A stretch of 64,000 nt of DNA from an uncultured Acidimicrobiales bacterium (GCA_937922045.1 CAKZXA010000063.1:1-64000), one strand, 5' to 3'; shown: positions 1-64,000, counted from the stretch's first letter. Translations and numbers: made by a program. Notes: generated from the letters alone by a model not told the origin.

Positions 1-1
1 G

Positions 2-895
2 AACTATGTGGTGCAGCAGCTTCTGACCGAGCTGGGCTATGAGGTAAACCGTCCGGAAGAAATCGCTCCGGCCACCTTCTTCCCGGCAGCGGCCCAGGGC
101 GACTACGACCTGTGGGCTTCGACCTGGCCTTTGAACCACGACCCGCTGACCGAAGGTGAGTCTCCTGCCGGTGGCGTGATCGCCGACTATGTCGACCATG
201 TTGGCACGATGATGGCTTCCGGCGCCCTGCAAGGCCTGCTGGTCGACAAGGCCAGCGTTGAAGAGTTCGGTTTCACCACGCTCAATGAGCTGCTGGAGAA
301 TCCGGATGCAGTCGCCCACTTCGACTCCGATGATGATGGCAAGGCCGACATCAACGGTTGTGATGATGGTTGGGGTTGTCAGAAGGTAATCAACGACACC
401 ATCACCCAGAATGGTTGGGACGACAAGATCGCTCAGGTTTCGGCCACCCACTCGGCCCTGTTTGCCGAGTCGCAGGCCAGCTTTGATACCGGCGGCCCCG
501 TCCTCCAGTACGTGTGGACCCCAACCGCCTTCGTCGGCAAGCTTGTACCAGGACGCGACGTCCTCTGGCTGGCCGTCGACCCATCGACCACGCTGGACGG
601 CCAGGATGGTGTTTCCGAGGTTGGCGATAGCTGCACGGCTACGCCTTGCACCACCGGCTTTACCCCGTCCGACATCGTAGTGACGGCCAACACGGCGTGG
701 CTTGACGACAACCCAGCGGCCAAGACGCTGCTCGAAGGATTCCAGATGGATCCGGTAGCAGTTGCTGTCCAGGCTGTTGCCATCGATGCCGGTGCCAACT
801 CTGAAGAAGACATCGCCGATGCGGCGGCCAAGTGGATCGTTGACAACCGCGAGACCCTCGATCCCCTGCTCGATTCAGCCAAAGCGGCCGGTTAA
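2..895 (+). CDS. Glycine betaine/carnitine ABC transporter substrate-binding protein (5' end outside window)
   Basis: This is the C-terminal part of a ProX/OpuAC-type binding protein that delivers a quaternary amine to an ABC permease. The reading frame is open to the window edge, so the signal peptide and N-terminal lobe lie outside. Family-like features are the GCDDGWGC segment near residues 117-124 of the visible part, the WTP/aromatic patch (QYVWTPTAFVGKLVPGRD) and the C-terminal 'W..DN.E' helix. Proteobacterial ProX has a comparable cysteine pair in a GWGC motif. Genes for carnitine/betaine breakdown lie 6 kb downstream, so carnitine, gamma-butyrobetaine or glycine betaine is the likely ligand, but the ligand cannot be read from the sequence. 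The permease and ATPase genes are probably upstream of the window. Confidence 0.85.
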   Translation, partial: NYVVQQLLTELGYEVNRPEEIAPATFFPAAAQGDYDLWASTWPLNHDPLTEGESPAGGVIADYVDHVGTMMASGALQGLLVDKASVEEFGFTTLNELLENPDAVAHFDSDDDGKADINGCDDGWGCQKVINDTITQNGWDDKIAQVSATHSALFAESQASFDTGGPVLQYVWTPTAFVGKLVPGRDVLWLAVDPSTTLDGQDGVSEVGDSCTATPCTTGFTPSDIVVTANTAWLDDNPAAKTLLEGFQMDPVAVAVQAVAIDAGANSEEDIADAAAKWIVDNRETLDPLLDSAKAAG

Positions 896-1016
896 CGGAT
901 TGGTTCGGGCCCTGGATGACTATCGTTCTCGGACGGCACCGCTTGTGCGCTGCCGGAAGCACGAGCGGTGGGTCACCCAGGGCCCGCCTCCCCCTGTCGA
1001 TCGTTGAAAGGGTCGG

Positions 1017-2006
1017 ATGAACGTCGAGCTTGACGAGATAGAACGCGTCACCCATCAAGCGATGGTGGCCCACGGTGCCTCCCCTGAGGTCTCGGCGAGT
1101 GTGGCTCGAGCAGTTCGGGCCGCCGAACGAAATCACAACCGCATCTGCGGCCTCTACTACCTAGAGAGCTATTGCGCTCAGCTCAAGACGGGCCGAGTTG
1201 ATGGCACCGCTGTCCCTGTTGTAACTCAACCTCGCCCGTCGGCGGTGCGGGTTGACGGGAAGCTTGGATTCGCTCAGCCAGCCTTCGAGGCCGGGCTGCC
1301 AATCGCCTGTGAAGCGGCAAGAAGCAATGGGGTTGTTGGGCTGTCTATAGAGCACACCCACACCTGCACGGCTCTCGGCTATTTCACCGAGATGGCGGCG
1401 AGACAGGGACTGCTGGCTATCGGTGCAACGAATGCCTCGGCGCGGGTTGCCCCTCCGGGCGGAAAGAGTGCGCTTCTCGGAACGAATCCGATGGCGATGG
1501 CCGTTCCCGACGGCACGGGTGGCCTCGCCTTCCAGTTTGACTTCAGCACAAGCGCCGTTGCCCTCGGACGAATAACGATGGCGGCCGCAGCCGGCGAGTC
1601 AATTCCGGAAGGGTGGGCTGTCGATGCCGACGGCGCCCCTACCACTGATCCGTCGGCGGCCCTCGAAGGGTCGATGCTCAGCGCCGGCGGTTACAAGGGC
1701 TATGCCTTGGGTCTGATGGTTGAAATGTTGGCTTCCGGCCTGACCGGCTCCCGAGCCAGCGTCGATGTGCCTCCGTTGAAGGCGCCGACCGGGCCACCTC
1801 ACGATCTCGGACAGTTCTACATCCTGATCGACCCCGGAGCCTTTGATCAGGAAGGCTTCTCAGCTCGGCTTACCCAGCTGGGGGCTGAAATTGCGAGCCA
1901 AGAGGGCGCCCGTCTGCCAGGCTCGCGACCCAACCCCGATGCTCCGGTCGACGTACCTGCAGATCTTTGGAACAAGATCGAGGCGTTGCGCTACGACGCC
2001 GATTGA
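1017..2006 (+). CDS. Malate/L-lactate dehydrogenase-like oxidoreductase (Ldh2 family)
   Basis: This 329-residue protein matches the Ldh2/MDH2 family (YlbC, ComC, ureidoglycolate and sulfolactate dehydrogenases). These are NAD(P)-dependent 2-hydroxyacid dehydrogenases with a fold unrelated to classical LDH. Visible hallmarks are the H-x-H near residues 113-115 followed by the ALGYFTEMAA helix, the LLGTNPMA segment, the QFDFSTSAVALG cofactor loop, a 'iPegWavDadGapTtDP' stretch and the GGYKGYALGLMVEMLA helix. The length is normal for the family. An ATG start follows a weak GGGTCGG. It sits 121 nt after the binding-protein gene and may be cotranscribed with it. The substrate is unknown; a 2-hydroxyacid made during quaternary-amine use is a guess. 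Confidence 0.85.
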   Translation: MNVELDEIERVTHQAMVAHGASPEVSASVARAVRAAERNHNRICGLYYLESYCAQLKTGRVDGTAVPVVTQPRPSAVRVDGKLGFAQPAFEAGLPIACEAARSNGVVGLSIEHTHTCTALGYFTEMAARQGLLAIGATNASARVAPPGGKSALLGTNPMAMAVPDGTGGLAFQFDFSTSAVALGRITMAAAAGESIPEGWAVDADGAPTTDPSAALEGSMLSAGGYKGYALGLMVEMLASGLTGSRASVDVPPLKAPTGPPHDLGQFYILIDPGAFDQEGFSARLTQLGAEIASQEGARLPGSRPNPDAPVDVPADLWNKIEALRYDAD

Positions 2007-2039
2007 TCGTTCTGATTTCGATGGCGGCTTCGGGTTTAG

Positions 2040-4523
2040 CTATTCGAGCGAGATCGCTGGTTGCGCGGCCTGCTGGTGCTCCCGCAGCCATCGTAGTGCT
2101 GATGGAAGGCCTGACGGACGAGAGAAGAGCCAGCCTTGGATCGATTCGACTTGGGCCGCACGGAGACGTGCTAGCTGTTCCTCGGTTTCAACGTTTTCGG
2201 CCACGACCGGCAGCCCCAGGTTGTGAATTGTCGGCACGATGCTCTTGAGAATTCGTGGATCTTTGGAGGCGGCGAAGGGAGCGCCGAGTTTGATCTCCGT
2301 GAACGGGAGAGCGGCGATTCGATCGAAGTTAGACTCGCCGGTGCCAAAGTCATCGAGCGCGAGGCCAACGTTGAGATCGCGGAGCAGCTGGCAGGCAGCC
2401 GCTAGTTGTTCGAGATCCTGCCCACCTAGTGCTGATTCTGTCAGTTCGACAACGAGAGCGTTCGCGTTTGGATTGTTCTGAAGCCTGAGCGTGTGAGCGA
2501 GTGTGCGAACCTTGGTTGCTATGGGACCTGAGGGTGACATGTTCACGTGCATTTTGATCGTCGGAACGATGGAGCGGAACTGTGGTAGATGTTCGAGCGC
2601 TGTATCGAGCACCCATCTATCGAGCGCCTCGATGAGACCGTCGCGCTCCGCGATCGGTATGAACTCAGCAGGTGAAATCGGCCCGAGTGTGGGATGTGTC
2701 CACCGCACCAAAGCTTCCATTGCGACCGGCTGAGTCGACGTAGCATCGACGATTCCCTGATAGTGGACGCAGAAACCCGATGTCTCAGGTGACCGCAATG
2801 CCTTCTGGAAACAGGAAGAGATGGCCCATTGTCGGCGAGCTTGGACCTGCAGTTCGTCGCTGTACCAGGAGATCGTGTTGCGTTCGCCCTGATCGAGAGC
2901 GAGCTTCGCTCGCTCGAGCGCTGGGCCAGCGGGTGTTGGTTCCGCAAGGGATACCGCCCCAATGGCTACGGTAGGGTCGATCGCCGCAGCACCGATCACC
3001 ATCGGGGCTTCGAGCACCATGGCCAACGCTTCATGCAGCCACGCTTGCCCTTTGCCTTTGGCGATGAGCGTTGTGCCTTGACCGCGCCACAGCCGAATGG
3101 GCTGCTTGGTGTCGTCGAGGATTGAGGCGAGCCGTTCGCTCGTCGCCTGCACGACGAGTTCGGCCTGGGAGCTGTCAGAAGCCCTGGCTAGTGCGATCGC
3201 ATCAAGACAGCTGATTGAAGCTACGACACCTTCAACAGGATCGGCTGACGCGAGGAAGTCGGTCGAGGTGCGTAGCCCCGTAATGGCATCGGTCGTTGCG
3301 CTACGAGTAGCCGCCTGCGCCGCCCGTTCCGATCTGGCCTCTATCGAGTCCAAAGAGAACTCGACGACTTGTGCAATCTGCTCGAACGAGACCTGAAGGT
3401 AGGCAGGAACGTTCTCCCACGCGCCCACCCAAACTCGTTCTGTCTTGGTGACAGCGGGCGCAGCGGTTGGGCCAAGGGCGACCTCAACATTGCTCGAGCC
3501 TAGGAGCTCTGAGCAGACTTCGTTGGCGGCCGCGATAGCCGCTTGGTCTGTGTCGGCCTGTGCGAGGGCTTGGGCTAGTCGGCCTTCGGCTGCTACAACT
3601 GCACTGAGTCGACTGGCTGCGACGCTCGCCTGATGAGTCTTCGCCGCGGTAACGGCTATGAAAGCGATCATGGTGGCAAGGACCGCATTGAGCTCTCCGC
3701 CCATGGACGACGAGGCAGCAGCCATGGCCAGCAATCCGAGCCCGAGACCACCGACGATATAGAGACTGGATCGATAGCACTGTTCTCGAGTCCCCGGTTG
3801 CCCGAACGTGATGTACTCGGGATACGAGGTACCGATGGCATAGCAGGTAATCGCGAGTGCTAAGGCTCGTAAGGGATCGTCTTGCCATGATGAGTCACGT
3901 GCGAGACCTACGGTAAGCGTGAGGTCGAACAGAACGCCGATCAGGCCTCCAGCTGCAAGCCAAACAGCGCCAGCGTAGCGAAACCCTGGTCCGAAGATAA
4001 GGACGAGAAGAACCGATATCGACACCGAGTCGAGGACGATGAGGCTCGCGTTCATCAGTCTCTCAGAGAGCGGAGCCGAGCCCGCCGCGAAGTACTCCCA
4101 AGTCAGCGCGACGACCACCCCAATCGGGATCAAGGCCATAGCAACGGCATCCAAAACATCTCCGAGTCTTGCCATCGCGGCCCGAGCACGACCGGCCTCC
4201 CACATGCCTCCCAACATGATGACGATGCCCGGGATGACGACGGCATCAGCCCAGCTCGGAACAGCCAGCTTTCCGTCCGACATCGCGGTTTCGACCAGAC
4301 GGGCGAGGGTCCCGACTGCCTGAAGACTGACACCGAGGTGAAGAATCCGCAGCGATCGGGGTAGGGCCCGCCAGTTGCGAGCGAGAAAATAGTTTGACGC
4401 CATCCAGGCGGCAAAGAACATGAGCAGTCCGCCGGCAATGGCGGCGTTGAGCGATGGTAGTGCGGCTACTCCAAGGGCGAGGAGTACGGCGCCGGCCCGA
4501 AGACCGTCTTGGCGCGTATGCAT
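2040..4523 (-). CDS. Membrane protein with degenerate GGDEF and intact EAL domain (c-di-GMP phosphodiesterase)
   Basis: The 827-residue protein starts with roughly 290 residues of hydrophobic helices (a putative membrane sensor domain). A linker and a GGDEF-like domain follow at about 405-560. It keeps the TDAITGLR opening, but the GGDEF signature is replaced by RGQGTTL, so cyclase activity is unlikely. The EAL domain (about 565-815) keeps what a phosphodiesterase needs: EALVR, the Asn of HVNMSP, VELTES, DDFGTG, the Lys of EIKLG, AENVE and IQGWLFS. The likely role is hydrolysis of c-di-GMP at the membrane, with the degenerate GGDEF as a possible GTP sensor. It lies 56 nt downstream of the LuxI/GNAT-like gene on the same strand, so the two probably form an operon. 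Confidence 0.9.
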   Translation of the reverse strand: MHTRQDGLRAGAVLLALGVAALPSLNAAIAGGLLMFFAAWMASNYFLARNWRALPRSLRILHLGVSLQAVGTLARLVETAMSDGKLAVPSWADAVVIPGIVIMLGGMWEAGRARAAMARLGDVLDAVAMALIPIGVVVALTWEYFAAGSAPLSERLMNASLIVLDSVSISVLLVLIFGPGFRYAGAVWLAAGGLIGVLFDLTLTVGLARDSSWQDDPLRALALAITCYAIGTSYPEYITFGQPGTREQCYRSSLYIVGGLGLGLLAMAAASSSMGGELNAVLATMIAFIAVTAAKTHQASVAASRLSAVVAAEGRLAQALAQADTDQAAIAAANEVCSELLGSSNVEVALGPTAAPAVTKTERVWVGAWENVPAYLQVSFEQIAQVVEFSLDSIEARSERAAQAATRSATTDAITGLRTSTDFLASADPVEGVVASISCLDAIALARASDSSQAELVVQATSERLASILDDTKQPIRLWRGQGTTLIAKGKGQAWLHEALAMVLEAPMVIGAAAIDPTVAIGAVSLAEPTPAGPALERAKLALDQGERNTISWYSDELQVQARRQWAISSCFQKALRSPETSGFCVHYQGIVDATSTQPVAMEALVRWTHPTLGPISPAEFIPIAERDGLIEALDRWVLDTALEHLPQFRSIVPTIKMHVNMSPSGPIATKVRTLAHTLRLQNNPNANALVVELTESALGGQDLEQLAAACQLLRDLNVGLALDDFGTGESNFDRIAALPFTEIKLGAPFAASKDPRILKSIVPTIHNLGLPVVAENVETEEQLARLRAAQVESIQGWLFSRPSGLPSALRWLREHQQAAQPAISLE

Positions 4524-4579
4524 AGGGCTCTATCGGCGCTGCCGTCGTGCCGTTGAGGTATCTGGCTGGTTCGGAGCAT

Positions 4580-5380
4580 TTATGTCGCAGGTCGAGAAGG
4601 CGGTGACAAGTGGCGCAATCGTGGTGTCGCCGACAGGTCGATGAAGGGCAGAGAAGTGCCGCCACGAGCCGTCCGACCATCTCGATCGATGAAAAGTCTC
4701 CGGAAATCTTCATCGGTGCTCGTCATCGTCTGACCGTGGGTCCGGGGGTCGGTAATTGTTGGCTGGACGGGGCCAAGGAAGTCAACTGGCGGCAGATCGG
4801 CGAGAACATCAAACGTAAGACCCAGCATGGCTCGCAACAATCGAGGACCGGTAACGTCCTGCAGCTGAACGAAGTACTCGGCTCCGAGGTCGAGCCCAAG
4901 ATGATTGAAGGCTGCGCAAAGGGCCTTCACCGGCCAGCGACGGTCGGCGGTTCGCCATTCCGGCAAAACACTTATCGTGGCGCACTCGACTACGTTGGCT
5001 AGCGGATTGAGGCCGTGTAGCTGGAGTGCCGTCGACAGTGAGCAACCCCAGAGGCGGTGAAGATCGGCGTCGATCTTGAGCTTCTCGTTGGGCGCGACGA
5101 GGGCTCGCAACGATCCGACAGGTTCGTCTGATGCACGGTTTATGAGCAAGATCCACACCGAGATCTCCTCGTAGAGCCCATACTCTTCCTCCACCATTGT
5201 GTCCGAGTATCCCAGTGAGTGCGTGAAGACGAATCGCTCGATTGCTCGTGCCGCCTCTGACGCAGGATCATCGGGCTCGACGGCATAGTAGAGGCCCCAC
5301 CGTCCTGCATGAGTGTGATCTCCACGAGAACGATTGAGGGCAGACCAGAAGGGCAAAGGAACATCGTCGGAAGACTCCAT
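4580..5380 (-). CDS. GNAT-fold protein resembling acyl-homoserine-lactone / N-acyl amino acid synthases
   Basis: The function of this 266-residue protein is not certain. The N-terminal half has a layout like LuxI-type and FeeM-type acyltransferases: an aromatic-rich region (FVFTHSLGYSDTM), an acidic VEEEYGLYEE segment around residues 64-73, then a beta strand leading to EPVGSLRAL. That is similar to the 'D-x-YD...G-x-Rl' order of autoinducer synthases. A second strand (VVECATISVLPEWR) could correspond to the 'E-x-sRf-v' strand. The C-terminal ~50 residues look disordered. No signal peptide or membrane span is visible. It precedes the EAL gene by 56 nt. A different GNAT substrate, or loss of catalysis, cannot be excluded. 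Confidence 0.55.
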   Translation of the reverse strand: MESSDDVPLPFWSALNRSRGDHTHAGRWGLYYAVEPDDPASEAARAIERFVFTHSLGYSDTMVEEEYGLYEEISVWILLINRASDEPVGSLRALVAPNEKLKIDADLHRLWGCSLSTALQLHGLNPLANVVECATISVLPEWRTADRRWPVKALCAAFNHLGLDLGAEYFVQLQDVTGPRLLRAMLGLTFDVLADLPPVDFLGPVQPTITDPRTHGQTMTSTDEDFRRLFIDRDGRTARGGTSLPFIDLSATPRLRHLSPPSRPAT

Positions 5381-5420
5381 CGAAGCACTCTAGCTGGCTG
5401 GTTTCTGGTGACCAGAGACC

Positions 5421-6218
5421 ATGGGTTCCGTTGTGAAACGACGGTGCTGCGATCTCGCTGAGCCACTAGGACAAGAAGCCTCGGAACGCTACGATCAGGT
5501 TATATCTATTCGGACCCCTGGCGAAGCTGCGCAGCCTGAGAAGTCCCTCATAGGCGATGCTCTCGATGACATCCGCTCCCACCGTGGACTTCCGGTAGTT
5601 GTCGTTACCCTGGCCCTGTTCTGGCTTGCCTTCCAGTGGGGCCTAGGTAACGACGTGGTTCTGCCGACGCTTGCGGCGCGCTCTCTGGTGGCTATCGATG
5701 ATGGCCAAACGTGGATGAGCGGGGTGGCCGCCGTTCTGGTTGCTGGCTTGGCCGCCTTCGTTTTCTGGTCCGCCACCCAGCTTCTTGACTGCGTGGTTGT
5801 CTTAGGAACCCTGAGATGGCTGCCGCGGATGACGGCACGGTTTGGCCGTTGGGTGCGATTTCGGGGTTGGGTGTCGACCTATGATCAGATGTCGTGGTCG
5901 ACTCGATGGTCCATCGCCTACCTCGCAGGAGCGTCGGCGGTCTGTCTGATCGATGTCTTTGCCACCGGCCAGCCCGGCATCGGCAAGCGTTGGAAAATTG
6001 TCGCTCAGACGGTGTTGCTTTCCTCCGGGTCGGTGGCGTTGGTCGTACTGCTCATAGCGTCGGCCGTCATGGCTTCACGTCGGTTCCCGTCGCTTGAGCC
6101 GGTCGCATCTGTGCTCCTTCGCTTTGCGCCAAATCCGCTTACGTGGCTTGTGGTGGTGGGCCTAGCGGTGGCGACTGGACGTCTGCGAACAGCTCTATCT
6201 GCTCCGAAGCGGAGCTGA
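5421..6218 (+). CDS. Hypothetical integral membrane protein
   Basis: This 265-residue protein is of unrecognised family. Residues 1-55 are polar. Hydrophobic segments follow at about 56-75 (LPVVVVTLALFWLAFQWGL), 101-121, 168-185, 200-222 and 240-257, suggesting about five membrane spans with no obvious catalytic motif. The start is uncertain; an in-frame GTG at 5433 is an alternative. It is divergent from the LuxI/GNAT-like gene with only 40 nt between them, so the two may share a control region. Its 3' end overlaps the 3' end of the IclR gene on the other strand by 80 nt. Confidence 0.6.
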   Translation: MGSVVKRRCCDLAEPLGQEASERYDQVISIRTPGEAAQPEKSLIGDALDDIRSHRGLPVVVVTLALFWLAFQWGLGNDVVLPTLAARSLVAIDDGQTWMSGVAAVLVAGLAAFVFWSATQLLDCVVVLGTLRWLPRMTARFGRWVRFRGWVSTYDQMSWSTRWSIAYLAGASAVCLIDVFATGQPGIGKRWKIVAQTVLLSSGSVALVVLLIASAVMASRRFPSLEPVASVLLRFAPNPLTWLVVVGLAVATGRLRTALSAPKRS

Positions 6219-7014
6219 GCCCAAGCAATGTTCTGGCTCGGCCGTCTACGGTACGAACGAGTTCGTCGCCTGCGTCGACCAGGTGATCGGGAGCGAAGCG
6301 GTAGCTGGGTCCATAGAGACTGATGGTGGCCAGAAGTCCAGAATCGTCGATGATCGGCACCGCCAGGCCATTCACCCCCTCATCGAGCTCCTGGTCGGTC
6401 CATGCATAGCCTTGGGCCATAATCTGACCGAGGCGTCGGCGGATGCGATCCGGGTCGACGACCGAGGTCGGTGTGGCTGTTTCGAGGGCGGTCGTGAGAT
6501 AGCGGTTGAGGCGATCTTCGTCCCAATGGGCCATGGTCACGAGGCCGGGGGCCACCAGGTGGAAGTGGTGGCGCGAGCCATCCAGGTCGGGCACGGTGAC
6601 CGCCTGATCGGCCTCGACCTGGACGAGATAGAGCAGCCGCTCCCCATCGTCTATGGACAGGGCCGCATTTTCGGAGAAGACGCTCGCCAGCTCGGTTAGG
6701 AGTGGACGGAGATGATCGTGGAGCAAGACCGCACCCTCGCCTCGCGCTGGTGAAAGCGTGCGCAGTGCGGGCCCGGACGAGAGGGCACCGTCCGCCTGGC
6801 GTTTCACCATGCCGAGCTCTTTCAGCGTTGTGGCGAGCCGGGAGACAGTTGAACGCGGGAGCCCGGTGCGTCGGCTGATTTCACGGACCCCGACCGGTTC
6901 GCCGTCAGCCACGATCGTCTGGAGGACCAGGAAGGCCCGCTCGACGCTGTTGCGTTTGGGCGTGGGCTGGCTGGCAGGCTCTTGACGGTTGGTGGCAGGA
7001 TTCATACACTTCAA
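6139..7014 (-). CDS. IclR-family transcriptional regulator, probable controller of the carnitine operon
   Basis: The 291-residue protein has the two-domain IclR layout. The N-terminal winged helix (about 22-85) contains 'NSVERAFLVLQTIV', then 'VREISRRTGLPRSTVSRLATTL'. The C-terminal effector domain includes 'GYAWTDQELDEGVNGLAVPI', the typical 'G-y-a-x-d-x-E-x-x-x-G-v-x-x-x-a-v-P' block. It is divergent from the gamma-butyrobetaine dioxygenase gene with a palindromic region between them, so it most likely autoregulates and controls that operon in response to a quaternary amine or pathway intermediate. The first ATG gives MKCMNPA; an ATG three codons later is also possible. The last 80 nt overlap the convergent membrane-protein gene. 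Confidence 0.92.
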   Translation of the reverse strand: MKCMNPATNRQEPASQPTPKRNSVERAFLVLQTIVADGEPVGVREISRRTGLPRSTVSRLATTLKELGMVKRQADGALSSGPALRTLSPARGEGAVLLHDHLRPLLTELASVFSENAALSIDDGERLLYLVQVEADQAVTVPDLDGSRHHFHLVAPGLVTMAHWDEDRLNRYLTTALETATPTSVVDPDRIRRRLGQIMAQGYAWTDQELDEGVNGLAVPIIDDSGLLATISLYGPSYRFAPDHLVDAGDELVRTVDGRARTLLGLSSASEQIELFADVQSPPLGPPPQAT

Positions 7015-7025
7015 CTATCTGATGC

Positions 7026-7049
7026 TGGGACGTCCCATTCTATGGGACG
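7026..7049. promoter_or_regulatory. Overlapping palindromes between iclR and the carnitine operon (likely operator)
   Basis: TGGGACGTCCCA (7026-7037) is a perfect 12-nt palindrome. It overlaps a second perfect repeat, CGTCCCAT-TCT-ATGGGACG (7031-7049, 8-nt arms, 3-nt spacer). Three TGGGAC-type half sites are therefore packed into 24 nt, about 12 nt upstream of the iclR start and 40 nt upstream of the dioxygenase ATG. IclR regulators bind short palindromes as dimers or tetramers, often between divergent genes. A further related half site (ATGTCCAT) follows at about 7058-7065. Confidence 0.65.
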
Positions 7050-7088
7050 CATGAGGAAATGTCCATAGGTGGATGAAAGGATTTGGAT

Positions 7089-8327
7089 ATGGCCATTGCG
7101 GCTGAGACACCTGGTGGGTCGCTGTCGATACTGAGCCCTGATTTCTACGACTATGACTGGACGCCATTGTCTTCGGCCACGATCGTCGACGATTTTGTTC
7201 TTGTGCGATGGCCCGACGGCGTCGAACTCAAGGCGTACAAACTCTGGCTGCGCGAAAACGCGGTGGGCGTTGGTGGCGTGGATAGAGCGACCCGTGAGGG
7301 CTTGCTCGACCCAGCGGATCTCGATGCAACCGAACGAATCAAGGCGGCCAGAGTGGCCACAAGCGGCGCTCTCGAAATCGACTGGGAACATGAAAAGGCT
7401 TCTGTTTCGTACCACCCAGGCTGGCTCCGCCACGTGGCTGAGGGCAAGCATCGTGCCGACGCGTGGGTCCCGTCCCAACAGAGCTGGACCGCGGCTGAAT
7501 GGAGCGCTCCTCCCACCCATGAAGCGGCCGGCTTCGATGCCGACCGAGTTAGGACGCTCGAGCCATGGGTTGATGATCTCCTCCGCTACGGCATCGCCCG
7601 CCTTCGGAACCTCCCGGTCGATCTCGGCACGTGTCTTCGGGTAGCTGAGACCGTAGGAGCCGTGCGGGATACCAACTTTGGTCGAACCTGGGATGTCAAG
7701 GCCGACATCGAGATGGCGGGCGCCGCCGACACCAACAGCACAGCCAACACCAACCTGCGGCTTGGCCCGCACACCGACCTTCCCACCCGAGAAACTCCTC
7801 CCGGTTTTCAGTTCCTGTTCTGCTACGCGAACGATGCTCAAGGCGGGTATTCCACCATGACAGACGGCCTCGCCGTCGTTCGGTATCTCGAGGCCAACCA
7901 CGCCGAACACTTCGAAGCACTCACCACCTTGCATTGGGTGTTTTTCAACCGGGGTCCTGGAATCGATCATCGATGGTCCGGCCCTTTCATCGACCTCGGT
8001 GTCGCTGGCGCTCCGCTCACCCTGCGGGCCTTCTATCCTGTGCGGGGCTTTCCCGATATGGATCCTGTCGACATGCCCCGTGCCTATGAAGCCATGTCGG
8101 TCTTCAGCCGACTGGCAGCCTCCGACGAGTTTCAGATGCGCTACCCGTTTGAGCCCGGCGATCTCGTCGGCTTCGACAACCGCCGGATATTGCACGGGCG
8201 CGATGCGTTCACCGCCGGTGGCTACCGGCACCTTCGAGGCGCCTACGTCGACCACGATGAAATCTACTCGTTTGCCCGTGTTGCCAATCGCCGGGCGGCT
8301 TCTGTCGCCCACTATCGACAAGGATGA
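7089..8327 (+). CDS. Gamma-butyrobetaine 2-oxoglutarate dioxygenase-like enzyme
   Basis: This 413-residue enzyme of the BBOX/TMLH (TauD-like) family probably hydroxylates gamma-butyrobetaine to L-carnitine using Fe(II), O2 and 2-oxoglutarate. Residues ~25-105 form the GBBH-like N-terminal domain (VRWPDGVEL, LWLREN, YHPGWLRHV). The catalytic jelly roll holds GPHTDLP (Fe ligands His and Asp), ILHGRDAF (distal His) and RHLRGAYVDHDEIYS (2-oxoglutarate-binding Arg region). The N-terminal domain lacks the usual Cys-x-Cys-x2-Cys zinc ligands after LREN. The ATG at 7089 is chosen because AAAGGA lies 7 nt upstream; an in-frame TTG is at 7083. It overlaps the next gene by 4 nt. Confidence 0.85.
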   Translation: MAIAAETPGGSLSILSPDFYDYDWTPLSSATIVDDFVLVRWPDGVELKAYKLWLRENAVGVGGVDRATREGLLDPADLDATERIKAARVATSGALEIDWEHEKASVSYHPGWLRHVAEGKHRADAWVPSQQSWTAAEWSAPPTHEAAGFDADRVRTLEPWVDDLLRYGIARLRNLPVDLGTCLRVAETVGAVRDTNFGRTWDVKADIEMAGAADTNSTANTNLRLGPHTDLPTRETPPGFQFLFCYANDAQGGYSTMTDGLAVVRYLEANHAEHFEALTTLHWVFFNRGPGIDHRWSGPFIDLGVAGAPLTLRAFYPVRGFPDMDPVDMPRAYEAMSVFSRLAASDEFQMRYPFEPGDLVGFDNRRILHGRDAFTAGGYRHLRGAYVDHDEIYSFARVANRRAASVAHYRQG

Positions 8328-9241
8328 TTATGACCGATACTTCAACCACACAACATAAGGGTGTGTTCATCACCTGCGCCGTCACCGGAGGTGGCTACAC
8401 CACCCATAAGTCTGACAAGGTTCCGATCACTCCGGAACAGATCGCCACCGATTGCATCGATGCGGCCAGAGCCGGTGCTGCTGTTGTTCATGTCCATGTG
8501 CGCGAAGACGACGGCATGCCTTCGCGCGACATCGACAAGTTCATCCAAGTCGCCGATCTCGTCCGCTCCTCAGACGTTGACGTTGTGCTGAACCTCACAG
8601 CGGGCATGGGGGGCGATCTCGTGCTCGGTGATGTGGAAAAGCCGTTGCCGCCTGCTGTCGAGGGAACCGATATGGCCGGGGCCACCGAGCGGGTGGAGCA
8701 CGTTCGCCGGATCCGGCCTGAGATCTGCACGCTCGACTGTGGGTCTATGAACTTCGGCGAGGGCGACTACATAATGACCAACACGCCCTCCGCTCTGGAG
8801 GCCATGGCCACCCAGATGACAGCGATGGGCGTGCGGATCGAGATCGAAGCGTTCGACACTGGCCATCTGGCTCACGCCAAGAGCCTGGTTGAGCGTGGCT
8901 TTATCGAGGACCCCGTCGTGGTCCAGCTCTGTATGGGGGTGCCCTGGGGCGCTCCCGATGATCTCAACACCTTCATGGCCATGATCAACAATGTGCCCGA
9001 CTCGTGGACGTTCTCTGCGTTCTCGCTGGGTCGCAACCAGCTCAAATATGTGTCGCTGGCGGCCTTCGCCGGGGGCAACATCCGGGTCGGTCTCGAAGAC
9101 AACATCTACCTCGACCGGGGTGTGTTGGCCTCAAATCGCGACCTGGTCGAGCGGGCGGCGACGATCCTCGAGGCTCAGAACTACAACATCCTTTCTCCGG
9201 CTCAGGTTCGGGACAATCTGCAGCTGACCAAGCATGGCTGA
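8324..9241 (+). CDS. Beta-keto-acid cleavage enzyme (BKACE, DUF849), probably 3-dehydrocarnitine-specific
   Basis: This 305-residue TIM-barrel enzyme condenses a beta-keto acid with acetyl-CoA to give acetoacetate and a new acyl-CoA. Family marks are the CAVTGGG start, VVHVHVRED (zinc-binding His-x-His near residues 46-48), LNLTAGMGG, LDCGSMNFG, and the C-terminal GLEDNIYLDRG. Sitting between a butyrobetaine dioxygenase and a carnitine dehydrogenase, it most likely cleaves 3-dehydrocarnitine to betainyl-CoA plus acetoacetate, the role of CdhC in Pseudomonas. The start ATG overlaps the upstream stop (ATGA), and the end overlaps the next gene by 8 nt, so all three genes are translationally linked. 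No betainyl-CoA thioesterase gene is visible here. Confidence 0.88.
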   Translation: MIMTDTSTTQHKGVFITCAVTGGGYTTHKSDKVPITPEQIATDCIDAARAGAAVVHVHVREDDGMPSRDIDKFIQVADLVRSSDVDVVLNLTAGMGGDLVLGDVEKPLPPAVEGTDMAGATERVEHVRRIRPEICTLDCGSMNFGEGDYIMTNTPSALEAMATQMTAMGVRIEIEAFDTGHLAHAKSLVERGFIEDPVVVQLCMGVPWGAPDDLNTFMAMINNVPDSWTFSAFSLGRNQLKYVSLAAFAGGNIRVGLEDNIYLDRGVLASNRDLVERAATILEAQNYNILSPAQVRDNLQLTKHG

Positions 9242-10280
9242 GGACACGACGGAGGATCCAACACGCACCGACGGAGCCGAGCCAGCGGTGATCGAGCCGG
9301 TGGAGATCCGCCAGGCCGCCACCATCGGATGTGGTGTGATCGGAGCGGCGTGGACGGCCCGCATGGTGTTGCGAGGAGTCGAGGTTAAGGTCTTCGATCT
9401 GGCCCCCGACGCAGCCGAGATCGTCGAAGAAGTCTTGGCAAACGCCCGGCTGGCTTGGGCTGAAGTCGGGATCGCGGTCGACGACGCAGGTTCCTATGAG
9501 CTGGTGGATTCGGTGGCTGAAGCGGTTGCCGGTGCAGAGTTCGTACAGGAGAGTGTGCCGGAACGGCCCGAGATAAAAGCCACGGTGTTGAATGAGATCG
9601 AGGCCGCTGTCGGCACCGACGTGATTATCGGCTCGTCCACCTCTGGTATCCGCCCGTCATCGATGCAGGAATCGATGACGCATCCTGAGCGGCTCGTGGT
9701 TGGTCATCCCTTCAACCCTGTCTATCTCCTTCCTCTGGTCGAGGTCGTTGGCGGCCAGCACACGCCGATCGAGATCATTCGCAAAGCCCAAGGTATCTAC
9801 GCCTTCCTGGGCATGCATCCACTGCATGTGCGGGTGGAGATCGACGCCTTCATTGCCGATCGGCTCCTGGAAGCGGTGTGGCGAGAGGCCTTGTGGCTTG
9901 TGAACGACGGGGTGGCGACGACGGCCGAGATCGATGACGCCATGATCTACGGCTTCGGATTGCGCTGGGCGCAGATGGGTCTCTTTGAGACCTACCGGGT
10001 CGCTGGCGGCAAGGGCGGATTTCGCCACTTCGTGGAACAGTTCGGACCCACGCTTGCGTGGCCCTGGACCAAACTCATGGACACACCCGAGTTCACACCG
10101 GAGCTGGTCGACAAGCTGGTAGCCCAGTCAGACGCCCAGTCGGGGGCTTACGACGTGCGGGAGTTGGAGCGGATCCGCGATCGAAACATCGCCGGATTCT
10201 TGAACGTGTTGGCCGATAACCGATGGGCTGCAGGCAATGTCATCCGCCGAGCCAGAGGTGAAGCCTCAGACGTCGAGTAG
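9234..10280 (+). CDS. L-carnitine 3-dehydrogenase
   Basis: This 348-residue NAD-dependent dehydrogenase of the 3-hydroxyacyl-CoA dehydrogenase superfamily probably oxidises L-carnitine to 3-dehydrocarnitine. The Rossmann motif is IGCGVIGAAW near residues 32-41. ESVPERPEIK, GSSTSGIRPS and VVGHPFNPVYLLPLVEVVGG carry the catalytic core, including the active-site His of GHPFNP. The C-terminal helical domain (GFGLRWAQMGLFETYRVAGG) is typical of carnitine dehydrogenases. The ~22-residue acidic N-terminal extension is unusual. Some homologues carry a fused C-terminal thioesterase domain; this one ends without it. It is the last gene of the three-gene operon. Confidence 0.88.
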   Translation: MAEDTTEDPTRTDGAEPAVIEPVEIRQAATIGCGVIGAAWTARMVLRGVEVKVFDLAPDAAEIVEEVLANARLAWAEVGIAVDDAGSYELVDSVAEAVAGAEFVQESVPERPEIKATVLNEIEAAVGTDVIIGSSTSGIRPSSMQESMTHPERLVVGHPFNPVYLLPLVEVVGGQHTPIEIIRKAQGIYAFLGMHPLHVRVEIDAFIADRLLEAVWREALWLVNDGVATTAEIDDAMIYGFGLRWAQMGLFETYRVAGGKGGFRHFVEQFGPTLAWPWTKLMDTPEFTPELVDKLVAQSDAQSGAYDVRELERIRDRNIAGFLNVLADNRWAAGNVIRRARGEASDVE

Positions 10281-10398
10281 CGGAGCCTGCTCGAAGTCAG
10301 CGCGATCGGGTGTCAGAACGACACGCCAGCGCGCCCACTTTGTCGCGTCCAACGAAACCAGGGGAGCGTGGCGGGCGGAGGCGACTACGATAAAGATC

Positions 10399-10860
10399 AT
10401 GTCGGGTGACCAGAAACTCATTGAACGAATTCGAGCCGATCTCACGATTGCAATGAAGGCTCGGGAGAAGACCGAAACCCAGACCTTGCGGTCGATCATT
10501 GCCGCGGTTCAAGAGGCCGAGGTTTCGGGCAAGGAAGCAACCGAACTCGATGACGAGGGTGTGCAGAAAGTGATCGCCGCGCAGGCAAAGCGTCGGGTGG
10601 AAGCGGCCGAAGCCTTTGATGAGGGAGACCGCCCCGAGCAGGCCGCAGCCGAGCGGGCCGAACTCGCCATTCTCGAAACCTACCTCCCTGCTGGTTTGAG
10701 CGACGATGAGCTGGTGACGCTCGTCGAGGAGACGTTGGCGTCCGAGGGGATTACGGCTAAGGCCGACATGGGCAAGGCCATGAAGTCCGTCAATGCCAAG
10801 GTCGCCGGTCGAGCCGACGGCAAGACGGTGGCCAATCTCGTGAAGGAGCGGCTGGCGTGA
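10399..10860 (+). CDS. GatB/YqeY domain protein
   Basis: This 153-residue protein matches YqeY, a stand-alone version of the C-terminal helical domain of the GatB amidotransferase subunit. It shows 'RIRADLTIAMKAREKTETQTLRSIIAAVQEAE', then 'VQKVIAAQAKRRVEAAEAF' and the C-terminal 'MGKAMKSVNAKVAGRADGKTVANLVKERL'. A tRNA-related role is usually assumed but not proven. The ATG at 10399 is preferred over an open reading frame reaching back to 10237, because the upstream 54 codons overlap the carnitine dehydrogenase gene and have no family similarity. It overlaps the next gene by 4 nt. Confidence 0.9.
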   Translation: MSGDQKLIERIRADLTIAMKAREKTETQTLRSIIAAVQEAEVSGKEATELDDEGVQKVIAAQAKRRVEAAEAFDEGDRPEQAAAERAELAILETYLPAGLSDDELVTLVEETLASEGITAKADMGKAMKSVNAKVAGRADGKTVANLVKERLA

Positions 10861-11204
10861 ACTGGGGTCCGGTGCTCTTCGGGGCACTCATCTTACCCGT
10901 CGCTGGGCTCTTGATATGGCTGGGGCGTCGCGGCGCTGCAGGCAAGATCGATTTCGCTCTCGGTGGCCACAACCGTTCCAACACCAGTCCTGAGGATTGG
11001 GATCACGCCCACCAGATCATTGGCAACGGCATCATCGCATCGGGCTTTGGTTGGGTGTTGGCCGTAGCCGCCATGGCGTTGGGCTACTTGGCCGGTGTCG
11101 ACGAAGGTCTAGCTATTGGTCTGGCGATCGGCGTGCTCATGATCTCAAGCTTGTACCTCGTCGTGGTCGTTGTTCGAGGTTTGAAAGCGGCTGGCGGTCA
11201 CTGA
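10857..11204 (+). CDS. Small SdpI/YfhL-like membrane protein
   Basis: This 115-residue protein has three predicted membrane spans: ~5-24, ~53-79 and ~84-107. Between the first two is a conserved-looking 'GHNRSNTSPEDWDHAHQIIGNGI' region, similar to the 'R-x-x-x-T...-W-x-x-A-h' loop of the SdpI/DUF (YfhL) family of immunity-like membrane proteins. The GTG start overlaps the yqeY stop (GTGA), so the gene is translationally coupled to it. A role in resistance to a membrane-active peptide is only a family-level suggestion. Confidence 0.65.
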   Translation: MNWGPVLFGALILPVAGLLIWLGRRGAAGKIDFALGGHNRSNTSPEDWDHAHQIIGNGIIASGFGWVLAVAAMALGYLAGVDEGLAIGLAIGVLMISSLYLVVVVVRGLKAAGGH

Positions 11205-11382
11205 TGCGGCGCCAAACAGGGGTTGACGAACATCTGCGCGGAAAGCCCTGCTAAGGGCCTCCGTCGAGGGATCCGTTTTGAATCCCGAATCAGGGCCCCG
11301 AATCCGCGATCTCTCGGTCTTAGCCCAGATCCACGACTCTCGGCCGTTCAGGGGGCCCGGGAAACCCACCTATGATTGGGCG

Positions 11383-12093
11383 ATGCCCAATGAGCGCTTG
11401 CACGCACATGTCTGGGGAGATGGGAGCCGCACCGCACTCTTGCTCCACGGCCAATTCGGCGACGGACTCATGTGGTGGGAAATTGCGCCCCGCATCGCAA
11501 CGCTCGGCTACCGCGTGATCGCTCCCGATCTCCCGGGCCATGGCCGTTCACCGCGTGACCCACAGGCGACCGTCGAGTCCACGGTTGAGGGCCTGGTCAA
11601 GCTATGCCCCGCTCCCGAGATAGCGATCGGTCAATCGCTGGGCGGCCTGATCCTCGCCCGCAGCGCCGAGCGTCTGAAGGTTCAGCGAGCGGTTTTCGTG
11701 GATGTTCCGCTTCGGCTCCCTCCGGCAAGACCGAGGGACGAGACGAATCAATTGCTCGCCGAGGTCAAGGCACAACGCACGCTAAAGTGGCTTCGTCGCG
11801 AGCGCCCACACTGGAACGATCGAGACTGCGAGATCGAGGCTGAAGCCGTCGAGATGTTTGACGTGACGACCGCGCTTAGCCTTGTCGGTTCCCTGCGGGG
11901 TATGGAACATCCGCCTCCCTCCGGGATTCGGTCGTTGGCGATCCTGCCAATGCCAAGCGAACACGTCGCACCCGGCGACGTCGCCCAACTGAACAACCTC
12001 GGTGTAGAAGTACGCGAGATCCCTGGCGCCGGGCACACCGTCTGGTACGGCCACGTCGATGAGTTCCTGCACGCACTCGACGGATGGATTTAG
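11383..12093 (+). CDS. Alpha/beta hydrolase
   Basis: This 236-residue alpha/beta-hydrolase fold protein shows LLLHGQFGDG (oxyanion-hole HG), APDLPGHGRSP, the nucleophile elbow GQSLGG, and a late GAGHTVWYGH with the catalytic His. The catalytic acid is probably the Asp/Glu before the last strand (LNNLGVEVREIP region), though it is not clear. The lid region is short. The start at 11383 (MPNERLHAHVW) is preferred to an open frame from 11278, whose extra 35 residues have no family-like content. The substrate is unknown; esterase or lactonase activity is plausible. Confidence 0.85.
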   Translation: MPNERLHAHVWGDGSRTALLLHGQFGDGLMWWEIAPRIATLGYRVIAPDLPGHGRSPRDPQATVESTVEGLVKLCPAPEIAIGQSLGGLILARSAERLKVQRAVFVDVPLRLPPARPRDETNQLLAEVKAQRTLKWLRRERPHWNDRDCEIEAEAVEMFDVTTALSLVGSLRGMEHPPPSGIRSLAILPMPSEHVAPGDVAQLNNLGVEVREIPGAGHTVWYGHVDEFLHALDGWI

Positions 12094-12250
12094 CGAACCG
12101 AGCACGGCCACAGTGACCGGAGGAGAGTTCGTCTGTGGCTAGCAGCAACAGTTCGGAACGCGCATGCAAACCTGAGGATCGACCACCCGACGGCCCACGA
12201 CGAACCCAGTCATCGACGCTAGCGAGGCCTTCTCCGCCCTTACCATCACG

Positions 12251-13834
12251 CTAGCCAGTGATTGTGAGCGTCAAGGTGTAGGACGCGTTGCCCCGGGTGC
12301 CGCCAACGAGAATGGTGTAGTCACCGCTGCTTGGCAGCCGCAGGCTGGTCGATTCGGCGCCGACCACAATTGCTTGGCCCTCGGGGGTGACCAGATCGAA
12401 CACAGCATTGTCTTCGAGCGAGGTGATGCTGATCGACGCCGCTTGATCAGCAGTGGCCTCAAAGGTGTGGAGGTTGCGCTGGCCGAGGACAACAGCGCTC
12501 TCGGCCGAACCTGAGCTGCTCCCCGTCTCAAATCGAATCTCGCCAGCAGCAAAGGTATCGAAGCCCTCGCCGCCCGATCGGACATGCCGGTCTACCTCCC
12601 CGCAGCCGACCGGCGTGGCCGTCCACTCAAGGTAGGGGCGGATGGCAAGGGCGCCGTCGTCATCGATGACGAAGACATCGGTTTGGGTCGTCCGGCCATC
12701 AACCGTCCAGGTCTCGACCGAGATCGCCAGCTCGTTGCCGGAAACGAAGGAGCCAACACCGGTCCGAATGACATCGATGGTTGGATCGGTGGTGCCAAAA
12801 CTGCTCAGCGAGACTGAGGTGGCATCGGCGTCAACCTTGATCTCGAAAAGATCATCCATTGGGCTATCAACAGATTTGGCCCAACAGGTGGTGGATCCGG
12901 CTGCCAGCACTGGCTTGATGGTGTCGGCATTTGGGCTACCGGCGTTGGGCATGGCGTCGAGGAGTTCCTGGGCTCGCGGGATTTGTGAACAGTCGATCTC
13001 GACCGATCCCTCATCTCCTTCTCCCTGGTAGAGCGCATCGTCGCCGAAGTCCCAGATCTGAGTGCTGGTGCCGGATGCGTTGGTGACAGCCATGATGAAA
13101 GTCGCCTCCGTTCCGTCCTGGCGATGCCCAACCGCGGTGGAGATAGCCGGTTCGCCGTTCAAGGCCTCCGCTGCGCGTGCCTCACCGACGTTGTTGATAT
13201 CGAGCATCACGACGTGTCGTTCACCGGCCCAACATGTCGTGGTAGCTGGCAGCGAAACCCCGGATGAGTCTTGAGTGGTCGAATCGTTCTCGTCATCTGA
13301 CGCCGAGCTGTCGGTGGTGGTCTCACCGTCGCTGGTTTCGTTGCTTGTTCTGTCGATGGTTTCGTCGGTTGACGCCTCGTCGCCCTCAGCGGTTTCGGTT
13401 GATCGCGAGGATGAAGCGTTGTCGCTGTCTGCCGCCTCAACGTTTACCGATGCGCCGTCAGCTCCGGTGAGCGAGACAGCGGCAAAGGTCCCGCCGATTA
13501 TGAGCAGCAGCGCAGCGGCCGCGATGGCCAGAATCGAGCTGCCTTCTGGTCGCCATTCCTTGTAGTACCCGTTCCTGATGTTTTTCATATCATCAAGACG
13601 GATGATGTCGGCGTCTGTATCCGTCGTGTCGCCAGACGCATCGAAGTTGTCACCGGGCACGCCCCAGCCTTCCTCGCCGTCCGACGGGTGCTCGCGACCC
13701 AACGCGGGCTGGTCGGCTTCGATGGCTGCAAGCTTGGCGTCGATGGTGGACCAGTAGTCAGACGGTGGTTCGGGAGCGAGATCGCCAAGTTCGGGAAGTG
13801 GCGTCGCCTCAGGATCGAACGGTTCATCGGTCAT
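12251..13834 (-). CDS. Membrane-anchored partner of the ECF sigma factor (probable anti-sigma/sensor protein)
   Basis: This 527-residue type II membrane protein has a ~95-residue cytoplasmic N-terminus with a short 'PPSDYWSTIDAKLAAIEA' helix (possible sigma-binding segment) and one membrane span at ~98-120 (ILAIAAAALLLIIGGTFAAVSL). A long Asp/Ser/Thr-rich linker (~125-195) leads to an extracytoplasmic region with several cysteines (CWAGERH, IDCSQIP, TTCWAK, VGCGEV). The C-terminal ~80 residues (LHTFEATADQAASISITS ... GDYTILVGGTRG) resemble a bacterial pre-peptidase (PPC) beta-sandwich. The start overlaps the sigma-factor stop by 4 nt. Anti-sigma function is inferred from context; no classical zinc anti-sigma (ZAS) motif is seen. 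Confidence 0.75.
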   Translation of the reverse strand: MTDEPFDPEATPLPELGDLAPEPPSDYWSTIDAKLAAIEADQPALGREHPSDGEEGWGVPGDNFDASGDTTDTDADIIRLDDMKNIRNGYYKEWRPEGSSILAIAAAALLLIIGGTFAAVSLTGADGASVNVEAADSDNASSSRSTETAEGDEASTDETIDRTSNETSDGETTTDSSASDDENDSTTQDSSGVSLPATTTCWAGERHVVMLDINNVGEARAAEALNGEPAISTAVGHRQDGTEATFIMAVTNASGTSTQIWDFGDDALYQGEGDEGSVEIDCSQIPRAQELLDAMPNAGSPNADTIKPVLAAGSTTCWAKSVDSPMDDLFEIKVDADATSVSLSSFGTTDPTIDVIRTGVGSFVSGNELAISVETWTVDGRTTQTDVFVIDDDGALAIRPYLEWTATPVGCGEVDRHVRSGGEGFDTFAAGEIRFETGSSSGSAESAVVLGQRNLHTFEATADQAASISITSLEDNAVFDLVTPEGQAIVVGAESTSLRLPSSGDYTILVGGTRGNASYTLTLTITG

Positions 13835-14391
13835 GATCGAAGCTCCTGCTGAAGGCGTTGGCGGGCTCGACTGGCCCTGGAAGCGACGGTGCCGCGAGCC
13901 AGCCCCATTATCGTGGCCACCTCGTCGTAGGAATAGCCAAGCCCGGCCGTCATGGTCAGGACTGCGGCCTCGCCAGAGGACAGTTGTTGCATCGCTCGCT
14001 CCAGCTCATCTCGGTCGATGGTCTGTGATTCGACGTCGATGCCGCTGGCCAGCGTCGAATCGTACCGGGCAGTCGCCGTTTCATCATCGAGGGATGTGTG
14101 GCGGCGTCGACCTTCGTAGCGGGCGTGGTCGATTGCTGTGCGATAGCAGATCGAACTCAGCCATGTCTTGATCGCTGATCTTCCGTCGAACGACTCTATG
14201 TTCCGGAAGGCTCGTTCGTAGGAGGTCTGCATGACGTCATCGATCAACCTTGGTGAGCGCAAGACAGACCAGACGACGTTGCGAAGATCGTGATCGTAGC
14301 GCCGAATCAACTGGCCGAAGGCTGCCGCTTCGCCGCGCCGAGCCCTGCTCTCAACATCGCTCGTGTTGTCGTCAATCATCGTCAGACCCAC
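13831..14391 (-). CDS. ECF-family RNA polymerase sigma factor
   Basis: This 186-residue group IV sigma factor has region 2 at about 20-90: 'FGQLIRRYDHDLRNVVWSVL', 'IDDVMQTSYERAFRNIESFDG', 'IKTWLSSICYRTAIDHAR'. Region 4 is at about 130-183: 'LERAMQQLSSGEAAVLTMTAGLGYSYDEVATIMGLARGTVASRASRARQRL', with the recognition helix near the end. The start could be the first ATG or MIDDNTS four codons later. The stop overlaps the start of the downstream membrane protein (ATGA), the usual order for an ECF sigma and its regulator. The stimulus is unknown. Confidence 0.93.
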   Translation of the reverse strand: MGLTMIDDNTSDVESRARRGEAAAFGQLIRRYDHDLRNVVWSVLRSPRLIDDVMQTSYERAFRNIESFDGRSAIKTWLSSICYRTAIDHARYEGRRRHTSLDDETATARYDSTLASGIDVESQTIDRDELERAMQQLSSGEAAVLTMTAGLGYSYDEVATIMGLARGTVASRASRARQRLQQELRS

Positions 14392-14471
14392 CGACTAAAG
14401 ACGTCTCAGCCGCACCGTTGTATCCGTGCTCGAAGAAATATATTTGGGCCACGATTGAGGCCGCTCGATCA

Positions 14472-15047
14472 TTAGCCTTCCTGGGAACGGCGATACAGCT
14501 TTGATTCCGGGTCGAGACTGTCCTTGCCGTACCAGGCGGAGGCGGCCATATCGACTTCGATGTCAGCCCTGGTCTGCTCATCGTGGCAGTCGATGTAGAG
14601 GCGACCGGCCAGGTGATCAGCCTCATGCTGGAAGCAGCGGGACCGCAAACCGCTGCCCTCGTAAACAACCTCGGCCCCATACATGTCTTGACCGCGGACT
14701 CGGCATTTCTCCAAGCGGATAGTGTCCAGCTCGAAGCCGGGCAAGGAGAGGCACCCCTCGGCGCCGTCTTGATAGGCGGTGCCGATCGGCTCGACCACCG
14801 GGTTGAAGACATGGGCAGCCAGGTCGTCTTGGCAATCGAAAACGAACACCGATTCAGATCGTCCGATCTGATTGGCGGCGAGGCCGACGCCGGTCTCGAT
14901 GGCGTACATGGTCTCGAACAACTCGTCCACCAGCTTGATCATCGACTTGTCGAAGGTGGTAACCGGCGTGGCCGCCTGGCGCAGGATCGGGTTGCCCCAG
15001 AGGGTGATTATGCGTGGGCTGTGCCCGGGCAGACTCAACTTGATCAC
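14472..15047 (-). CDS. def: Peptide deformylase
   Basis: This 191-residue metalloenzyme removes the N-formyl group from nascent proteins. All three motifs are present: GVGLAANQIG (motif 1, GxGLAAxQ) near residues 53-62, EGCLSLPG (motif 2, metal-binding Cys) near 97-104, and QHEADHLAG (motif 3, HExDH) near 139-147. The length is normal. The N-terminal ten residues (MIKLSLPGHS) are slightly longer than usual before RIITLWGNPILRQ. The gene lies between the amidase and sigma-factor genes, all on the minus strand but with gaps of 55-80 nt. Confidence 0.95.
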   Translation of the reverse strand: MIKLSLPGHSPRIITLWGNPILRQAATPVTTFDKSMIKLVDELFETMYAIETGVGLAANQIGRSESVFVFDCQDDLAAHVFNPVVEPIGTAYQDGAEGCLSLPGFELDTIRLEKCRVRGQDMYGAEVVYEGSGLRSRCFQHEADHLAGRLYIDCHDEQTRADIEVDMAASAWYGKDSLDPESKLYRRSQEG

Positions 15048-15102
15048 CGCTTGATCCTACAGGCCATCCGGTCGCCGGTCAGCCCGTGGATGGAACCCGC
15101 GG

Positions 15103-16509
15103 TCAGCTCCAGGCCGAGACGGTGTCGGCGATGGCATGCATACCGCGCAGCACCAGGTCTTCTCGCCAATGGCTGGCCACCACCTGCATGCCGACCGGAA
15201 GTCCACCCTTGCCGGGTGTTCCGGCGAAACCAACGGGGACCGAGCCGGCGGGCTGACCCGTGTAGTTGAAGGGCACGGTAAAGGGCACCGCATGATCCCA
15301 ACGGTCGAAGTCGGTGGAGTGATAGACCATGTCGACCGCCGGCGCAACGGTCGGCGTTGTCGGTGTCAGCAGCAGGTCGTAGTCCTGGTGGAAGCGCCTC
15401 ATCTTCTCGGCCAACTGGGCCCGGGCCGTGTAGCCATCGGCCACGGCGTCGGCGGCAACTGCCAGTCCTTCCTGGGCGAGCTGGCGGAAGCCGGGGTCGA
15501 GTTCGGACCATCGGTCTGATGGAAGCGAGCGAAGGGTATTGCTGAAGCCGGCCTTCCAGTAGGGCTCGAGGCGGGGGCGTAGAGGTTCGAACACCGTGCC
15601 AACCTCCGTTATCCGGGCCCCGGCGGCTACCAGAGCGTCGATGGCGGCCCGGCAGGAGGCTCGAACCGGCTCCGAGGTTTTGGCATCGCCCAGCGTGTCG
15701 GTGTAGGCGATACGTAGACCGGCTACCCCCTCGTCAAGACCAGCTCGCCAGTCGCGATCGTCGTAGGGACACGAACACCAGTCGCGAACATCAGGGCGAG
15801 ACATTACGTTGAGGAGCAGAGCTGCATCCGCCACATTTCGCGCCAGTGGGCCGTTGGCGGTCAGCGTGCCGTACGGCGCCTCGTTTGGTTGTGGGACTCG
15901 GCCGAACGTTGGCTTGATCCCGTAGTGGCCGCTGTAGCTGGAAGGGATGCGAATCGAACCGCCTCCGTCGTTGCCGTGGGCCACAGCCGCTATGCCCGCA
16001 GCAAGAGAGGCTGCGGCCCCGCCCGAGGAGCCACCAGGGGAGTGATCGAGGTTCCACGGGTTGCGGGTGGTGCCGAAGGCCGGAGTGTCGGTGATGCCCT
16101 TCCACCCGAACTCCGAGGTCGTCGTCTTGCCCAGCACGATGGCCCCGGCCTCACGCATCCTGGCCACCACCGGATCGTCGTCGGCGGCTGGTGTGTCGTC
16201 GGAAACAGCCGTTCCCGATCGGGTCGGGAGCCCGCCGACGGCAACCAGATCCTTAACCGTGACCGGGACGCCGTCCAGCTCGCCGATCGGCTCGCCTCGG
16301 GCCCAGCGCTCGGCGCTGGCCTTGGCTTCTGCCTTGGCTGTTTCGGTGGCCACAACCACGAAGGCATTGAGGAAGGGCTCGGTCGTGGTGATGCGGTCGA
16401 GGTGCTCGTCGATGACCTCAACCGGTGAACGGTCTTTGCGTCGATAGGCGTCGACGGTCTCGTGCACGCTGAGGTAGGAGCGCGGATCCGGCGTTGGCAG
16501 GTCGGTCAT
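15103..16509 (-). CDS. Amidase signature family hydrolase
   Basis: This 468-residue amidase is related to GatA and aryl/alkyl amidases. The Ser-Ser-Lys triad is visible: Lys in GVPVTVKDLV near residue 86, the cis-Ser in the glycine-rich DHSPGGSSGGAAAS segment near 160-172, and the nucleophile in the NDGGGSIRIPSSYSG block near 182-196. The family is broad, so the substrate cannot be named. It is divergent (53 nt apart) from an N,N-dimethylformamidase-like gene, which hints at use of amides or formamides, but this is inference. It is unlikely to be the tRNA transamidase subunit because gatB and gatC are absent. Confidence 0.88.
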   Translation of the reverse strand: MTDLPTPDPRSYLSVHETVDAYRRKDRSPVEVIDEHLDRITTTEPFLNAFVVVATETAKAEAKASAERWARGEPIGELDGVPVTVKDLVAVGGLPTRSGTAVSDDTPAADDDPVVARMREAGAIVLGKTTTSEFGWKGITDTPAFGTTRNPWNLDHSPGGSSGGAAASLAAGIAAVAHGNDGGGSIRIPSSYSGHYGIKPTFGRVPQPNEAPYGTLTANGPLARNVADAALLLNVMSRPDVRDWCSCPYDDRDWRAGLDEGVAGLRIAYTDTLGDAKTSEPVRASCRAAIDALVAAGARITEVGTVFEPLRPRLEPYWKAGFSNTLRSLPSDRWSELDPGFRQLAQEGLAVAADAVADGYTARAQLAEKMRRFHQDYDLLLTPTTPTVAPAVDMVYHSTDFDRWDHAVPFTVPFNYTGQPAGSVPVGFAGTPGKGGLPVGMQVVASHWREDLVLRGMHAIADTVSAWS

Positions 16510-16562
16510 GGCACGAGACTACAACTGGGATGTTGTCGGGTACGAACTGCTAGCGTCGTGGG

Positions 16563-18134
16563 ATGACGACCAGCTGGGACGGCGACCCGACCTTCGTAGA
16601 CGACGTTGAGGCCTACTGCGCACGATCGAGCTACGCCCCGGGCGAAGACGTCGTGCTGCACCTTTCGGCCCGAACCGACCACATAGCGCTCACGGTGGAG
16701 CGGTGGGGAGCGACGAGGGAGCTCGTCTACGAACAAGCAGGTATTCCTGCCGCCTACATCGCACCACCCGCCGACGCCGACGCCAACGGGTGCGGTTGGC
16801 CTGAAGGCTACCGATTCTCGGTTGGTGAAGATTGGACGAGCGGCTTCTACCTGATCACGCTGACCGCCGAAGGGGCGCCGGCCGAGACCAGCACAGCCCA
16901 CGCCAGTTTCGTCGTTCGAGCCGGATCCGATCCGACACAACGAGCCGCCGCCCTGCTCGTGTTGGCCACCAACACCTGGAATGCCTACAACACATGGGGC
17001 GGCGCCAGCCTCTACACCGGCGGCAAGCAGGTATCGTTCGCCCGCCCGATGGCTCGAGGAGCATTAGACCGTGAAGCCAGCGAACGAGACGATCGTAAGG
17101 CCCGCCCTGTCCGGTGGGGAGAGGAGCCAGATGTCGATGGCGAGTCGTTCCAGGCCTTCCGTCTCCCGCGCAAGTATCCACCCATCATCGGCTCATCGGG
17201 CTGGTACCTCTATGAGCGACGTTTCGTCGAATGGGCGGAAGCTGAGGGGTACCGGTTTGACTTCGCAACCTCAGCTGACCTTGACGAAGATCCTTCGATC
17301 GCCGAGGGCTATGACCTCTTGATCGGCATCGGCCACGACGAATACTGGTCTGGCTCGCAACGAGCGGTCGTCGAAGATCATGTGGGCCGGGGCGGCAACT
17401 ATGTGAGTTTCTCCGGCAACACCATGTTTTGGCAGGTGCGCATCGAACCCGGGTTCAACAGTGGCGACACCATGGTGTGCCACAAATATTCTGCCCACAA
17501 GACCGACCCGATCATGGCCGACGATCCACAACAGATGAGCGGGATGTGGGCCGACCCTGTCGTCGGCCGCCCCGAGGCCTCCTTTCTTGGAGGCGGTTCA
17601 GCCTGGGGTTTGTACAGCCGTTTTGGGCAGGCCACTCGGCGCGGTTCAGGAGCCTTCACCGTGTACCGCCATGACCATTGGTTGTTCGAAGGCACCGATC
17701 TTGGCTACGGCGACCTCCTTGGAGCCAAACATGGAGCTGTCGGTTACGAGACCCTCGGATGTCGCATCCAGTTTGACGATTTCCAACTTCCGGTGCGCGC
17801 CGGCGGCGACGATACCCCCGAGGACATGGAGATCGTGGCCTTCACCCCTGCCTCTAATTGCGGTATGGGCGAGTATCCCTCGTCGATCTCGGCCTTGAGC
17901 GATCAGGGCGACCTCGAGTTCATCGCCGAACGAATCCACGGCGATCTCAGCCCCGAATCGTTGGCCAAGGCCCGCTATGGCAACGCCATCATGGCAGTTG
18001 TCCGACCTTTCGGCCCCGACGGTGGACAGGTGGTGACCATCGGCAGCACCGACTGGGTCTTTGGCCTTCCCGACGATGAGGCCGTGGCCCAGGTAACCCG
18101 CAACGCACTCAAGCGAAGCCTGCCCGACGGCTAG
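16563..18134 (+). CDS. N,N-dimethylformamidase large-subunit-like protein
   Basis: This 523-residue protein has an N-terminal Ig/beta-sandwich region (~1-120, 'SYAPGEDVVLHLSA ... FYLITLTAEG') and a C-terminal domain like the beta/large subunit of N,N-dimethylformamidase. Its characteristic 'LIGIGHDEYWSGSQR' lies near residues 255-270, followed by 'GGNYVSFSGNTMFWQVR'. In the known enzyme a mononuclear iron held by Tyr-Tyr-Glu hydrolyses DMF; I cannot assign those ligands with confidence here. No gene for the small alpha subunit is adjacent. A relative acting on another amide is possible. The ATG start is 53 nt from the divergent amidase. Confidence 0.75.
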   Translation: MTTSWDGDPTFVDDVEAYCARSSYAPGEDVVLHLSARTDHIALTVERWGATRELVYEQAGIPAAYIAPPADADANGCGWPEGYRFSVGEDWTSGFYLITLTAEGAPAETSTAHASFVVRAGSDPTQRAAALLVLATNTWNAYNTWGGASLYTGGKQVSFARPMARGALDREASERDDRKARPVRWGEEPDVDGESFQAFRLPRKYPPIIGSSGWYLYERRFVEWAEAEGYRFDFATSADLDEDPSIAEGYDLLIGIGHDEYWSGSQRAVVEDHVGRGGNYVSFSGNTMFWQVRIEPGFNSGDTMVCHKYSAHKTDPIMADDPQQMSGMWADPVVGRPEASFLGGGSAWGLYSRFGQATRRGSGAFTVYRHDHWLFEGTDLGYGDLLGAKHGAVGYETLGCRIQFDDFQLPVRAGGDDTPEDMEIVAFTPASNCGMGEYPSSISALSDQGDLEFIAERIHGDLSPESLAKARYGNAIMAVVRPFGPDGGQVVTIGSTDWVFGLPDDEAVAQVTRNALKRSLPDG

Positions 18135-18173
18135 AACGAGAGCGGGCCGGACGATCTAGCTAGGGCGACGCCG

Positions 18174-18962
18174 CTAGCATCCGCTCGGCTCAGCAGCGTC
18201 GAAAGGTGCCACGAGGTAGTGGTATGCGTGCACGACCTCGAAGCCGAGGCCGACGTAGAGGTTCTTGGCCCCGGTGTTGTCCGGCATGACCTGAAGCCAC
18301 ACCTTGGTCGCTCCTGCGCGCTGGCCGGCGGCGACGAGACTTCGCAAGACGAGCGACGCTACCCCTCGCCGCCGAGCCGCCGGCATGGTCTTCATAGCAA
18401 AAACGCCAATCCAATCGTCGTCGATGGTGCCGATGCCGCCACCGAGTAATTCGTCCTTGTGGCGAACCGCTACATAGCGCTGGGGCAGAAAGGTTGTTGC
18501 GTTCTCGGCCAGCCGATCTGTGTCGCCGGTGAGGATGGTCGTTGCCTCGGTGGGCGTTGTCGTCACATCGACGGCCCAGTCGGGAGACTGTGTTGAGAAT
18601 GGTTGGCGGTTGAGCTCTGCGATCGAGGTCATCATCACATCAGAGCCGGTTCGCTGAAGGTAACCGCGACGGCTGAGCTCGGTCGAAACGGCTGGATCGC
18701 AATCATCAAAGATCATGACGTGTGGCTTGAGCTGTCGTTCGGCGAACCAGGCTTCCGCCCGATCGATCGCGGTCGCGAGATCACATCCTGGATCGCCGAC
18801 CGGCCAGAGACTATTGGCGCGACCGGTCGCTCCCCGGTCGCTGCGCAGCACCCACTGGCCGATGCGATCACGCTGGGTTCCGGGCATCGCCCGATCCGAG
18901 AGAGCCTCGAGCTCAGCTCGCTGTTCGACGTCGACCTCAGCCGGGCGATGAACATCAGCCAT
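18174..18962 (-). CDS. GNAT-family N-acetyltransferase
   Basis: This 262-residue protein has a C-terminal GNAT core. 'IDDDWIGVFAMKTMPAARRRGVASLVLRSLVAAGQRAGATKVWLQVMPDNTGAKNLYVGLGFEVVHAYHYLVAP' contains motif A (RRRGVAS, acetyl-CoA pyrophosphate loop) and the motif B Tyr/Asn helix. The N-terminal half is a second, more degenerate GNAT-like unit, so the protein may be a tandem GNAT. The start at 18962 (MADVHRP) is preferred over a frame reaching 18992, since it gives an 8-nt overlap with the upstream DUF2461 gene. The substrate is unknown. Confidence 0.85.
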   Translation of the reverse strand: MADVHRPAEVDVEQRAELEALSDRAMPGTQRDRIGQWVLRSDRGATGRANSLWPVGDPGCDLATAIDRAEAWFAERQLKPHVMIFDDCDPAVSTELSRRGYLQRTGSDVMMTSIAELNRQPFSTQSPDWAVDVTTTPTEATTILTGDTDRLAENATTFLPQRYVAVRHKDELLGGGIGTIDDDWIGVFAMKTMPAARRRGVASLVLRSLVAAGQRAGATKVWLQVMPDNTGAKNLYVGLGFEVVHAYHYLVAPFDAAEPSGC

Positions 18963-19653
18963 GGCGCACCAGCCAGTGATGAACCTCACCACAGTCTCGG
19001 AGGCGTCGGAGGCACCAGTCGACGAAGGAGGCCTTCTGAATCGAGGCTGGCGTCGGCTCGGGCCATCTCGCTTGGAACCCGCGTTTATGTTTCAGCAGAT
19101 CGGCGCGAGGGTGCTCAGCGTCGTAAGGCTTGGGAACATTCTTCAACTCGGCGCCAGCCACATCTAGCTGGCGCCCCTTGCCTAGCGCCTTGAGAGCGTC
19201 AGCCAGCGCCTCGCCTTGCGCCCCGTCGATCGTGGAGCGCCACCGATCGGTTGAGGTGATAGCGGCGCCAGCAGCGAAGCCGATCTCGTCTTCGCTCACC
19301 CGCACGAACAAGGTCGGCGCTACCTTCTTGTCGAGCCCGACCGGACCTGGATCCCAGAAGCGCAGCAGGAGATGATCTTTGTAGGGTGATTTGTCCGGGC
19401 TGAATCGGAGATCGTTGTTGATTGGAGCGATCGAGCCGTTGGTCTTTGGTTGAGCCACGATCGTTGGGCTGATCTCTTCTGCCAGCCGTTCGCCGAGAGC
19501 GCTGACGAGCGCCTTGGTTGGTTGTGCGACCAGATCGTCGTACGCCGCCTTGTTCGCGGTGAACCAGTCTTTGTTGGACTCGCCCAGTTGGGTTAGAAAG
19601 GCCAAACCCTCAGTGCTGTAACCACCAAACGTAGGGTTAGTGTTTTTCTTCAT
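18955..19653 (-). CDS. DUF2461 family protein
   Basis: This 232-residue protein matches the DUF2461/TIGR02453 family: 'FGGYSTEGLAFLTQLGESNKDWFTANKAAYDDLVAQP', 'PINNDLRFSPDKSPYKDHLLLRFWD', and 'GFAAGAAITSTDRWRSTIDG'. The function of the family is unknown; it is soluble and common in bacteria. The length is normal. The ATG start lies outside other genes, and the 3' end overlaps the GNAT gene by 8 nt, so the two are probably one transcript. Confidence 0.85.
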   Translation of the reverse strand: MKKNTNPTFGGYSTEGLAFLTQLGESNKDWFTANKAAYDDLVAQPTKALVSALGERLAEEISPTIVAQPKTNGSIAPINNDLRFSPDKSPYKDHLLLRFWDPGPVGLDKKVAPTLFVRVSEDEIGFAAGAAITSTDRWRSTIDGAQGEALADALKALGKGRQLDVAGAELKNVPKPYDAEHPRADLLKHKRGFQARWPEPTPASIQKASFVDWCLRRLRDCGEVHHWLVRHG

Positions 19654-19867
19654 GCCTCGATAGTGCCAGAGGTCAGGCCGCCGTGCCGTCGTTTCGAAAC
19701 GTTGCAGATGTTTTGGGGTGCCTCTCTTGTGCTGCGTTTGCTTTTTGGGAGAACGTCAGATGACGCCGCCTGAGTGGTTGCTCAAGCGTTTGCAAGCCTC
19801 GGTCGATAGGAATGCAGTGGAAGTGGATGATGCCGAGTTGCAACGACTGACGTAACGGTCTCGCCTA

Positions 19868-20238
19868 ATGGACCCAGCCCAAGACATCCTCATCGTGCTC
19901 GACAGGTTCGGCAATATCCTCGATGTGAACCAGGCGGCAGCCGATCGTCGAACGCGACGTGACCCGTCATCCTGGAAGCGGGTGACGAAGCGGACATCGC
20001 AGCCCGGATTGACGTCTTGCCGGAGGCGCTGTCGTTGGAGGGCATGATCGGCGGGCAGATGGTGAAGATGACCTGCTCGGTCGGTGCGGCAAAGCGGCGC
20101 GATGGTGAGAGCGGCGACGAGTGGCTCCGCCGCGCTGACCAGGCGATGTATGCCGCAAAGGCGAAGGGGCGCAGGCGGCGGGGTAGCGCACCATCCGGGA
20201 CGGCGTGCATAGATGTTGAATCAGCCCCTGGGATCTGA
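19868..20238 (+). pseudogene. Decayed PAS-GGDEF (diguanylate cyclase) gene with internal deletion
   Basis: From 19868 the frame reads a PAS-like start (DPAQDILIVLDRFGNILDVNQAAADR). It then jumps at about 19950-19965 into a different frame that encodes the tail of a GGDEF domain (PVILEAGDEADIAARID..., MTCSVGAAKR, LRRADQAMYAAKAKGR), ending at 20238. The rest of the PAS domain and the GGDEF catalytic loop are gone, so an out-of-frame internal deletion is the simplest explanation. The tail frame has a stop (TGA at 19960) just upstream of the GGDEF-like part. A 31-codon ORF at 19760-19855 just upstream may be part of the original N-terminus, but this is not certain. The remaining sequence between 19654 and 20378 holds nothing else I can support. 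Confidence 0.8.
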
Positions 20239-20378
20239 GCCAGTCGCGCCAGGAGTGCGGTGGCGATTACCGAGACGCCCACAACCGGTGCATTGCCGTG
20301 GTGATGCCATATAGCTTGGCTAGCCGACGGAGCCTAGACTGGCTCGGTGAGCAGGGTGTGTGGGCAGGTCGACCTGGT

Positions 20379-20852
20379 ATGACCGAAGGTCACGAGCTCG
20401 ACGCGCCGCCATGGCTGCGGGTCGAATCAACCATCATGGCAACCGCCCGAGCGTTGCGCCAGGCTTACGATCTGCGGTTGGCTCCGCTCGATCTCAACCT
20501 TTCCGAGGCGAGCCTTCTGGCCTACGTCGCCGAATCTGGAGCGATGGCACAGACGCGACTGGCCGAGCGGCTCTCCTTGGGCCGGGCAGCCACGGGATCG
20601 GTCATCGATGGGTTGGCGCGTCGAGGTCTCGTTGAACGTTCACCCGACCCGGATGATCGTCGGGTCTGGCTGGTCGAAGCGACCGAGGTCGGTCTGCTTA
20701 TGAGCGAACGGATCCGTGAGATCGACGAAGTTCTGCGCGGGGAGCTCCGTAACGGCATCGCCCGTTCTGAGCGTCAGCAGCTCGCAGCAGTCCTGGTTCG
20801 CCTCGGTGGAAACTTGGCATCGGTTCTGGCCGAGCCTCGCTCGGACGCCTGA
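20379..20852 (+). CDS. MarR-family transcriptional regulator
   Basis: This 157-residue winged-helix regulator has the core 'LNLSEASLLAYVAESGAMAQTRLAERLSLGRAATGSVIDGLARRGLVERSPDPDDRRVWLVEATEVG'. It includes the recognition helix and the wing with the DxRR motif (DPDDRRVW). The flanking helices form the dimer domain. The start at 20379 (MTEGHELDAPPW) is chosen over an open frame from 20298, since that extra sequence is not MarR-like. It lies 69 nt upstream of the metal-binding protein gene. Control of that gene is possible, but the Fur/Zur-like box is a stronger candidate. Confidence 0.88.
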   Translation: MTEGHELDAPPWLRVESTIMATARALRQAYDLRLAPLDLNLSEASLLAYVAESGAMAQTRLAERLSLGRAATGSVIDGLARRGLVERSPDPDDRRVWLVEATEVGLLMSERIREIDEVLRGELRNGIARSERQQLAAVLVRLGGNLASVLAEPRSDA

Positions 20853-20868
20853 TCGTCGATCAACCACA

Positions 20869-20890
20869 TATAGAATGAGAGCCATTCTCA
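20869..20890 (+). promoter_or_regulatory. Fur/Zur-like palindrome with overlapping -10 element upstream of the metal transporter
   Basis: TGAGA-GCCAT-TCTCA at 20876-20890 is an inverted repeat with perfect 5-nt arms. It fits the 7-1-7 layout of Fur-superfamily operators (TGAtAAT-n-ATTaTCA) with internal substitutions. TATAGAAT at 20869-20876 looks like a -10 element, so a repressor bound here would block the promoter. The GTG of the binding-protein gene is 31 nt downstream. Metal-dependent repression is inferred. Confidence 0.55.
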
Positions 20891-20921
20891 AAACGTGGTT
20901 CTTTGTGAAAGGCGTGTCCTT

Positions 20922-21812
20922 GTGAGTCGTGGTCTCCTGGCTGGCTGTCTGCTTTCTGTTCTGCTCATCGTTGGGTGTACCTCAGCCCAGTCGGGAGAGC
21001 CAGGCGAACCGCAAGTCTTTGCAACCACGTCAATCTGGGCCGACATCGTTTCCAACGTGGCCTGTGATGCCGATGGCCCGACGGCCGTCGGATCTTTGGT
21101 GGGTCGCGGCGATGATCCACATGCCTCAACCCTCACCCTGGCTCAACGTGACGCCCTCTCGCAGGCCGAGCTCATCGTTGGCAATGGGCTTGGGTTGGAA
21201 CCTGAACTGGCGTCGCTCCTCGCCGATATCGACGCCCCATCAGTCATCCTCGCCGACCTTCTCAACCCTGGTGATGTGGTGGAAGCCAACCCCCACTTCT
21301 GGATGAACCCCTTGCTCGTGGCATCGACGGTCGACGGGATCGCAGACGCCCTCATCGGTGTAGGGTTCGACCGCCCGGCGGTAGAGAAATGCGCCGAAGC
21401 TTACAAGGACGAACTCGTAGCTTTGGACGAGGAACTCTCCAACGCCTTGTCGTCGATAGCGGGGGAGTGCCAAACGATCCTCACCAACCATCATTCGCTC
21501 GACTATTTCACCCTTCGCTATGGCCTGGTCAGCGCTGGAGCCATCATCCCCTCCATGTCATCGATGGCTGAACCGAGCCTCTCCGAGCTCGACGAGTTGG
21601 CCGAACGGTTGGAGGATGTCTGCGTCAGCGCTGTGTTCGTCGAGAATGGCGTCTCCGACAGGAGCGCTTCGGCCTTTGCCGAACGGGTGGGACTCCCGAT
21701 CGTGGTGATCAATGTCGAATACTTGGCGGCCGAAGGTCAGCTCTCATCAAGCTATGTTGGCATGATGCGTGAAAACGGCAATGTTATGGCTGACGCCCTT
21801 GGGACCGGTTGA
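20922..21812 (+). CDS. Metal (Zn/Mn) ABC transporter substrate-binding lipoprotein, ZnuA-like
   Basis: This 296-residue cluster A-I binding protein starts with a lipoprotein signal (LLAGCLLSVLLIVGC, lipobox LIVGC). Candidate metal ligands are His in DPHAST, NPHFWMNP and NHHSLDYF, plus an acidic residue near the end. The short or missing His-rich loop fits zinc or manganese. The GTG start at 20922 follows GAAAGG by 9 nt; an in-frame GTG at 20895 is less likely because it adds residues before the signal peptide. A permease gene follows, but no ATPase gene is present in the locus. Confidence 0.88.
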   Translation: MSRGLLAGCLLSVLLIVGCTSAQSGEPGEPQVFATTSIWADIVSNVACDADGPTAVGSLVGRGDDPHASTLTLAQRDALSQAELIVGNGLGLEPELASLLADIDAPSVILADLLNPGDVVEANPHFWMNPLLVASTVDGIADALIGVGFDRPAVEKCAEAYKDELVALDEELSNALSSIAGECQTILTNHHSLDYFTLRYGLVSAGAIIPSMSSMAEPSLSELDELAERLEDVCVSAVFVENGVSDRSASAFAERVGLPIVVINVEYLAAEGQLSSSYVGMMRENGNVMADALGTG

Positions 21813-21845
21813 CGCCAGCGTGATGACCACACGGTGGAGACGACG

Positions 21846-22676
21846 ATGGGTCTGATCGAGTGGTGGACCGATCCTTTCCTCACCAGCCAGGCGACGCGGA
21901 TGGCACTTGCGGTGTCGGTGTTGGCCATCATCAGCTTGTCGGTCGTCGGCACGTGGGTGGTCATGCGAGGCTTGTCGTTCTTCGGTGATGCTCTGGCCCA
22001 CGGTGTGTTGCCGGGCGTGGCCGTCGCCTTCCTGCTCGGTGTTGATGTGCGGCTCGGAGCCCTGGCTGCGGCCGTCCTGATGGTGGCGGCGATCAGCGCC
22101 ATCCGATCGACATCGCCCCTGCCGGAAGACACCTCGATCGGCGTGCTATTTGTCGGCTTTCTGGCCCTCGCCATCGTGATCATCTCCAAAGACTCGGGCG
22201 GCGTTGGAGACCTGGACCGGTTCCTCTTCGGGTCGTTGACCTGGGTTGGCACCGACGACCTCGTACGACAGGGCCTTGCAACCATCGTCGTGGTGGTGAC
22301 AACCGTTGTTCTGCACCGGGCGCTCTTGGCCACCACCTTCGACGAAACACAGGCCGCCATGTTGGGCTTCAATCCTCAACGCGTGAATACGATGCTGCTC
22401 GGTCTGGTGGCGGCCTCGATCGTGTTCTCCTTTGAATCGGTCGGGAGTCTGCTCGTCTTTGCCTTCCTCGTGGCCCCGCCGGCAGCTGCGGCCTTGGTGT
22501 TTCGCCGCCTGCCCTCGATCATGGTTGGTGCTGCCGCCATCGGCGTGCTGTCGGCCATCGTTGGATTGGCGCTCAGCTACCACCACGACACAGCCCCCGA
22601 GGCGACCGTGGCCCTAGCGGCAACAGGTTTCTTCGGCCTGGCGTTGGTACTCAGGCGCACCCTCATCTTGTTCTAA
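21846..22676 (+). CDS. Metal ABC transporter permease (ZnuB/ABC-3 family)
   Basis: This 276-residue integral membrane protein has about eight spans and is typical of the ABC-3 family. 'GLSFFGDALAHGVLPGVAVAFLLG' near residues 40-64 and 'LLVFAFLVAPPAAAALVFRRL' near 200-220 are conserved-looking. The ATG at 21846 is chosen because GGAG lies 6 nt upstream; an in-frame GTG at 21834 is the alternative. It lies 33 nt after the binding-protein gene. No ATP-binding subunit follows: the next gene is an acyl-CoA synthetase. The ATPase must be encoded elsewhere or shared. Confidence 0.9.
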   Translation: MGLIEWWTDPFLTSQATRMALAVSVLAIISLSVVGTWVVMRGLSFFGDALAHGVLPGVAVAFLLGVDVRLGALAAAVLMVAAISAIRSTSPLPEDTSIGVLFVGFLALAIVIISKDSGGVGDLDRFLFGSLTWVGTDDLVRQGLATIVVVVTTVVLHRALLATTFDETQAAMLGFNPQRVNTMLLGLVAASIVFSFESVGSLLVFAFLVAPPAAAALVFRRLPSIMVGAAAIGVLSAIVGLALSYHHDTAPEATVALAATGFFGLALVLRRTLILF

Positions 22677-22732
22677 CCAACTCGCTGGGTCGCGTTGCCT
22701 CTGCGTCGGAGATCGATCTACGGTGTAGTCCG

Positions 22733-24478
22733 ATGTCTGATGTGATGCGAGCCCTCAAGGAATCATTCGAAGAGCTGCAAGCCCCCGAGGGTGGCTTCTC
22801 GTGGTCGATGCAGGAGGTGCGGGGGATGCAGATGCGTGTCTTCGACGCCGTGCCTCCAACCATGCGAGCTATCTGGGAACTCTCCGCCCTCCAAGGCGAC
22901 AAGCCGTACATCGTCTTCGAGGACGAGGAGTACTCCTACGCCGAGATCCATGCTCAGGTCAGGGCGCTAGCGCACCTCCTGTCCGATCGTTATGGTGTTG
23001 GCGCCGGCGACCGGGTGGCCGTGGCCATGCGCAACTATCCCGAATGGGTCGTTTCCTACTGGGCCACGATCTCGCTCGGCGCTGCTGTCGTTGGCATGAA
23101 TGCCTGGTGGACAGGGCCAGAGATGACCTACGGCCTACAGGATTCAGTCCCCAAGGTCCTGATCGCCGATAGTGAACGGATAGAGCGGGTCGCTCCTCAT
23201 CTAGAAGAGCTGCGGGCCGACAACCCACTCGAACTGATCGCGGTGCGAACCTCGTCCGATCTGCCTGACGGGTCGGTTCATTGGACCGATGTGGTTGTCG
23301 CAAGCGAGGCCCCCGACGCATTGCCCGAGGCCGATATTCAACCCGATGATGACTCGTGCATCTTCTACACCTCGGGCACGACCGGATTCCCGAAGGGCGC
23401 ACAGCTCACCCATCGTGGCTCGATTCACAATCTCTTTCATATGGCTTTTTCCCTGTTCGCCTCGGGCATGGCCAGTGCGAAGCTGGCTGCGGCCGAGGCC
23501 GCCTCCAGTGGTCAGGAAGTACCTGCTGCGGCGGCCCCGTCGGATCCTGCAATCATGGTGCCGACGCCACTGTTCCACGTCACGGCCAACAACTGTGTGC
23601 TGCATCCTGGCACGATGATCGGGGCGAAGCTGGTGTTTATGCATCGGTGGGATGCTGGCCGTGCACTCGAGCTCATCGAGCGCGAGAAGGTCACGACCTT
23701 CACCGGGGTTCCAACCATGAGCCGCGAGATGCTGGGCCACGCTGATTGGCACACCCGAGATGTGTCGTCCCTTGAATCGATGGGTGGCGGGGGAGCGGCG
23801 GTCCAGCCGGATCTGGTTGAAAAGATCGACAAGGCAAACGAGAAGATTGCACCCAGCACAGGCTACGGGTTGACGGAAACCCACGGGATCGCAACCGCCG
23901 TTTCATCGATCTTCTTCACCGCCAAGCCGACGTCGGCGGGGCCGATTGCACCAACCTTTGAAGCCAAGGTAATCGATGAAAACGGCGACGATCTACCCGA
24001 GGGTTCGGTTGGCGAGCTTTGCTTGAGAGGACCGGCCGTCATCAAGGGTTATCTGAACCGGCCAAAGGAAACCGCCGAAGCTATTCGGGACGGCTGGTTC
24101 CGGACCGGTGACATCGTGCAGATCGATGAGGACGGTTTCGTGCACATCGTCGATCGGGCCAAAGACGTTGTCCTCAGGGGTGGCGAGAACGTCTACTGTG
24201 GCGAGGTCGAGGCCGCTATCTACGAGCACCCGTCGGTGGCCGAGGTGGCAGTCTTCGGTATTCCCGATGAACGCCTCGGTGAGCTCGTAGCGGTTGCAAT
24301 CGTGCCGGCCGCTGGCGCCTCCTTCGGTGAGGCAGAACTCACCGCACACCTCGAAGGTCGCATGGCGAAGTTCAAGCATCCTGAGCGAGTCTGGATTCTC
24401 GACGAGCCGCTGCCTCAAAACGCGAACGGCAAGTTCGTCAAGCGCCAGCTTCGCGATGCCTTGCTGGCCGCCGAGTAG
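22733..24478 (+). CDS. Acyl-CoA synthetase (class I adenylate-forming enzyme)
   Basis: This 581-residue AMP-forming synthetase activates a carboxylic acid to its acyl-CoA. Core motifs are FYTSGTTGFPKGA (P-loop, ~205-217), the STGYGLTETHG block (~380-390), GWFRTGDI (~455-462) and a C-terminal 'PQNANGKFVKRQL' with the catalytic Lys (~565). A hydrophobic/aromatic binding region lies between. Long- or medium-chain fatty acids are the usual substrates for this sub-type, but the exact acid is unknown. It is preceded by a 56-nt gap after the metal permease and is probably a separate transcript. Confidence 0.9.
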   Translation: MSDVMRALKESFEELQAPEGGFSWSMQEVRGMQMRVFDAVPPTMRAIWELSALQGDKPYIVFEDEEYSYAEIHAQVRALAHLLSDRYGVGAGDRVAVAMRNYPEWVVSYWATISLGAAVVGMNAWWTGPEMTYGLQDSVPKVLIADSERIERVAPHLEELRADNPLELIAVRTSSDLPDGSVHWTDVVVASEAPDALPEADIQPDDDSCIFYTSGTTGFPKGAQLTHRGSIHNLFHMAFSLFASGMASAKLAAAEAASSGQEVPAAAAPSDPAIMVPTPLFHVTANNCVLHPGTMIGAKLVFMHRWDAGRALELIEREKVTTFTGVPTMSREMLGHADWHTRDVSSLESMGGGGAAVQPDLVEKIDKANEKIAPSTGYGLTETHGIATAVSSIFFTAKPTSAGPIAPTFEAKVIDENGDDLPEGSVGELCLRGPAVIKGYLNRPKETAEAIRDGWFRTGDIVQIDEDGFVHIVDRAKDVVLRGGENVYCGEVEAAIYEHPSVAEVAVFGIPDERLGELVAVAIVPAAGASFGEAELTAHLEGRMAKFKHPERVWILDEPLPQNANGKFVKRQLRDALLAAE

Positions 24479-24581
24479 CACGGGGAGCGGCCCCCCGGCC
24501 TGGTTCGGGTGCATTGGGGCTCGGAGTCGCCATAAGGTGGTAGGGCTAGCGTGTCGATAGGGCGGCAAGGAGAGTGCAACA

Positions 24582-25805
24582 GTGGTTGATCGGCGGGAAC
24601 CCTCGGCGCCCCATGCCGGAAACATCACCGCGTTTGAGTTCGCTCTGGCCGGTGTCGACGTTCCGGCTGGAGAAGCGTCGGATGTCGCCATCCAGATTGT
24701 TGAGGCGATGCGGTCCATGGTTGTCGAGGTGGAACCTGCTCCCGTCGTCGATGAGGGATTGCACCGCTATCTGTCGATGACGTCGGCGTTAAAGGCTTCG
24801 CCGCGGACTGAACGACAACCCGCTCCCGCCGCCAGTTTCGCCGATATCACACCCGAAGAATTGAAACCTGAATCGGTGATGTTCTCGCCACCGGTTCAAG
24901 CCCCGGAGCCGAGGGGGAGAGCCGATCGCCCCGAATCCGACGCCAGCTCAGACTGGTTCGAGACTTCGTCGAGCCCGCTTCGTCGAGCCTATGATGCGCC
25001 TGAAACCGCTGAGAACCCCGCAATACAGATCAGCGACGCTATGCCGCCCGCCCGGCGACCGAAGGGGCGAAAGCGATCGCTGCTCACATCGGCCGCTGTG
25101 CTCGCCCCGCTCGCCTCGGCGATCGTAGCCGCCAGCCTCGTCGGTGGCTTTCTGTGGTGGCGTTGGAACAACGAACGTAGTGGATCGATCGAGGCCGGAT
25201 TGTCAACGTCAGCTCTGGTCGAGGAGGGCGGCGTAGGCACCGCAGCGACCGCCTCTAGTACCAGTCCGGAGCGGGTTACTGCGACGTCTCAGGGTTCGCG
25301 CTCCGGAGATACCGGTGGTGTTCAGTCAGAGATTGTCACCTCTGTGATCGTGACCTCCTCGGCCTCGACCTCGTCGTCGACGACCGACCAGTCGGCCACA
25401 ACGTCAACAACGACAGCGTCGACGACGGTCGCGCCGACAACCGGAGTCGCCACAACCGAGGCACCGATGACCACCACGACGGCGTCGCCTCCAACCACGG
25501 AGCTGACTGCGCCGGTCGATGCAACAATTGGTGGCCGAGTTGTCTATGGCGGAGACGTGCCGGCGGAGGACGTATTCGTCGATCTGCTCAGCGATGTCGA
25601 CGGTGATGGCGAGCCGGAGGAATGGCAGGCATTCGACCGAACAGCCAGCGATGGGAGCTACGCCTTCTCGGTGGACGATGGATGCTATGTGGTCGAATTC
25701 ATCGCACCCCAAGGCTATTTGGTTGATGGTCGTACCCAGAATCAACAGGTGTGCGTCAAGGTTGGCGATCGGCTTGGGGCAACGGGCATTCTGCTGGAAC
25801 GCTGA
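24582..25805 (+). CDS. Single-span membrane-anchored protein with Ser/Thr-rich stalk and SdrD-B-like domain
   Basis: Not a recognised family. The 407-residue protein has a ~165-residue cytoplasmic region, with a short helical N-terminal 'AFEFALAGVDVPAGEASDVAIQIVEAM' segment. A basic stretch (RRPKGRKRS) precedes one membrane span at about 170-195. A Ser/Thr/Ala stalk (~210-310) then extends outside. The C-terminal ~90 residues ('GGRVVYGGDVPAEDVFVDLL ... SYAFSVDDGCYVVEFIAPQGYLVDG') resemble a SdrD-B/Cna-B-type Ig domain. The GTG start follows GGAGAG. A surface sensor or anti-sigma-like role is possible. The DNA of the stalk is low complexity (25320-25510). Confidence 0.65.
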   Translation: MVDRREPSAPHAGNITAFEFALAGVDVPAGEASDVAIQIVEAMRSMVVEVEPAPVVDEGLHRYLSMTSALKASPRTERQPAPAASFADITPEELKPESVMFSPPVQAPEPRGRADRPESDASSDWFETSSSPLRRAYDAPETAENPAIQISDAMPPARRPKGRKRSLLTSAAVLAPLASAIVAASLVGGFLWWRWNNERSGSIEAGLSTSALVEEGGVGTAATASSTSPERVTATSQGSRSGDTGGVQSEIVTSVIVTSSASTSSSTTDQSATTSTTTASTTVAPTTGVATTEAPMTTTTASPPTTELTAPVDATIGGRVVYGGDVPAEDVFVDLLSDVDGDGEPEEWQAFDRTASDGSYAFSVDDGCYVVEFIAPQGYLVDGRTQNQQVCVKVGDRLGATGILLER

Positions 25806-26160
25806 CAAGGACGCGAGCGACCTTGTTAACTCGAAGCGATTTCTGCGGCAGGATGAGGCGCACAAGTAGTTCTACCTAGTCGACGCTGGCTCCAGGCGTC
25901 CGGAAAGTGCTCCGAGCGCCCGAAACGACCGAGAATTGGACGTTTGGCCCGTTCAACTGGTTGGTTCAGATTTGATTTATTTTGCGCCAGCGTTCGATAG
26001 GATCTCACTATTGCTTTCGATTCGAAGAGCTGAAGGGTACTCTTAGATCACGTCGTTAACGTCGCCTGTCGCCTCTATGTCGTTGACGGCGTCGTCGGCC
26101 CCGACCGGAAACATGTCGCCCGTTTTCGGTTGGGGCTGGCTTCTTCTCAGGCCACCACGG
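25806..26160. other. 355-nt intergenic region without a supported gene
   Basis: This region separates the 3' end of the anchored protein from the 3' end of the PPOX gene. It includes a less GC-rich patch (about 25965-26035, 'TTGATTTATTTTGCGCC', 'CTATTGC') that could hold a promoter or an AT-rich terminator, but no convincing hairpin or -35/-10 pair was found. Short ORFs here lack codon or motif support. No RNA gene was recognised. Confidence 0.4.
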
Positions 26161-26631
26161 TTACGACTGGCCGTCGAGCCATAGGCCGTTCCGCATGAGC
26201 AACCGGCCGTCTAGTTCGTCGACGCCGTTCCAGGCCAGGATCGTTTTAGGCCTCATGGTGACGAGAGAGAACCCGTCTTCCTGGCCCGATGGGCCCCAAC
26301 CGACGCCGCGTTCGAATGCCTTGACCATCGCCGGTGACGCACTTGTGTAGGCAGTGATCTCAGCTTCGGCCACCACGATGATGACATCGTCGGTGTCGCC
26401 GAAGGAAGCGCGAGCAATCCCGGTCGCCTCGATGTTTCGCGCTGTCGGCGTCGACGACGGCGTCGCCATCAGGAAGGCACTGATCCGCTCGACCCAGACG
26501 TGTGACAGTGGGACGAGGTGAGGAACACCGCTCGGCGAAGCGGTGGCCACCCACAGATTTCGTTCACTACGCAGACGGCGTTTCGCATCGCGAGTGCGAC
26601 GACCGAGGTTCCGCGGCGACTGCTTGGCCAT
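26161..26631 (-). CDS. Pyridoxamine 5'-phosphate oxidase-like flavin/F420-binding protein
   Basis: This 156-residue split-barrel protein of the PPOX/FMN-binding superfamily shows 'ERNLWVATASPSGVPHLVPLSHVWVE', 'LMATPSSTPTARNIEATGIARASFGDTDDVIIVVAEAEI' and a C-terminal 'MRPKTILAWNGVDELDGRLLMRNGLWL'. The pattern 'T-x-x-x-R-N-i-x-x-x-g-x-a-R' is typical of actinobacterial F420- or flavin-binding members. The gene starts with ATG (MAKQSPRN). The reaction is unknown. Confidence 0.82.
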   Translation of the reverse strand: MAKQSPRNLGRRTRDAKRRLRSERNLWVATASPSGVPHLVPLSHVWVERISAFLMATPSSTPTARNIEATGIARASFGDTDDVIIVVAEAEITAYTSASPAMVKAFERGVGWGPSGQEDGFSLVTMRPKTILAWNGVDELDGRLLMRNGLWLDGQS

Positions 26632-26701
26632 ACAGCGAACCTAGTCGAGCGACGGCCGCGAGCAAAAGCGGCGCCGCTCGCCATCCGTATCGAAGGTTCG
26701 T

Positions 26702-27982
26702 CTAGGAGTCGGTGCACATGGACGAAGGATCGCCATGAAAGGCGAGCAGGGCCGGGCCACTCGTACAGAAGACCGGCAGCTCGGCACTGACCTCATCCTG
26801 AGACCTTGCGCCGAACAGGCTCAGCAAACCTGGCTCCGAGGTGAAGGCACGGTCGAGGCGCCAGTCGTTGCCATCGGCCCCCGCAAGTTCAGCCAGGAGC
26901 TGATAGGCGGACTCCCGTGGCCCAACCTGGTCGATCAAGCCGCGCTTGAGCGCCTGGTCCTCGCCAAAGATCAGAGCGCCAAGGTCGGATTTGATGCCTT
27001 CGGACGTCAGATCCCGGCCGTCGGCCACGTGTGCGACAAACGAGTCATAGGCGTCGTCGAGACCTTCCTGGAGCACCCGGCGCTCCTCGGCCGTCATCTC
27101 GCGGTATGGCGAGCCAAAATCCTTGCTTCGGCCTGCGGTGAGATACTCAAAGGTGATGCCGTTTTCGGTTGTGACGCCGCCCCCGAGGAGACCGCCATCG
27201 AGAGCGGTCACGCCGTCATAATGTACGAAGGGACCGAAGATCACACCGATGCTGCCAATCAACGTTCCATGGTCGGCGACGATCTGGTCGGCGCCCGCCA
27301 TGGCGTACATGCCACCCGAAGCGCTGATGTCTGCTACATAGGCCACAACCGGCTTGCCGGTTTCCGCTTGATACTCGGCGACGCCATCGGCGATGGCTTT
27401 CGATCCGAAGATGGTGCCACCAGGCGTGCTCATCTCGAGCAGGACGCCATCGACCTCATCATCTTCGGCTAGTTCCAGGAGGTGTTCCTTCACCGTGTAG
27501 CCGTAGGTGATGTCGGTAGGAGCAAAGAAGCTGGACGCCGAGTTGCGGTCCTCGCCGAGAATGGGGCCGGTGATCGGAATCGAAACCAGCTTGATCGCCC
27601 CGTCGCGTTCGCCAGCCCTGAAATTGGTTGGCGTCGCGGTTTCGGTCATCCCATCGGTTGAGCTGCTACCGACCGCGGCCGCGATCAAGGAGGCCAAAGC
27701 GAAGAAGAAGAGGAGAGGAAGAATGCTGAACACAGCCAGAACGGCGAGCGCTTTGAGGCCGGTCCGAACCATCGAGCGGCCCAAGCCTTCTTGTTCGACA
27801 ACGACCGAGATCGGGCCGGGCGCAGGCGGTAGACCATAGGTTGCTTGATCACCCCACGTGCCGGCAGGACGAGGTCCGGGCGACGACGGGGGCGGTGGTG
27901 AAGAAGGCGATGGCGGAGGCCAGTTGCTTGGGTCAGGTGTCGGCTGGCCGCCGGGAGGAAGCGGAGGTGTGGGATCGGTCAT
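26702..27982 (-). CDS. sppA: Signal peptide peptidase SppA-like serine protease
   Basis: This 426-residue S49 peptidase has a Pro-rich N-terminal tail (~1-75), one membrane span (~85-115, 'ALAVLAVFSILPLLFFFALASLIAAAV') and an external protease domain. Visible are 'GVLLEMSTPGGTIFGS', the nucleophile Ser in 'YVADISASGGMYAMAGAD', 'GTLIGSIGVIFG', and the general-base Lys in 'YLTAGRSKDFGSP'. It is predicted to degrade membrane-inserted peptides. The start at 27982 (MTDPTPPLPPGG) follows AAAGGATC; a longer frame to 28090 has no support. The C-terminus adds ~60 residues after the catalytic core. Confidence 0.92.
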   Translation of the reverse strand: MTDPTPPLPPGGQPTPDPSNWPPPSPSSPPPPSSPGPRPAGTWGDQATYGLPPAPGPISVVVEQEGLGRSMVRTGLKALAVLAVFSILPLLFFFALASLIAAAVGSSSTDGMTETATPTNFRAGERDGAIKLVSIPITGPILGEDRNSASSFFAPTDITYGYTVKEHLLELAEDDEVDGVLLEMSTPGGTIFGSKAIADGVAEYQAETGKPVVAYVADISASGGMYAMAGADQIVADHGTLIGSIGVIFGPFVHYDGVTALDGGLLGGGVTTENGITFEYLTAGRSKDFGSPYREMTAEERRVLQEGLDDAYDSFVAHVADGRDLTSEGIKSDLGALIFGEDQALKRGLIDQVGPRESAYQLLAELAGADGNDWRLDRAFTSEPGLLSLFGARSQDEVSAELPVFCTSGPALLAFHGDPSSMCTDS

Positions 27983-28143
27983 CGAGATCCTTTCGTAGCC
28001 GACTAGCGTAGCCAGAACCCGCCGACAGCCGTTGACCACGGCGACAAGCCTAAAATGAAGGTCGAAGGCGCGTACGACGTTCACCACCACGTTCCTTACG
28101 ACGTTTTTACGATTCCTTTGAAATGATGACCCGATGACGAGAG

Positions 28144-28731
28144 GTGCTGGCTGTGCGCAGTGACGAGCAAGAAGGTGGCGGAAGGGCGAAGGTGGCTACG
28201 TCGCCGGCTGGGGCCTTCCGCATTCGTCGCCTCAACCATGCAGTGCTGTACGTTGCCGACATCGACCGCTCGGTGAGGTTCTACACCGAGGTGCTCGGTT
28301 TCGAGACGATCAGTCGTCTAGAGGCCGCGGCTGCTGCTTTTCTTCGGGCCCCTGGATCGGCGAACCACCACGATCTCGGACTCTTCGGCCTCGGCCCTGC
28401 GGCCCAGCGGCCAACGAGAGGTCAAACCGGTCTCTACCACCTGGCCTGGCAGGTCGACACCATCGATGAGCTGGTGGCGGCCCGAGCCGCTCTTGCCGCC
28501 GCCGGCGCCCTCGTTGGCGAATCATCTCATGGAGCGGCCAAAAGCCTTTACGCTCAAGACCCTGATGGCAACGAGTTCGAGACCATGTGGATGGTGCCGC
28601 GGAAAGACTGGGGCCGCTACGAGCGAGAGGCTGTCGTTGAGCCTCTCGATCTTGCCGCCGACGTGGAGCGGTGGTCGGGGATAGGAACCGCCAACCAGAC
28701 AGACCTTCTCAGCGCGGATGACGTTCGATGA
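28144..28731 (+). CDS. Glyoxalase/VOC superfamily dioxygenase-like protein
   Basis: This 195-residue vicinal-oxygen-chelate protein has the metal-site pattern 'RLNHAVLYVADIDRSVRFYTEVLGFE' (first His) near residues 29-54, 'GLYHLAWQVDTIDELVAARAAL' (second His) and 'AQDPDGNEFETMWM' (Glu) near 137-150. That is a 2-His-1-Glu layout as in catechol 2,3-dioxygenase-like members. It has an extra N-terminal ~25 residues and a C-terminal ~35 residues. The GTG start is uncertain. The stop overlaps the rhomboid start (ATGA), so the pair is cotranscribed. The substrate is unknown. Confidence 0.85.
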   Translation: MLAVRSDEQEGGGRAKVATSPAGAFRIRRLNHAVLYVADIDRSVRFYTEVLGFETISRLEAAAAAFLRAPGSANHHDLGLFGLGPAAQRPTRGQTGLYHLAWQVDTIDELVAARAALAAAGALVGESSHGAAKSLYAQDPDGNEFETMWMVPRKDWGRYEREAVVEPLDLAADVERWSGIGTANQTDLLSADDVR

Positions 28732-29372
28732 CGGATCCCTTGGGCGGATCCAGCGATGACGAGCTGAGGCTCATCGACAAGGTTTTGCCGCTGGTCGGCC
28801 TGACGGGCTTGATGTGGCTGATCGAGATCGTCGACCGGGTTACGCCCGGCTGGAGCCTTCAGGCCAACGGCATTCACCCCCGAGAGCTCGATGGTCTTGT
28901 CGGCATCGCGTGGAGTCCATTCCTCCACTCGACATGGGGCCACCTTTTGGCGAATACGGCGCCCCTGCTGATCCTGGGTGCGCTGATGATGATTCGCGGC
29001 CTCGGTCGCTGGATCGCGGTAACACTTTTTGTCGCTATCGCCGGTGGTCTCTTCACCTGGGTGGTCGGCGGAAGTGGCAACCACATCGGAGCCAGCGGCC
29101 TCGTTTTTGGTTACTTCGGGGCTCTTGTGGGGGCTGCTGTCTTTGAACGCAGCCTCCGGGCGGCGGCGGTAGCCCTGGTCGCTGTCATGTTCTACGGCAG
29201 CCTTTGGGTTGGCCTAATACCACGCGAGGGCCTGTCATGGGAGGGCCACCTCGGTGGCATGTTGGCGGGAATAATGGTGGCCAAGCTGATTGCAGAACCT
29301 CGTCCTCAGCCACAGGTCGAGCCGCCGGTACGAGGTGACGAGTATTGGTTGGAGGGAACCCCCGATCTGTGA
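28728..29372 (+). CDS. Rhomboid-family intramembrane serine protease
   Basis: This 214-residue six-span rhomboid has the nucleophile Ser in 'GSGNHIGASGLVFGYFG' (GxSG as GASG, near 122-125) and the catalytic His in 'LSWEGHLGGMLAG' near 172-184. 'FLHSTWGHLLANTAPLLILG' is the usual H-x-x-x-x-H-x-x-x-N helix. It probably cleaves transmembrane proteins. The ATG is embedded in the stop region of the VOC gene. The gene ends 8 nt before the 3' end of glgB on the other strand. Confidence 0.92.
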   Translation: MTDPLGGSSDDELRLIDKVLPLVGLTGLMWLIEIVDRVTPGWSLQANGIHPRELDGLVGIAWSPFLHSTWGHLLANTAPLLILGALMMIRGLGRWIAVTLFVAIAGGLFTWVVGGSGNHIGASGLVFGYFGALVGAAVFERSLRAAAVALVAVMFYGSLWVGLIPREGLSWEGHLGGMLAGIMVAKLIAEPRPQPQVEPPVRGDEYWLEGTPDL

Positions 29373-29380
29373 TCGGTTAC

Positions 29381-31270
29381 CTACCGCAGGTGGGTTTCGC
29401 CCTCGGCTATTGGTGAGAAGAAACAGATAGCCAGCGGCGGCAGCGTAGCGAGCAACGACTGTTCAAAGCCGTGGGCGGGTTCGGTCTCGGTGGCGAGCGT
29501 GCCGTTCACAATCCCGCTTCCTCCAACCGTGCCGTCGTCACCATTGGCCAACTCTTGCCACTGGCCAGGGCTTGGCACGCCAACTCGATAGTCGGGGCGG
29601 GGGACTGGCGTGAAATTGGCCAGCACGAGGACGGGAGGGTCGCCGTCACGGCCCTTGCGGAGGAATGCCAGCACACTGTTGGCGTCGTCGTCGCCGATGA
29701 TCCATTCGAAGCCGTCGGGCTCACAATCGAGCCGGTACAAGGCCGGATTGTTGCGATACAACCGATTGAGCTCGCCAACCCAGGCGAAAACACCGGCATG
29801 AGGTTCGAAGTCGAGCAGACGCCACGGCAACTCCTGCTCGTGATGCCACTCGCCCTCCATAGCCAACTCAGAACCCATGAAGAGCAGCTTCTTGCCTGGC
29901 ATGGCGTACTGATAGCCAAGGAGTAACCGGAGGCCTGCAAACTGCTGCCACCGATCTCCGGGCTGGCGAGACAGCAGCGAGCCCTTGCCATGCACGACCT
30001 CATCGTGGGAAAGCGGGAGCACATAGTTCTCGCTGTAGGCGTAGTGCATCCGAAAGGTGAGGGCGTTGTGATGATGTGAACGGTGGACGGGATCGTTGCC
30101 GAAGTAGTCGAGCGTGTCGTTCATCCACCCCATGTCCCACTTGTAGCCGAAACCCAAACCACCACCATCGGTAGGGCGCGACACCCCGGGCCAGGCGGTC
30201 GACTCCTCGGCAACGGTCAGGGCATCGGGATAGTTCAGGTAGAGACGGCGGTTCAGCTCCTGAAGAAACTTGATTGCGCCCAGGTTCTCGTTGCCGCCGA
30301 ACTCGTTCGGAATCCACTCTCCCTCATTCCGCGAGTAGTCGCGGTACAGCATGGAGGCGACAGCATCCACCCTCAGACCATCGAGGTGGTAGGTGTCCAT
30401 CCAGAACCGGGCACTCGACAGGAGGAAGCTTCGGACCTCGCCGCGGTCGTAGTTGAAGATGGCGCTTTTCCAGTCTGGGTGGAAGCCAAGGCGAGGGTCG
30501 GCGTGTTCGTAGAGATAGGACCCGTCGAAGCGAGCGAGGGCGAAGGCGTCGGTTGGAAAGTGGCTCGGAACCCAGTCGAGCAGAACCCCGTAGCCGTTCT
30601 GGTGCAACAGGTCGACGAGGAACATTAGATCTTGAGGCTCGCCGTAACGTGCGGTTGGAGCGAAGTAGGACGTGGTCTGATAGCCCCAGGAGCCGTAGAA
30701 CGGGTGCTCCATCACCGGCAGTAGCTCGACGTGGGTGAAGCCGGTTTGGTCGAGGTACTCGACCAGTTGGCGGGCGAGCGCTCGATAGCCTCCGGGCTCA
30801 TAGCGCCATGAGCCGAGGTGAAGTTCGTAGATGGAGATCGGGGCATCGATCGCATTCTTTGGCCCCCGGTTCGCCATCCAGTCCTCATCGGCCCAGTCAT
30901 AGTCGAGTGACCAGACTCGTGACGCGGTGGCTGGCGGCTCCTCGGCGGCAAAGGCCACAGGATCGGCCTTCTCCAGAATCTGTCCGTCCACCGACTCGAT
31001 TCTGTAGCGGTACCGCTGACCGGATACAACGCCTGACACCCGGACTGCCCAGATCCCAGAATCCGACGATGCCATCGGGAACTCGGTTGGGTTCCAAGCA
31101 TTGAACTCGCCCATAACCCAAACCTTCACCGCAGCCGGAGCCCACACCCGAAACACGCAATCGCCGTCGTCGAGATGAGCGCCGAGGAGACCGTCGATCT
31201 CGTCATGGGTACCTTCAGCAAACCGCCACGCATCAAACTCTTCAAGAATTGGCGTCGGTTTGGTGGTCAT
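29381..31270 (-). CDS. glgB: 1,4-alpha-glucan branching enzyme
   Basis: This 629-residue GH13 enzyme makes alpha-1,6 branches in glycogen. It has an N-terminal CBM48 domain (~30-115, 'FRVWAPAAVKVWVMGEFNAWNP'), then the barrel with 'LGSWRYEPGG', 'VELLPVMEHPFYGSWGYQ', 'DWVPSHFP', the nucleophile in 'GLRVDAVASMLYRDYSR', acid/base Glu in 'TVAEESTAWP' and 'PLSHDEVVHGKGSLL'. A beta-sandwich ends the protein. It lacks the extra N1 domain found in ~730-residue versions, which is a common variant. It is divergent from glgC with only 30 nt between starts. Confidence 0.95.
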   Translation of the reverse strand: MTTKPTPILEEFDAWRFAEGTHDEIDGLLGAHLDDGDCVFRVWAPAAVKVWVMGEFNAWNPTEFPMASSDSGIWAVRVSGVVSGQRYRYRIESVDGQILEKADPVAFAAEEPPATASRVWSLDYDWADEDWMANRGPKNAIDAPISIYELHLGSWRYEPGGYRALARQLVEYLDQTGFTHVELLPVMEHPFYGSWGYQTTSYFAPTARYGEPQDLMFLVDLLHQNGYGVLLDWVPSHFPTDAFALARFDGSYLYEHADPRLGFHPDWKSAIFNYDRGEVRSFLLSSARFWMDTYHLDGLRVDAVASMLYRDYSRNEGEWIPNEFGGNENLGAIKFLQELNRRLYLNYPDALTVAEESTAWPGVSRPTDGGGLGFGYKWDMGWMNDTLDYFGNDPVHRSHHHNALTFRMHYAYSENYVLPLSHDEVVHGKGSLLSRQPGDRWQQFAGLRLLLGYQYAMPGKKLLFMGSELAMEGEWHHEQELPWRLLDFEPHAGVFAWVGELNRLYRNNPALYRLDCEPDGFEWIIGDDDANSVLAFLRKGRDGDPPVLVLANFTPVPRPDYRVGVPSPGQWQELANGDDGTVGGSGIVNGTLATETEPAHGFEQSLLATLPPLAICFFSPIAEGETHLR

Positions 31271-31300
31271 GGGGCAACGATATGGGGCATTGTAGGAGTT

Positions 31301-32554
31301 ATGCGCGAAGCGATAGCCCGTCCTCGAGTCCTTAGTGTGGTCCTAGCTGGAGGCGAGGGCAAGCGGCTTGCGCCTCTAACGCTCGATCGCGCCAAACCTG
31401 CTGTGCCTTTTGGCGGCCACTACCGACTGATCGATTTTCCGCTCTCCAATTTGGCCAACGGTGGCTACCGAAAAATCGTGGTACTTACCCAGTACAAGAG
31501 CCATAGCCTCGACCTGCATATCTCACGAACGTGGCGCATGTCGACCCTGCTTGGTGCCTACGTGGCTTCGGTGCCAGCACAGATGAGGAAGGGGCCTCGC
31601 TGGTTTCTGGGCTCCGCTGACGCTCTCTACCAGAACCTGAACATTATTGACGACGAGAACCCCGAGTATGTGTTTGTCTTTGGTGCTGACCACATCTACC
31701 GGATCGATCCGAGGCAGATGCTCGACCACCACATGGAGTCGGGCGCTGACGTAACGGTGGCCGCTATCCGGGTGCGCAAAGACCAGGCCGACCAGTTCGG
31801 GATCATTCAGACCGCAGGGGCTGAAACGACACAAATATCGTCGTTCTTGGAAAAGCCTGATCCCACGAGCATCGAGGGCCTCGCCGACAATCCTGATGAG
31901 ATCCTGGCTTCGATGGGTAACTACGTCTTCTCAGCCAGGGCGCTCAAGGAAATGCTTCACGCCAACGAGGCGGCCGGGGCCAGCGCTTACGACATCGGTG
32001 GTGATCTGATCCCCATGATGGTTGATGGTGGTACGGCCCATGTCTACGACTTCACGGAGAACCGGATCCCAGGCCAGGAGAGCGGCCCTCACTATTGGCG
32101 CGATGTTGGCACCGTCGATAGCTACTACGACGCCCACATGGACCTCTTGGAGGACTACCCGCCCTTCGATCTTTACAACTCACAGTGGCCGATCTACACC
32201 TCGGAGCGCATCCTGCCGCCAGCGAAGGTTGTGGATGACGGCAATCTTGGACAATCCCAGGTGCATCGATCCTTGTTGAGCAACGGGGTGGTCGTCGCTG
32301 GCGGTCATGTGCATCGATCTGTGCTCTCGCCTGGGGTCCGCGTCGGGGGAAGCGCACAGGTCGAGAACTCAGTGATTCTCGACGATGTGGTCATCCACGA
32401 GGGAGCCAAGGTTCGCAACTGCGTGCTCGACAAGAATGTCGTTGTGCCGCCGGGGGCTGAGGTTGGCTACGACCCGCAGAGAGATGCCGAAAACTACAAG
32501 ATCTCCGACAATGGGATCGTTGTCGTTGCTAAGAACCAGACGGTGATTATCTAG
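31301..32554 (+). CDS. glgC: Glucose-1-phosphate adenylyltransferase (ADP-glucose pyrophosphorylase)
   Basis: This 417-residue enzyme makes ADP-glucose from ATP and glucose-1-phosphate. It starts with the nucleotide-binding 'VVLAGGEGKRLAPLTLDRAKPAVPFGG' and has 'RGP-like' 'KGPRWFLGSADALYQN', 'VFVFGADHIYRID' and 'FLEKPDP', followed by a left-handed beta-helix ('VHRSLLSNGVVVAGGHVHRSVLSPGVRVG', C-terminal ~100 residues). The ATG at 31301 follows TAGGAG and removes 42 codons of a longer frame that overlaps glgB. The enzyme is usually allosteric. It ends 7 nt from glgA on the other strand. Confidence 0.95.
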   Translation: MREAIARPRVLSVVLAGGEGKRLAPLTLDRAKPAVPFGGHYRLIDFPLSNLANGGYRKIVVLTQYKSHSLDLHISRTWRMSTLLGAYVASVPAQMRKGPRWFLGSADALYQNLNIIDDENPEYVFVFGADHIYRIDPRQMLDHHMESGADVTVAAIRVRKDQADQFGIIQTAGAETTQISSFLEKPDPTSIEGLADNPDEILASMGNYVFSARALKEMLHANEAAGASAYDIGGDLIPMMVDGGTAHVYDFTENRIPGQESGPHYWRDVGTVDSYYDAHMDLLEDYPPFDLYNSQWPIYTSERILPPAKVVDDGNLGQSQVHRSLLSNGVVVAGGHVHRSVLSPGVRVGGSAQVENSVILDDVVIHEGAKVRNCVLDKNVVVPPGAEVGYDPQRDAENYKISDNGIVVVAKNQTVII

Positions 32555-32559
32555 GGGGT

Positions 32560-32586
32560 CGTCATCGGGATCGCCTATCGATGACG
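32560..32586. terminator. Possible bidirectional hairpin between glgC and glgA
   Basis: CGTCATCG (32560-32567) and CGATGACG (32579-32586) form a perfect 8-bp stem with an 11-nt loop, located just after the glgC stop and spanning the last codons of convergent glgA. There is no U-tract on either side. It could be a factor-independent-like or chance hairpin in coding DNA. Confidence 0.3.
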
Positions 32587-33979
32587 GCCTGATAGACGTC
32601 GATGTGGGTGGCCGCAGGTTCGACCCACGACCAGTCGCTGGACATGCCGCGCTTTTGTATGGCTTTGCGGCGTCCGGTTTTTGAGACCGCCCGAACGGCG
32701 CGATGCATGGCGTCGACGAGTCCGGCGCCATCGACGGAGCCAGCCACGAAACCAGTGCCGCGCCTGGTGTCACGGTCGGCATCGATCACGGTGTCGCGAA
32801 GGCCGCCGACGTCGGTCACAACCGGGATCGAGCCATAGGCCATGGCCTGCATCTGGGCCAGGCCGCACGGCTCGAACCGGCTTGGCATCAAGAACAGGTC
32901 GCTGCCGGCAAAGATGCGGTGCGCCAGTGCCTCGTCGTACCCTTCATGAAACCAGATCAGATCGGGATGGGCCTCGGCCGCTCGATGAAGGTTGGCGGCG
33001 AGGTCGGCGGCACCGGACCCGAGGATGGCAACTCGCAGCGGAAGCCCAGGTAGATAGCGGACGGTGTCCAGCAGGAGATCGACGCCCTTCTGCTCGACGA
33101 GGCGAGTCACGACGCCGGCTATCAGCGGTTTGGGATCTTGGTCGGCCCAGCCCGCCTCCTCCAGCAAGGCCTGACGGCAGGTGTCCTTGCCCGAGCGGTC
33201 GGCGACGGTGAACGTGGCGGCGATAGTGGGATCGATCGCCGGGTCCCATCGAGAAACATCAATGCCGTTGCGTATACCTACGAGGTCTGGGCCGCGATCA
33301 TTCAATCGTCCGTCGAGGCCCATCCCGGCTTCGGGGCTGAGGATCTCTTCGGCGTAGTTGGGGCTCACTGCGATGACGCGATCGACGAGCTCGATCGCAC
33401 CTGCCAGCGGGTTCGTTGCGTCGTGCCAGGCAAACCGGAAAGCGTCAGGCCCAAGATGTTGGAGCCACTGGCGACCACAGATGCCTTGATAGCCAAGCGT
33501 ATGGATGGTGAGCACGGTCGGAGGCCGTTGTGCCATCCAGTCGTCCATGAAAGCGACAGCAGGTGCGGTATGCCAATCGTTGAGATGGACGACATCGGGT
33601 GGGTTGTCGCGGGCGAGGGACGCCACCGCGGCAGCGAAACCCATAAACCTTCGATCGTTGTCCGACCAACCCTCGCCGCTCGCATCGACATAGGGGTCGG
33701 GGCGAGCCATGGCCGAGGTTTGGATCAGCTTGACTGGGCCAGCCACGGGATGAACCCCGCTTCGAACGCGGGTCGGGCCAGCCCACCAAGCCGAGGTTAG
33801 CTCGGTCGTCTGCTCGTTTTCGAGGACCACGTCGATGTACTCGGGTCCGTAGTCGGGTATGACCACATCGACATCGATGCCAGCGTCGCGAAGTGCCCGA
33901 ACCAGTCCAGCTGCGGCTTCGGCCATACCGCCGACGCGGGCGATAGGAGCCAGTTCGGCTGCGGCAAAAAGAACTCTCA

Positions 33980-33980
<1 letters not shown>
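32562..33980 (-). CDS. glgA: Glycogen synthase-like GT5 glycosyltransferase
   Basis: This 472-residue GT5-like enzyme probably transfers glucose from ADP-glucose to glycogen. The N-terminal 'RVLFAAAELAPIARVGGMAEAAAGL' has the sugar-nucleotide loop, but with RVGG instead of the usual KTGGL. Other blocks are 'VVHLNDWHTAPAV', 'TIHTLGYQG', 'GIRNGIDVSRWDP', 'GVVTRLVEQKGVDLL' and 'FLMPSRFEPCGLAQMQAMAYGSIPVV'. The ATG at 33980 overlaps the glgX stop by one base (ATGA-like), so it is coupled to glgX. The KTGGL change is worth checking. Confidence 0.9.
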
Positions 33981-36106
<2,126 letters not shown>

Positions 36107-36142
36107 CGTGCAGATGGTAGTGCACCTGGGGTGCGCGTCCGC

Positions 36143-36763
36143 TCAGGCCGCTGGCGTATCTGTCAACATGTCTTCCCCGACCACGAATCCGTAGACCAGT
36201 TCATCGGTCACATCGGCTCCCTTGACGACATGGGAACGAAGGCGGCCTTCGAGGCGAAGGCCGCATTTCTCCAGGACACGAGCCGACGCTGGGTTCCAGC
36301 CGAAGACCTTGGCTTCGATCCGACGCGGTTGGAAGGTCGTGATCAGATAGCTCAGGTACGCCCTGGTGCCGGCGGTGGCCAGCCCTCGCCCCCAGAAGGT
36401 GGAACCGAGCCAGTAGCCGAAGCTAATGACGTTGAGGTTCTCATGATCGGCGGGCTCGGTGATTCGGCTCATGCCGATGACACCGGCGAACCGTGCGGTG
36501 TCCTGAGTCTCACCGACCTCGAAGGCGAATATCTCGATCGGCCCGGTGTTTTCTCGTTGATCTGCGAGGAACTCCTCAGCGGCCTGGGTCGTGTAGGGGT
36601 GAGGGAACTGGTGGGTGAGATTTCTCCAGATCCTGTGGTCGTTGGCGAGTTCAGCCAAGGGTTGGACGTCGTCTGATCGGAGGGCTCGAAGCCGGGCCCA
36701 ACCAATATCGCTCAGCAACGAGCAATCCAGAAGCAGTTCTCCTGTCGTCGGTGCCGATTCCAT
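36143..36763 (-). CDS. GNAT-family acetyltransferase (RimJ/RimL type)
   Basis: This 206-residue protein has the RimJ/RimL pattern: 'ARLRALRSDDVQPLAELANDHRIWRNLTHQFPHPYTTQAAEEFL', then 'SFGYWLGSTFWGRGLATAGTRAYLSYLITTFQPRRIEAKVFGWNPASARVLEKCGLRLEGRLRSHVVK'. 'FWGRGLAT' is the acetyl-CoA loop and 'NPASARVLEKCGLRLEG' is the typical C-terminal block. The start at 36763 (MESAPTTG) is chosen over 36880, since the longer frame overlaps the divergent CobW gene start. N-terminal or antibiotic acetylation is possible. Confidence 0.88.
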   Translation of the reverse strand: MESAPTTGELLLDCSLLSDIGWARLRALRSDDVQPLAELANDHRIWRNLTHQFPHPYTTQAAEEFLADQRENTGPIEIFAFEVGETQDTARFAGVIGMSRITEPADHENLNVISFGYWLGSTFWGRGLATAGTRAYLSYLITTFQPRRIEAKVFGWNPASARVLEKCGLRLEGRLRSHVVKGADVTDELVYGFVVGEDMLTDTPAA

Positions 36764-36824
36764 ACCAACCGAAGATAGACGAGGGCCAAGAGATCCGACG
36801 TCGAATATCGCTAGGGTGACCGCC

Positions 36825-37727
36825 ATGGCATACCAGGAGCCCGAGTTTCTTCCCTGGGATGGGCAAAGGGTTCCCATCACCTTGCTTGGCGGCTATCTCG
36901 GAGCGGGAAAGACCACCCTTCTCAACGAACTTCTGGCCCGCACGTCGAGGCCGATCGCCGTTCTCGTCAATGATGTCGGAACCGTGAACGTCGACGCGGC
37001 GCTGGTGCGTCGACGTAGTGGTGACACGATCGAGTTCACCGATGGATGTGTTTGTTGCGGACTGAGCGAAGGGCTGGGCGCAGCGCTCGACTCGATTCGC
37101 CAGCGACCAGAGCCACCCGCCCACGTCGTCCTCGAGCTGAGTGGAGTTGCCGAACCGGCCCGGGTGGTGCCCTGGTCTCGGTCAGCTGGCTTTCGGCTCG
37201 ATGGAGTGGTGGTGCTGGCCGATGCTGAGCAGCTTCCCGAGCAGTTGGCTACCGAGGTAGTCGCCAGCTCGGTGAAGGCCCAACTGGCAGCGGCCGACCT
37301 GATCATCACCACCAAGCTCGACCTGGTGAACCAGCATCAACTGCAACAGGTGACCGAGCAGATCTCAGAGCTAGCGCCCGGCGTTCCGGTCGTGTCGCCG
37401 TCGTCGGTACTCGCCTCGGCTGGTCTGCTGGAACTCGGCGGTGGAGTGGCGCGTGAGCGCACCGTGCCGCCCGTGAGTCTCTTCGACAATCATGAGGTGG
37501 ACTTCCTAGCGCCTCGCGTCTATGCCGACCGCTACGAACTCGAAGCCCAACTCGCTCGACTGGGCGAGGGTGTGGTGCGGATCAAGGGCATCGTCGAATG
37601 CGCTGACGGTGAGGTGCTCCTGGTGCAGCAGGTTGGGCGTCGGCTCGACATCGCCCCGCTTCCGACGCCGGAACGGGTAGAGGCCACGGGGCTTGTCGTG
37701 GTCCGGGTTGGGACGCTCAGCTCATAA
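36825..37727 (+). CDS. CobW/COG0523 G3E GTPase (metal chaperone type)
   Basis: This 300-residue GTPase has a Walker A 'GGYLGAGKTTLLNELL' near residues 22-37, the 'CVCC' metal-binding motif in 'FTDGCVCCGLSEGL', switch elements 'LELSGVAEPARVV', and 'TTKLDLV' as the base-recognition motif. A C-terminal CobW_C-like domain is shortened ('VRIKGIVECADGEVLLVQQVGRRL'). These proteins insert or deliver Zn, Co or other metals. The ATG is at 36825. The 3' end overlaps the convergent L,D-transpeptidase by 11 nt. Confidence 0.9.
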   Translation: MAYQEPEFLPWDGQRVPITLLGGYLGAGKTTLLNELLARTSRPIAVLVNDVGTVNVDAALVRRRSGDTIEFTDGCVCCGLSEGLGAALDSIRQRPEPPAHVVLELSGVAEPARVVPWSRSAGFRLDGVVVLADAEQLPEQLATEVVASSVKAQLAAADLIITTKLDLVNQHQLQQVTEQISELAPGVPVVSPSSVLASAGLLELGGGVARERTVPPVSLFDNHEVDFLAPRVYADRYELEAQLARLGEGVVRIKGIVECADGEVLLVQQVGRRLDIAPLPTPERVEATGLVVVRVGTLSS

Positions 37728-38721
37728 CGTGAACCGGGGTTCCATTGGGCAGCTCGCCCGGCAGATACTCGGCAATATGCATCGGCACACGAACACAGCC
37801 GTGACTGGCGGGGTAGAGGGGTACCGATGAGGCACCGTGAAAGGCGATGCCGCCGTTGAAGTACAACGGGTTGTAGAGCCGTCCGATATTCAGGCTCGAC
37901 TCCCGCCAACCATTGATGCGCCGACTGATGGTGAAGTCACCCCTGGGGGTGATCGAGCTGCCGCTGTACTCCTCGTTCTCCCAGGGAACACCGCTCCCGC
38001 TCGACACATGGCTGATCAGCACGGGCCTTTCTGTTTCAGGGTCGAAGACTTTCAGCAACTGTTCGGAAAGGTCGACCTCGACCCAGCGAACGTCGTGCGA
38101 TTCGGTCGGCGCGCCGAGATCTCCCGCCGTCAACTCGTTCCATGCCTTGTCATCGAGTGGGCCCCAGTCGCCATCGACCGGCACACCGGCCAGCTTCTCC
38201 AATGCCCAGACAGCTTGGACGGTGGCGCGGCCGTAGACCCCATCGACCGGGCCAGGATCGAACGGACCCTCCTGTAGCTGTTGTTGGAGTTCTTCGACGT
38301 CATCGCCTTCGTCGCCTGCTGCCACCATGAGACCGTCATAGCGATAGGCCAACAGAGCCTCGACGGTGGTGTCGTCGGCTTCGCCTGTTGGTTCCAGATC
38401 GACGAATTCCTGGAAGGCGCTCACGGCTCGGACGGTGCGGCCACCATAATCGCCGTCGGGAGTCCCCGGCCCAAAGCCAAGCTCACCAAGACGTTGTTGA
38501 AGAGCGAGCACGTGATCGCCTTCATCGCCTTCAGCCGCCTGGCCGAGAGTCCTGCTCAGCCCGGCCGATTGACTGCCCGGACCTTCAAGGCCGACCCCAT
38601 TGGCCAGATCGATCTCAACGGGAGGTTCGGCCGTCGTCGGCGTTTGTGTTGTGGGGGTGCTCGTGGCCGAGGTCGTCGGCGGTGGGGCCGTTGTCTTCGT
38701 CGTTTCGACTCCCCGTTGCAC
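37717..38721 (-). CDS. L,D-transpeptidase with two peptidoglycan-binding domains
   Basis: This 334-residue cell-wall enzyme makes 3-3 peptidoglycan crosslinks or attaches proteins. After a Thr/Pro-rich linker (~1-60) come two PG_binding_1 repeats ('GDEGDHVLALQQRLGELGF...DGDYGGRTVRAVSAFQ' and 'GDEGDDVEELQQQLQEG...DGVYGRATVQAVWALEKL'). A YkuD domain follows with 'YPASHGCVRVPMHIAEYLP' (catalytic Cys in SHGCVR) near residue 310. The frame begins with GTG at 38721 and has no signal peptide; a stop lies 10 codons upstream. The real start may be disturbed or an upstream frame used. It is divergent from the flippase gene. Confidence 0.88.
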   Translation of the reverse strand: MQRGVETTKTTAPPPTTSATSTPTTQTPTTAEPPVEIDLANGVGLEGPGSQSAGLSRTLGQAAEGDEGDHVLALQQRLGELGFGPGTPDGDYGGRTVRAVSAFQEFVDLEPTGEADDTTVEALLAYRYDGLMVAAGDEGDDVEELQQQLQEGPFDPGPVDGVYGRATVQAVWALEKLAGVPVDGDWGPLDDKAWNELTAGDLGAPTESHDVRWVEVDLSEQLLKVFDPETERPVLISHVSSGSGVPWENEEYSGSSITPRGDFTISRRINGWRESSLNIGRLYNPLYFNGGIAFHGASSVPLYPASHGCVRVPMHIAEYLPGELPNGTPVHVMS

Positions 38722-38775
38722 ACAGCTGCGACGAGAGGTGATGGCTCACGACATGGTCGTTGCACACAACTGTAG

Positions 38776-40122
38776 ATGCAGGTGCCCCTCCTGTTGGGTC
38801 GCCCCCTGGGGCCGAGCCGAAACCTTCAGCGTCGGGGGATAGAGCCGATAGAAGGGCATGCCTTCGTCATCGAACACGCAGGCTCGGTTCGAGTGATCAA
38901 CCTGAATCCCCGAACGGTTTCCGACCCGGCGCGGCCTGGCTCAGCGGCTGGTAGGACATCTACGGGTCGGTCGACACCTGGCTCCAGTCCGACCCTCTAC
39001 GTGGCAGGCCGAGTACTCTCGCAGGCGTTCGAGTTTGCCCTGTGGGTAGTTGCGGTAAACCGGCTTACATTGGCCGAGGCCGGTGTGCTTGCCGTCGCTC
39101 TGCTGGCCGCCCGCTACGCCGGCTTCCTGGCCGACTGGGGTGCAACGTTCACCGGTTCGCGCGAGGTGGCCCAGCACGGCGATTCGAGTGGCGGTGTTGC
39201 CACTCTGCTCCGCCGACGCGAGATCGCGACGCTCGTTTCGTGCGCCGCCTTCATCGGCGGCATCGTGCTCTACGACCAGCTGGTCATGTGGCCGCTGGTC
39301 GGCACGATTCTCTTTCGCGGTCTCAACCGAGATTGGATCTCCCTTGGTGTCGGAAAGTCTGTTGTTGCAGCCACGTCGAACCTGATCGCTCAGTCGCTGG
39401 CTTTGGTGATCGGGCTCGCTGCGCCGGCGAACTGGTTGCCAGGCGCCTTCGGTCTCGGTGCAGTTGTCGGCCTGGCCTTCTCGCTGCGCACCAACCCGAG
39501 AGCCGGTGTGGAAACCCCAGGCTCGGGTTCGTCGGGTTCTGGATGGTACGTGATCGCCGGTCTTGCCGGCCTGATCTACACCACGGCCGATACCTTCATG
39601 CTCGGTGCCTTGCGAACCGCTGAGGAGGTGGCGGTCTATTCGTCTGTCTATCGCCTGCCCAATGCCTGGCTTCTCGTCGTTGGGCTGTCGGTCGGTGCTC
39701 TTGTCCCTCGCATCGCGGCCAGGCTTGCAGCCGCCCCCGGGGAGCGAGCCAAGCTCAGATCGAACCTTTCCAAGGTCTCGGTCTTGTGCGCTTTTGCTCT
39801 GGTGGCGGCGACACCGGTTGTCCTCTGGCTATCGCCCCTGCTGTTCGGACCTGAGTTCTCGGCCGGTAAAACACCACTGGCAATCTTGATGGTCGCAACC
39901 GCGGCCACCACCATCGGGGCGCCCTTTCAGATTCTTGTCATCGTGGATGGATCCGATCGTTCAGCGGCGGTGGCGATGGCGATCGCAGCCTGTCTGAACA
40001 TCCTTGCCAATCTTGTCGCCATCCCCATGTTTGGCATGACCGGGGCGGCTACCACAACCCTCGTGACCCAGGCCCTGCCGGCCGTGTACTACTGGTCGAG
40101 CTCCAGAAGGAATCCGGCCTGA
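38776..40122 (+). CDS. Polysaccharide flippase-like (MATE/PST superfamily) membrane protein
   Basis: This protein has about 12 hydrophobic helices, starting near 'TLYVAGRVLSQAFEFALWVVAVNRLTLAEAGVLAVALLAARYAGFLADWG' and repeated later ('LIYTTADTFMLGALRTAEEVAVYSSVYRLPNAWLLVVGLSVGALVPRIAARL'). That is typical of Wzx/MVF-type flippases moving lipid-linked sugars. The first ~70 residues look non-family, so the true start may be downstream, for example GTG at 38893. The 3' end overlaps the methyltransferase gene on the other strand by 34 nt. The cargo is unknown. Confidence 0.75.
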   Translation: MQVPLLLGRPLGPSRNLQRRGIEPIEGHAFVIEHAGSVRVINLNPRTVSDPARPGSAAGRTSTGRSTPGSSPTLYVAGRVLSQAFEFALWVVAVNRLTLAEAGVLAVALLAARYAGFLADWGATFTGSREVAQHGDSSGGVATLLRRREIATLVSCAAFIGGIVLYDQLVMWPLVGTILFRGLNRDWISLGVGKSVVAATSNLIAQSLALVIGLAAPANWLPGAFGLGAVVGLAFSLRTNPRAGVETPGSGSSGSGWYVIAGLAGLIYTTADTFMLGALRTAEEVAVYSSVYRLPNAWLLVVGLSVGALVPRIAARLAAAPGERAKLRSNLSKVSVLCAFALVAATPVVLWLSPLLFGPEFSAGKTPLAILMVATAATTIGAPFQILVIVDGSDRSAAVAMAIAACLNILANLVAIPMFGMTGAATTTLVTQALPAVYYWSSSRRNPA

Positions 40123-41102
40123 TCTCCGGTCGAGCGTCGATTGAGGCCCTTGGCCTTGGTGGCGAAGCTGGCTATCTCCCGACGGCTGAATGCCGGTCGC
40201 CGCGAGAATCGCGTCTGCGTGTAAGAATCGGGTGCCGTCATGGCGACACCTCGTTGCGCCTGAATCGAGCCCCAGAATTGAAACGCTGACGAGTCGAACT
40301 CGGTTCTCGTCACCCGCAATCCTGCCCGCCGAGCGAGGCGGTGCATGCCCTCGACGCTCTGCAGGTGAAGGTGGCGTGGCGGATCGATCTGAATCCAGTG
40401 AACACCAAACTCGGTCCAGGCTGTGGCGACGACCGGTACTCGCAGCAGGACGCGCCCGCCGGGCGCGAGCCGCTCGACCGCGGCCTTGGCCACGGCTAAT
40501 GGGTCGATCGTGTGCTCGAAGCTGTGGTTGAACATGATGAGGTCGAACATGCCATCGAGCCCATCGAGGCTCGTCTTCTGAACCTTGGTTCCGCCGGCGA
40601 GGATGAAGTCGTCGCCGATGAAGGGGTCAGCGCCGAGAAGGTCTGTGTAGCCGTGCTGCTCAAGTCGACGCAGGTAGCGGCCCGAGCCGCAGCCAACATC
40701 GACGATTCGGTCGGTCCGACCGACACCAGCGAAGTCCATCCAGCTCAGATCGCGGCCCGAACCCAGCTGAGTCGGTAGGTTCCGGCGCACGCGGTCGACG
40801 CTCACGACGGTGAGGTCTTTCGCCCGTTGCAGCTTTGACGGCTTGAATGAGTAGTAGCCGTCGGGGTAGTAGGCGGCGATGTCGTCAGGAACGGACACAA
40901 GCTGGAGAGATCCGCAGCTCCGACACTCGAGATAGTCGAACCGCTCACCGGTACCGAACATCATTTCGGGAACGGTGTGGATGCGATGACCGGTCTGTTC
41001 ATCACAGGCCACACAAGCAACATCACTAGATTTCGCATCCACGTTTGGCAGTCCCATGACTAGCTCATCGGCGTAGACCGGGTTGGCGTTAGTCCTGTAC
41101 AA
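40089..41102 (-). CDS. Class I SAM-dependent methyltransferase with N-terminal zinc-finger-like motif
   Basis: This 337-residue protein has an N-terminal region with paired cysteines, 'VACVACDE' and 'LECRSCGS' (~28-64), as in sugar C-methyltransferases and other Methyltransf_23 members. The SAM-binding 'IVDVGCGSGRYLRRLEQHGYTDLLGADP' is at ~133-160, followed by 'FDLIMFNHSFEHTIDP' and 'LAPGGRVLLRVP'. The substrate may be a nucleotide sugar or a cell-wall glycan, given the flippase next door. The start ATG (MYRTNAN) may be internal to the frame (GTG/ATG options nearby). Confidence 0.85.
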   Translation of the reverse strand: MYRTNANPVYADELVMGLPNVDAKSSDVACVACDEQTGHRIHTVPEMMFGTGERFDYLECRSCGSLQLVSVPDDIAAYYPDGYYSFKPSKLQRAKDLTVVSVDRVRRNLPTQLGSGRDLSWMDFAGVGRTDRIVDVGCGSGRYLRRLEQHGYTDLLGADPFIGDDFILAGGTKVQKTSLDGLDGMFDLIMFNHSFEHTIDPLAVAKAAVERLAPGGRVLLRVPVVATAWTEFGVHWIQIDPPRHLHLQSVEGMHRLARRAGLRVTRTEFDSSAFQFWGSIQAQRGVAMTAPDSYTQTRFSRRPAFSRREIASFATKAKGLNRRSTGDQAGFLLELDQ

Positions 41103-41123
41103 CCTTGCCGGAAGCGCATTGGC

Positions 41124-42674
41124 CTAGGGTCGAAACCCCCAGCTGGTCCCGCCTGGTTGCAGGGTTCGGCGGGCCAGGCGAACCCAGTCGCACAGCATCG
41201 GGCGCGTGTCGCGAGGGTCGATGACCTGTTCGATCTCGTAGAACTCCGCCGACCGGTGAGGGGAGCGGAGGCGATTGAGGCGATCGGTGATCTCAGCTTT
41301 AAGGCCATCGGGGTCACCCGCGGCGGCGAGCTCGGCCTTGTAAGCAACCTCCAGGCCACCCTCAATCGGCAACGAGCCCCAATCGCCCGACGGCCAGGCC
41401 ATACGCATCGAGCTTGTGCCGGGGGCTCGGTTGGAGGCGCCGGCGACTCCGAAGGCCTTGCGTACGACGACCGTGCAATAAGGCACGGAGAGCTGTCGGA
41501 GAGCGACGAGAGCGGTGGAGCCAACCCGGATCGTTCCCTCTTGTTCGGAGGTCTTGCCGATCACGAAACCAGGGCAATCTTCGAAGTGGATCATTGGCAG
41601 TTTGAACAGGGAGGCGAGGTCGGCCAGTCGGATCAGCTTCCGGCATGCGTCGGCGGTCCAGCCGCCACCATAGATTCTTGGGTCTTCGGCATAGACGGCA
41701 ACCGGCACGCCATCCAGGCGGGCTAGACCACCGATGATCGAGGTGCCCCAGCCGCGGCCGATCTCGAAGAAGCTCTGGTCGTCGACGACGGCGTTGAGGA
41801 TTGCACGCATGTCGTAGGCCTGGCGGGGCTCTCTGGGAATGGCTTCAAGCAGCCATTCCTCACGCCGCCCCGGATCGTCGCCCCAATCTTCGATCGGTGG
41901 GAGTTCGTCGACGCTGGTCGGGAGGTAGGACAAGAACTGGAGCGCCCGGTCAAAGGCTTCGGTTTCACTATCGACGACGTCGTCGATCGAGCCGTTGCCG
42001 GTATGGATGCTGGCATGGCCGAGCTCCTCTTTGGTGACCGAGCCCAACCCGGCCTGCTCGACGAGGGCCGGTCCGGCGATCATCATTTGGGCGCTGTCTC
42101 GCACGATCACCGAGTAGTGACAGGTGGTGGCGCGTGCCGCTCCCATACCGGCCACCGACCCCAAAGCCAGCGAGACCGAAGGAGCGACATTGAGATGGTC
42201 GATCACGGTATGCCACCCGGCGAGCACCGGGATGTAGGTGCGTCCTGCCATCTCGATGGTCTTGACCGAACCTCCCCCCGACATGCCATCGAGAAGACGA
42301 ACATGGGGGAGGCGCATCTCGACAGCCATCGATTCGGAGGCCTCGCGTTTGGCCGAGATCGACGCATCGTTCGAACCGCCGCGCACGGTGAAATCGTCGC
42401 CGGAGACGACAGCCGGTCGGCCGTCAAGCTCGCCCAGTCCGAAGACGAAGTTCGATGGGAGGAGATCGAGCAGGTTGCCGTCGTCATCGTAGGTTGCGAC
42501 GCCAGCCGTCTTGCCCAGCTCCCAGAACGATCCCTTGTCGACGATCTGTTCAATCCGTTCGCGCACGGTCTGCTTACCGAAAAAGTGTTGGCGGTCGACC
42601 TTTTCTTCACCGCCCAGCTTCTCGGCCAGCGCCTCTCGATGCCTCAGCTCTTCAAGCTCGTTTTCCCAGGTCAC
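41124..42674 (-). CDS. Acyl-CoA carboxylase carboxyltransferase (beta) subunit
   Basis: This 516-residue carboxyltransferase of the PccB/AccD family transfers CO2 from biotin to an acyl-CoA. N-terminal 'RERIEQIVDKGSFWELGKTAG', 'VVSGDDFTVRGGSNDASISAKREASESMAVEMRLPHVRLLDGMSGGGSV' and 'GSVAGMGAARATTCHYSVIVRDSAQMMIAGPALV' form the N-domain. The C-domain has 'PMIHFEDCPGFVIGKTSEQEGTIRVGS' and 'YCTVVVRKAFGVAGAS'. The biotin carboxylase/BCCP subunit is not in the window. The substrate (propionyl-, acetyl- or other acyl-CoA) cannot be set from motifs alone. Confidence 0.9.
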   Translation of the reverse strand: MTWENELEELRHREALAEKLGGEEKVDRQHFFGKQTVRERIEQIVDKGSFWELGKTAGVATYDDDGNLLDLLPSNFVFGLGELDGRPAVVSGDDFTVRGGSNDASISAKREASESMAVEMRLPHVRLLDGMSGGGSVKTIEMAGRTYIPVLAGWHTVIDHLNVAPSVSLALGSVAGMGAARATTCHYSVIVRDSAQMMIAGPALVEQAGLGSVTKEELGHASIHTGNGSIDDVVDSETEAFDRALQFLSYLPTSVDELPPIEDWGDDPGRREEWLLEAIPREPRQAYDMRAILNAVVDDQSFFEIGRGWGTSIIGGLARLDGVPVAVYAEDPRIYGGGWTADACRKLIRLADLASLFKLPMIHFEDCPGFVIGKTSEQEGTIRVGSTALVALRQLSVPYCTVVVRKAFGVAGASNRAPGTSSMRMAWPSGDWGSLPIEGGLEVAYKAELAAAGDPDGLKAEITDRLNRLRSPHRSAEFYEIEQVIDPRDTRPMLCDWVRLARRTLQPGGTSWGFRP

Positions 42675-42775
42675 CTATGACTCACTGCTCCCGGTGGCTC
42701 GTCGTCCTAGCTGGGCCACGTACTGAAGCTACCGCACCGTTAGTCGGGGTCGAAATTCTCGGCTAACGTTGCTCC

Positions 42776-43216
42776 ATGCCAATTGACGGGGACTACGTAG
42801 CCAGCACATGGGATTGGGTAGCCGAGCAAGTAGAACGCTACGAGGCCTCTCAGGGCGCCGAGGCGAATACATTGCGCGACACCGGTATTCCGATCATCGT
42901 GATGACAACCATCGGCCACAAGAGTGGCAAGGTGCGCAAGGTCCCGCTGATGAGGGTCGAGCACGAGGGCGAGTACGCCATCGTCGCCTCGAAGGGCGGT
43001 GCACCCGCCCACCCCGGTTGGTACCACAACCTGGTGGCCGATCGGCGCGTGATGATTCAGGACGGTCCCGAGCCGTTCGACACTGATGTGCGTCTCGTCG
43101 AAGGCGCCGAGCGTGACGAGTGGTGGCTACGTGCCGTCGCCGCCTTTCCTCCCTATTCCGACTACCAGGCCAAGACCGACCGCGAGATCCCGGTCTTCGT
43201 TACGGGCAAACGCTAG
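42776..43216 (+). CDS. Deazaflavin (F420)-dependent nitroreductase family protein
   Basis: This 146-residue split-barrel protein of the DDN/F420-dependent nitroreductase family shows 'LRDTGIPIIVMTTIGHKSGKVRKVPLMRVEHEGEYAIVASKGGAPAHPGWYHNLVADRRVMIQDG'. The 'T-x-G-x-K-S-G-x-x-R-x-x-P-L' and 'AS-x-G-G-x-x-x-x-P-x-W-Y-h-N-l' blocks are the family hallmarks. The length and ATG start (MPIDGDYV) are typical. F420 use supports an actinobacterial host. It is a separate gene, 101 nt from the divergent carboxyltransferase. Confidence 0.92.
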   Translation: MPIDGDYVASTWDWVAEQVERYEASQGAEANTLRDTGIPIIVMTTIGHKSGKVRKVPLMRVEHEGEYAIVASKGGAPAHPGWYHNLVADRRVMIQDGPEPFDTDVRLVEGAERDEWWLRAVAAFPPYSDYQAKTDREIPVFVTGKR

Positions 43217-43241
43217 TCGTTGGCCCCAGGATGTGTGGCGC

Positions 43242-44624
43242 CTAGGCCTTGAACTTGCCCTTGCGTAGGCGGTCGGCTTCCATCAGATCAACCTCGTGTG
43301 CGCCGGAAAGCACAAGCTCGGGGTCGGGCACGAAGTCGAGTTCGGCATTGCGCCCCGGGTAGTCGATCGAGTTGAGGATGACCTTCATAGCGTTGAGGCG
43401 AGCCAGTGGCTTGTTCTCGGCGCGGATGACGGTCCACGGTGTCTGGCTGGTGTGGGTGCGCCGAAGCATCTGGTACTTGTAGCTGGTGAATTCGTCCCAG
43501 TGTTCTTGGGCCTGCATGTCGATCTCGCTCAGCTTCCATTGGCGTAGCGGATCGGTTTGGCGGCGGGTGAAGCGTCGTTGCTGTTCCTTCTTCGAGACGG
43601 AGAAATAGAGTTTGACAACGACCGTCTCCTGGCGAACCAGGTCCTTTTCGAACCCGACAACGCCTCGAAGAAAGTCTTCGTACTCCTTGTCTGAACAGAA
43701 GCCGAAGACCGGTTCGACCATGGCCCGGTTGTACCAGCTGCGGTCGAACAGCACGATTTCACCGCCACGTGGGAACTCGGCGACGTATCGCTGAAGATAC
43801 CACTGGGAGCGCTGCTCCTCGGTCGGCTTACCCAGGGCTACGACCCGATAGTGTTTCTCGTTCATGTAGCGGGTTACTCGGCGGATCGTGCCGCCCTTGC
43901 CCGCTGCGTCCCGTCCTTCGAACAGCACGATCATTCGTCGGCCGTCGGCCTCAAGGCTGCGCTGCAGTTTCAAGAGTTCGACCTGGAACGGGACCAGGAG
44001 GTCTTCTCGCTCCTGTCGTTCGTTCATATCGTCGAGTTCGTCCCGAACTTTGGCCAGTTCGGCTTCGGTGCTGTCGAGCTCGCGCTGAATGCGCTCGAAC
44101 TCTGCCAGGGATGGCGACAACTCTTTGAGCCTCGATGGCTGTGCTGGCTTCTTCGTCTTTTTGGCGCGCCGTTCGCGGCTTTCGGTTTTGTCGAGGCTGG
44201 CTTTGTCGTTCTTCTTGCGCTTCTTCTTCTTACCCGTCTCGCCCTTCTTGCCCTTCATGCCGCCGGCTTTCTTGCCCTTGGCTGCCCGCTTGGCGCTAGC
44301 CCCTTTGCCCTTTTTGCGCTTCTTCTTACCCTTCTTCTTGCCCTCGCTGGATTTTTTCGACTCCTTCGACGAGGCAACATCGGTGTCGGTCGCCTTCGCC
44401 TCGGCCGCGCCAGCCTCTGCAACGGCGACCGAACCGTTAGGCCCGAATCCGTTGGCCTCGGTTCTGTCGGACTGTGTTTCGGCGGCTGCGACGGATGAGG
44501 ACTGCTCCAGACCCGATTGAGGCTCGAACTCTCGATCCACGAAAGGTTCAGAGGAAGAGCTTGCTTCGTCGTCGAGCGATTCGGCGGGTTGCTCCTTGGC
44601 GCTTGGGTTCGTGACGACGGTCAT
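43242..44624 (-). CDS. ppk2: Polyphosphate kinase 2 with acidic and lysine-rich N-terminal tail
   Basis: This 460-residue protein has four parts. Residues 1-86 are acidic and Ser-rich, and 87-160 are extremely basic (31 Lys in 74 residues, e.g. KKKGKKKRKKGKG). Residues ~168-210 form a coiled coil ('SLAEFERIQRELDSTEAELAKVRDELDD'). Residues ~205-455 are a PPK2 core with Walker A 'FEGRDAAGKGGTIRR' and lid/Walker B region 'VLFDRSWYNRAMVEPVFGF'. PPK2 moves phosphate between polyphosphate and nucleotides (GDP/ADP or AMP, depending on class). The tail is not part of the usual family (~270-300 residues) and resembles polyP- or DNA-binding Lys-rich tails. GAGGAG precedes the ATG. Confidence 0.92.
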   Translation of the reverse strand: MTVVTNPSAKEQPAESLDDEASSSSEPFVDREFEPQSGLEQSSSVAAAETQSDRTEANGFGPNGSVAVAEAGAAEAKATDTDVASSKESKKSSEGKKKGKKKRKKGKGASAKRAAKGKKAGGMKGKKGETGKKKKRKKNDKASLDKTESRERRAKKTKKPAQPSRLKELSPSLAEFERIQRELDSTEAELAKVRDELDDMNERQEREDLLVPFQVELLKLQRSLEADGRRMIVLFEGRDAAGKGGTIRRVTRYMNEKHYRVVALGKPTEEQRSQWYLQRYVAEFPRGGEIVLFDRSWYNRAMVEPVFGFCSDKEYEDFLRGVVGFEKDLVRQETVVVKLYFSVSKKEQQRRFTRRQTDPLRQWKLSEIDMQAQEHWDEFTSYKYQMLRRTHTSQTPWTVIRAENKPLARLNAMKVILNSIDYPGRNAELDFVPDPELVLSGAHEVDLMEADRLRKGKFKA

Positions 44625-45000
44625 TGCGGCTCCTCAACGTATTCGACCGGACGGTAGTAGACAGGCTCGGGTCTACGAATCAACCAACGAAGGTCAGATT
44701 CGGACGATTGCTCGCCCGGCCGCCCAATACCGGTGTTTGCGGCAAGGACAAGCGTGGTGTCGGGCATCGACGTCGAACCAAGGGTTCCACGATCCGGATC
44801 GGCCTCTCGCCGCTCAACCTGAGTGCTTCTAGCCTAGGTGGTCGATCAAGGGTTCTGCACGTCGCAGTAGCGGGAAGCTGGAACGGCGTCGGGAACGGGA
44901 CGAGGGTTTGGCGGTCACCTCTCATCGCGTTCCGAAGGGGACGTCGACTGGGACATGTGGCTAGTGTGGGCCCCAAGAACGCAAGCTGAGGAGAGAATGT
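44625..45000. other. 376-nt intergenic region between divergent ppk2 and the cNMP-binding gene
   Basis: No supported gene is visible; overlapping frames here are short and lack motifs. The region must hold the promoters for ppk2 (minus strand) and the cNMP-binding protein (plus strand). GAGGAG-type ribosome sites lie next to each start: GAGGAGCCGCAATG for ppk2 and AGGAGAGAATGT before 45001. No tRNA or small RNA fold was recognised. Confidence 0.45.
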
Positions 45001-45423
45001 ATGTCCCGAGACCGTTATCTAGATCATCTCGCAACCGTCCCCCTGTTCGCCCAGTGCGGCACGAAAGACCTTGAGCAGATCGCCCAGACACTCACCGAGG
45101 TCGAGGTCAAGGCTGGTCGCGAGCTCATGAGCGAAGGCGATAGTGCAACATCGTTCATGATCATCGTCGATGGCGAGGTCGAAGTGACCCGCGGTGGAGA
45201 TCATGTCGCCAATCTTGGCTCGGGATCAATTCTGGGCGAGATGGCGATCCTTATGGACCGCGATCGTACCGCGACCGCTAAAGCTACGACCGATACCACC
45301 TTGCTGGTGGGAGAGCGTCGCAGCCTCGATCCGCTGCTGGATGACGTGCCTGGTCTTGCCCGGCGGGTCCTCAAAGCGCTAGCGGAACGCGTCGCCGACA
45401 ACGAGGCTCACGGCATTCACTAG
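45001..45423 (+). CDS. Cyclic nucleotide-binding domain protein
   Basis: This 140-residue stand-alone CNB domain runs from 'VPLFAQCGTKDLEQIAQTLTEVEVKAGRELMSEGDSATSFMIIVDGEVEVTRGGDHVANLGSGSILGEMAIL' to 'MDRDRTATAKATTDTTLL'. The phosphate-binding cassette (SILGEMAILMDRDRTATA) keeps the Glu and Arg expected for cNMP binding. There is no DNA-binding helix-turn-helix, so it is not a CRP. It may act as a c-AMP-responsive accessory protein or pseudo-sensor. The 3' end lies 7 nt from the histidine kinase gene on the other strand. Confidence 0.88.
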   Translation: MSRDRYLDHLATVPLFAQCGTKDLEQIAQTLTEVEVKAGRELMSEGDSATSFMIIVDGEVEVTRGGDHVANLGSGSILGEMAILMDRDRTATAKATTDTTLLVGERRSLDPLLDDVPGLARRVLKALAERVADNEAHGIH

Positions 45424-45430
45424 CTGGTGA

Positions 45431-46852
45431 TTAGCCGACCCAACTGGCTGGCGTCCCGTAATAGAGCTCGTCGTGGTAGTGGATAACGGTTGCAGCCTGT
45501 AGGCGGCAGATCACCCGTAGGCCGCCAGAGTGGCTGTCTTCGAGGAACAAGGAGCCATTGCCGGCTTCGAGCAGTGAGGTGACGATGGCCAGGCCAAGGC
45601 CGGTGCCGGCCCGGCTTGAGTCGCCCCGCCAGAAGCGTTCGGTGGCCTTCAGCTTTGCCTCGTCGGAGAGGCCTGGCCCATCATCGGAAACCTCGAGCCA
45701 ATGTTCGGTTTCGCCGGGAATCACCGAGATTCGAATCTCGGTGCCGGGACGACTCACGTGCAGAGCATTGTCCAAGAGGTTGTCGAGAACTTGCTCAATA
45801 CCACCAGGAACGCTCAGCGCAACAACTGGATAGGGCGGTGTGTCGAGGCGTAGAGAGACGTTGACCATCTCGGCTACGGCTCGCCACGTATCGATTCGAT
45901 CGGTCACCATCGTGGCCAGATCGATCGGTGCTGGCGCTGGCTGCCGCTCGGTTCGCGCCAGGCGGAGGAGGTCGTTCACCAGGGCGCTCATGCGAACGAT
46001 TTCATCGATCGCGGCCTCGATCTCATCGCGCTGATCTTCGACCATCGGCTGGGCTTCGAGGTTCTCCAGCCGGAGCCGCAGGGCGGTTAGCGGTGTACGA
46101 AGCTGATGAGAGGTGTCGGCCACAAAGGCTCGATAGCTGTAGATCAGCTCATCGAGGCGATGGGCCATGCCGTTCATCGTCGTCGTCAGGTCGACGATCT
46201 CTCGTGGCGCATCCTGAGCGGTTGGATCGATCAGATCAAACTCGCCTTGCCCGAATCGAATGGCAGAGGTCTGGAGGCGTCGAATCGGTTCGGTAACGGA
46301 TCGGGCAATGGTCCAGCCCACAAGTGTCAACATGAGGATCACGAGCACGGCTACCGCCAGGAGCCCGAGCCCAAACTGGCTGATCCGCTTCGACACCATC
46401 TCGGAGTTCACCGTGATGCGAGCCGCTCCTCGGACTTCACCGCCCGATGAGATGGGGACGGCGACATACAAGACCTCACCGTCCATCGTCTTCGAGTAGC
46501 GGTAACCGCTTGACCGGTTGCCGGATAGCGCCTCGCTTATCTCCGCCATGGCTGAAAAATCGCGCATCGATGGCAACCCGGACGTGTCGATGACGCTGAT
46601 GCCTTCAGCGTTGACGATGACGGCTCGGGCCTCGACATCAGCCGCGTACCGGGTTGCGAATGCGGGGTCGAGTTCGTCGCCTCCATCGAGCGCGTCCTCG
46701 TAGAAAGCCCCGATGACGACGGCATCGCGCTCGGCCTTGGCTACAAACCGTTCCCTTTCGAGCTGGCTGTAGAAAATGGCGAGCGGAATCTCAAGAATTG
46801 CGAGAACAATGACCGTCACCAAGAGGTAACTCAGCAGAAGGCGCCGAGTCAT
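45431..46852 (-). CDS. Two-component sensor histidine kinase
   Basis: This 473-residue membrane kinase has spans at ~8-28 and ~168-190, with a ~135-residue external sensor between them. A HAMP domain ('TIARSVTEPIRRLQTSAIRFGQGEFDLID') is followed by the HisKA H-box 'FVADTSHQLRTPLTALRLRLENL' (His ~255) and the ATPase domain with N-box 'LDNLLDNALHVSRPGTEI', G1 'VSDDGPGLSDE' and G2 'GTGLGLAIVTSLLEAGNG'. It is cotranscribed with the response regulator, 9 nt downstream of it. The signal is unknown. Confidence 0.92.
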   Translation of the reverse strand: MTRRLLLSYLLVTVIVLAILEIPLAIFYSQLERERFVAKAERDAVVIGAFYEDALDGGDELDPAFATRYAADVEARAVIVNAEGISVIDTSGLPSMRDFSAMAEISEALSGNRSSGYRYSKTMDGEVLYVAVPISSGGEVRGAARITVNSEMVSKRISQFGLGLLAVAVLVILMLTLVGWTIARSVTEPIRRLQTSAIRFGQGEFDLIDPTAQDAPREIVDLTTTMNGMAHRLDELIYSYRAFVADTSHQLRTPLTALRLRLENLEAQPMVEDQRDEIEAAIDEIVRMSALVNDLLRLARTERQPAPAPIDLATMVTDRIDTWRAVAEMVNVSLRLDTPPYPVVALSVPGGIEQVLDNLLDNALHVSRPGTEIRISVIPGETEHWLEVSDDGPGLSDEAKLKATERFWRGDSSRAGTGLGLAIVTSLLEAGNGSLFLEDSHSGGLRVICRLQAATVIHYHDELYYGTPASWVG

Positions 46853-46861
46853 GACGGAGGC

Positions 46862-47518
46862 TCAGACCTCGGCGAGCCGGAAGCCGACGCCTCGAATAGT
46901 CTCGATGAGCTCAGGGCTCGTCTTCTTCCTAACCGATGCGATATGTACGTCGAGGGTCTTTGTTGAACCCCACCAGTTCTCATCCCAGACTTCATTGATG
47001 AGCTGCTCTCTGGTGACGGCGGCACCGGGGTCTTGAGCCAGCACCGCCAAGACATCGAATTCTTTTGGCGTGAGTACTACGTCTTCTCCGCCGAAGGTCA
47101 CCTTGCGTGAGCGACGGTCGAGTGTGAGTGATCCCCAGGTGGTCTGGGTTGTCTCCGTTGGTGACACGGTGCTGGTACGACGCAGCACGGCCCGGATTCT
47201 CGCCACGAGTTCTCGGAATCCGAAGGGCTTGACCACATAGTCGTCAGCGCCGAGTTCGAGCAGCATGACCCGGTCGATTTCGTCCTGGCGTGCAGTGACG
47301 ATGATGATCGGCACGTCGCCTTTCTGACGCATCTTTTGGCACACAACCCGGCCATCGAGGTCGGGTAAACCAAGATCGAGCAACACGAGGTCGACGTCCT
47401 CGGCCTCAAGCGCGCCCGAACCGGTGGTGGCTAGGACGACGTCAAAACCTTCACGGTTTAGGCCAGCGCAAAGCGGGTTGCTGATCGAGGGATCGTCTTC
47501 AACAAGGAGCAGCTTCAC
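46862..47518 (-). CDS. OmpR/PhoB-family response regulator
   Basis: This 218-residue regulator has a receiver domain ('KLLLVEDDPSISNPLCAGLNREGFDVVLA', phospho-acceptor Asp in 'VDLVLLDLGLPDLDG', conserved Lys in 'DDYVVKPFGFRELVARIRAVLRR'). The C-terminal winged helix is 'VVLTPKEFDVLAVLAQDPGAAVTREQLINEVWDENWWGSTKTLDVHIASVRKKTSPELIETIRGVGFRLAEV'. The start is the GTG at 47518 (reading VKLLLVEDD); a longer frame to 47671 is not family-like. It sits upstream of its partner kinase in an operon. Confidence 0.93.
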   Translation of the reverse strand: MKLLLVEDDPSISNPLCAGLNREGFDVVLATTGSGALEAEDVDLVLLDLGLPDLDGRVVCQKMRQKGDVPIIIVTARQDEIDRVMLLELGADDYVVKPFGFRELVARIRAVLRRTSTVSPTETTQTTWGSLTLDRRSRKVTFGGEDVVLTPKEFDVLAVLAQDPGAAVTREQLINEVWDENWWGSTKTLDVHIASVRKKTSPELIETIRGVGFRLAEV

Positions 47519-47729
47519 TGCTCCAGGTTTACACGACGTTGGCCCAACTCCCAAGCGACTGGTGAAATCTCCCAGAATATTTGGCGAACGACCTAGGTGT
47601 CGTTCCTGGCCGTCAGAACGTCTAATCCTTCTGTTTGTAGGGACGAATCGAGACGTTGGACCGAACTTCATGCTCGACGCGGCCCGTTAGGCTGATGCGA
47701 CGAGCCGACCATCGATGGGGAGGACAGCG

Positions 47730-49997
47730 TTGGCAGCCAGCAAGGGGAATGGTGTTGTTTCGCTCGAGACGTCGACGAAAATGTCGGCGTTCGATCCAAC
47801 GGAGATGAGGTTGTTGCTCGGGGGTAAGGGCGCTGGCCTGTTCGAGATGCGACAGCTTGGTCTCCCGGTTCCACCGGCCTTCGTCCTCACCACCAAGGTC
47901 TGTAACAACTATCTGGTCGATGGCTGGGATTCGAACCTCGACGCTGAGATCGAGGCTGCTGTCGATGAGCTCGAGCGATTGACCGATCGTAGGTTCGGTG
48001 GCGCCAGCAATCCCTTGCTCGTCTCGGTGCGTTCGGGAGCACCGGTCTCGATGCCGGGGATGATGGACACCGTTCTGAATGTCGGCATGAACGACGAGGT
48101 GCGATTGGCCCTCGCCGCTGAATCCGGCAGCGAACGGTTCGCCAACCAAACCTGGCTGCGGTTCACCCGGATGTACAGCGAGATCGTTTTGGGCGTCCCG
48201 TCGTCGGCGATCGAAGGGGTAGTTGGAACGGATCATCGGACGGCGGATCCGGGGGAACTCGCGGAAGTGGCCGACCGGGTAAGCGGCCTCGCCGCCGAGC
48301 GCGGCGGCATTCCCCAGAACCCGTTGTCTCAGCTGCGCCGAGCCATCATCGCCGTGTTCGACTCGTGGCGGTCCTCCCGAGCTGACGTCTTTCGCGCCAC
48401 CGAAGGAATTGACGAAGCTCTCGGCACCGCCGCGATCGTCCAGGTCATGGTCTTTGGGAACAGGGACGATCGGTCGGGAACCGGTGTGTTCTTCACTCGC
48501 GATCCCGCCACCGGCCTGCCAGGTCCGTACGGCGACTTTCTCGTCGATGCCCAGGGCGAGGACGTGGTGGCGGGAACCCATGAGGTCGAGCCCTTGGCTG
48601 TGCTCAACCAACACCAGCCAGAGCTGTTTGGAGAGCTGGTGTCGATCGGTGATCGTCTTGAGAAGCACTACCAAGACATGTGCGATATCGAGTTCACGAT
48701 CAGCTCGGGGCGCCTCTACATTCTTCAAACCCGGGTTGGGCGGCGAAGCCCGCTGGCCGCGGTGCGGATGGCCACCGCCATGGCCAACGACCCCGATTTT
48801 CCCCTGTCCCGACGTGAGGCGGTGGCCCGCATTCGTCCCGATACCCTGATCCAACTTTCGGCCCAAGGGGTTGTCGCCGATGGTGCCACACCTCTAGCCG
48901 TTGGGATCGCGGCGTCACCAGGAGTCGGCGTTGGGGTCTTGTGTTGCGATCCCGACCAGGCCGCCGACCTGGCCCAGCAGGGGGCAGCGGTGGTGCTCGC
49001 TCGACGCGAGACATCGCCGTCAGATGTGCACGGCATGGTCGGTGCAGCCGCCGTGGTCACAAGCCTCGGGGGCAGCTCCAGCCATGCAGCGGTCGTTGCC
49101 CGCGGTTGGGGAATCCCCGCAGTGACCGGCGCCGGCACGTTACGGATAGCTGATGGCGGATGCTATGTGGGAGAACACTATGTGGCGGAGGGGGCTTTGA
49201 TCACGGTGTGCGGAACCACCGGTTCGGTCTACGTCGGGGATCAGCGCGATGATACCTCCCCGCCGGTCGCCGAGGTCGAGGAGCTCCGGCGATGGGCGGC
49301 CGAGACGGGCCAGGAGTTCGGGGCCTCGTCTGTGGACGAAGTCCGGCCCGAACAGGATGCGACCACCAGCGGTTCGTCTGCCGAGTCCTCCGTCAGCCAC
49401 GAGCTGAGCGAACTGGCGTTGGCTCGTATCGTCCAGCTCAAGGGCATATGCACCTCTGAGGCGGCGGCCGAGGCGCTGTCGGTTCCGGTCGGCGACGTGG
49501 ACCGGCTGGCTAAGGCGATGGCTGGACGCCTCACCGAATCTCCTCGGGGTTGGGCTCTGGATCCATCCGGTCGGGCCTGGGTGCAGTCGGCGTTGTCACA
49601 GGAGCGTGAAACCGTCGACCAGTCCCAGGTTGATGAGATCTATCGAGAGTTCATCCCTCTGAACGATGCGTTCAAGATCCTCGTCTTCGAATGGCAGAAT
49701 ACCGATCGGGGCGAAGCTGCGGTAGCCGAGACTGCATCTCGACTCCAAGACTTGCATGACCGATTTGCACCCATCGTCGATCGTACGTGCGCCCACGCCT
49801 CTCGCTTACAGCCCTTCGTCAGCCGGTTTGAACGAGCTCTAGAGGCCGTTGCAGGTGGCGACGGCTCGATGGTGGCCTCTCCACTCAAAGATAGCTATCA
49901 CACGGCCTGGTTTGAGTTTCACGAGGAACTGATCTGCCTGTCCGGACGAAACCGCGCTGATGAGGAACGGGCCGAAGCCGAGCGTCACGGTGGCTAG
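47730..49997 (+). CDS. Pyruvate phosphate dikinase-like protein lacking the PEP barrel, with added C-terminal region
   Basis: This 755-residue protein starts with a PPDK-type ATP-grasp domain (~10-345: 'LLLGGKGAGLFEMRQLGLPVPPAFVLTT', 'VSVRSGAPVSMPGMMDTVLNVG', 'GTGVFFTRDPATG'). The phosphohistidine swivel domain (~380-480) has 'TSLGGSSSHAAVVARGWGIPAVTG' and the catalytic His near residue 452. The PEP/pyruvate barrel that normally follows (~350 residues) is missing. Instead there is an acidic linker, a winged-helix-like segment (~557-620, 'LALARIVQLKGICTSEAAAEALSVPVGDVDRLAKAM') and a helical tail. TTG at 47730 is chosen because GGGGAGG lies 6 nt upstream; the ATG at 47715 has no ribosome site. 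Confidence 0.8.
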   Translation: MAASKGNGVVSLETSTKMSAFDPTEMRLLLGGKGAGLFEMRQLGLPVPPAFVLTTKVCNNYLVDGWDSNLDAEIEAAVDELERLTDRRFGGASNPLLVSVRSGAPVSMPGMMDTVLNVGMNDEVRLALAAESGSERFANQTWLRFTRMYSEIVLGVPSSAIEGVVGTDHRTADPGELAEVADRVSGLAAERGGIPQNPLSQLRRAIIAVFDSWRSSRADVFRATEGIDEALGTAAIVQVMVFGNRDDRSGTGVFFTRDPATGLPGPYGDFLVDAQGEDVVAGTHEVEPLAVLNQHQPELFGELVSIGDRLEKHYQDMCDIEFTISSGRLYILQTRVGRRSPLAAVRMATAMANDPDFPLSRREAVARIRPDTLIQLSAQGVVADGATPLAVGIAASPGVGVGVLCCDPDQAADLAQQGAAVVLARRETSPSDVHGMVGAAAVVTSLGGSSSHAAVVARGWGIPAVTGAGTLRIADGGCYVGEHYVAEGALITVCGTTGSVYVGDQRDDTSPPVAEVEELRRWAAETGQEFGASSVDEVRPEQDATTSGSSAESSVSHELSELALARIVQLKGICTSEAAAEALSVPVGDVDRLAKAMAGRLTESPRGWALDPSGRAWVQSALSQERETVDQSQVDEIYREFIPLNDAFKILVFEWQNTDRGEAAVAETASRLQDLHDRFAPIVDRTCAHASRLQPFVSRFERALEAVAGGDGSMVASPLKDSYHTAWFEFHEELICLSGRNRADEERAEAERHGG

Positions 49998-50055
49998 ATG
50001 GACGTTCTATCGTTGGAACGAGTGGGGGACATCGAGAGCGCTCCGCCTGCCGTGC

Positions 50056-50124
50056 TTGACCGCAACTCTGAAAGACCGTACATTAGTGCCATCATTCGCT
50101 CAACCTGCGGGGGAACTCGGTTCC
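50056..50124 (+). promoter_or_regulatory. Probable sigma-70-type promoter and palindrome upstream of the molybdoenzyme operon
   Basis: TTGACC (50056-50061) and TACATT (50079-50084) are separated by 17 nt, a good -35/-10 pair for an actinobacterial housekeeping promoter. A perfect inverted repeat GGAAC-TCG-GTTCC (50112-50124) lies about 20-30 nt past the expected transcription start, where a repressor could act. The following ribosome site (AGAAGGAG, about 50143-50150) serves the 13-codon leader ORF. Confidence 0.55.
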
Positions 50125-50160
50125 GTTAGGCCGACGATCGTTCAAGAAGGAGTCCCTGGT

Positions 50161-50202
50161 ATGACGAAGCCGACGAGGATCGACGTGGGGTCGCGTTCAT
50201 GA
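50161..50202 (+). CDS. 13-codon leader ORF overlapping the FeS-subunit start
   Basis: ATG at 50161 has a strong ribosome site (AGAAGGAGT, ~8 nt upstream) and encodes MTKPTRIDVGSRS. Its stop TGA (50200-50202) overlaps the ATG (50199) of the FeS/NrfD gene as ATGA. The FeS gene itself has only a weak GTGGGG upstream. The arrangement looks like translational coupling or a leader peptide; alternatively the short ORF is the first start tried by the ribosome. No other member is known to me. Confidence 0.45.
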   Translation: MTKPTRIDVGSRS

Positions 50203-51737
50203 CGCGCCTGGGGTTTCTCCTCGATAGTGACAGCTGTATCGGGTGTCATGCGTGCACCGTCGCTTGTAAAAGCGAACACGATGTGCCGCTGGGGGTGAAT
50301 CGCACCTGGGTCAAGTACATCGAAACAGGCACGTTCCCCAATGTGGCCCGCAAGTTCAACGTGATGCGCTGCAACCAGTGCGACGACGCACCATGTATGA
50401 CGATATGCCCAACGTCGGCTCTGTTCCGGGCCGACAACGGTGTCGTCGATTTCCAAGACGATGATTGCATCGGCTGCAAATCCTGCATGAACGCCTGCCC
50501 CTACGATGCGCTCTACATCAATCCCGAGACGAACACAGCGCACAAGTGCAATATGTGTAATCACCGGATTGACGTTGGACTCCTCCCGTCATGCCAAATC
50601 GTTTGCCCCACCGAGGCCATCAAAATTGGTGATCTCGACGATCCGAACTCAGAGATCAGTCGCATCATCGCCCGCGACGACGTCGCCGTACGGTCCCCGG
50701 AGCAAAACACCAAGCCAAAGGTGTACTACCGGGGCGCTGATCAAGCCTCCCTCGACCCAACACGAACCGCCATCGCCAACGATGGCATGATCTGGGCCGA
50801 CACCACCCCCTCGCATCCGACGGTCAACGTGACCCTGGGTAAACGACCGGTCGACGAAGACGGTGTGGTCGCTCGAACCGCCTACACAACGGCCCATCAG
50901 ATGACCTGGAAAGAAAAGGTTTCCGGCTACCTGGTGACCAAGGGCATCGCCGCCGGTGTGATGCTGGTAGCCGTGCTTCAGGTCTTGATGGGCCATGGTG
51001 GCGAAGAGGCAGCGGTCGGTATTGTGCCGCCGCTCGTCGCCGGCGTATTCCTTGCCCTGACCGGTGTTTTGCTCGTCACCGATCTCAAGCAGCCGGGCCG
51101 CTTCTACTACCTGATCACCAAGGGCAACTGGTCATCGTGGCTCGTCAAGGGCGCCTACGTCCTGATGTTCTTCAGCGTGGTTTGTGCTCTGTGGTTCCTC
51201 GCTGCTGTGGCCGGGCTCGAAGAGACCCTCGGTCTTCTCGCCATTCCCGTCGTCCTGGGGGCGATCGGTACAGCGGGCTACACGGCCTACTTGTTCGCTC
51301 AGTGTGAGGGGCGGGATCTCTGGCAGACCCCACTCCTGCTGCCGGTTCTGTTGGCCCAAGCCGTGACCGCTGGTGGGGCGGCCTACGCCATCCTCGACCT
51401 CTTCATGGACGTTCCCGAACCGACCGCTGTGCGGTGGGTCTTGCTCGGCGGCGTCATCGCCACCGCCGCCCTCATCGCTGTCGAGTTGACATCGCACGGC
51501 AGCCGGCACGTCGAGCTGGCCGTCGAGGTTATGACCAAAGGCACCTACGCCAAGCAGTTCTGGTGGGGCGGTGTGGTGCTCGGTCTGCTGATTCCAGCGG
51601 TTCTCGTTGCGGTCGCCCTCGTGGCCGGTGTTGCCAGCCCAGCCCTTGTGGCTCTGGCCGGAATCTGCGCCCTGGTCGGCATGTACGCCTACGAGGACAC
51701 CTTCGTCCGAGCCGGCCAGTCGGTGCCGCTGTCTTGA
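50199..51737 (+). CDS. Fused 4Fe-4S ferredoxin / NrfD-DmsC-type membrane subunit of a molybdoenzyme complex
   Basis: This 512-residue protein fuses two usual subunits. Residues 1-~180 are a DmsB/PsrB-type electron-transfer unit with four [4Fe-4S] sites: CIGCHACTVACK, CNQCDDAPCMTICP, CIGCKSCMNACP and CNMCNHRIDVGLLPSCQIVCP. Residues ~230-500 hold about eight membrane helices (e.g. 'YLVTKGIAAGVMLVAVLQVLMG', 'GRFYYLITKGNWSSWLVKGAYVLMFFSVV', 'FWWGGVVLGLLIPAVL'), like the NrfD/PsrC quinone-binding subunit. It should pass electrons between the quinone pool and the catalytic subunit. It is the first main gene of the operon. Confidence 0.88.
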   Translation: MTRLGFLLDSDSCIGCHACTVACKSEHDVPLGVNRTWVKYIETGTFPNVARKFNVMRCNQCDDAPCMTICPTSALFRADNGVVDFQDDDCIGCKSCMNACPYDALYINPETNTAHKCNMCNHRIDVGLLPSCQIVCPTEAIKIGDLDDPNSEISRIIARDDVAVRSPEQNTKPKVYYRGADQASLDPTRTAIANDGMIWADTTPSHPTVNVTLGKRPVDEDGVVARTAYTTAHQMTWKEKVSGYLVTKGIAAGVMLVAVLQVLMGHGGEEAAVGIVPPLVAGVFLALTGVLLVTDLKQPGRFYYLITKGNWSSWLVKGAYVLMFFSVVCALWFLAAVAGLEETLGLLAIPVVLGAIGTAGYTAYLFAQCEGRDLWQTPLLLPVLLAQAVTAGGAAYAILDLFMDVPEPTAVRWVLLGGVIATAALIAVELTSHGSRHVELAVEVMTKGTYAKQFWWGGVVLGLLIPAVLVAVALVAGVASPALVALAGICALVGMYAYEDTFVRAGQSVPLS

Positions 51738-51748
51738 TCTCTTCCCCC

Positions 51749-51795
51749 ATTCTTCCTGAACTCTTCCTGATTCTCTGTGATTCTTCCCTGAACTC
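51749..51795 (+). repeat. Short pyrimidine-rich direct repeat between the two molybdoenzyme genes
   Basis: ATTCTTCCTGAACTC (51749-51763) recurs as ATTCTTCCCTGAACTC (51780-51795), with a partial third copy (CTCTTCCTGATTCTC) between them. The 82-nt gap between the FeS/NrfD and molybdopterin genes is strongly pyrimidine-rich. The repeat may be slippage or could affect message stability or processing. Confidence 0.45.
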
Positions 51796-51819
51796 GAGCC
51801 CGAGCGAGAGCGTTTCTCC

Positions 51820-54666
51820 ATGACCGAACTGCGCAACTACCCCCCACACGACCAGTGGCACGACTGGACCGAACTCGACGCCAAGGCCTGGCCCGACCGC
51901 GTCGAACGGAACTTCACGCTTGTGCCAACGACCTGTTTCAACTGCGAGGCCGGTTGTGGTCTGATCGCCTACTTCGATCAGGAGACCGGCGAAATCGCCA
52001 AGGTCGAGGGCAACCCTGAGCATCCGGCCAGCCGCGGCCGCAACTGTGCCAAAGGCCCAGCCACCCTCAACCAGATCTACGACCCGGAACGGATTCTCTA
52101 TCCGCTCAAGCGCGTCGGCGAGCGAGGTTCCGGCACCTGGGAACGGATTAGTTGGGACCAAGCTCTTGAGGAGGTCGGTGCCCGAATCCGCGGTGCCATT
52201 CAGGAGGGTCGCAACAATGAGGTCATGTACCACGTCGGTCGACCGGGTGAGGACGGCTACACCGATCGGGTCTTGAAAGCGTGGGGGGTGGACGGCCACA
52301 ACTCACACACCAACATCTGCTCATCCAACGCTCGCATCGGGTACCAGTCGTGGATGGGTCACGATCGGCCTTCATCAGACTTTGCCAACGCCGAGGTCAT
52401 CATGTTGATCTCGGCTCACCTTGAGTCGGGCCACTACTTCAATCCCCATGCTCAGCGCATCATGGAGGCTCAACAGCGTGGGGCGAAAATTATCGCCATC
52501 GATCCACGTCTTTCGAACACAGGAGCCAAGGCCGATTACTGGTTGCCGACCTGGCCCGGTACCGAGCCCTTCCTCTGTCTGGCAATCGCCAGGGAGTTGA
52601 TTGAGGCCGAGACCTGGAATGCCACCTTCGTGAAGCGTTGGACAAACTGGGAGACCTACCTCAAGCGTCAGCATCCCGATCTTCCCGTCGCTTGGGAATC
52701 GGTGCGCGAAGCGCTGCTCCGGGAGTACGCGGAGTACACGCCGGAAGCCGCCGAGCAGAAGACTGGGGTTGATGCGGCCACGATCCGCGAGATAGCGGAA
52801 CTCATCGGGAGACACCCCACCAAGTTGGCCACCCACAACTGGCGAGCCGCTGGCGCAGGAAACATGGGCGGTTGGCAGGTCGCTCGCTGCTTGTTCTTCC
52901 TGAATGTCTTGACCGGCTCGGTTGCCACCAAGGGTGGAACCGCTGGCAACGGCATGAACAAGTTCAAGGCTCCTGCTCCGCTCGGTGCTCCCAATATCAC
53001 CTCGTGGAATGAGCTGGAGTGGCCCAAGGAATATCCGCTTTCTTACCACGAGATGTCGATCCTGCTCCCGCACTTCCTCAACGAAGGGCGTGGTGCGCTG
53101 GAGGTCTACTTCTCCCGGGTCTATAACCCCATCTGGACCAATCCCGATGGTTTCACGTGGTTGGAAGCGTTGAAGGACGAATCCAAGGTGCGCTGCCATG
53201 TGGCCTTGACCCCCACCTGGTCGGAGTCGTCGTGGTTTGCCGATTATGTCTTGCCGATGGGAGTCTCGGCCGAGCGTCACGATGTGCACAGCTACGAGAC
53301 GCATGCTGGTCGTTGGATCGGATTCCGTCAGCCGGTCTTTCGTCGTTACGCCGAGCTCCAGGCTCGGAAGGAAGGCCGCGAGGCCATCGATCCCGATACC
53401 CGCAGCCATGAGTTCAATCCCGGCGAGGTCTGGGAGGAGAACGAGTTCTGGATCGACCTCTCGTGGAAGATCGACCCCGACGGCTCGATGGGAATCCGTA
53501 AGTGGTTCGAGAGCGAAGCACACCCCGGCAAGCCGATCACCATCGACGAGTACTACAGCCGTATGTTTGCCGACAAGGTGCCGGGGCTCGCCGAGGCAGC
53601 TGACAAGGTAGGTCAGACCCCACTCGAATACATGCGGGATCGCTCGGCCTTCGGTGTGCCTACCGACCCCTACGAGCCCTATGAGAACTCGGTCGACGCG
53701 GCCTCGGTCGACGACTGCGCCATGGATGAAGGCGGTGTCTACCGCAAGCCAGGAACCCCCGGCACATGGTCGGGCGACCTCGACGACCTGACCGATCTGA
53801 CGCTGGCTCCGCTCGGTGACGGGTCGCCAGCCATCGAGATCGATGGTGAGTTGAAGGAAGGTTTTCCGACACCGTCGAAGAAGCTCGAACTCTATTCAGA
53901 CACCTTGGCCGATTGGGGTTGGCCCGAATACGCCACACCGAAATGGATCCCTTCTCATGTGCATTGGGAAGATATGGATATGGCAGGCAATGAGCGGATT
54001 CTGCTACCTACGTTCCGAATCCCGACCCTGATCCACACCCGTTCGGCCAATTCGAAGTGGCTGAACGAGATCAGCCACCGACATCCCTTATGGCTGCACC
54101 CCGAGGACGCTGAGAAGCTCGGCATCGACGAGAATGGTCTTGTGCGGGTAACCACCCGCATTGGGCATTTCGTGATCGGCTCGTGGCGCACCGAGGGAAT
54201 TCGTCCCGGCGTGGTCGCCGCCTCGCATCACATGGGCCGCTGGCGCCTCGATGAAAAGAAGGCGCGCTCTTGGAGTGCTGGTAAGTTCCAGATCGGCAAC
54301 GATGGCACCACCTGGAGCCTTCGCCGAGACCATGGCAACGAGCCTTATGACTCGGCTGAAACAGGTCGACCGGATCCCGACACCGGCCGTATTTGGTGGA
54401 CCGACACCGGTGTTCATCAGAACGCCACATTCTGCGTTCAGCCCGATCCCATCTCCGGCATGCAGTGCTGGCACCAGCGGGTGCGGATAACGCCAGCTGA
54501 GCCTGGCGACGAATACGGCGACGTTGTGGTCGACACGGCGAAGTCGCGTGAGGCCTACTTGGAGTGGCTGGCAAAAACCCGTCCCTCCACCAATGGCCTG
54601 CGTCGACCGCTGTGGTATGCACGTCCGCTCAAGCCGAATCCAGCCGCCTACCGCTCAGAGGGTTGA
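51820..54666 (+). CDS. Molybdopterin oxidoreductase catalytic subunit (DMSO reductase/PsrA-SoeA-like)
   Basis: This 948-residue enzyme has the N-terminal [4Fe-4S] motif Cys39-x2-Cys42-x3-Cys46 (TTCFNCEAGC) with Cys76 (NCAKGP). The 'SHTNICSSNARIGYQ' region has Cys167 where NapA-type and PsrA-type enzymes carry the molybdenum-ligand Cys. Molybdopterin-dinucleotide segments follow ('DPRLSNTGAKADYWLPTWPGTE', 'HRHPLWLHPEDAEKLGIDENGLVRV'). No Tat signal is seen, so the subunit should face the cytoplasm as in SoeABC-type sulfite dehydrogenases. The substrate is unknown: sulfur compounds, arsenite or another oxyanion. Confidence 0.9.
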   Translation: MTELRNYPPHDQWHDWTELDAKAWPDRVERNFTLVPTTCFNCEAGCGLIAYFDQETGEIAKVEGNPEHPASRGRNCAKGPATLNQIYDPERILYPLKRVGERGSGTWERISWDQALEEVGARIRGAIQEGRNNEVMYHVGRPGEDGYTDRVLKAWGVDGHNSHTNICSSNARIGYQSWMGHDRPSSDFANAEVIMLISAHLESGHYFNPHAQRIMEAQQRGAKIIAIDPRLSNTGAKADYWLPTWPGTEPFLCLAIARELIEAETWNATFVKRWTNWETYLKRQHPDLPVAWESVREALLREYAEYTPEAAEQKTGVDAATIREIAELIGRHPTKLATHNWRAAGAGNMGGWQVARCLFFLNVLTGSVATKGGTAGNGMNKFKAPAPLGAPNITSWNELEWPKEYPLSYHEMSILLPHFLNEGRGALEVYFSRVYNPIWTNPDGFTWLEALKDESKVRCHVALTPTWSESSWFADYVLPMGVSAERHDVHSYETHAGRWIGFRQPVFRRYAELQARKEGREAIDPDTRSHEFNPGEVWEENEFWIDLSWKIDPDGSMGIRKWFESEAHPGKPITIDEYYSRMFADKVPGLAEAADKVGQTPLEYMRDRSAFGVPTDPYEPYENSVDAASVDDCAMDEGGVYRKPGTPGTWSGDLDDLTDLTLAPLGDGSPAIEIDGELKEGFPTPSKKLELYSDTLADWGWPEYATPKWIPSHVHWEDMDMAGNERILLPTFRIPTLIHTRSANSKWLNEISHRHPLWLHPEDAEKLGIDENGLVRVTTRIGHFVIGSWRTEGIRPGVVAASHHMGRWRLDEKKARSWSAGKFQIGNDGTTWSLRRDHGNEPYDSAETGRPDPDTGRIWWTDTGVHQNATFCVQPDPISGMQCWHQRVRITPAEPGDEYGDVVVDTAKSREAYLEWLAKTRPSTNGLRRPLWYARPLKPNPAAYRSEG

Positions 54667-54808
54667 GCCCGCAGGCCTGAAAATGGCCGGATCAGGCTCT
54701 TTCAACAACTGATTTGAGATCGCAAAGACTTGCCAAAGATCAGGACAAACCCCTGTGCGCTACAACGGCGTAAGTTAGGATCGACAGTCCAACCAACACA
54801 CACCACAT

Positions 54809-54839
54809 GGGACCGAGCACCTTTCTGGGGCTCGGTCCC
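54809..54839 (+). terminator. Strong hairpin between the molybdoenzyme operon and typA
   Basis: GGGACCGAGC (54809-54818) and GCTCGGTCCC (54830-54839) form a perfect 10-bp GC-rich stem with an 11-nt loop, 143 nt after the molybdoenzyme stop. No U-run follows (TGTAGGTTTGG), so it may be a factor-dependent terminator, a message-stabilising hairpin or a leader element of typA (start 98 nt downstream). The rest of 54667-54936 holds no supported gene. Confidence 0.5.
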
Positions 54840-54936
54840 TGTAGGTTTGGTAGGTCGTACTCGATCCTGCCCGGACTTGCAATCTTCTCCGTCCCGGCAG
54901 ACCCGATTCTTTATCCTCCGTTAGGAAGGTGCCGTT

Positions 54937-56787
54937 GTGACCACCGGAGACGTTCTTGAGCGCTCTGATTTACGAAATCTTGCCATCGTCGCTCACGTCG
55001 ACCATGGTAAGACGACCTTGGTCGACGCCATGCTGCGCCAAACCGGAGCCTTTGGCTCCCACCAGGACGTCACCGAACGGGTGATGGATTCGGCTGATCT
55101 TGAGCGCGAAAAAGGCATAACGATCCTGGCCAAGAACACCTCGGTGGTTTGGGAGGGTGTGACGGTCAATGTCGTCGATACTCCCGGCCACGCCGACTTC
55201 GGCGGTGAGGTTGAGCGCGCTCTTACCATGGTCGATGGTGTTCTACTTCTGGTGGACGCCGCCGAGGGCCCGCTGCCCCAGACACGCTTTGTGTTGCGCA
55301 AGACGCTGGCTCGCGGCTTGCCCGTGATCCTCGTCATCAACAAGATTGACCGTCCCGACGCTCGTGTCGCGGAAGTCGTGGATGAGGTTTACGAGCTTTT
55401 CATCGACCTCGACGCCTCCGATGAACAGATCGATTTCCCCATCGTTTACACCGTCGCTCGCGACGGCTGGGCGACGACCGATCCTGAGATTCCCGGCACC
55501 GACCTCGAACCCTTGTTCAAGCTCCTGGTTGAAAACATTCCTGCGCCCCGTTACGAAGAAGGCCATCCTCTCCAGGCCTGGGTAACAAACCTGGATGCAT
55601 CCCCCTACGTTGGCCGGCTCGCCTTGTGCCGAATCATCAACGGCACTCTGGCCAAAGGGCAACCGATCTCGCTCAGCCGTATCGATGGCAGCGTCGAACG
55701 GGTTAAGCCAACAGAGCTCTACCTCACCCATCATCTCGAGCGGGTACCTGCCGAATCGGCTGGTCCCGGTGATCTGGTTGCGGTTGCAGGCATCGCCGAC
55801 ATCATGATCGGCGAGACGCTGGTGGATTCGGAGAATCCGGTCGCACTGCCCGTGATCGAGGTCGACGAGCCCGCTCTGTCGATGACGATCGGTATCAACA
55901 CCTCACCCCTGGCTGGTCAAGACGGCTCCAAGCTGACGGCGCGACAGCTCAAGGGAAGGCTCGATCAGGAACTCGTAGGCAATGTGAGTCTTCGGATTGA
56001 GCCCGCTGACCGCCCCGACACCTGGGAAGTGCAAGCTCGTGGTGAGCTGCAGCTGGCTGTCCTGGTTGAAGAGATGCGGCGTGAAGGTTTCGAGCTGACG
56101 GTTGGTAAACCGCAGGTCGTGACCCAGGAGATCGATGGCAAGGTCCACGAACCGGTGGAGCGGGCCACTATCGATGTACCCGAAGAACATATGGGAGCGG
56201 TGACCCAGCTTCTCGCCGCCCGCAAGGGCCGCATGGAGAACATGGTGAACCATGGCACTGGTTGGGTTCGGCTCGACTATCTCGTCCCCGCCCGCGGCTT
56301 GATCGGTTTGCGTACCGAGTTTCTGACCGAGACCCGTGGCTCGGGTGTGTTGAGCCATTCATTCGAAGGATTTGAGCCGTGGGCTGGGGATCTTCGAACC
56401 CGCCGCTCGGGCTCGTTGGTTGCCGATCGCAAAGGTGCTACCACCACCTATGCCCTGGTCGGGCTTCAGGAACGAGCCGAGATGTTGGTTGCTCCCGGCA
56501 CCGAGGTCTACTGCGGCATGATCGTGGGCGAGAACAGTCGTTCCGAAGACATGGACGTCAACGTCGGCAAGGAGAAGCAGCTCACGAACCATCGTGCGGC
56601 GGCCTCCGATCAGACGGTAAAGCTCACGCCGGCGAGAGTTCTGTCGTTGGAACAGGCGCTGGAGTTCATTTCTGAAGACGAGTGCGTCGAGGTTACACCG
56701 GCGAACGTGCGGCTTCGCAAGGTGGAGCTCGACCCCGTAGCTCGTGCCCGCCGGGTAAAGGCGATCAAGGCGGCTCGCTCAAGCTAG
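54937..56787 (+). CDS. typA: Ribosome-associated translational GTPase TypA/BipA
   Basis: This 616-residue translational GTPase acts on the ribosome during stress and subunit assembly. G1 '[10 protein letters not shown]' (~19-28), G2 'REKGITI', G3 'DTPGHADF', G4 'NKID' and a G5-like segment are present, followed by EF-G-like domains and the C-terminal BipA-specific region ('[31 protein letters not shown] ... [38 protein letters not shown]'). The GTG start follows TAGGAAGG by about 7 nt. The length is normal. It is followed by pyrE 45 nt later. Confidence 0.97.
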
Positions 56788-56832
56788 CCGTTCGCTCCAC
56801 AACGATTACCTCGATCACCAGAGCGACTAGAG

Positions 56833-57501
56833 TTGGCGACCGTGGAAGAGATACTGCCGACCTACAAGCGGGACTTTGTCGAGTTCATGATGGAGTCGGA
56901 CGTGTTGACATTCGGCGATTTTGTGACCAAGAGCGGTCGCCAAACGCCGTACTTCATCAACACGGGCCGGTATCGGTCTGGCGAACAGATTCGTCGTCTC
57001 GGCCACTTCTATGCCGATGCCATCGTCCGCGATCTCGGTACCGACTTCGATGTGCTGTTTGGGCCGGCCTACAAGGGCATCCCGCTCGTGGTTGCCACCG
57101 CGGCGGCCCTCGCTGATCGCGGCCACGACGTCGCTTATTGCTTCAACCGCAAAGAGATCAAGGATCACGGAGAAGGCGGGATCTTCGTCGGCCACGAACT
57201 GGTCGACGGCGATCGAGTACTGATTGTTGAAGACATCACCACGGCCGGAACGGCGATACGCGAGACTGTCCCCTTGCTTCGCTCGGCCGCTGCTATCAGC
57301 CTTGCCGGCCTGGTCGTCTCCGTCGACCGATGTGAGCGAGGTGAGGACGATCGGTCGGCACTGCAGGCACTTGCCGTCGAGTTCGATATGCCGACCTTCG
57401 CCATCGTCACCATCAGGGAGATTCTCGCCGCCGGAGGCCTCTCGGATGCGAGTGTTCAGGCGGTGCAGACCTATCTTGATAAGTACGGAGCGCTTGAATA
57501 G
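56833..57501 (+). CDS. pyrE: Orotate phosphoribosyltransferase
   Basis: This 222-residue enzyme makes OMP from orotate and PRPP in pyrimidine synthesis. Family-typical blocks are 'FVEFMMESDVLTFGDFVTKSGRQTPYFINTGRYRSGEQI', 'DVLFGPAYKGIPLVVATAAALAD', 'FNRKEIKDHGEGG' and the PRPP loop 'VLIVEDITTAGTA'. The TTG at 56833 is the first start; an in-frame GTG at 56842 is also possible. The other pyrimidine genes are not in this window. It lies 45 nt after typA and may share its transcript. Confidence 0.95.
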   Translation: MATVEEILPTYKRDFVEFMMESDVLTFGDFVTKSGRQTPYFINTGRYRSGEQIRRLGHFYADAIVRDLGTDFDVLFGPAYKGIPLVVATAAALADRGHDVAYCFNRKEIKDHGEGGIFVGHELVDGDRVLIVEDITTAGTAIRETVPLLRSAAAISLAGLVVSVDRCERGEDDRSALQALAVEFDMPTFAIVTIREILAAGGLSDASVQAVQTYLDKYGALE

Positions 57502-57572
57502 TCAGGAAATTACAGAATTTGACTAGGAAACGGCGAAACCAGCGCTAGGGGCAAGCTGGGTCTTACCCTCAT

Positions 57573-58952
57573 TTGGCGAACAGGTGGTGTCATCGTTGTT
57601 CACTGGCCTACCCTTTGGTGACCCTGGGCGCATACTACGGCGAAGACGACAATGACTCGGGATGGGCCCAGGAGTCAGGACGACGATTCGTGCAGCATCC
57701 TGCCGTCTTGGCTGTACTATTGGCGGCCATCCTTGGTCTCGGCTACCTGGTTTACCAGTCCGATCGCCTGGGCAGCACATCGGTCGACCAGGCCGAAAAG
57801 GCTGCGATCGACTCCGAACTGGTAGCCGAACCAGACCCTGACGCTCCGGCTGCTGAGGAGGAAACGGCGACAGCCGTCGACGAGGCTGAAGACGGCGCCG
57901 ATACGGCGACCGACGAGCCAGCGGAAGAACCCGACGTGTCGGTCTTGGCCTCATCGGCTGATATCGCCGCCCCAGACGGCCCCTTCGTGGCCGTCGATGT
58001 CGACATCTACCAACCAGCCGGTGGCGGGATGGTCGTCTTGTCAGGACGTGTTCCCGATGCCGAGACGGCGGCCGCGGTTGAGACCGCGGCCAACATCTCC
58101 TACGCTCCGTTCGTCGAGTCGACGCTTGAGATCGACGAGAGCCTGGAGCCAGCGCCCTGGCTAGCACAAGCCCCGGCACTCATCGGTCTTCTTCCCAGCA
58201 TCACCGATGGCACCATCATGGTGGCTGAGGAAAAGGTTCTACTCTCGGCTCGATCGCCCAACGAACAGTACTTGGGCGTTCTCCAAGGCGGTTTGGAAGC
58301 CATTAGCGGCATGCCGGTCGAGCTGGTCGACGCCCAGATCACCAACCTTGCGCCGCCACTCTTCAACGCTGAGTTCAACGAAGGTCTGCTGGTCTTTACC
58401 GGCAACGTTCCGTCAGCGGAGATTCCGGTCTTGGTCGGCGGCGCCGAACAAGCCTACGGCGCCGAAAATGTCGACAACCAGCTGGTTGCTGACGACGAAA
58501 CGTATTCGTCGTTCTGGATGCGAACACTGCCCGGGCTGTATCAGCTGCTCGGCGTCTGCCCCTCCTACCGTTTCACGGTTGAAGACGGGCAGGCCTCGGG
58601 CGCGATCCAGGGTGGTGTTACTTTCGAAGCCGATTCGAGTGAGATCGGCGCTCAAGCGGCGGCAGCCCTCGACATCAGCGTTGCTATTCTGGCCCGAGAT
58701 GTTTCCAGTGGGATGCTCGTTGTTGGCCACACCGATTCGAGTGGTTCGGATGTCTACAACCAGACGCTAAGCCAATCGAGGGCACAGTCGGTCGTCGAGT
58801 ACTTCATCGAATCGGGCATCAATGGTGAGCGTCTCGTGGCCCGAGGCGCTGGCGAGAGCGAGCCAATCGCTTCGAATGAGACCGATGAAGGCAAGGCCAG
58901 GAACCGACGAGTCGAGTTCCAGTTTGGCCCGGCCCAGTCCTTGCTCGGCTAA
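57573..58952 (+). CDS. Single-span membrane protein with BON-like and OmpA-like domains (ArfA/OmpATb type)
   Basis: This 459-residue protein has one N-terminal membrane span (~40-62, 'HPAVLAVLLAAILGLGYLVYQ'), an acidic Ala/Glu/Asp linker (~70-125), then a BON-like region (~130-320). The C-terminal OmpA domain (~345-450) has 'GVTFEADSSEIGAQAAAALD', 'VVGHTDSSGSDVYNQTLSQSRAQSVVEYFIESGI', 'RGAGESEPIASNETDEGKARNRRVEF'. This is the layout of mycobacterial ArfA/OmpATb (TM-BON-OmpA), a cell-wall-linked protein of acid/ammonia response. The TTG start at 57573 is uncertain; GTG at 57618 removes the first 15 residues. Confidence 0.85.
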   Translation: MANRWCHRCSLAYPLVTLGAYYGEDDNDSGWAQESGRRFVQHPAVLAVLLAAILGLGYLVYQSDRLGSTSVDQAEKAAIDSELVAEPDPDAPAAEEETATAVDEAEDGADTATDEPAEEPDVSVLASSADIAAPDGPFVAVDVDIYQPAGGGMVVLSGRVPDAETAAAVETAANISYAPFVESTLEIDESLEPAPWLAQAPALIGLLPSITDGTIMVAEEKVLLSARSPNEQYLGVLQGGLEAISGMPVELVDAQITNLAPPLFNAEFNEGLLVFTGNVPSAEIPVLVGGAEQAYGAENVDNQLVADDETYSSFWMRTLPGLYQLLGVCPSYRFTVEDGQASGAIQGGVTFEADSSEIGAQAAAALDISVAILARDVSSGMLVVGHTDSSGSDVYNQTLSQSRAQSVVEYFIESGINGERLVARGAGESEPIASNETDEGKARNRRVEFQFGPAQSLLG

Positions 58953-59000
58953 CTTGCTCTGTATGCGTTGGATAGAGCGGGCCAACGAATGAGCGGTTCC

Positions 59001-60101
59001 TCAGCTGATGCCGGTGAACAGCACGGCAACAGGGCCATCCGAATCTGGGTGTCGGCTGAGTAGACCGGCCAGACCAGCTGAACCTGTGGTGCTGACAGAC
59101 ACGGCAGTGTGGGTTCGGGCCAGTTTGTTGGCTCTCACGATACTCGGCTCGAGAGCAACGATTGGGATGCCCCCGGTGGCATGTGTATGGCGCAGCAGGG
59201 GTAGCCAGTCGTAGGTGACATCGTCGAGAATGCCGGAAGCCGCACTTGTCGGCTCGGGGGTCCACGGCCACATGTACTCGTGCGGCGACTCTGAGGCCTT
59301 TTCGAACCGGAAGTCGGGCGCCAGCAAATCCCAAGCACGTCGGAGGGGAGCGCAACCTTCGGCCTGAACGGGATAGAGCTTCGCGGTTGGCATGGCCCGC
59401 CCAACCGAGGTAGCCAATGCGCCACCGCCAACCTGGACGTAGAGTTCGGACACGCCGCCGGTCTGATCTGCCAATTCCCAGCCCAAGGTGCGGGCGCCAT
59501 CGAACGTCGTAGGAGTCTCGATGCCCTGGACGGAGAATGGTGTCGCACCACCAGCCACCGCCTCCTGATACCGGAGGTAAGCCGGATCCCCTTGTTCGCC
59601 GGGTTGACGTTGGCAACGGTTGATCCCGGCGCCCATCTCGGTCAGACGCTCGATGATTGACGCGTCGGCCCAGTCTGGAACGAAGACATCTAGAGGCGTC
59701 TTCAAGGCGGCTGCCATCACGCTGGCGGCGAGTGCCGCATTGCCACAGCTGGCGATGGCGAACCGATCGGGGAGGGGAGTACCCCCGGCCCGAGCGACCA
59801 GATAGTGCAGCGATGTTCCGTAGAGGTGTCTCGACTTGTGAGACCCGGCGACCGAGGTTGTCTCATCCTTGACCCACAGCTGGTTGTCGACCCCGATGGC
59901 CTTCGCCAGTTCGCCTGCCTCGAAGGTCGGTGTTACCCGAAAGCCCTGGCCGGTTACCGAGGCGACAGCCGAGTCGAAATCGTCGACAAGGGCAACGAAG
60001 GCTTCGTCGCTGCTGCCGCTCTCGATGGCTAGCTGGTAGCTGTCGAGTCGCCGACGATACCGAACGAATGGATTGTCTGGTTCGTCGTGATTGACGCTCA
60101 C
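59001..60101 (-). CDS. Fold-type II PLP-dependent enzyme (threonine synthase/diaminopropionate lyase-like)
   Basis: This 366-residue PLP enzyme shows 'QLWVKDETTSVAGSHKSRHLYGT' with the probable Schiff-base Lys89, 'ASCGNAALAASVMAAAL' as phosphate/substrate Ser-Gly-Asn loop (~118-121), and 'ELYVQVGGGALATSVG' as the glycine-rich PLP phosphate site. The pattern is close to threonine synthase and 2,3-diaminopropionate ammonia-lyase. Reading it as a YgeX-like lyase relies on the operon partners (SsnA-like, XDH-like). It ends the four-gene operon, 15 nt after the other PLP gene. Confidence 0.72.
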   Translation of the reverse strand: MSVNHDEPDNPFVRYRRRLDSYQLAIESGSSDEAFVALVDDFDSAVASVTGQGFRVTPTFEAGELAKAIGVDNQLWVKDETTSVAGSHKSRHLYGTSLHYLVARAGGTPLPDRFAIASCGNAALAASVMAAALKTPLDVFVPDWADASIIERLTEMGAGINRCQRQPGEQGDPAYLRYQEAVAGGATPFSVQGIETPTTFDGARTLGWELADQTGGVSELYVQVGGGALATSVGRAMPTAKLYPVQAEGCAPLRRAWDLLAPDFRFEKASESPHEYMWPWTPEPTSAASGILDDVTYDWLPLLRHTHATGGIPIVALEPSIVRANKLARTHTAVSVSTTGSAGLAGLLSRHPDSDGPVAVLFTGIS

Positions 60102-60116
60102 CGCACCAGCACCTGA

Positions 60117-61673
60117 CTAGGTGTGTGAGGCGCCAGTGGCCTCGTTGAACTCGAGAATCATCTGGTCCCATCGGTCGGTGAGGGGACGAAGCTGATTCCA
60201 CCACTTCTGGTCGCGCCGGATCTCAAAGCCTGGGATGTCGATGCCCTGCTGTTCAACCCAGGTGAAATAGCCGAGGTTGAAGATGCGGTTGCGTTCCACG
60301 TCGTCGAGCTCGCGAAGATGCAGATTCTCGGCGATGCCATTGGTTGGGGTCAGGGTCGAAAGGCTGTCGAGGTGCTCGGTCCACACCCGCTGAGCGCTCG
60401 CTTCGTCGAAGCCGCCAGCGAAGTGGGTTGACATCACCTTTTCTCGCTCCGAGTTGTAGAGCTCGGATCCGTCGGTTGCCACCGAGACGATCACGTCGTC
60501 GGGGCCGAGTTCCCAATGTCGGGCGGCAGCGATTGCGGCCAGCGTATTGCAGATCGATGAGTAGCCCATGTCGATCAAAGCGTCAGCCACGGCAACGCCG
60601 CGCTCGGCCAGAACCCGCTTACCAGCTGGCGTGTTGAAGAGGACATCGAGATGGTCGGTCGAGGCATCGCTTACCCCAACGATCATGTCGCTGTTGGTCA
60701 CGTTGTGGATGAGCGGGACGTGCTTATCGCCAATGCCTTGGATGTTGTGGTCGCCGAAGCCGTTGTACAGCATGGTCGGAACCTGGAGCGCTTCGACGGC
60801 GACGATCTTCGCTCCCTGTGCATCCTTGAGATAGTCGCCGGCGCCGAGCGTTCCAGCCGAGCCAGAGGCTGAGACGAAGGCGGCGAGGCGCCCTGGTGCG
60901 TTGGCGGTCACGTGCTTGTAGACGGCCTCGAGCGCGGGGCCGGTGACCGAGTAGTGGCCCATGTGGTTGGAGAATTCGCTGAACTGATTGAGAATCACGT
61001 TCTGGGGATCCTGAGCAAGTCGATTGCACTCGTCATAGATCTCCTTGACGTTGCTCTCGGTTCCGTAGGTCCGGATCACATCATCGGGATGCTCGATCCA
61101 GCGTTCGAGCCATTCGAAGCGCTCGCGGCTCATGCCCTCAGGTAGCACGGCAACGCCACGACAGCCCATGATCTTGGAGATGGCGATCCCACCCCGTGCA
61201 TAGTTGCCGGTTGAGGGCCAGATGGCTCGTCCGGCCGTTGGGTCGAAGCGGCCGGTGACCAGCCTCGCTGCGAGACAGGAATAGGCGGCCAGCACCTTAT
61301 GAGCCCTGATCATCGGGAACCGATTGCCGTAGGCGAGCACGATGCGAGCATCGACACCGGTGAGTTCTTTTGGCAGCTCGATGTGATCAGGTACCGCGGT
61401 AAACCTGGGATAGTTGGCCTCGCCGGCCTGATCGGCATGCTCGTTGTACCAGTGGACACGGAACAGGTTGCGTGAGTCGGGTGCGTCCTTGTCGACGGTG
61501 GCCAACTGATGTTGGATAGCTTCTGGGATCGTCGATGGGTCGCGCAGCTGGGCGAACGTTGGGAGCACAATATTGCTCTCCCTGAACCGCTGCACCGCAT
61601 TGTCGTACGCCTGCTGGCCTTCAGGATCGAAGTCGCCGAAGACGGCCAGGTTTGACGTTGTTTCGGTTGTCAT
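60117..61673 (-). CDS. Fold-type II PLP-dependent enzyme of unknown substrate
   Basis: This 518-residue PLP enzyme has the probable Schiff-base Lys126 in 'FPMIRAHKVLAAYSC', the substrate-carboxylate loop 'WPSTGNYARGGIA' (~152-163) and a glycine-rich 'FVSASGSAGTLGAGDYL' site. These fit the cysteine synthase/beta-family PLP fold, but it is longer than CysK/CysM (~320) by N- and C-terminal extensions. The second half has 'WWNQLRPLTDRWDQMI'. A beta-elimination or beta-replacement reaction is likely. It is flanked by another PLP gene and an SsnA-like gene, all on one strand. Confidence 0.72.
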   Translation of the reverse strand: MTTETTSNLAVFGDFDPEGQQAYDNAVQRFRESNIVLPTFAQLRDPSTIPEAIQHQLATVDKDAPDSRNLFRVHWYNEHADQAGEANYPRFTAVPDHIELPKELTGVDARIVLAYGNRFPMIRAHKVLAAYSCLAARLVTGRFDPTAGRAIWPSTGNYARGGIAISKIMGCRGVAVLPEGMSRERFEWLERWIEHPDDVIRTYGTESNVKEIYDECNRLAQDPQNVILNQFSEFSNHMGHYSVTGPALEAVYKHVTANAPGRLAAFVSASGSAGTLGAGDYLKDAQGAKIVAVEALQVPTMLYNGFGDHNIQGIGDKHVPLIHNVTNSDMIVGVSDASTDHLDVLFNTPAGKRVLAERGVAVADALIDMGYSSICNTLAAIAAARHWELGPDDVIVSVATDGSELYNSEREKVMSTHFAGGFDEASAQRVWTEHLDSLSTLTPTNGIAENLHLRELDDVERNRIFNLGYFTWVEQQGIDIPGFEIRRDQKWWNQLRPLTDRWDQMILEFNEATGASHT

Positions 61674-61715
61674 GAAAGTACTCGCTTATGCGTTTGTAGA
61701 AGGATTGACGTCAGC

Positions 61716-62762
61716 CTAAAGGCGATTGAGTGCCGTGAAGAGGCGCTGGGCGGCCTCGGCCGATTTTGCTCTGATCTCCGGGCCGTCGACCTTGGTCGGC
61801 GCCCCATCGGCCCACACGATTTCCCCGCCGATATCGACCGACGTTGGGCAGATCTGGGTGGTGTAGGCCAGGTGCCAGGGATCCATGGTTGGGTAGTTCC
61901 AGGTGACGACATCGTCGGCCGCTTCGGGGAAGAGCTTCCAGCCGGTGCCGAGCCATGCCCAGATGAGATCAGGGGTGGCTGTAACGTCGAGCTCTCGGGC
62001 TTTGACGAAGGCAATTCGGAACTCTTCGAGCATGTCGACACCGATCCCGTCGGTTCCGAGCGCCACCGGATTGGGAAAGCGGCGCGGGTTGGAATAGCCG
62101 ACCGAGTTGTTCATATTAGAGCGGGGGTTATGCACGATCGTGCCTGCCAGGCCATGATCGTCGGGCAGATGAACGCCATGGATGAGCAGCCAATCATCAG
62201 TGGTGTGGCCGCTGAGCCGTTGCCAGGTATCGACATCGCCTTCGGCGACATGAACGTGGACACCAACCCCATGGCGTCGGGCGAGGTCGGCGGCGGCGGC
62301 GATCGTCTCGTCGCTGCAGGTGAAGGCGGCGTGAAGGCCGACCATGCCGCGCCCACCGGCGCTGAGAAATCGATCGTTTTCGGCCAGGCCTGCGGCGGCG
62401 CCTTCGGCACCATGCCGATCGGTGATGCCGTAGGCACAGTTGACGCGAACACCGACCTCGGCACAAGCCTCGGCGATCACACTGAGCGACCCCTCGATGG
62501 CGTTGGGGGACTCGTGATGATCGATGATGGCGGTACAGCCTGCTTCCAGAGCGTTGAGAGCAACAGCTTTGGCCGACCAGGCAATGGTGTCAAGGTCGAG
62601 GGCCCTGTCGAGCCGCCACCAGACAAGGTCCAGGATTTCGCCAAAGTCGGTAGGCGTCTGAGGCGGTGCAGGCATGCCGCGGGCGAGACCTGAGTACAGA
62701 TGGTTGTGGGCGCAGACGAGGCCGGGGGTTTGGTCGGCTGCGAGCTCAACCATCGAGGCCAA
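61716..62762 (-). CDS. SsnA-like amidohydrolase, N-terminally shortened
   Basis: This 348-residue metal-dependent hydrolase starts almost directly with the metal site 'GLVCAHNHLYSGLARGM' (His-x-His), as in SsnA. It has 'TAIIDHHESPNAIEGSL', 'GLHAAFTCSDETI', 'VGVHVHVAEGDVD', 'LIHGVHL' and 'ALGTDGIGVDMLEEF'. Typical SsnA proteins are ~440 residues with an extra N-terminal composite domain of ~60-90 residues that is absent here. The start at 62762 overlaps the upstream dehydrogenase stop by 17 nt. The role is probably deamination or hydrolysis in a purine-like pathway. Confidence 0.78.
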   Translation of the reverse strand: MASMVELAADQTPGLVCAHNHLYSGLARGMPAPPQTPTDFGEILDLVWWRLDRALDLDTIAWSAKAVALNALEAGCTAIIDHHESPNAIEGSLSVIAEACAEVGVRVNCAYGITDRHGAEGAAAGLAENDRFLSAGGRGMVGLHAAFTCSDETIAAAADLARRHGVGVHVHVAEGDVDTWQRLSGHTTDDWLLIHGVHLPDDHGLAGTIVHNPRSNMNNSVGYSNPRRFPNPVALGTDGIGVDMLEEFRIAFVKARELDVTATPDLIWAWLGTGWKLFPEAADDVVTWNYPTMDPWHLAYTTQICPTSVDIGGEIVWADGAPTKVDGPEIRAKSAEAAQRLFTALNRL

Positions 62763-64000
62763 CCCATCCGGTCCATGATGCGGCGCTCTCGCGGTTCGAT
62801 TCGTTCACCAGGGGGAGTTCGGTTCGCCATTGACCGTCATCGGCCTGCATGGCGGCGGCCACCGCCCCGGCCGTTGGCACCAGCCCGATTTCGCCGACAC
62901 CTTTCACCCCGTAAGGTGAGTTCGGGTCTGGCGACTCGACCAGGATCACCTCGGTATCGGGCATATCTTTGGGCCGCACGATGTCGAGGCTGCGCAGGGT
63001 GCTGTTGAGCGGCCGCCCGTCCGGATCGCAGGGAAAACCCTCGCTCAAGGCGTAGCCCAATCCCATATGGACGGCTCCTTCGATCTGCCCTTCGCACAGG
63101 AGGGGGTTGACGGCTCGGCCAACGTCGTGGGCGGCCACCACCTTCTCGATCTTGCCGTCGTCCATGATCACCACTTGGGCCGCGTAGCCGAAGGTGGAGT
63201 GAATGATTGGATTCTCGACACCGCTGTCCATGGAGTTGGTCCAGTCGATGCGGTATTCGCCGTGATAGTCAACGCCCTCTTTACAACCGTCGCTTAGGGC
63301 TTTGCGACATGCCTCGGCTACCGATCCTGCGGCCATCAGGGTGCCGCGGCTGCCGGTGGTCTGTCCCGCTCCCAGCTCTCGTGTGGTGTCGACGATAACT
63401 TCGATACGGTCAGCGTCGATACCGAGCTCTTCGACGGCGACAAGCTGGGCCACCGTGTGCACACCCTGTCCCATCTCGGTCCAACAATGGCGAACCTCGA
63501 CGACGTTGTCGGGCCGGAAGTGGACGACGGCCTGAGCGATCTCCAGAAACCCGTTGCCGAGGCCGGAGTTCTTGAGCCCGAGGCCGAGCCCGACCGACTT
63601 GCCGTTGGCTCGGGCTTGCTCGTAGGTGTCTTTGACCGCGTCGAGGCAGGCCTGAGCGCCAAGACAACCATCGTCCATGATCTGGCCAGGACCCCAGACC
63701 ACGCCGGGGGAGATCACATTTCGGTTGCGCATGTCCCAACCCGAGATCCCGACCTTTTCGGCGAGCCGGTCGATGATGCCTTCCATCGCGAACTGGGCCT
63801 GGTTTGCGCCAAAGCCTCGAAAAGCGCCACAAACCGAGTTGTTCGATCGAGCAGCGATCGCTTCAACATCGACGTTTGGGCAGACGTAGGGCCCGGTGGC
63901 ATGACCGGCCGCCCGCTCCAACACCTTCATGCCGACCGAGGCGTAGGGCCCGGAGTCGCCGATCATGCGAATCTTGAGGGCGGTAAGGTTGCCGTCGTCG
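62746..64000 (-). CDS. Xanthine dehydrogenase-family molybdopterin-binding subunit (5' end outside window)
   Basis: Visible are about 418 C-terminal residues of a large molybdenum-hydroxylase subunit (xanthine dehydrogenase family). Motifs include 'CGAFRGFGANQAQFAMEGIIDRLAEK', 'CWTEMGQGVHTVAQLVAVEELG', 'AHDVGRAVNPLLCEGQIEGAVHMGLGYAL' and the catalytic-Glu region 'PYGVKGVGEIGLVPTAGAVAAAM'. The reading frame is open to the window edge (DDGNLTALKIR before the first internal ATG at 63966), so the start lies outside. It is the first visible gene of the minus-strand operon with the SsnA-like and PLP genes. Confidence 0.9.
   Translation of the reverse strand, partial: DDGNLTALKIRMIGDSGPYASVGMKVLERAAGHATGPYVCPNVDVEAIAARSNNSVCGAFRGFGANQAQFAMEGIIDRLAEKVGISGWDMRNRNVISPGVVWGPGQIMDDGCLGAQACLDAVKDTYEQARANGKSVGLGLGLKNSGLGNGFLEIAQAVVHFRPDNVVEVRHCWTEMGQGVHTVAQLVAVEELGIDADRIEVIVDTTRELGAGQTTGSRGTLMAAGSVAEACRKALSDGCKEGVDYHGEYRIDWTNSMDSGVENPIIHSTFGYAAQVVIMDDGKIEKVVAAHDVGRAVNPLLCEGQIEGAVHMGLGYALSEGFPCDPDGRPLNSTLRSLDIVRPKDMPDTEVILVESPDPNSPYGVKGVGEIGLVPTAGAVAAAMQADDGQWRTELPLVNESNRESAASWTGWVGLDG

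Follow-up and report, generated by a model that had tools for sequence, protein, structure and literature searches.

Does the gene pair at positions 2040 to 5380 of this DNA encode a signal synthase together with a c-di-GMP enzyme that responds to its product? The stretch analysed here (the window) comprises bases 1-64000 of a contig from a 4.88 Mb genome that is 96.9% complete. A sequence-only reading had placed a 266-residue GNAT protein 56 nt upstream of a membrane EAL protein and proposed a compact signalling module. Both ORFs exist as placed: on the minus strand the GNAT ORF comes first, and 56 nt separate it from the downstream membrane EAL ORF. The features of the locus are as follows.

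4580 to 5380, minus strand: putative GNAT-fold acyltransferase of the LuxI/FeeM type, 266 aa (predicted fold and residue alignment)
2040 to 4523, minus strand: c-di-GMP phosphodiesterase-like membrane protein, 827 aa (Pfam and motifs)
3642 to 4445, minus strand: N-terminal membrane domain of about nine helices in that protein, residues 27-294, proposed sensor (hhalign homology to GNAT-linked partners elsewhere)
2844 to 3290, minus strand: degenerate GGDEF domain, with WRGQG where GGDEF is expected
2115 to 2792, minus strand: EAL domain, residues 578-803, catalytic residues intact
5421 to 6218, plus strand: small membrane protein of no known family, divergent and 40 nt from the GNAT start

The genes surrounding the pair (8-10280 of the window) resemble a set for uptake and breakdown of quaternary amines such as carnitine or betaine. 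They encode a ProX-like binding protein (recognised by sequence only), an Ldh_2 dehydrogenase, an IclR regulator, a TauD/gamma-butyrobetaine-hydroxylase-like oxygenase, a BKACE protein and a 3-hydroxyacyl-CoA dehydrogenase. At four other loci of the window's family the GNAT/EAL pair lies in a recurring neighbourhood that encodes acyl-CoA-ligase-like, acetyl-CoA-acetyltransferase-like, PknB-like kinase and PabA-like proteins, all judged from their sequences alone; the window's pair sits elsewhere.

To what extent the two genes belong together was addressed by their co-occurrence in relatives, a check proposed with the original reading. The GNAT protein served as the sole query, so that its neighbour was not selected for. 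The gene was found in 13 of 148 relatives, the window's genome included, and in 41 of 397 genomes of the order. A scan of named genomes contributed 20 loci, including Blastococcus, Modestobacter, Paractinoplanes and Thermoleophilia; with the single window GNAT as query of these contigs nothing was found, and the loci emerged with a closer alignment. A plasmid search gave no match. After removal of duplicates the collection holds 57 distinct GNAT loci from Acidimicrobiales and other Actinomycetota.

A membrane GGDEF/EAL-type protein adjoins the GNAT gene in 53 of these 57 loci, which are related by descent and thus do not form an independent count. Of the first 47 loci, 41 have an EAL gene no more than 1 kb away and one has it at 1.2 kb; two further neighbours, counted among the 53, have the same kind of membrane domain and a PAS domain and are cut by the contig end. 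The remaining 10 loci contribute nine EAL neighbours. Two of the four loci without a partner have the GNAT gene at a contig edge. A recheck of apparently partnerless loci showed a second GNAT gene in one genome, located beside such a membrane protein. Separately, Paractinoplanes maris has a pair of a SpeD-like gene (see below) and a GNAT gene that lacks an EAL neighbour and adjoins a LacI-type regulator.

The pair occurs in all four relative orientations, demonstrating that the linkage has survived repeated rearrangement. Distances among the GNAT proteins and among their partners are correlated (Spearman 0.52, reached in 0 of 2000 permutations), a figure that ignores species history. The pairing extends to distant GNAT clades, and at two loci added later from other families of the phylum the GNAT gene again adjoins one for a membrane protein with GGDEF or GGDEF/EAL. 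Two more observations concern far relatives: one genome (L143) has a highly diverged GNAT as well as a SpeD-like gene and a membrane GGDEF/EAL protein, and in another (L145) a weakly related GNAT gene is divergent to a membrane GGDEF protein. Judging by these cases, the association may predate the families in our alignments. Could the genes nevertheless be chance neighbours with unrelated functions? The pair is patchy and most genomes in the window's genus lack it, as chance would allow. However, with 20 EAL matches in the 4.88 Mb genome only about 1% of genes are expected to have such a neighbour, against 53 of 57 loci in four orientations. We therefore reject a chance pairing on the conservation of the pair and give it next to no credence.

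What kind of enzyme is the GNAT protein? The LuxI/FeeM-like topology noticed from the sequence is confirmed by an AlphaFold2 model built with 20 relatives (mean pLDDT 82, pTM 0.82). FeeM is the first match of this model in Foldseek (E 1.4e-7, TM 0.75 on FeeM), followed by RpaI, BjaI and TofI amid other GNATs. In VIA-align, acyl-homoserine-lactone (AHL) synthases and FeeM lead the list, with Z of 16.3 for RpaI, 16.1 for FeeM, 15.8 for BjaI, 14.9 for TofI and 14.8 for LasI; generic acetyltransferases mostly reach Z of about 12 and a few short GNATs 14-15. The predicted fold thus agrees with the comparison to LuxI and FeeM that had been suggested. Of the two outcomes that the original reading named as refuting it, a fold unlike LuxI/FeeM and a lack of the pair in relatives, neither was obtained; the membrane domain common to the partners and the SpeD-like gene of relatives, both treated below, were beyond its reach. 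Searches of solved structures gave nothing significant for the window protein by sequence, and for the family profile the top match, LasI, is collinear but non-significant, which leaves the AlphaFold model as the basis of the fold claim.

In the LasI profile alignment, which is non-significant (E 0.49), Glu132 (codon 4985-4987) aligns to the catalytic Glu101 of LasI and corresponds to the catalytic glutamate of FeeM. This position is Glu in the window protein and Asp in the other 20 members, i.e. an acidic residue is conserved throughout. Arg92, also conserved, aligns with Arg70 of LasI. The equivalents of LasI Trp33 and Arg104 are not conserved in the family.

These data bear directly on whether the protein is a true AHL synthase of the LuxI family. 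Such an assignment would fit the presence of RpaI, BjaI, TofI and LasI among the top VIA-align matches and the collinear LasI profile match. Against it, PF00765 (Autoind_synth) gives weak matches to 4 of 21 members, with a best E of 0.011, and none to the window protein, and two LasI residues, Trp33 and Arg104, have no conserved counterpart. We consider a LuxI-family AHL synthase very improbable.

Other named families describe the protein no better. A Pfam search with the window protein gave no match; PF21926 (FeeM) is found weakly in 4 of 21 members, below the cut-off (best E 0.0013). By sequence the nearest family is TIGR03694, the exosortase-associated acyltransferases, which 17 of 21 members match with a best E of 3.9e-10; the next-nearest, Acetyltransf_5, FeeM and Autoind_synth, are all weak. 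The window protein scores a sub-threshold 19 bits with TIGR03694 (NCBIfam cut-off 112), and no exosortase (PF09721) is present in the 96.9% complete genome. An exosortase link was rejected on these two grounds. Because the fold is shared while the LuxI residues Trp33 and Arg104, the Pfam and NCBIfam thresholds and an exosortase are all missing, we regard the protein as a new subfamily in the group of LuxI, FeeM and exosortase acyltransferases, outside every named family.

The partner carries an EAL domain that is intact (PF00563, E 9e-55) and keeps all eight catalytic and metal-binding residues, and a GGDEF domain that is degenerate (no Pfam GGDEF match), as read originally. The protein aligns with DosP, and the EAL residues Glu603, Asn661, Glu693, Asp724, Asp725, Lys745, Glu776 and Gln796 are invariant in an alignment of 18 partners. 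Judged by its motifs, the window protein would allow phosphodiesterase output alone. An intact GGDEF is also kept by most partners in the clade that carries the SpeD-like gene (the SpeD clade).

The N-terminal region of about 300 residues forms one family among the SpeD-clade partners. Compared with the profile of this family, the membrane domain of the window's partner gives a clear hhalign match when five partners of the window's family are used (97.4%, E 1.2e-11) and a match of 87% (E 4e-6) with the window sequence alone. Against the membrane-domain profile, none of the 11 further EAL proteins in this genome whose N-terminus is long enough exceeds 0.5%. AlphaFold predicts approximately nine helices with moderate confidence. 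The superfamily of this domain is wider than the GNAT module, occurring in 113 of 397 genomes compared with 41 of 397 for the GNAT gene, and many of these genomes lack the GNAT; an exclusive link of the domain with the module was consequently rejected.

In four genomes, close relatives of the membrane EAL protein are encoded at places where neither a GNAT nor a SpeD-like gene was found in the vicinity; these proteins are possibly receivers without a synthase. Homologs of the small membrane protein at 5421-6218 adjoin the GNAT/EAL pair in two relatives. They are also found beside a GNAT-less membrane-EAL protein at one locus and near another at a second. This protein may be an accessory of the membrane-EAL family.

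Many relatives carry a third gene. In 26 of 57 loci the gene immediately upstream of that for the GNAT, mostly only a few bases away, encodes a SpeD-like protein of about 125 aa, a homolog of AdoMet decarboxylase; at one locus the two are fused. In Blastococcus and Modestobacter the genes for EAL, SpeD-like and GNAT proteins follow in this order on one strand. The SpeD-like proteins tested score 33-41 bits with PF02675, above the cut-off of 25. A profile search of solved structures returned no AdoMetDC match for the family, the identity of which rests on Pfam. A different, more canonical SpeD is present in just 2 of 30 scanned genomes carrying the GNAT or SpeD-like gene.

The processing residues of SpeD from T. 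maritima are Ser63, His68 and Cys83 (PMC10407285). When a canonical SpeD-SpeE fusion is taken as reference, the 25 aligned sequences of the family retain the Ser that forms the pyruvoyl group as well as the Cys, and Tyr occupies the His68 position in 25 of 25. Decarboxylase activity of the SpeD-like protein is doubtful because the processing His is Tyr in all 25. The gene has no counterpart in the window: PF02675 is absent throughout the genome, and a SpeD in the window's own module was rejected for this reason. In the GNAT tree, the window's clade lies inside a larger group with SpeD-bearing members, at a branch support of 88/80, which is not strong. Judging from this tree, the window lineage has likely lost the SpeD-like gene secondarily.

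Pyruvoyl decarboxylases act on free amines. On this chemical ground, the decarboxylation step would have to come before N-acylation, and the product would more likely be an N-acyl amine. The SpeD-like neighbour also bears on the idea that the GNAT acylates a protein, e.g. its EAL partner or the partner's membrane domain, and thereby regulates it post-translationally. The strict pairing with one protein family is in line with this idea, as is the fold match to generic protein acetyltransferases of the GNAT type (Z of about 12). However, protein acetyltransferases rank in VIA-align behind FeeM and the AHL synthases, whose substrates are small molecules, and FeeM is first in Foldseek; the SpeD-like neighbour and its fusion to the GNAT likewise point to small-molecule amine chemistry. 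Acylation of a protein is, in our view, rather improbable.

Taken as a conserved pair, the two genes may encode a synthase and a c-di-GMP sensor, an N-acyl amine or amino-acid product being sensed by the neighbouring membrane enzyme. On balance we lean, if only slightly, towards this reading. The GNAT would transfer an acyl chain from acyl-ACP or acyl-CoA onto the amino group of a small molecule, so that a lipophilic N-acylated amine or amino acid is formed. The membrane protein encoded next to the GNAT would be the dedicated receiver, its domain of about nine helices sensing the product or a membrane altered by it. By setting the activity of the EAL phosphodiesterase the receiver would then let the signal shift c-di-GMP. 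In many relatives, where the receiver also has an intact GGDEF, the upstream SpeD-like protein could supply a decarboxylated amine as acceptor; the window lineage, having no SpeD-like gene, would use another amine or amino acid.

The same pair can be read in the opposite direction, from c-di-GMP to lipid: the GNAT would make an aminolipid for the membrane, or a biosurfactant, in place of a signal, and the membrane c-di-GMP enzyme would control the timing of its production or use. Long-chain N-acyl tyrosines produced by FeeM-like synthases function as biosurfactants, and two metagenomic enzymes of this kind, Nas343 and Nas354, bear a C-terminal PilZ-type c-di-GMP-binding domain (PMC4897644). 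This precedent runs from c-di-GMP to the enzyme and hence supports the lipid reading. However, domain searches of the GNAT protein revealed neither PilZ nor any other domain that binds c-di-GMP. Its conserved partner is membrane-bound and carries enzyme domains for c-di-GMP instead of being a c-di-GMP effector, and the linkage is kept in divergent and convergent orientations. We hold a lipid or surfactant role to be unlikely, although it is the main rival of the signal reading.

Returning to the synthase and sensor reading, we tentatively extend it, with clearly less assurance, to an actinobacterial signalling class in which a diverged SpeD makes an amine, an enzyme of LuxI/FeeM fold acylates it, and a dedicated membrane GGDEF/EAL receptor reads the N-acyl amine directly and sets c-di-GMP, with no LuxR-type regulator. 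The window would represent a SpeD-less, phosphodiesterase-only form of this class. Acyl-amide quorum sensing has been described mainly from Gram-negative bacteria, where the signals are read by LuxR-type proteins. If true, the proposal would add a second architecture for acyl-amide signalling, a conserved pair in Actinomycetota with a SpeD-like partner in many lineages. It would also provide a defined input for membrane GGDEF/EAL proteins, whose ligands are mostly unknown so far. The pair or triad is described nowhere in the open-access literature searched. A synthase joined to a c-di-GMP receptor is a known kind of system; the unit formed by this synthase subfamily with a SpeD-like partner and a membrane receiver is undescribed.

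Among known systems FeeM comes closest to the module in chemistry and RpfF/RpfR in logic. With FeeM-type enzymes the GNAT protein shares the fold, an equivalent of the catalytic Glu and, through Nas343 and Nas354, the tie of the enzyme class to c-di-GMP. It differs in falling below the Pfam FeeM cut-off, in having no PilZ, and in its membrane c-di-GMP partner, joined in relatives by the SpeD-like protein. With the LuxI type (LasI, TofI, BjaI, RpaI) it has in common the fold, the order of motifs and the Arg70 and Glu101 equivalents, whereas those of Trp33 and Arg104 are missing and the window protein is missed by Pfam Autoind_synth. The PEP-CTERM/exosortase acyltransferases of TIGR03694 are the best family match by sequence, yet the window protein stays far from their cut-off in a genome devoid of exosortase.

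The SpeD-like proteins recall the SpeD-derived arginine and ornithine decarboxylases (PMC10407285) in being AdoMetDC homologs that keep Ser and Cys, mostly with no canonical spermidine-pathway SpeD. Unlike these, they have Tyr for the processing His, sit with an acyltransferase and a c-di-GMP enzyme, and occur just in the window's relatives.

For the module as a whole the comparison is with RpfF/RpfR of Burkholderia and Cronobacter, in which RpfF, the synthase of the fatty-acid-derived signal BDSF, is conserved with RpfR, a GGDEF-EAL receptor; the signal stimulates the phosphodiesterase activity of RpfR (PMC4698668). The synthase chemistry is unrelated: RpfF belongs to the enoyl-CoA hydratases and RpfR is described with a PAS sensor, whereas here the putative synthase is a GNAT and the candidate sensor a membrane domain of about nine helices; a SpeD-like gene is not described there. 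In both systems a synthase, putative in our case, is conserved beside a GGDEF/EAL protein, in 53 of 57 loci here, and the sensing known from RpfR is what we propose for the membrane partner of the GNAT.
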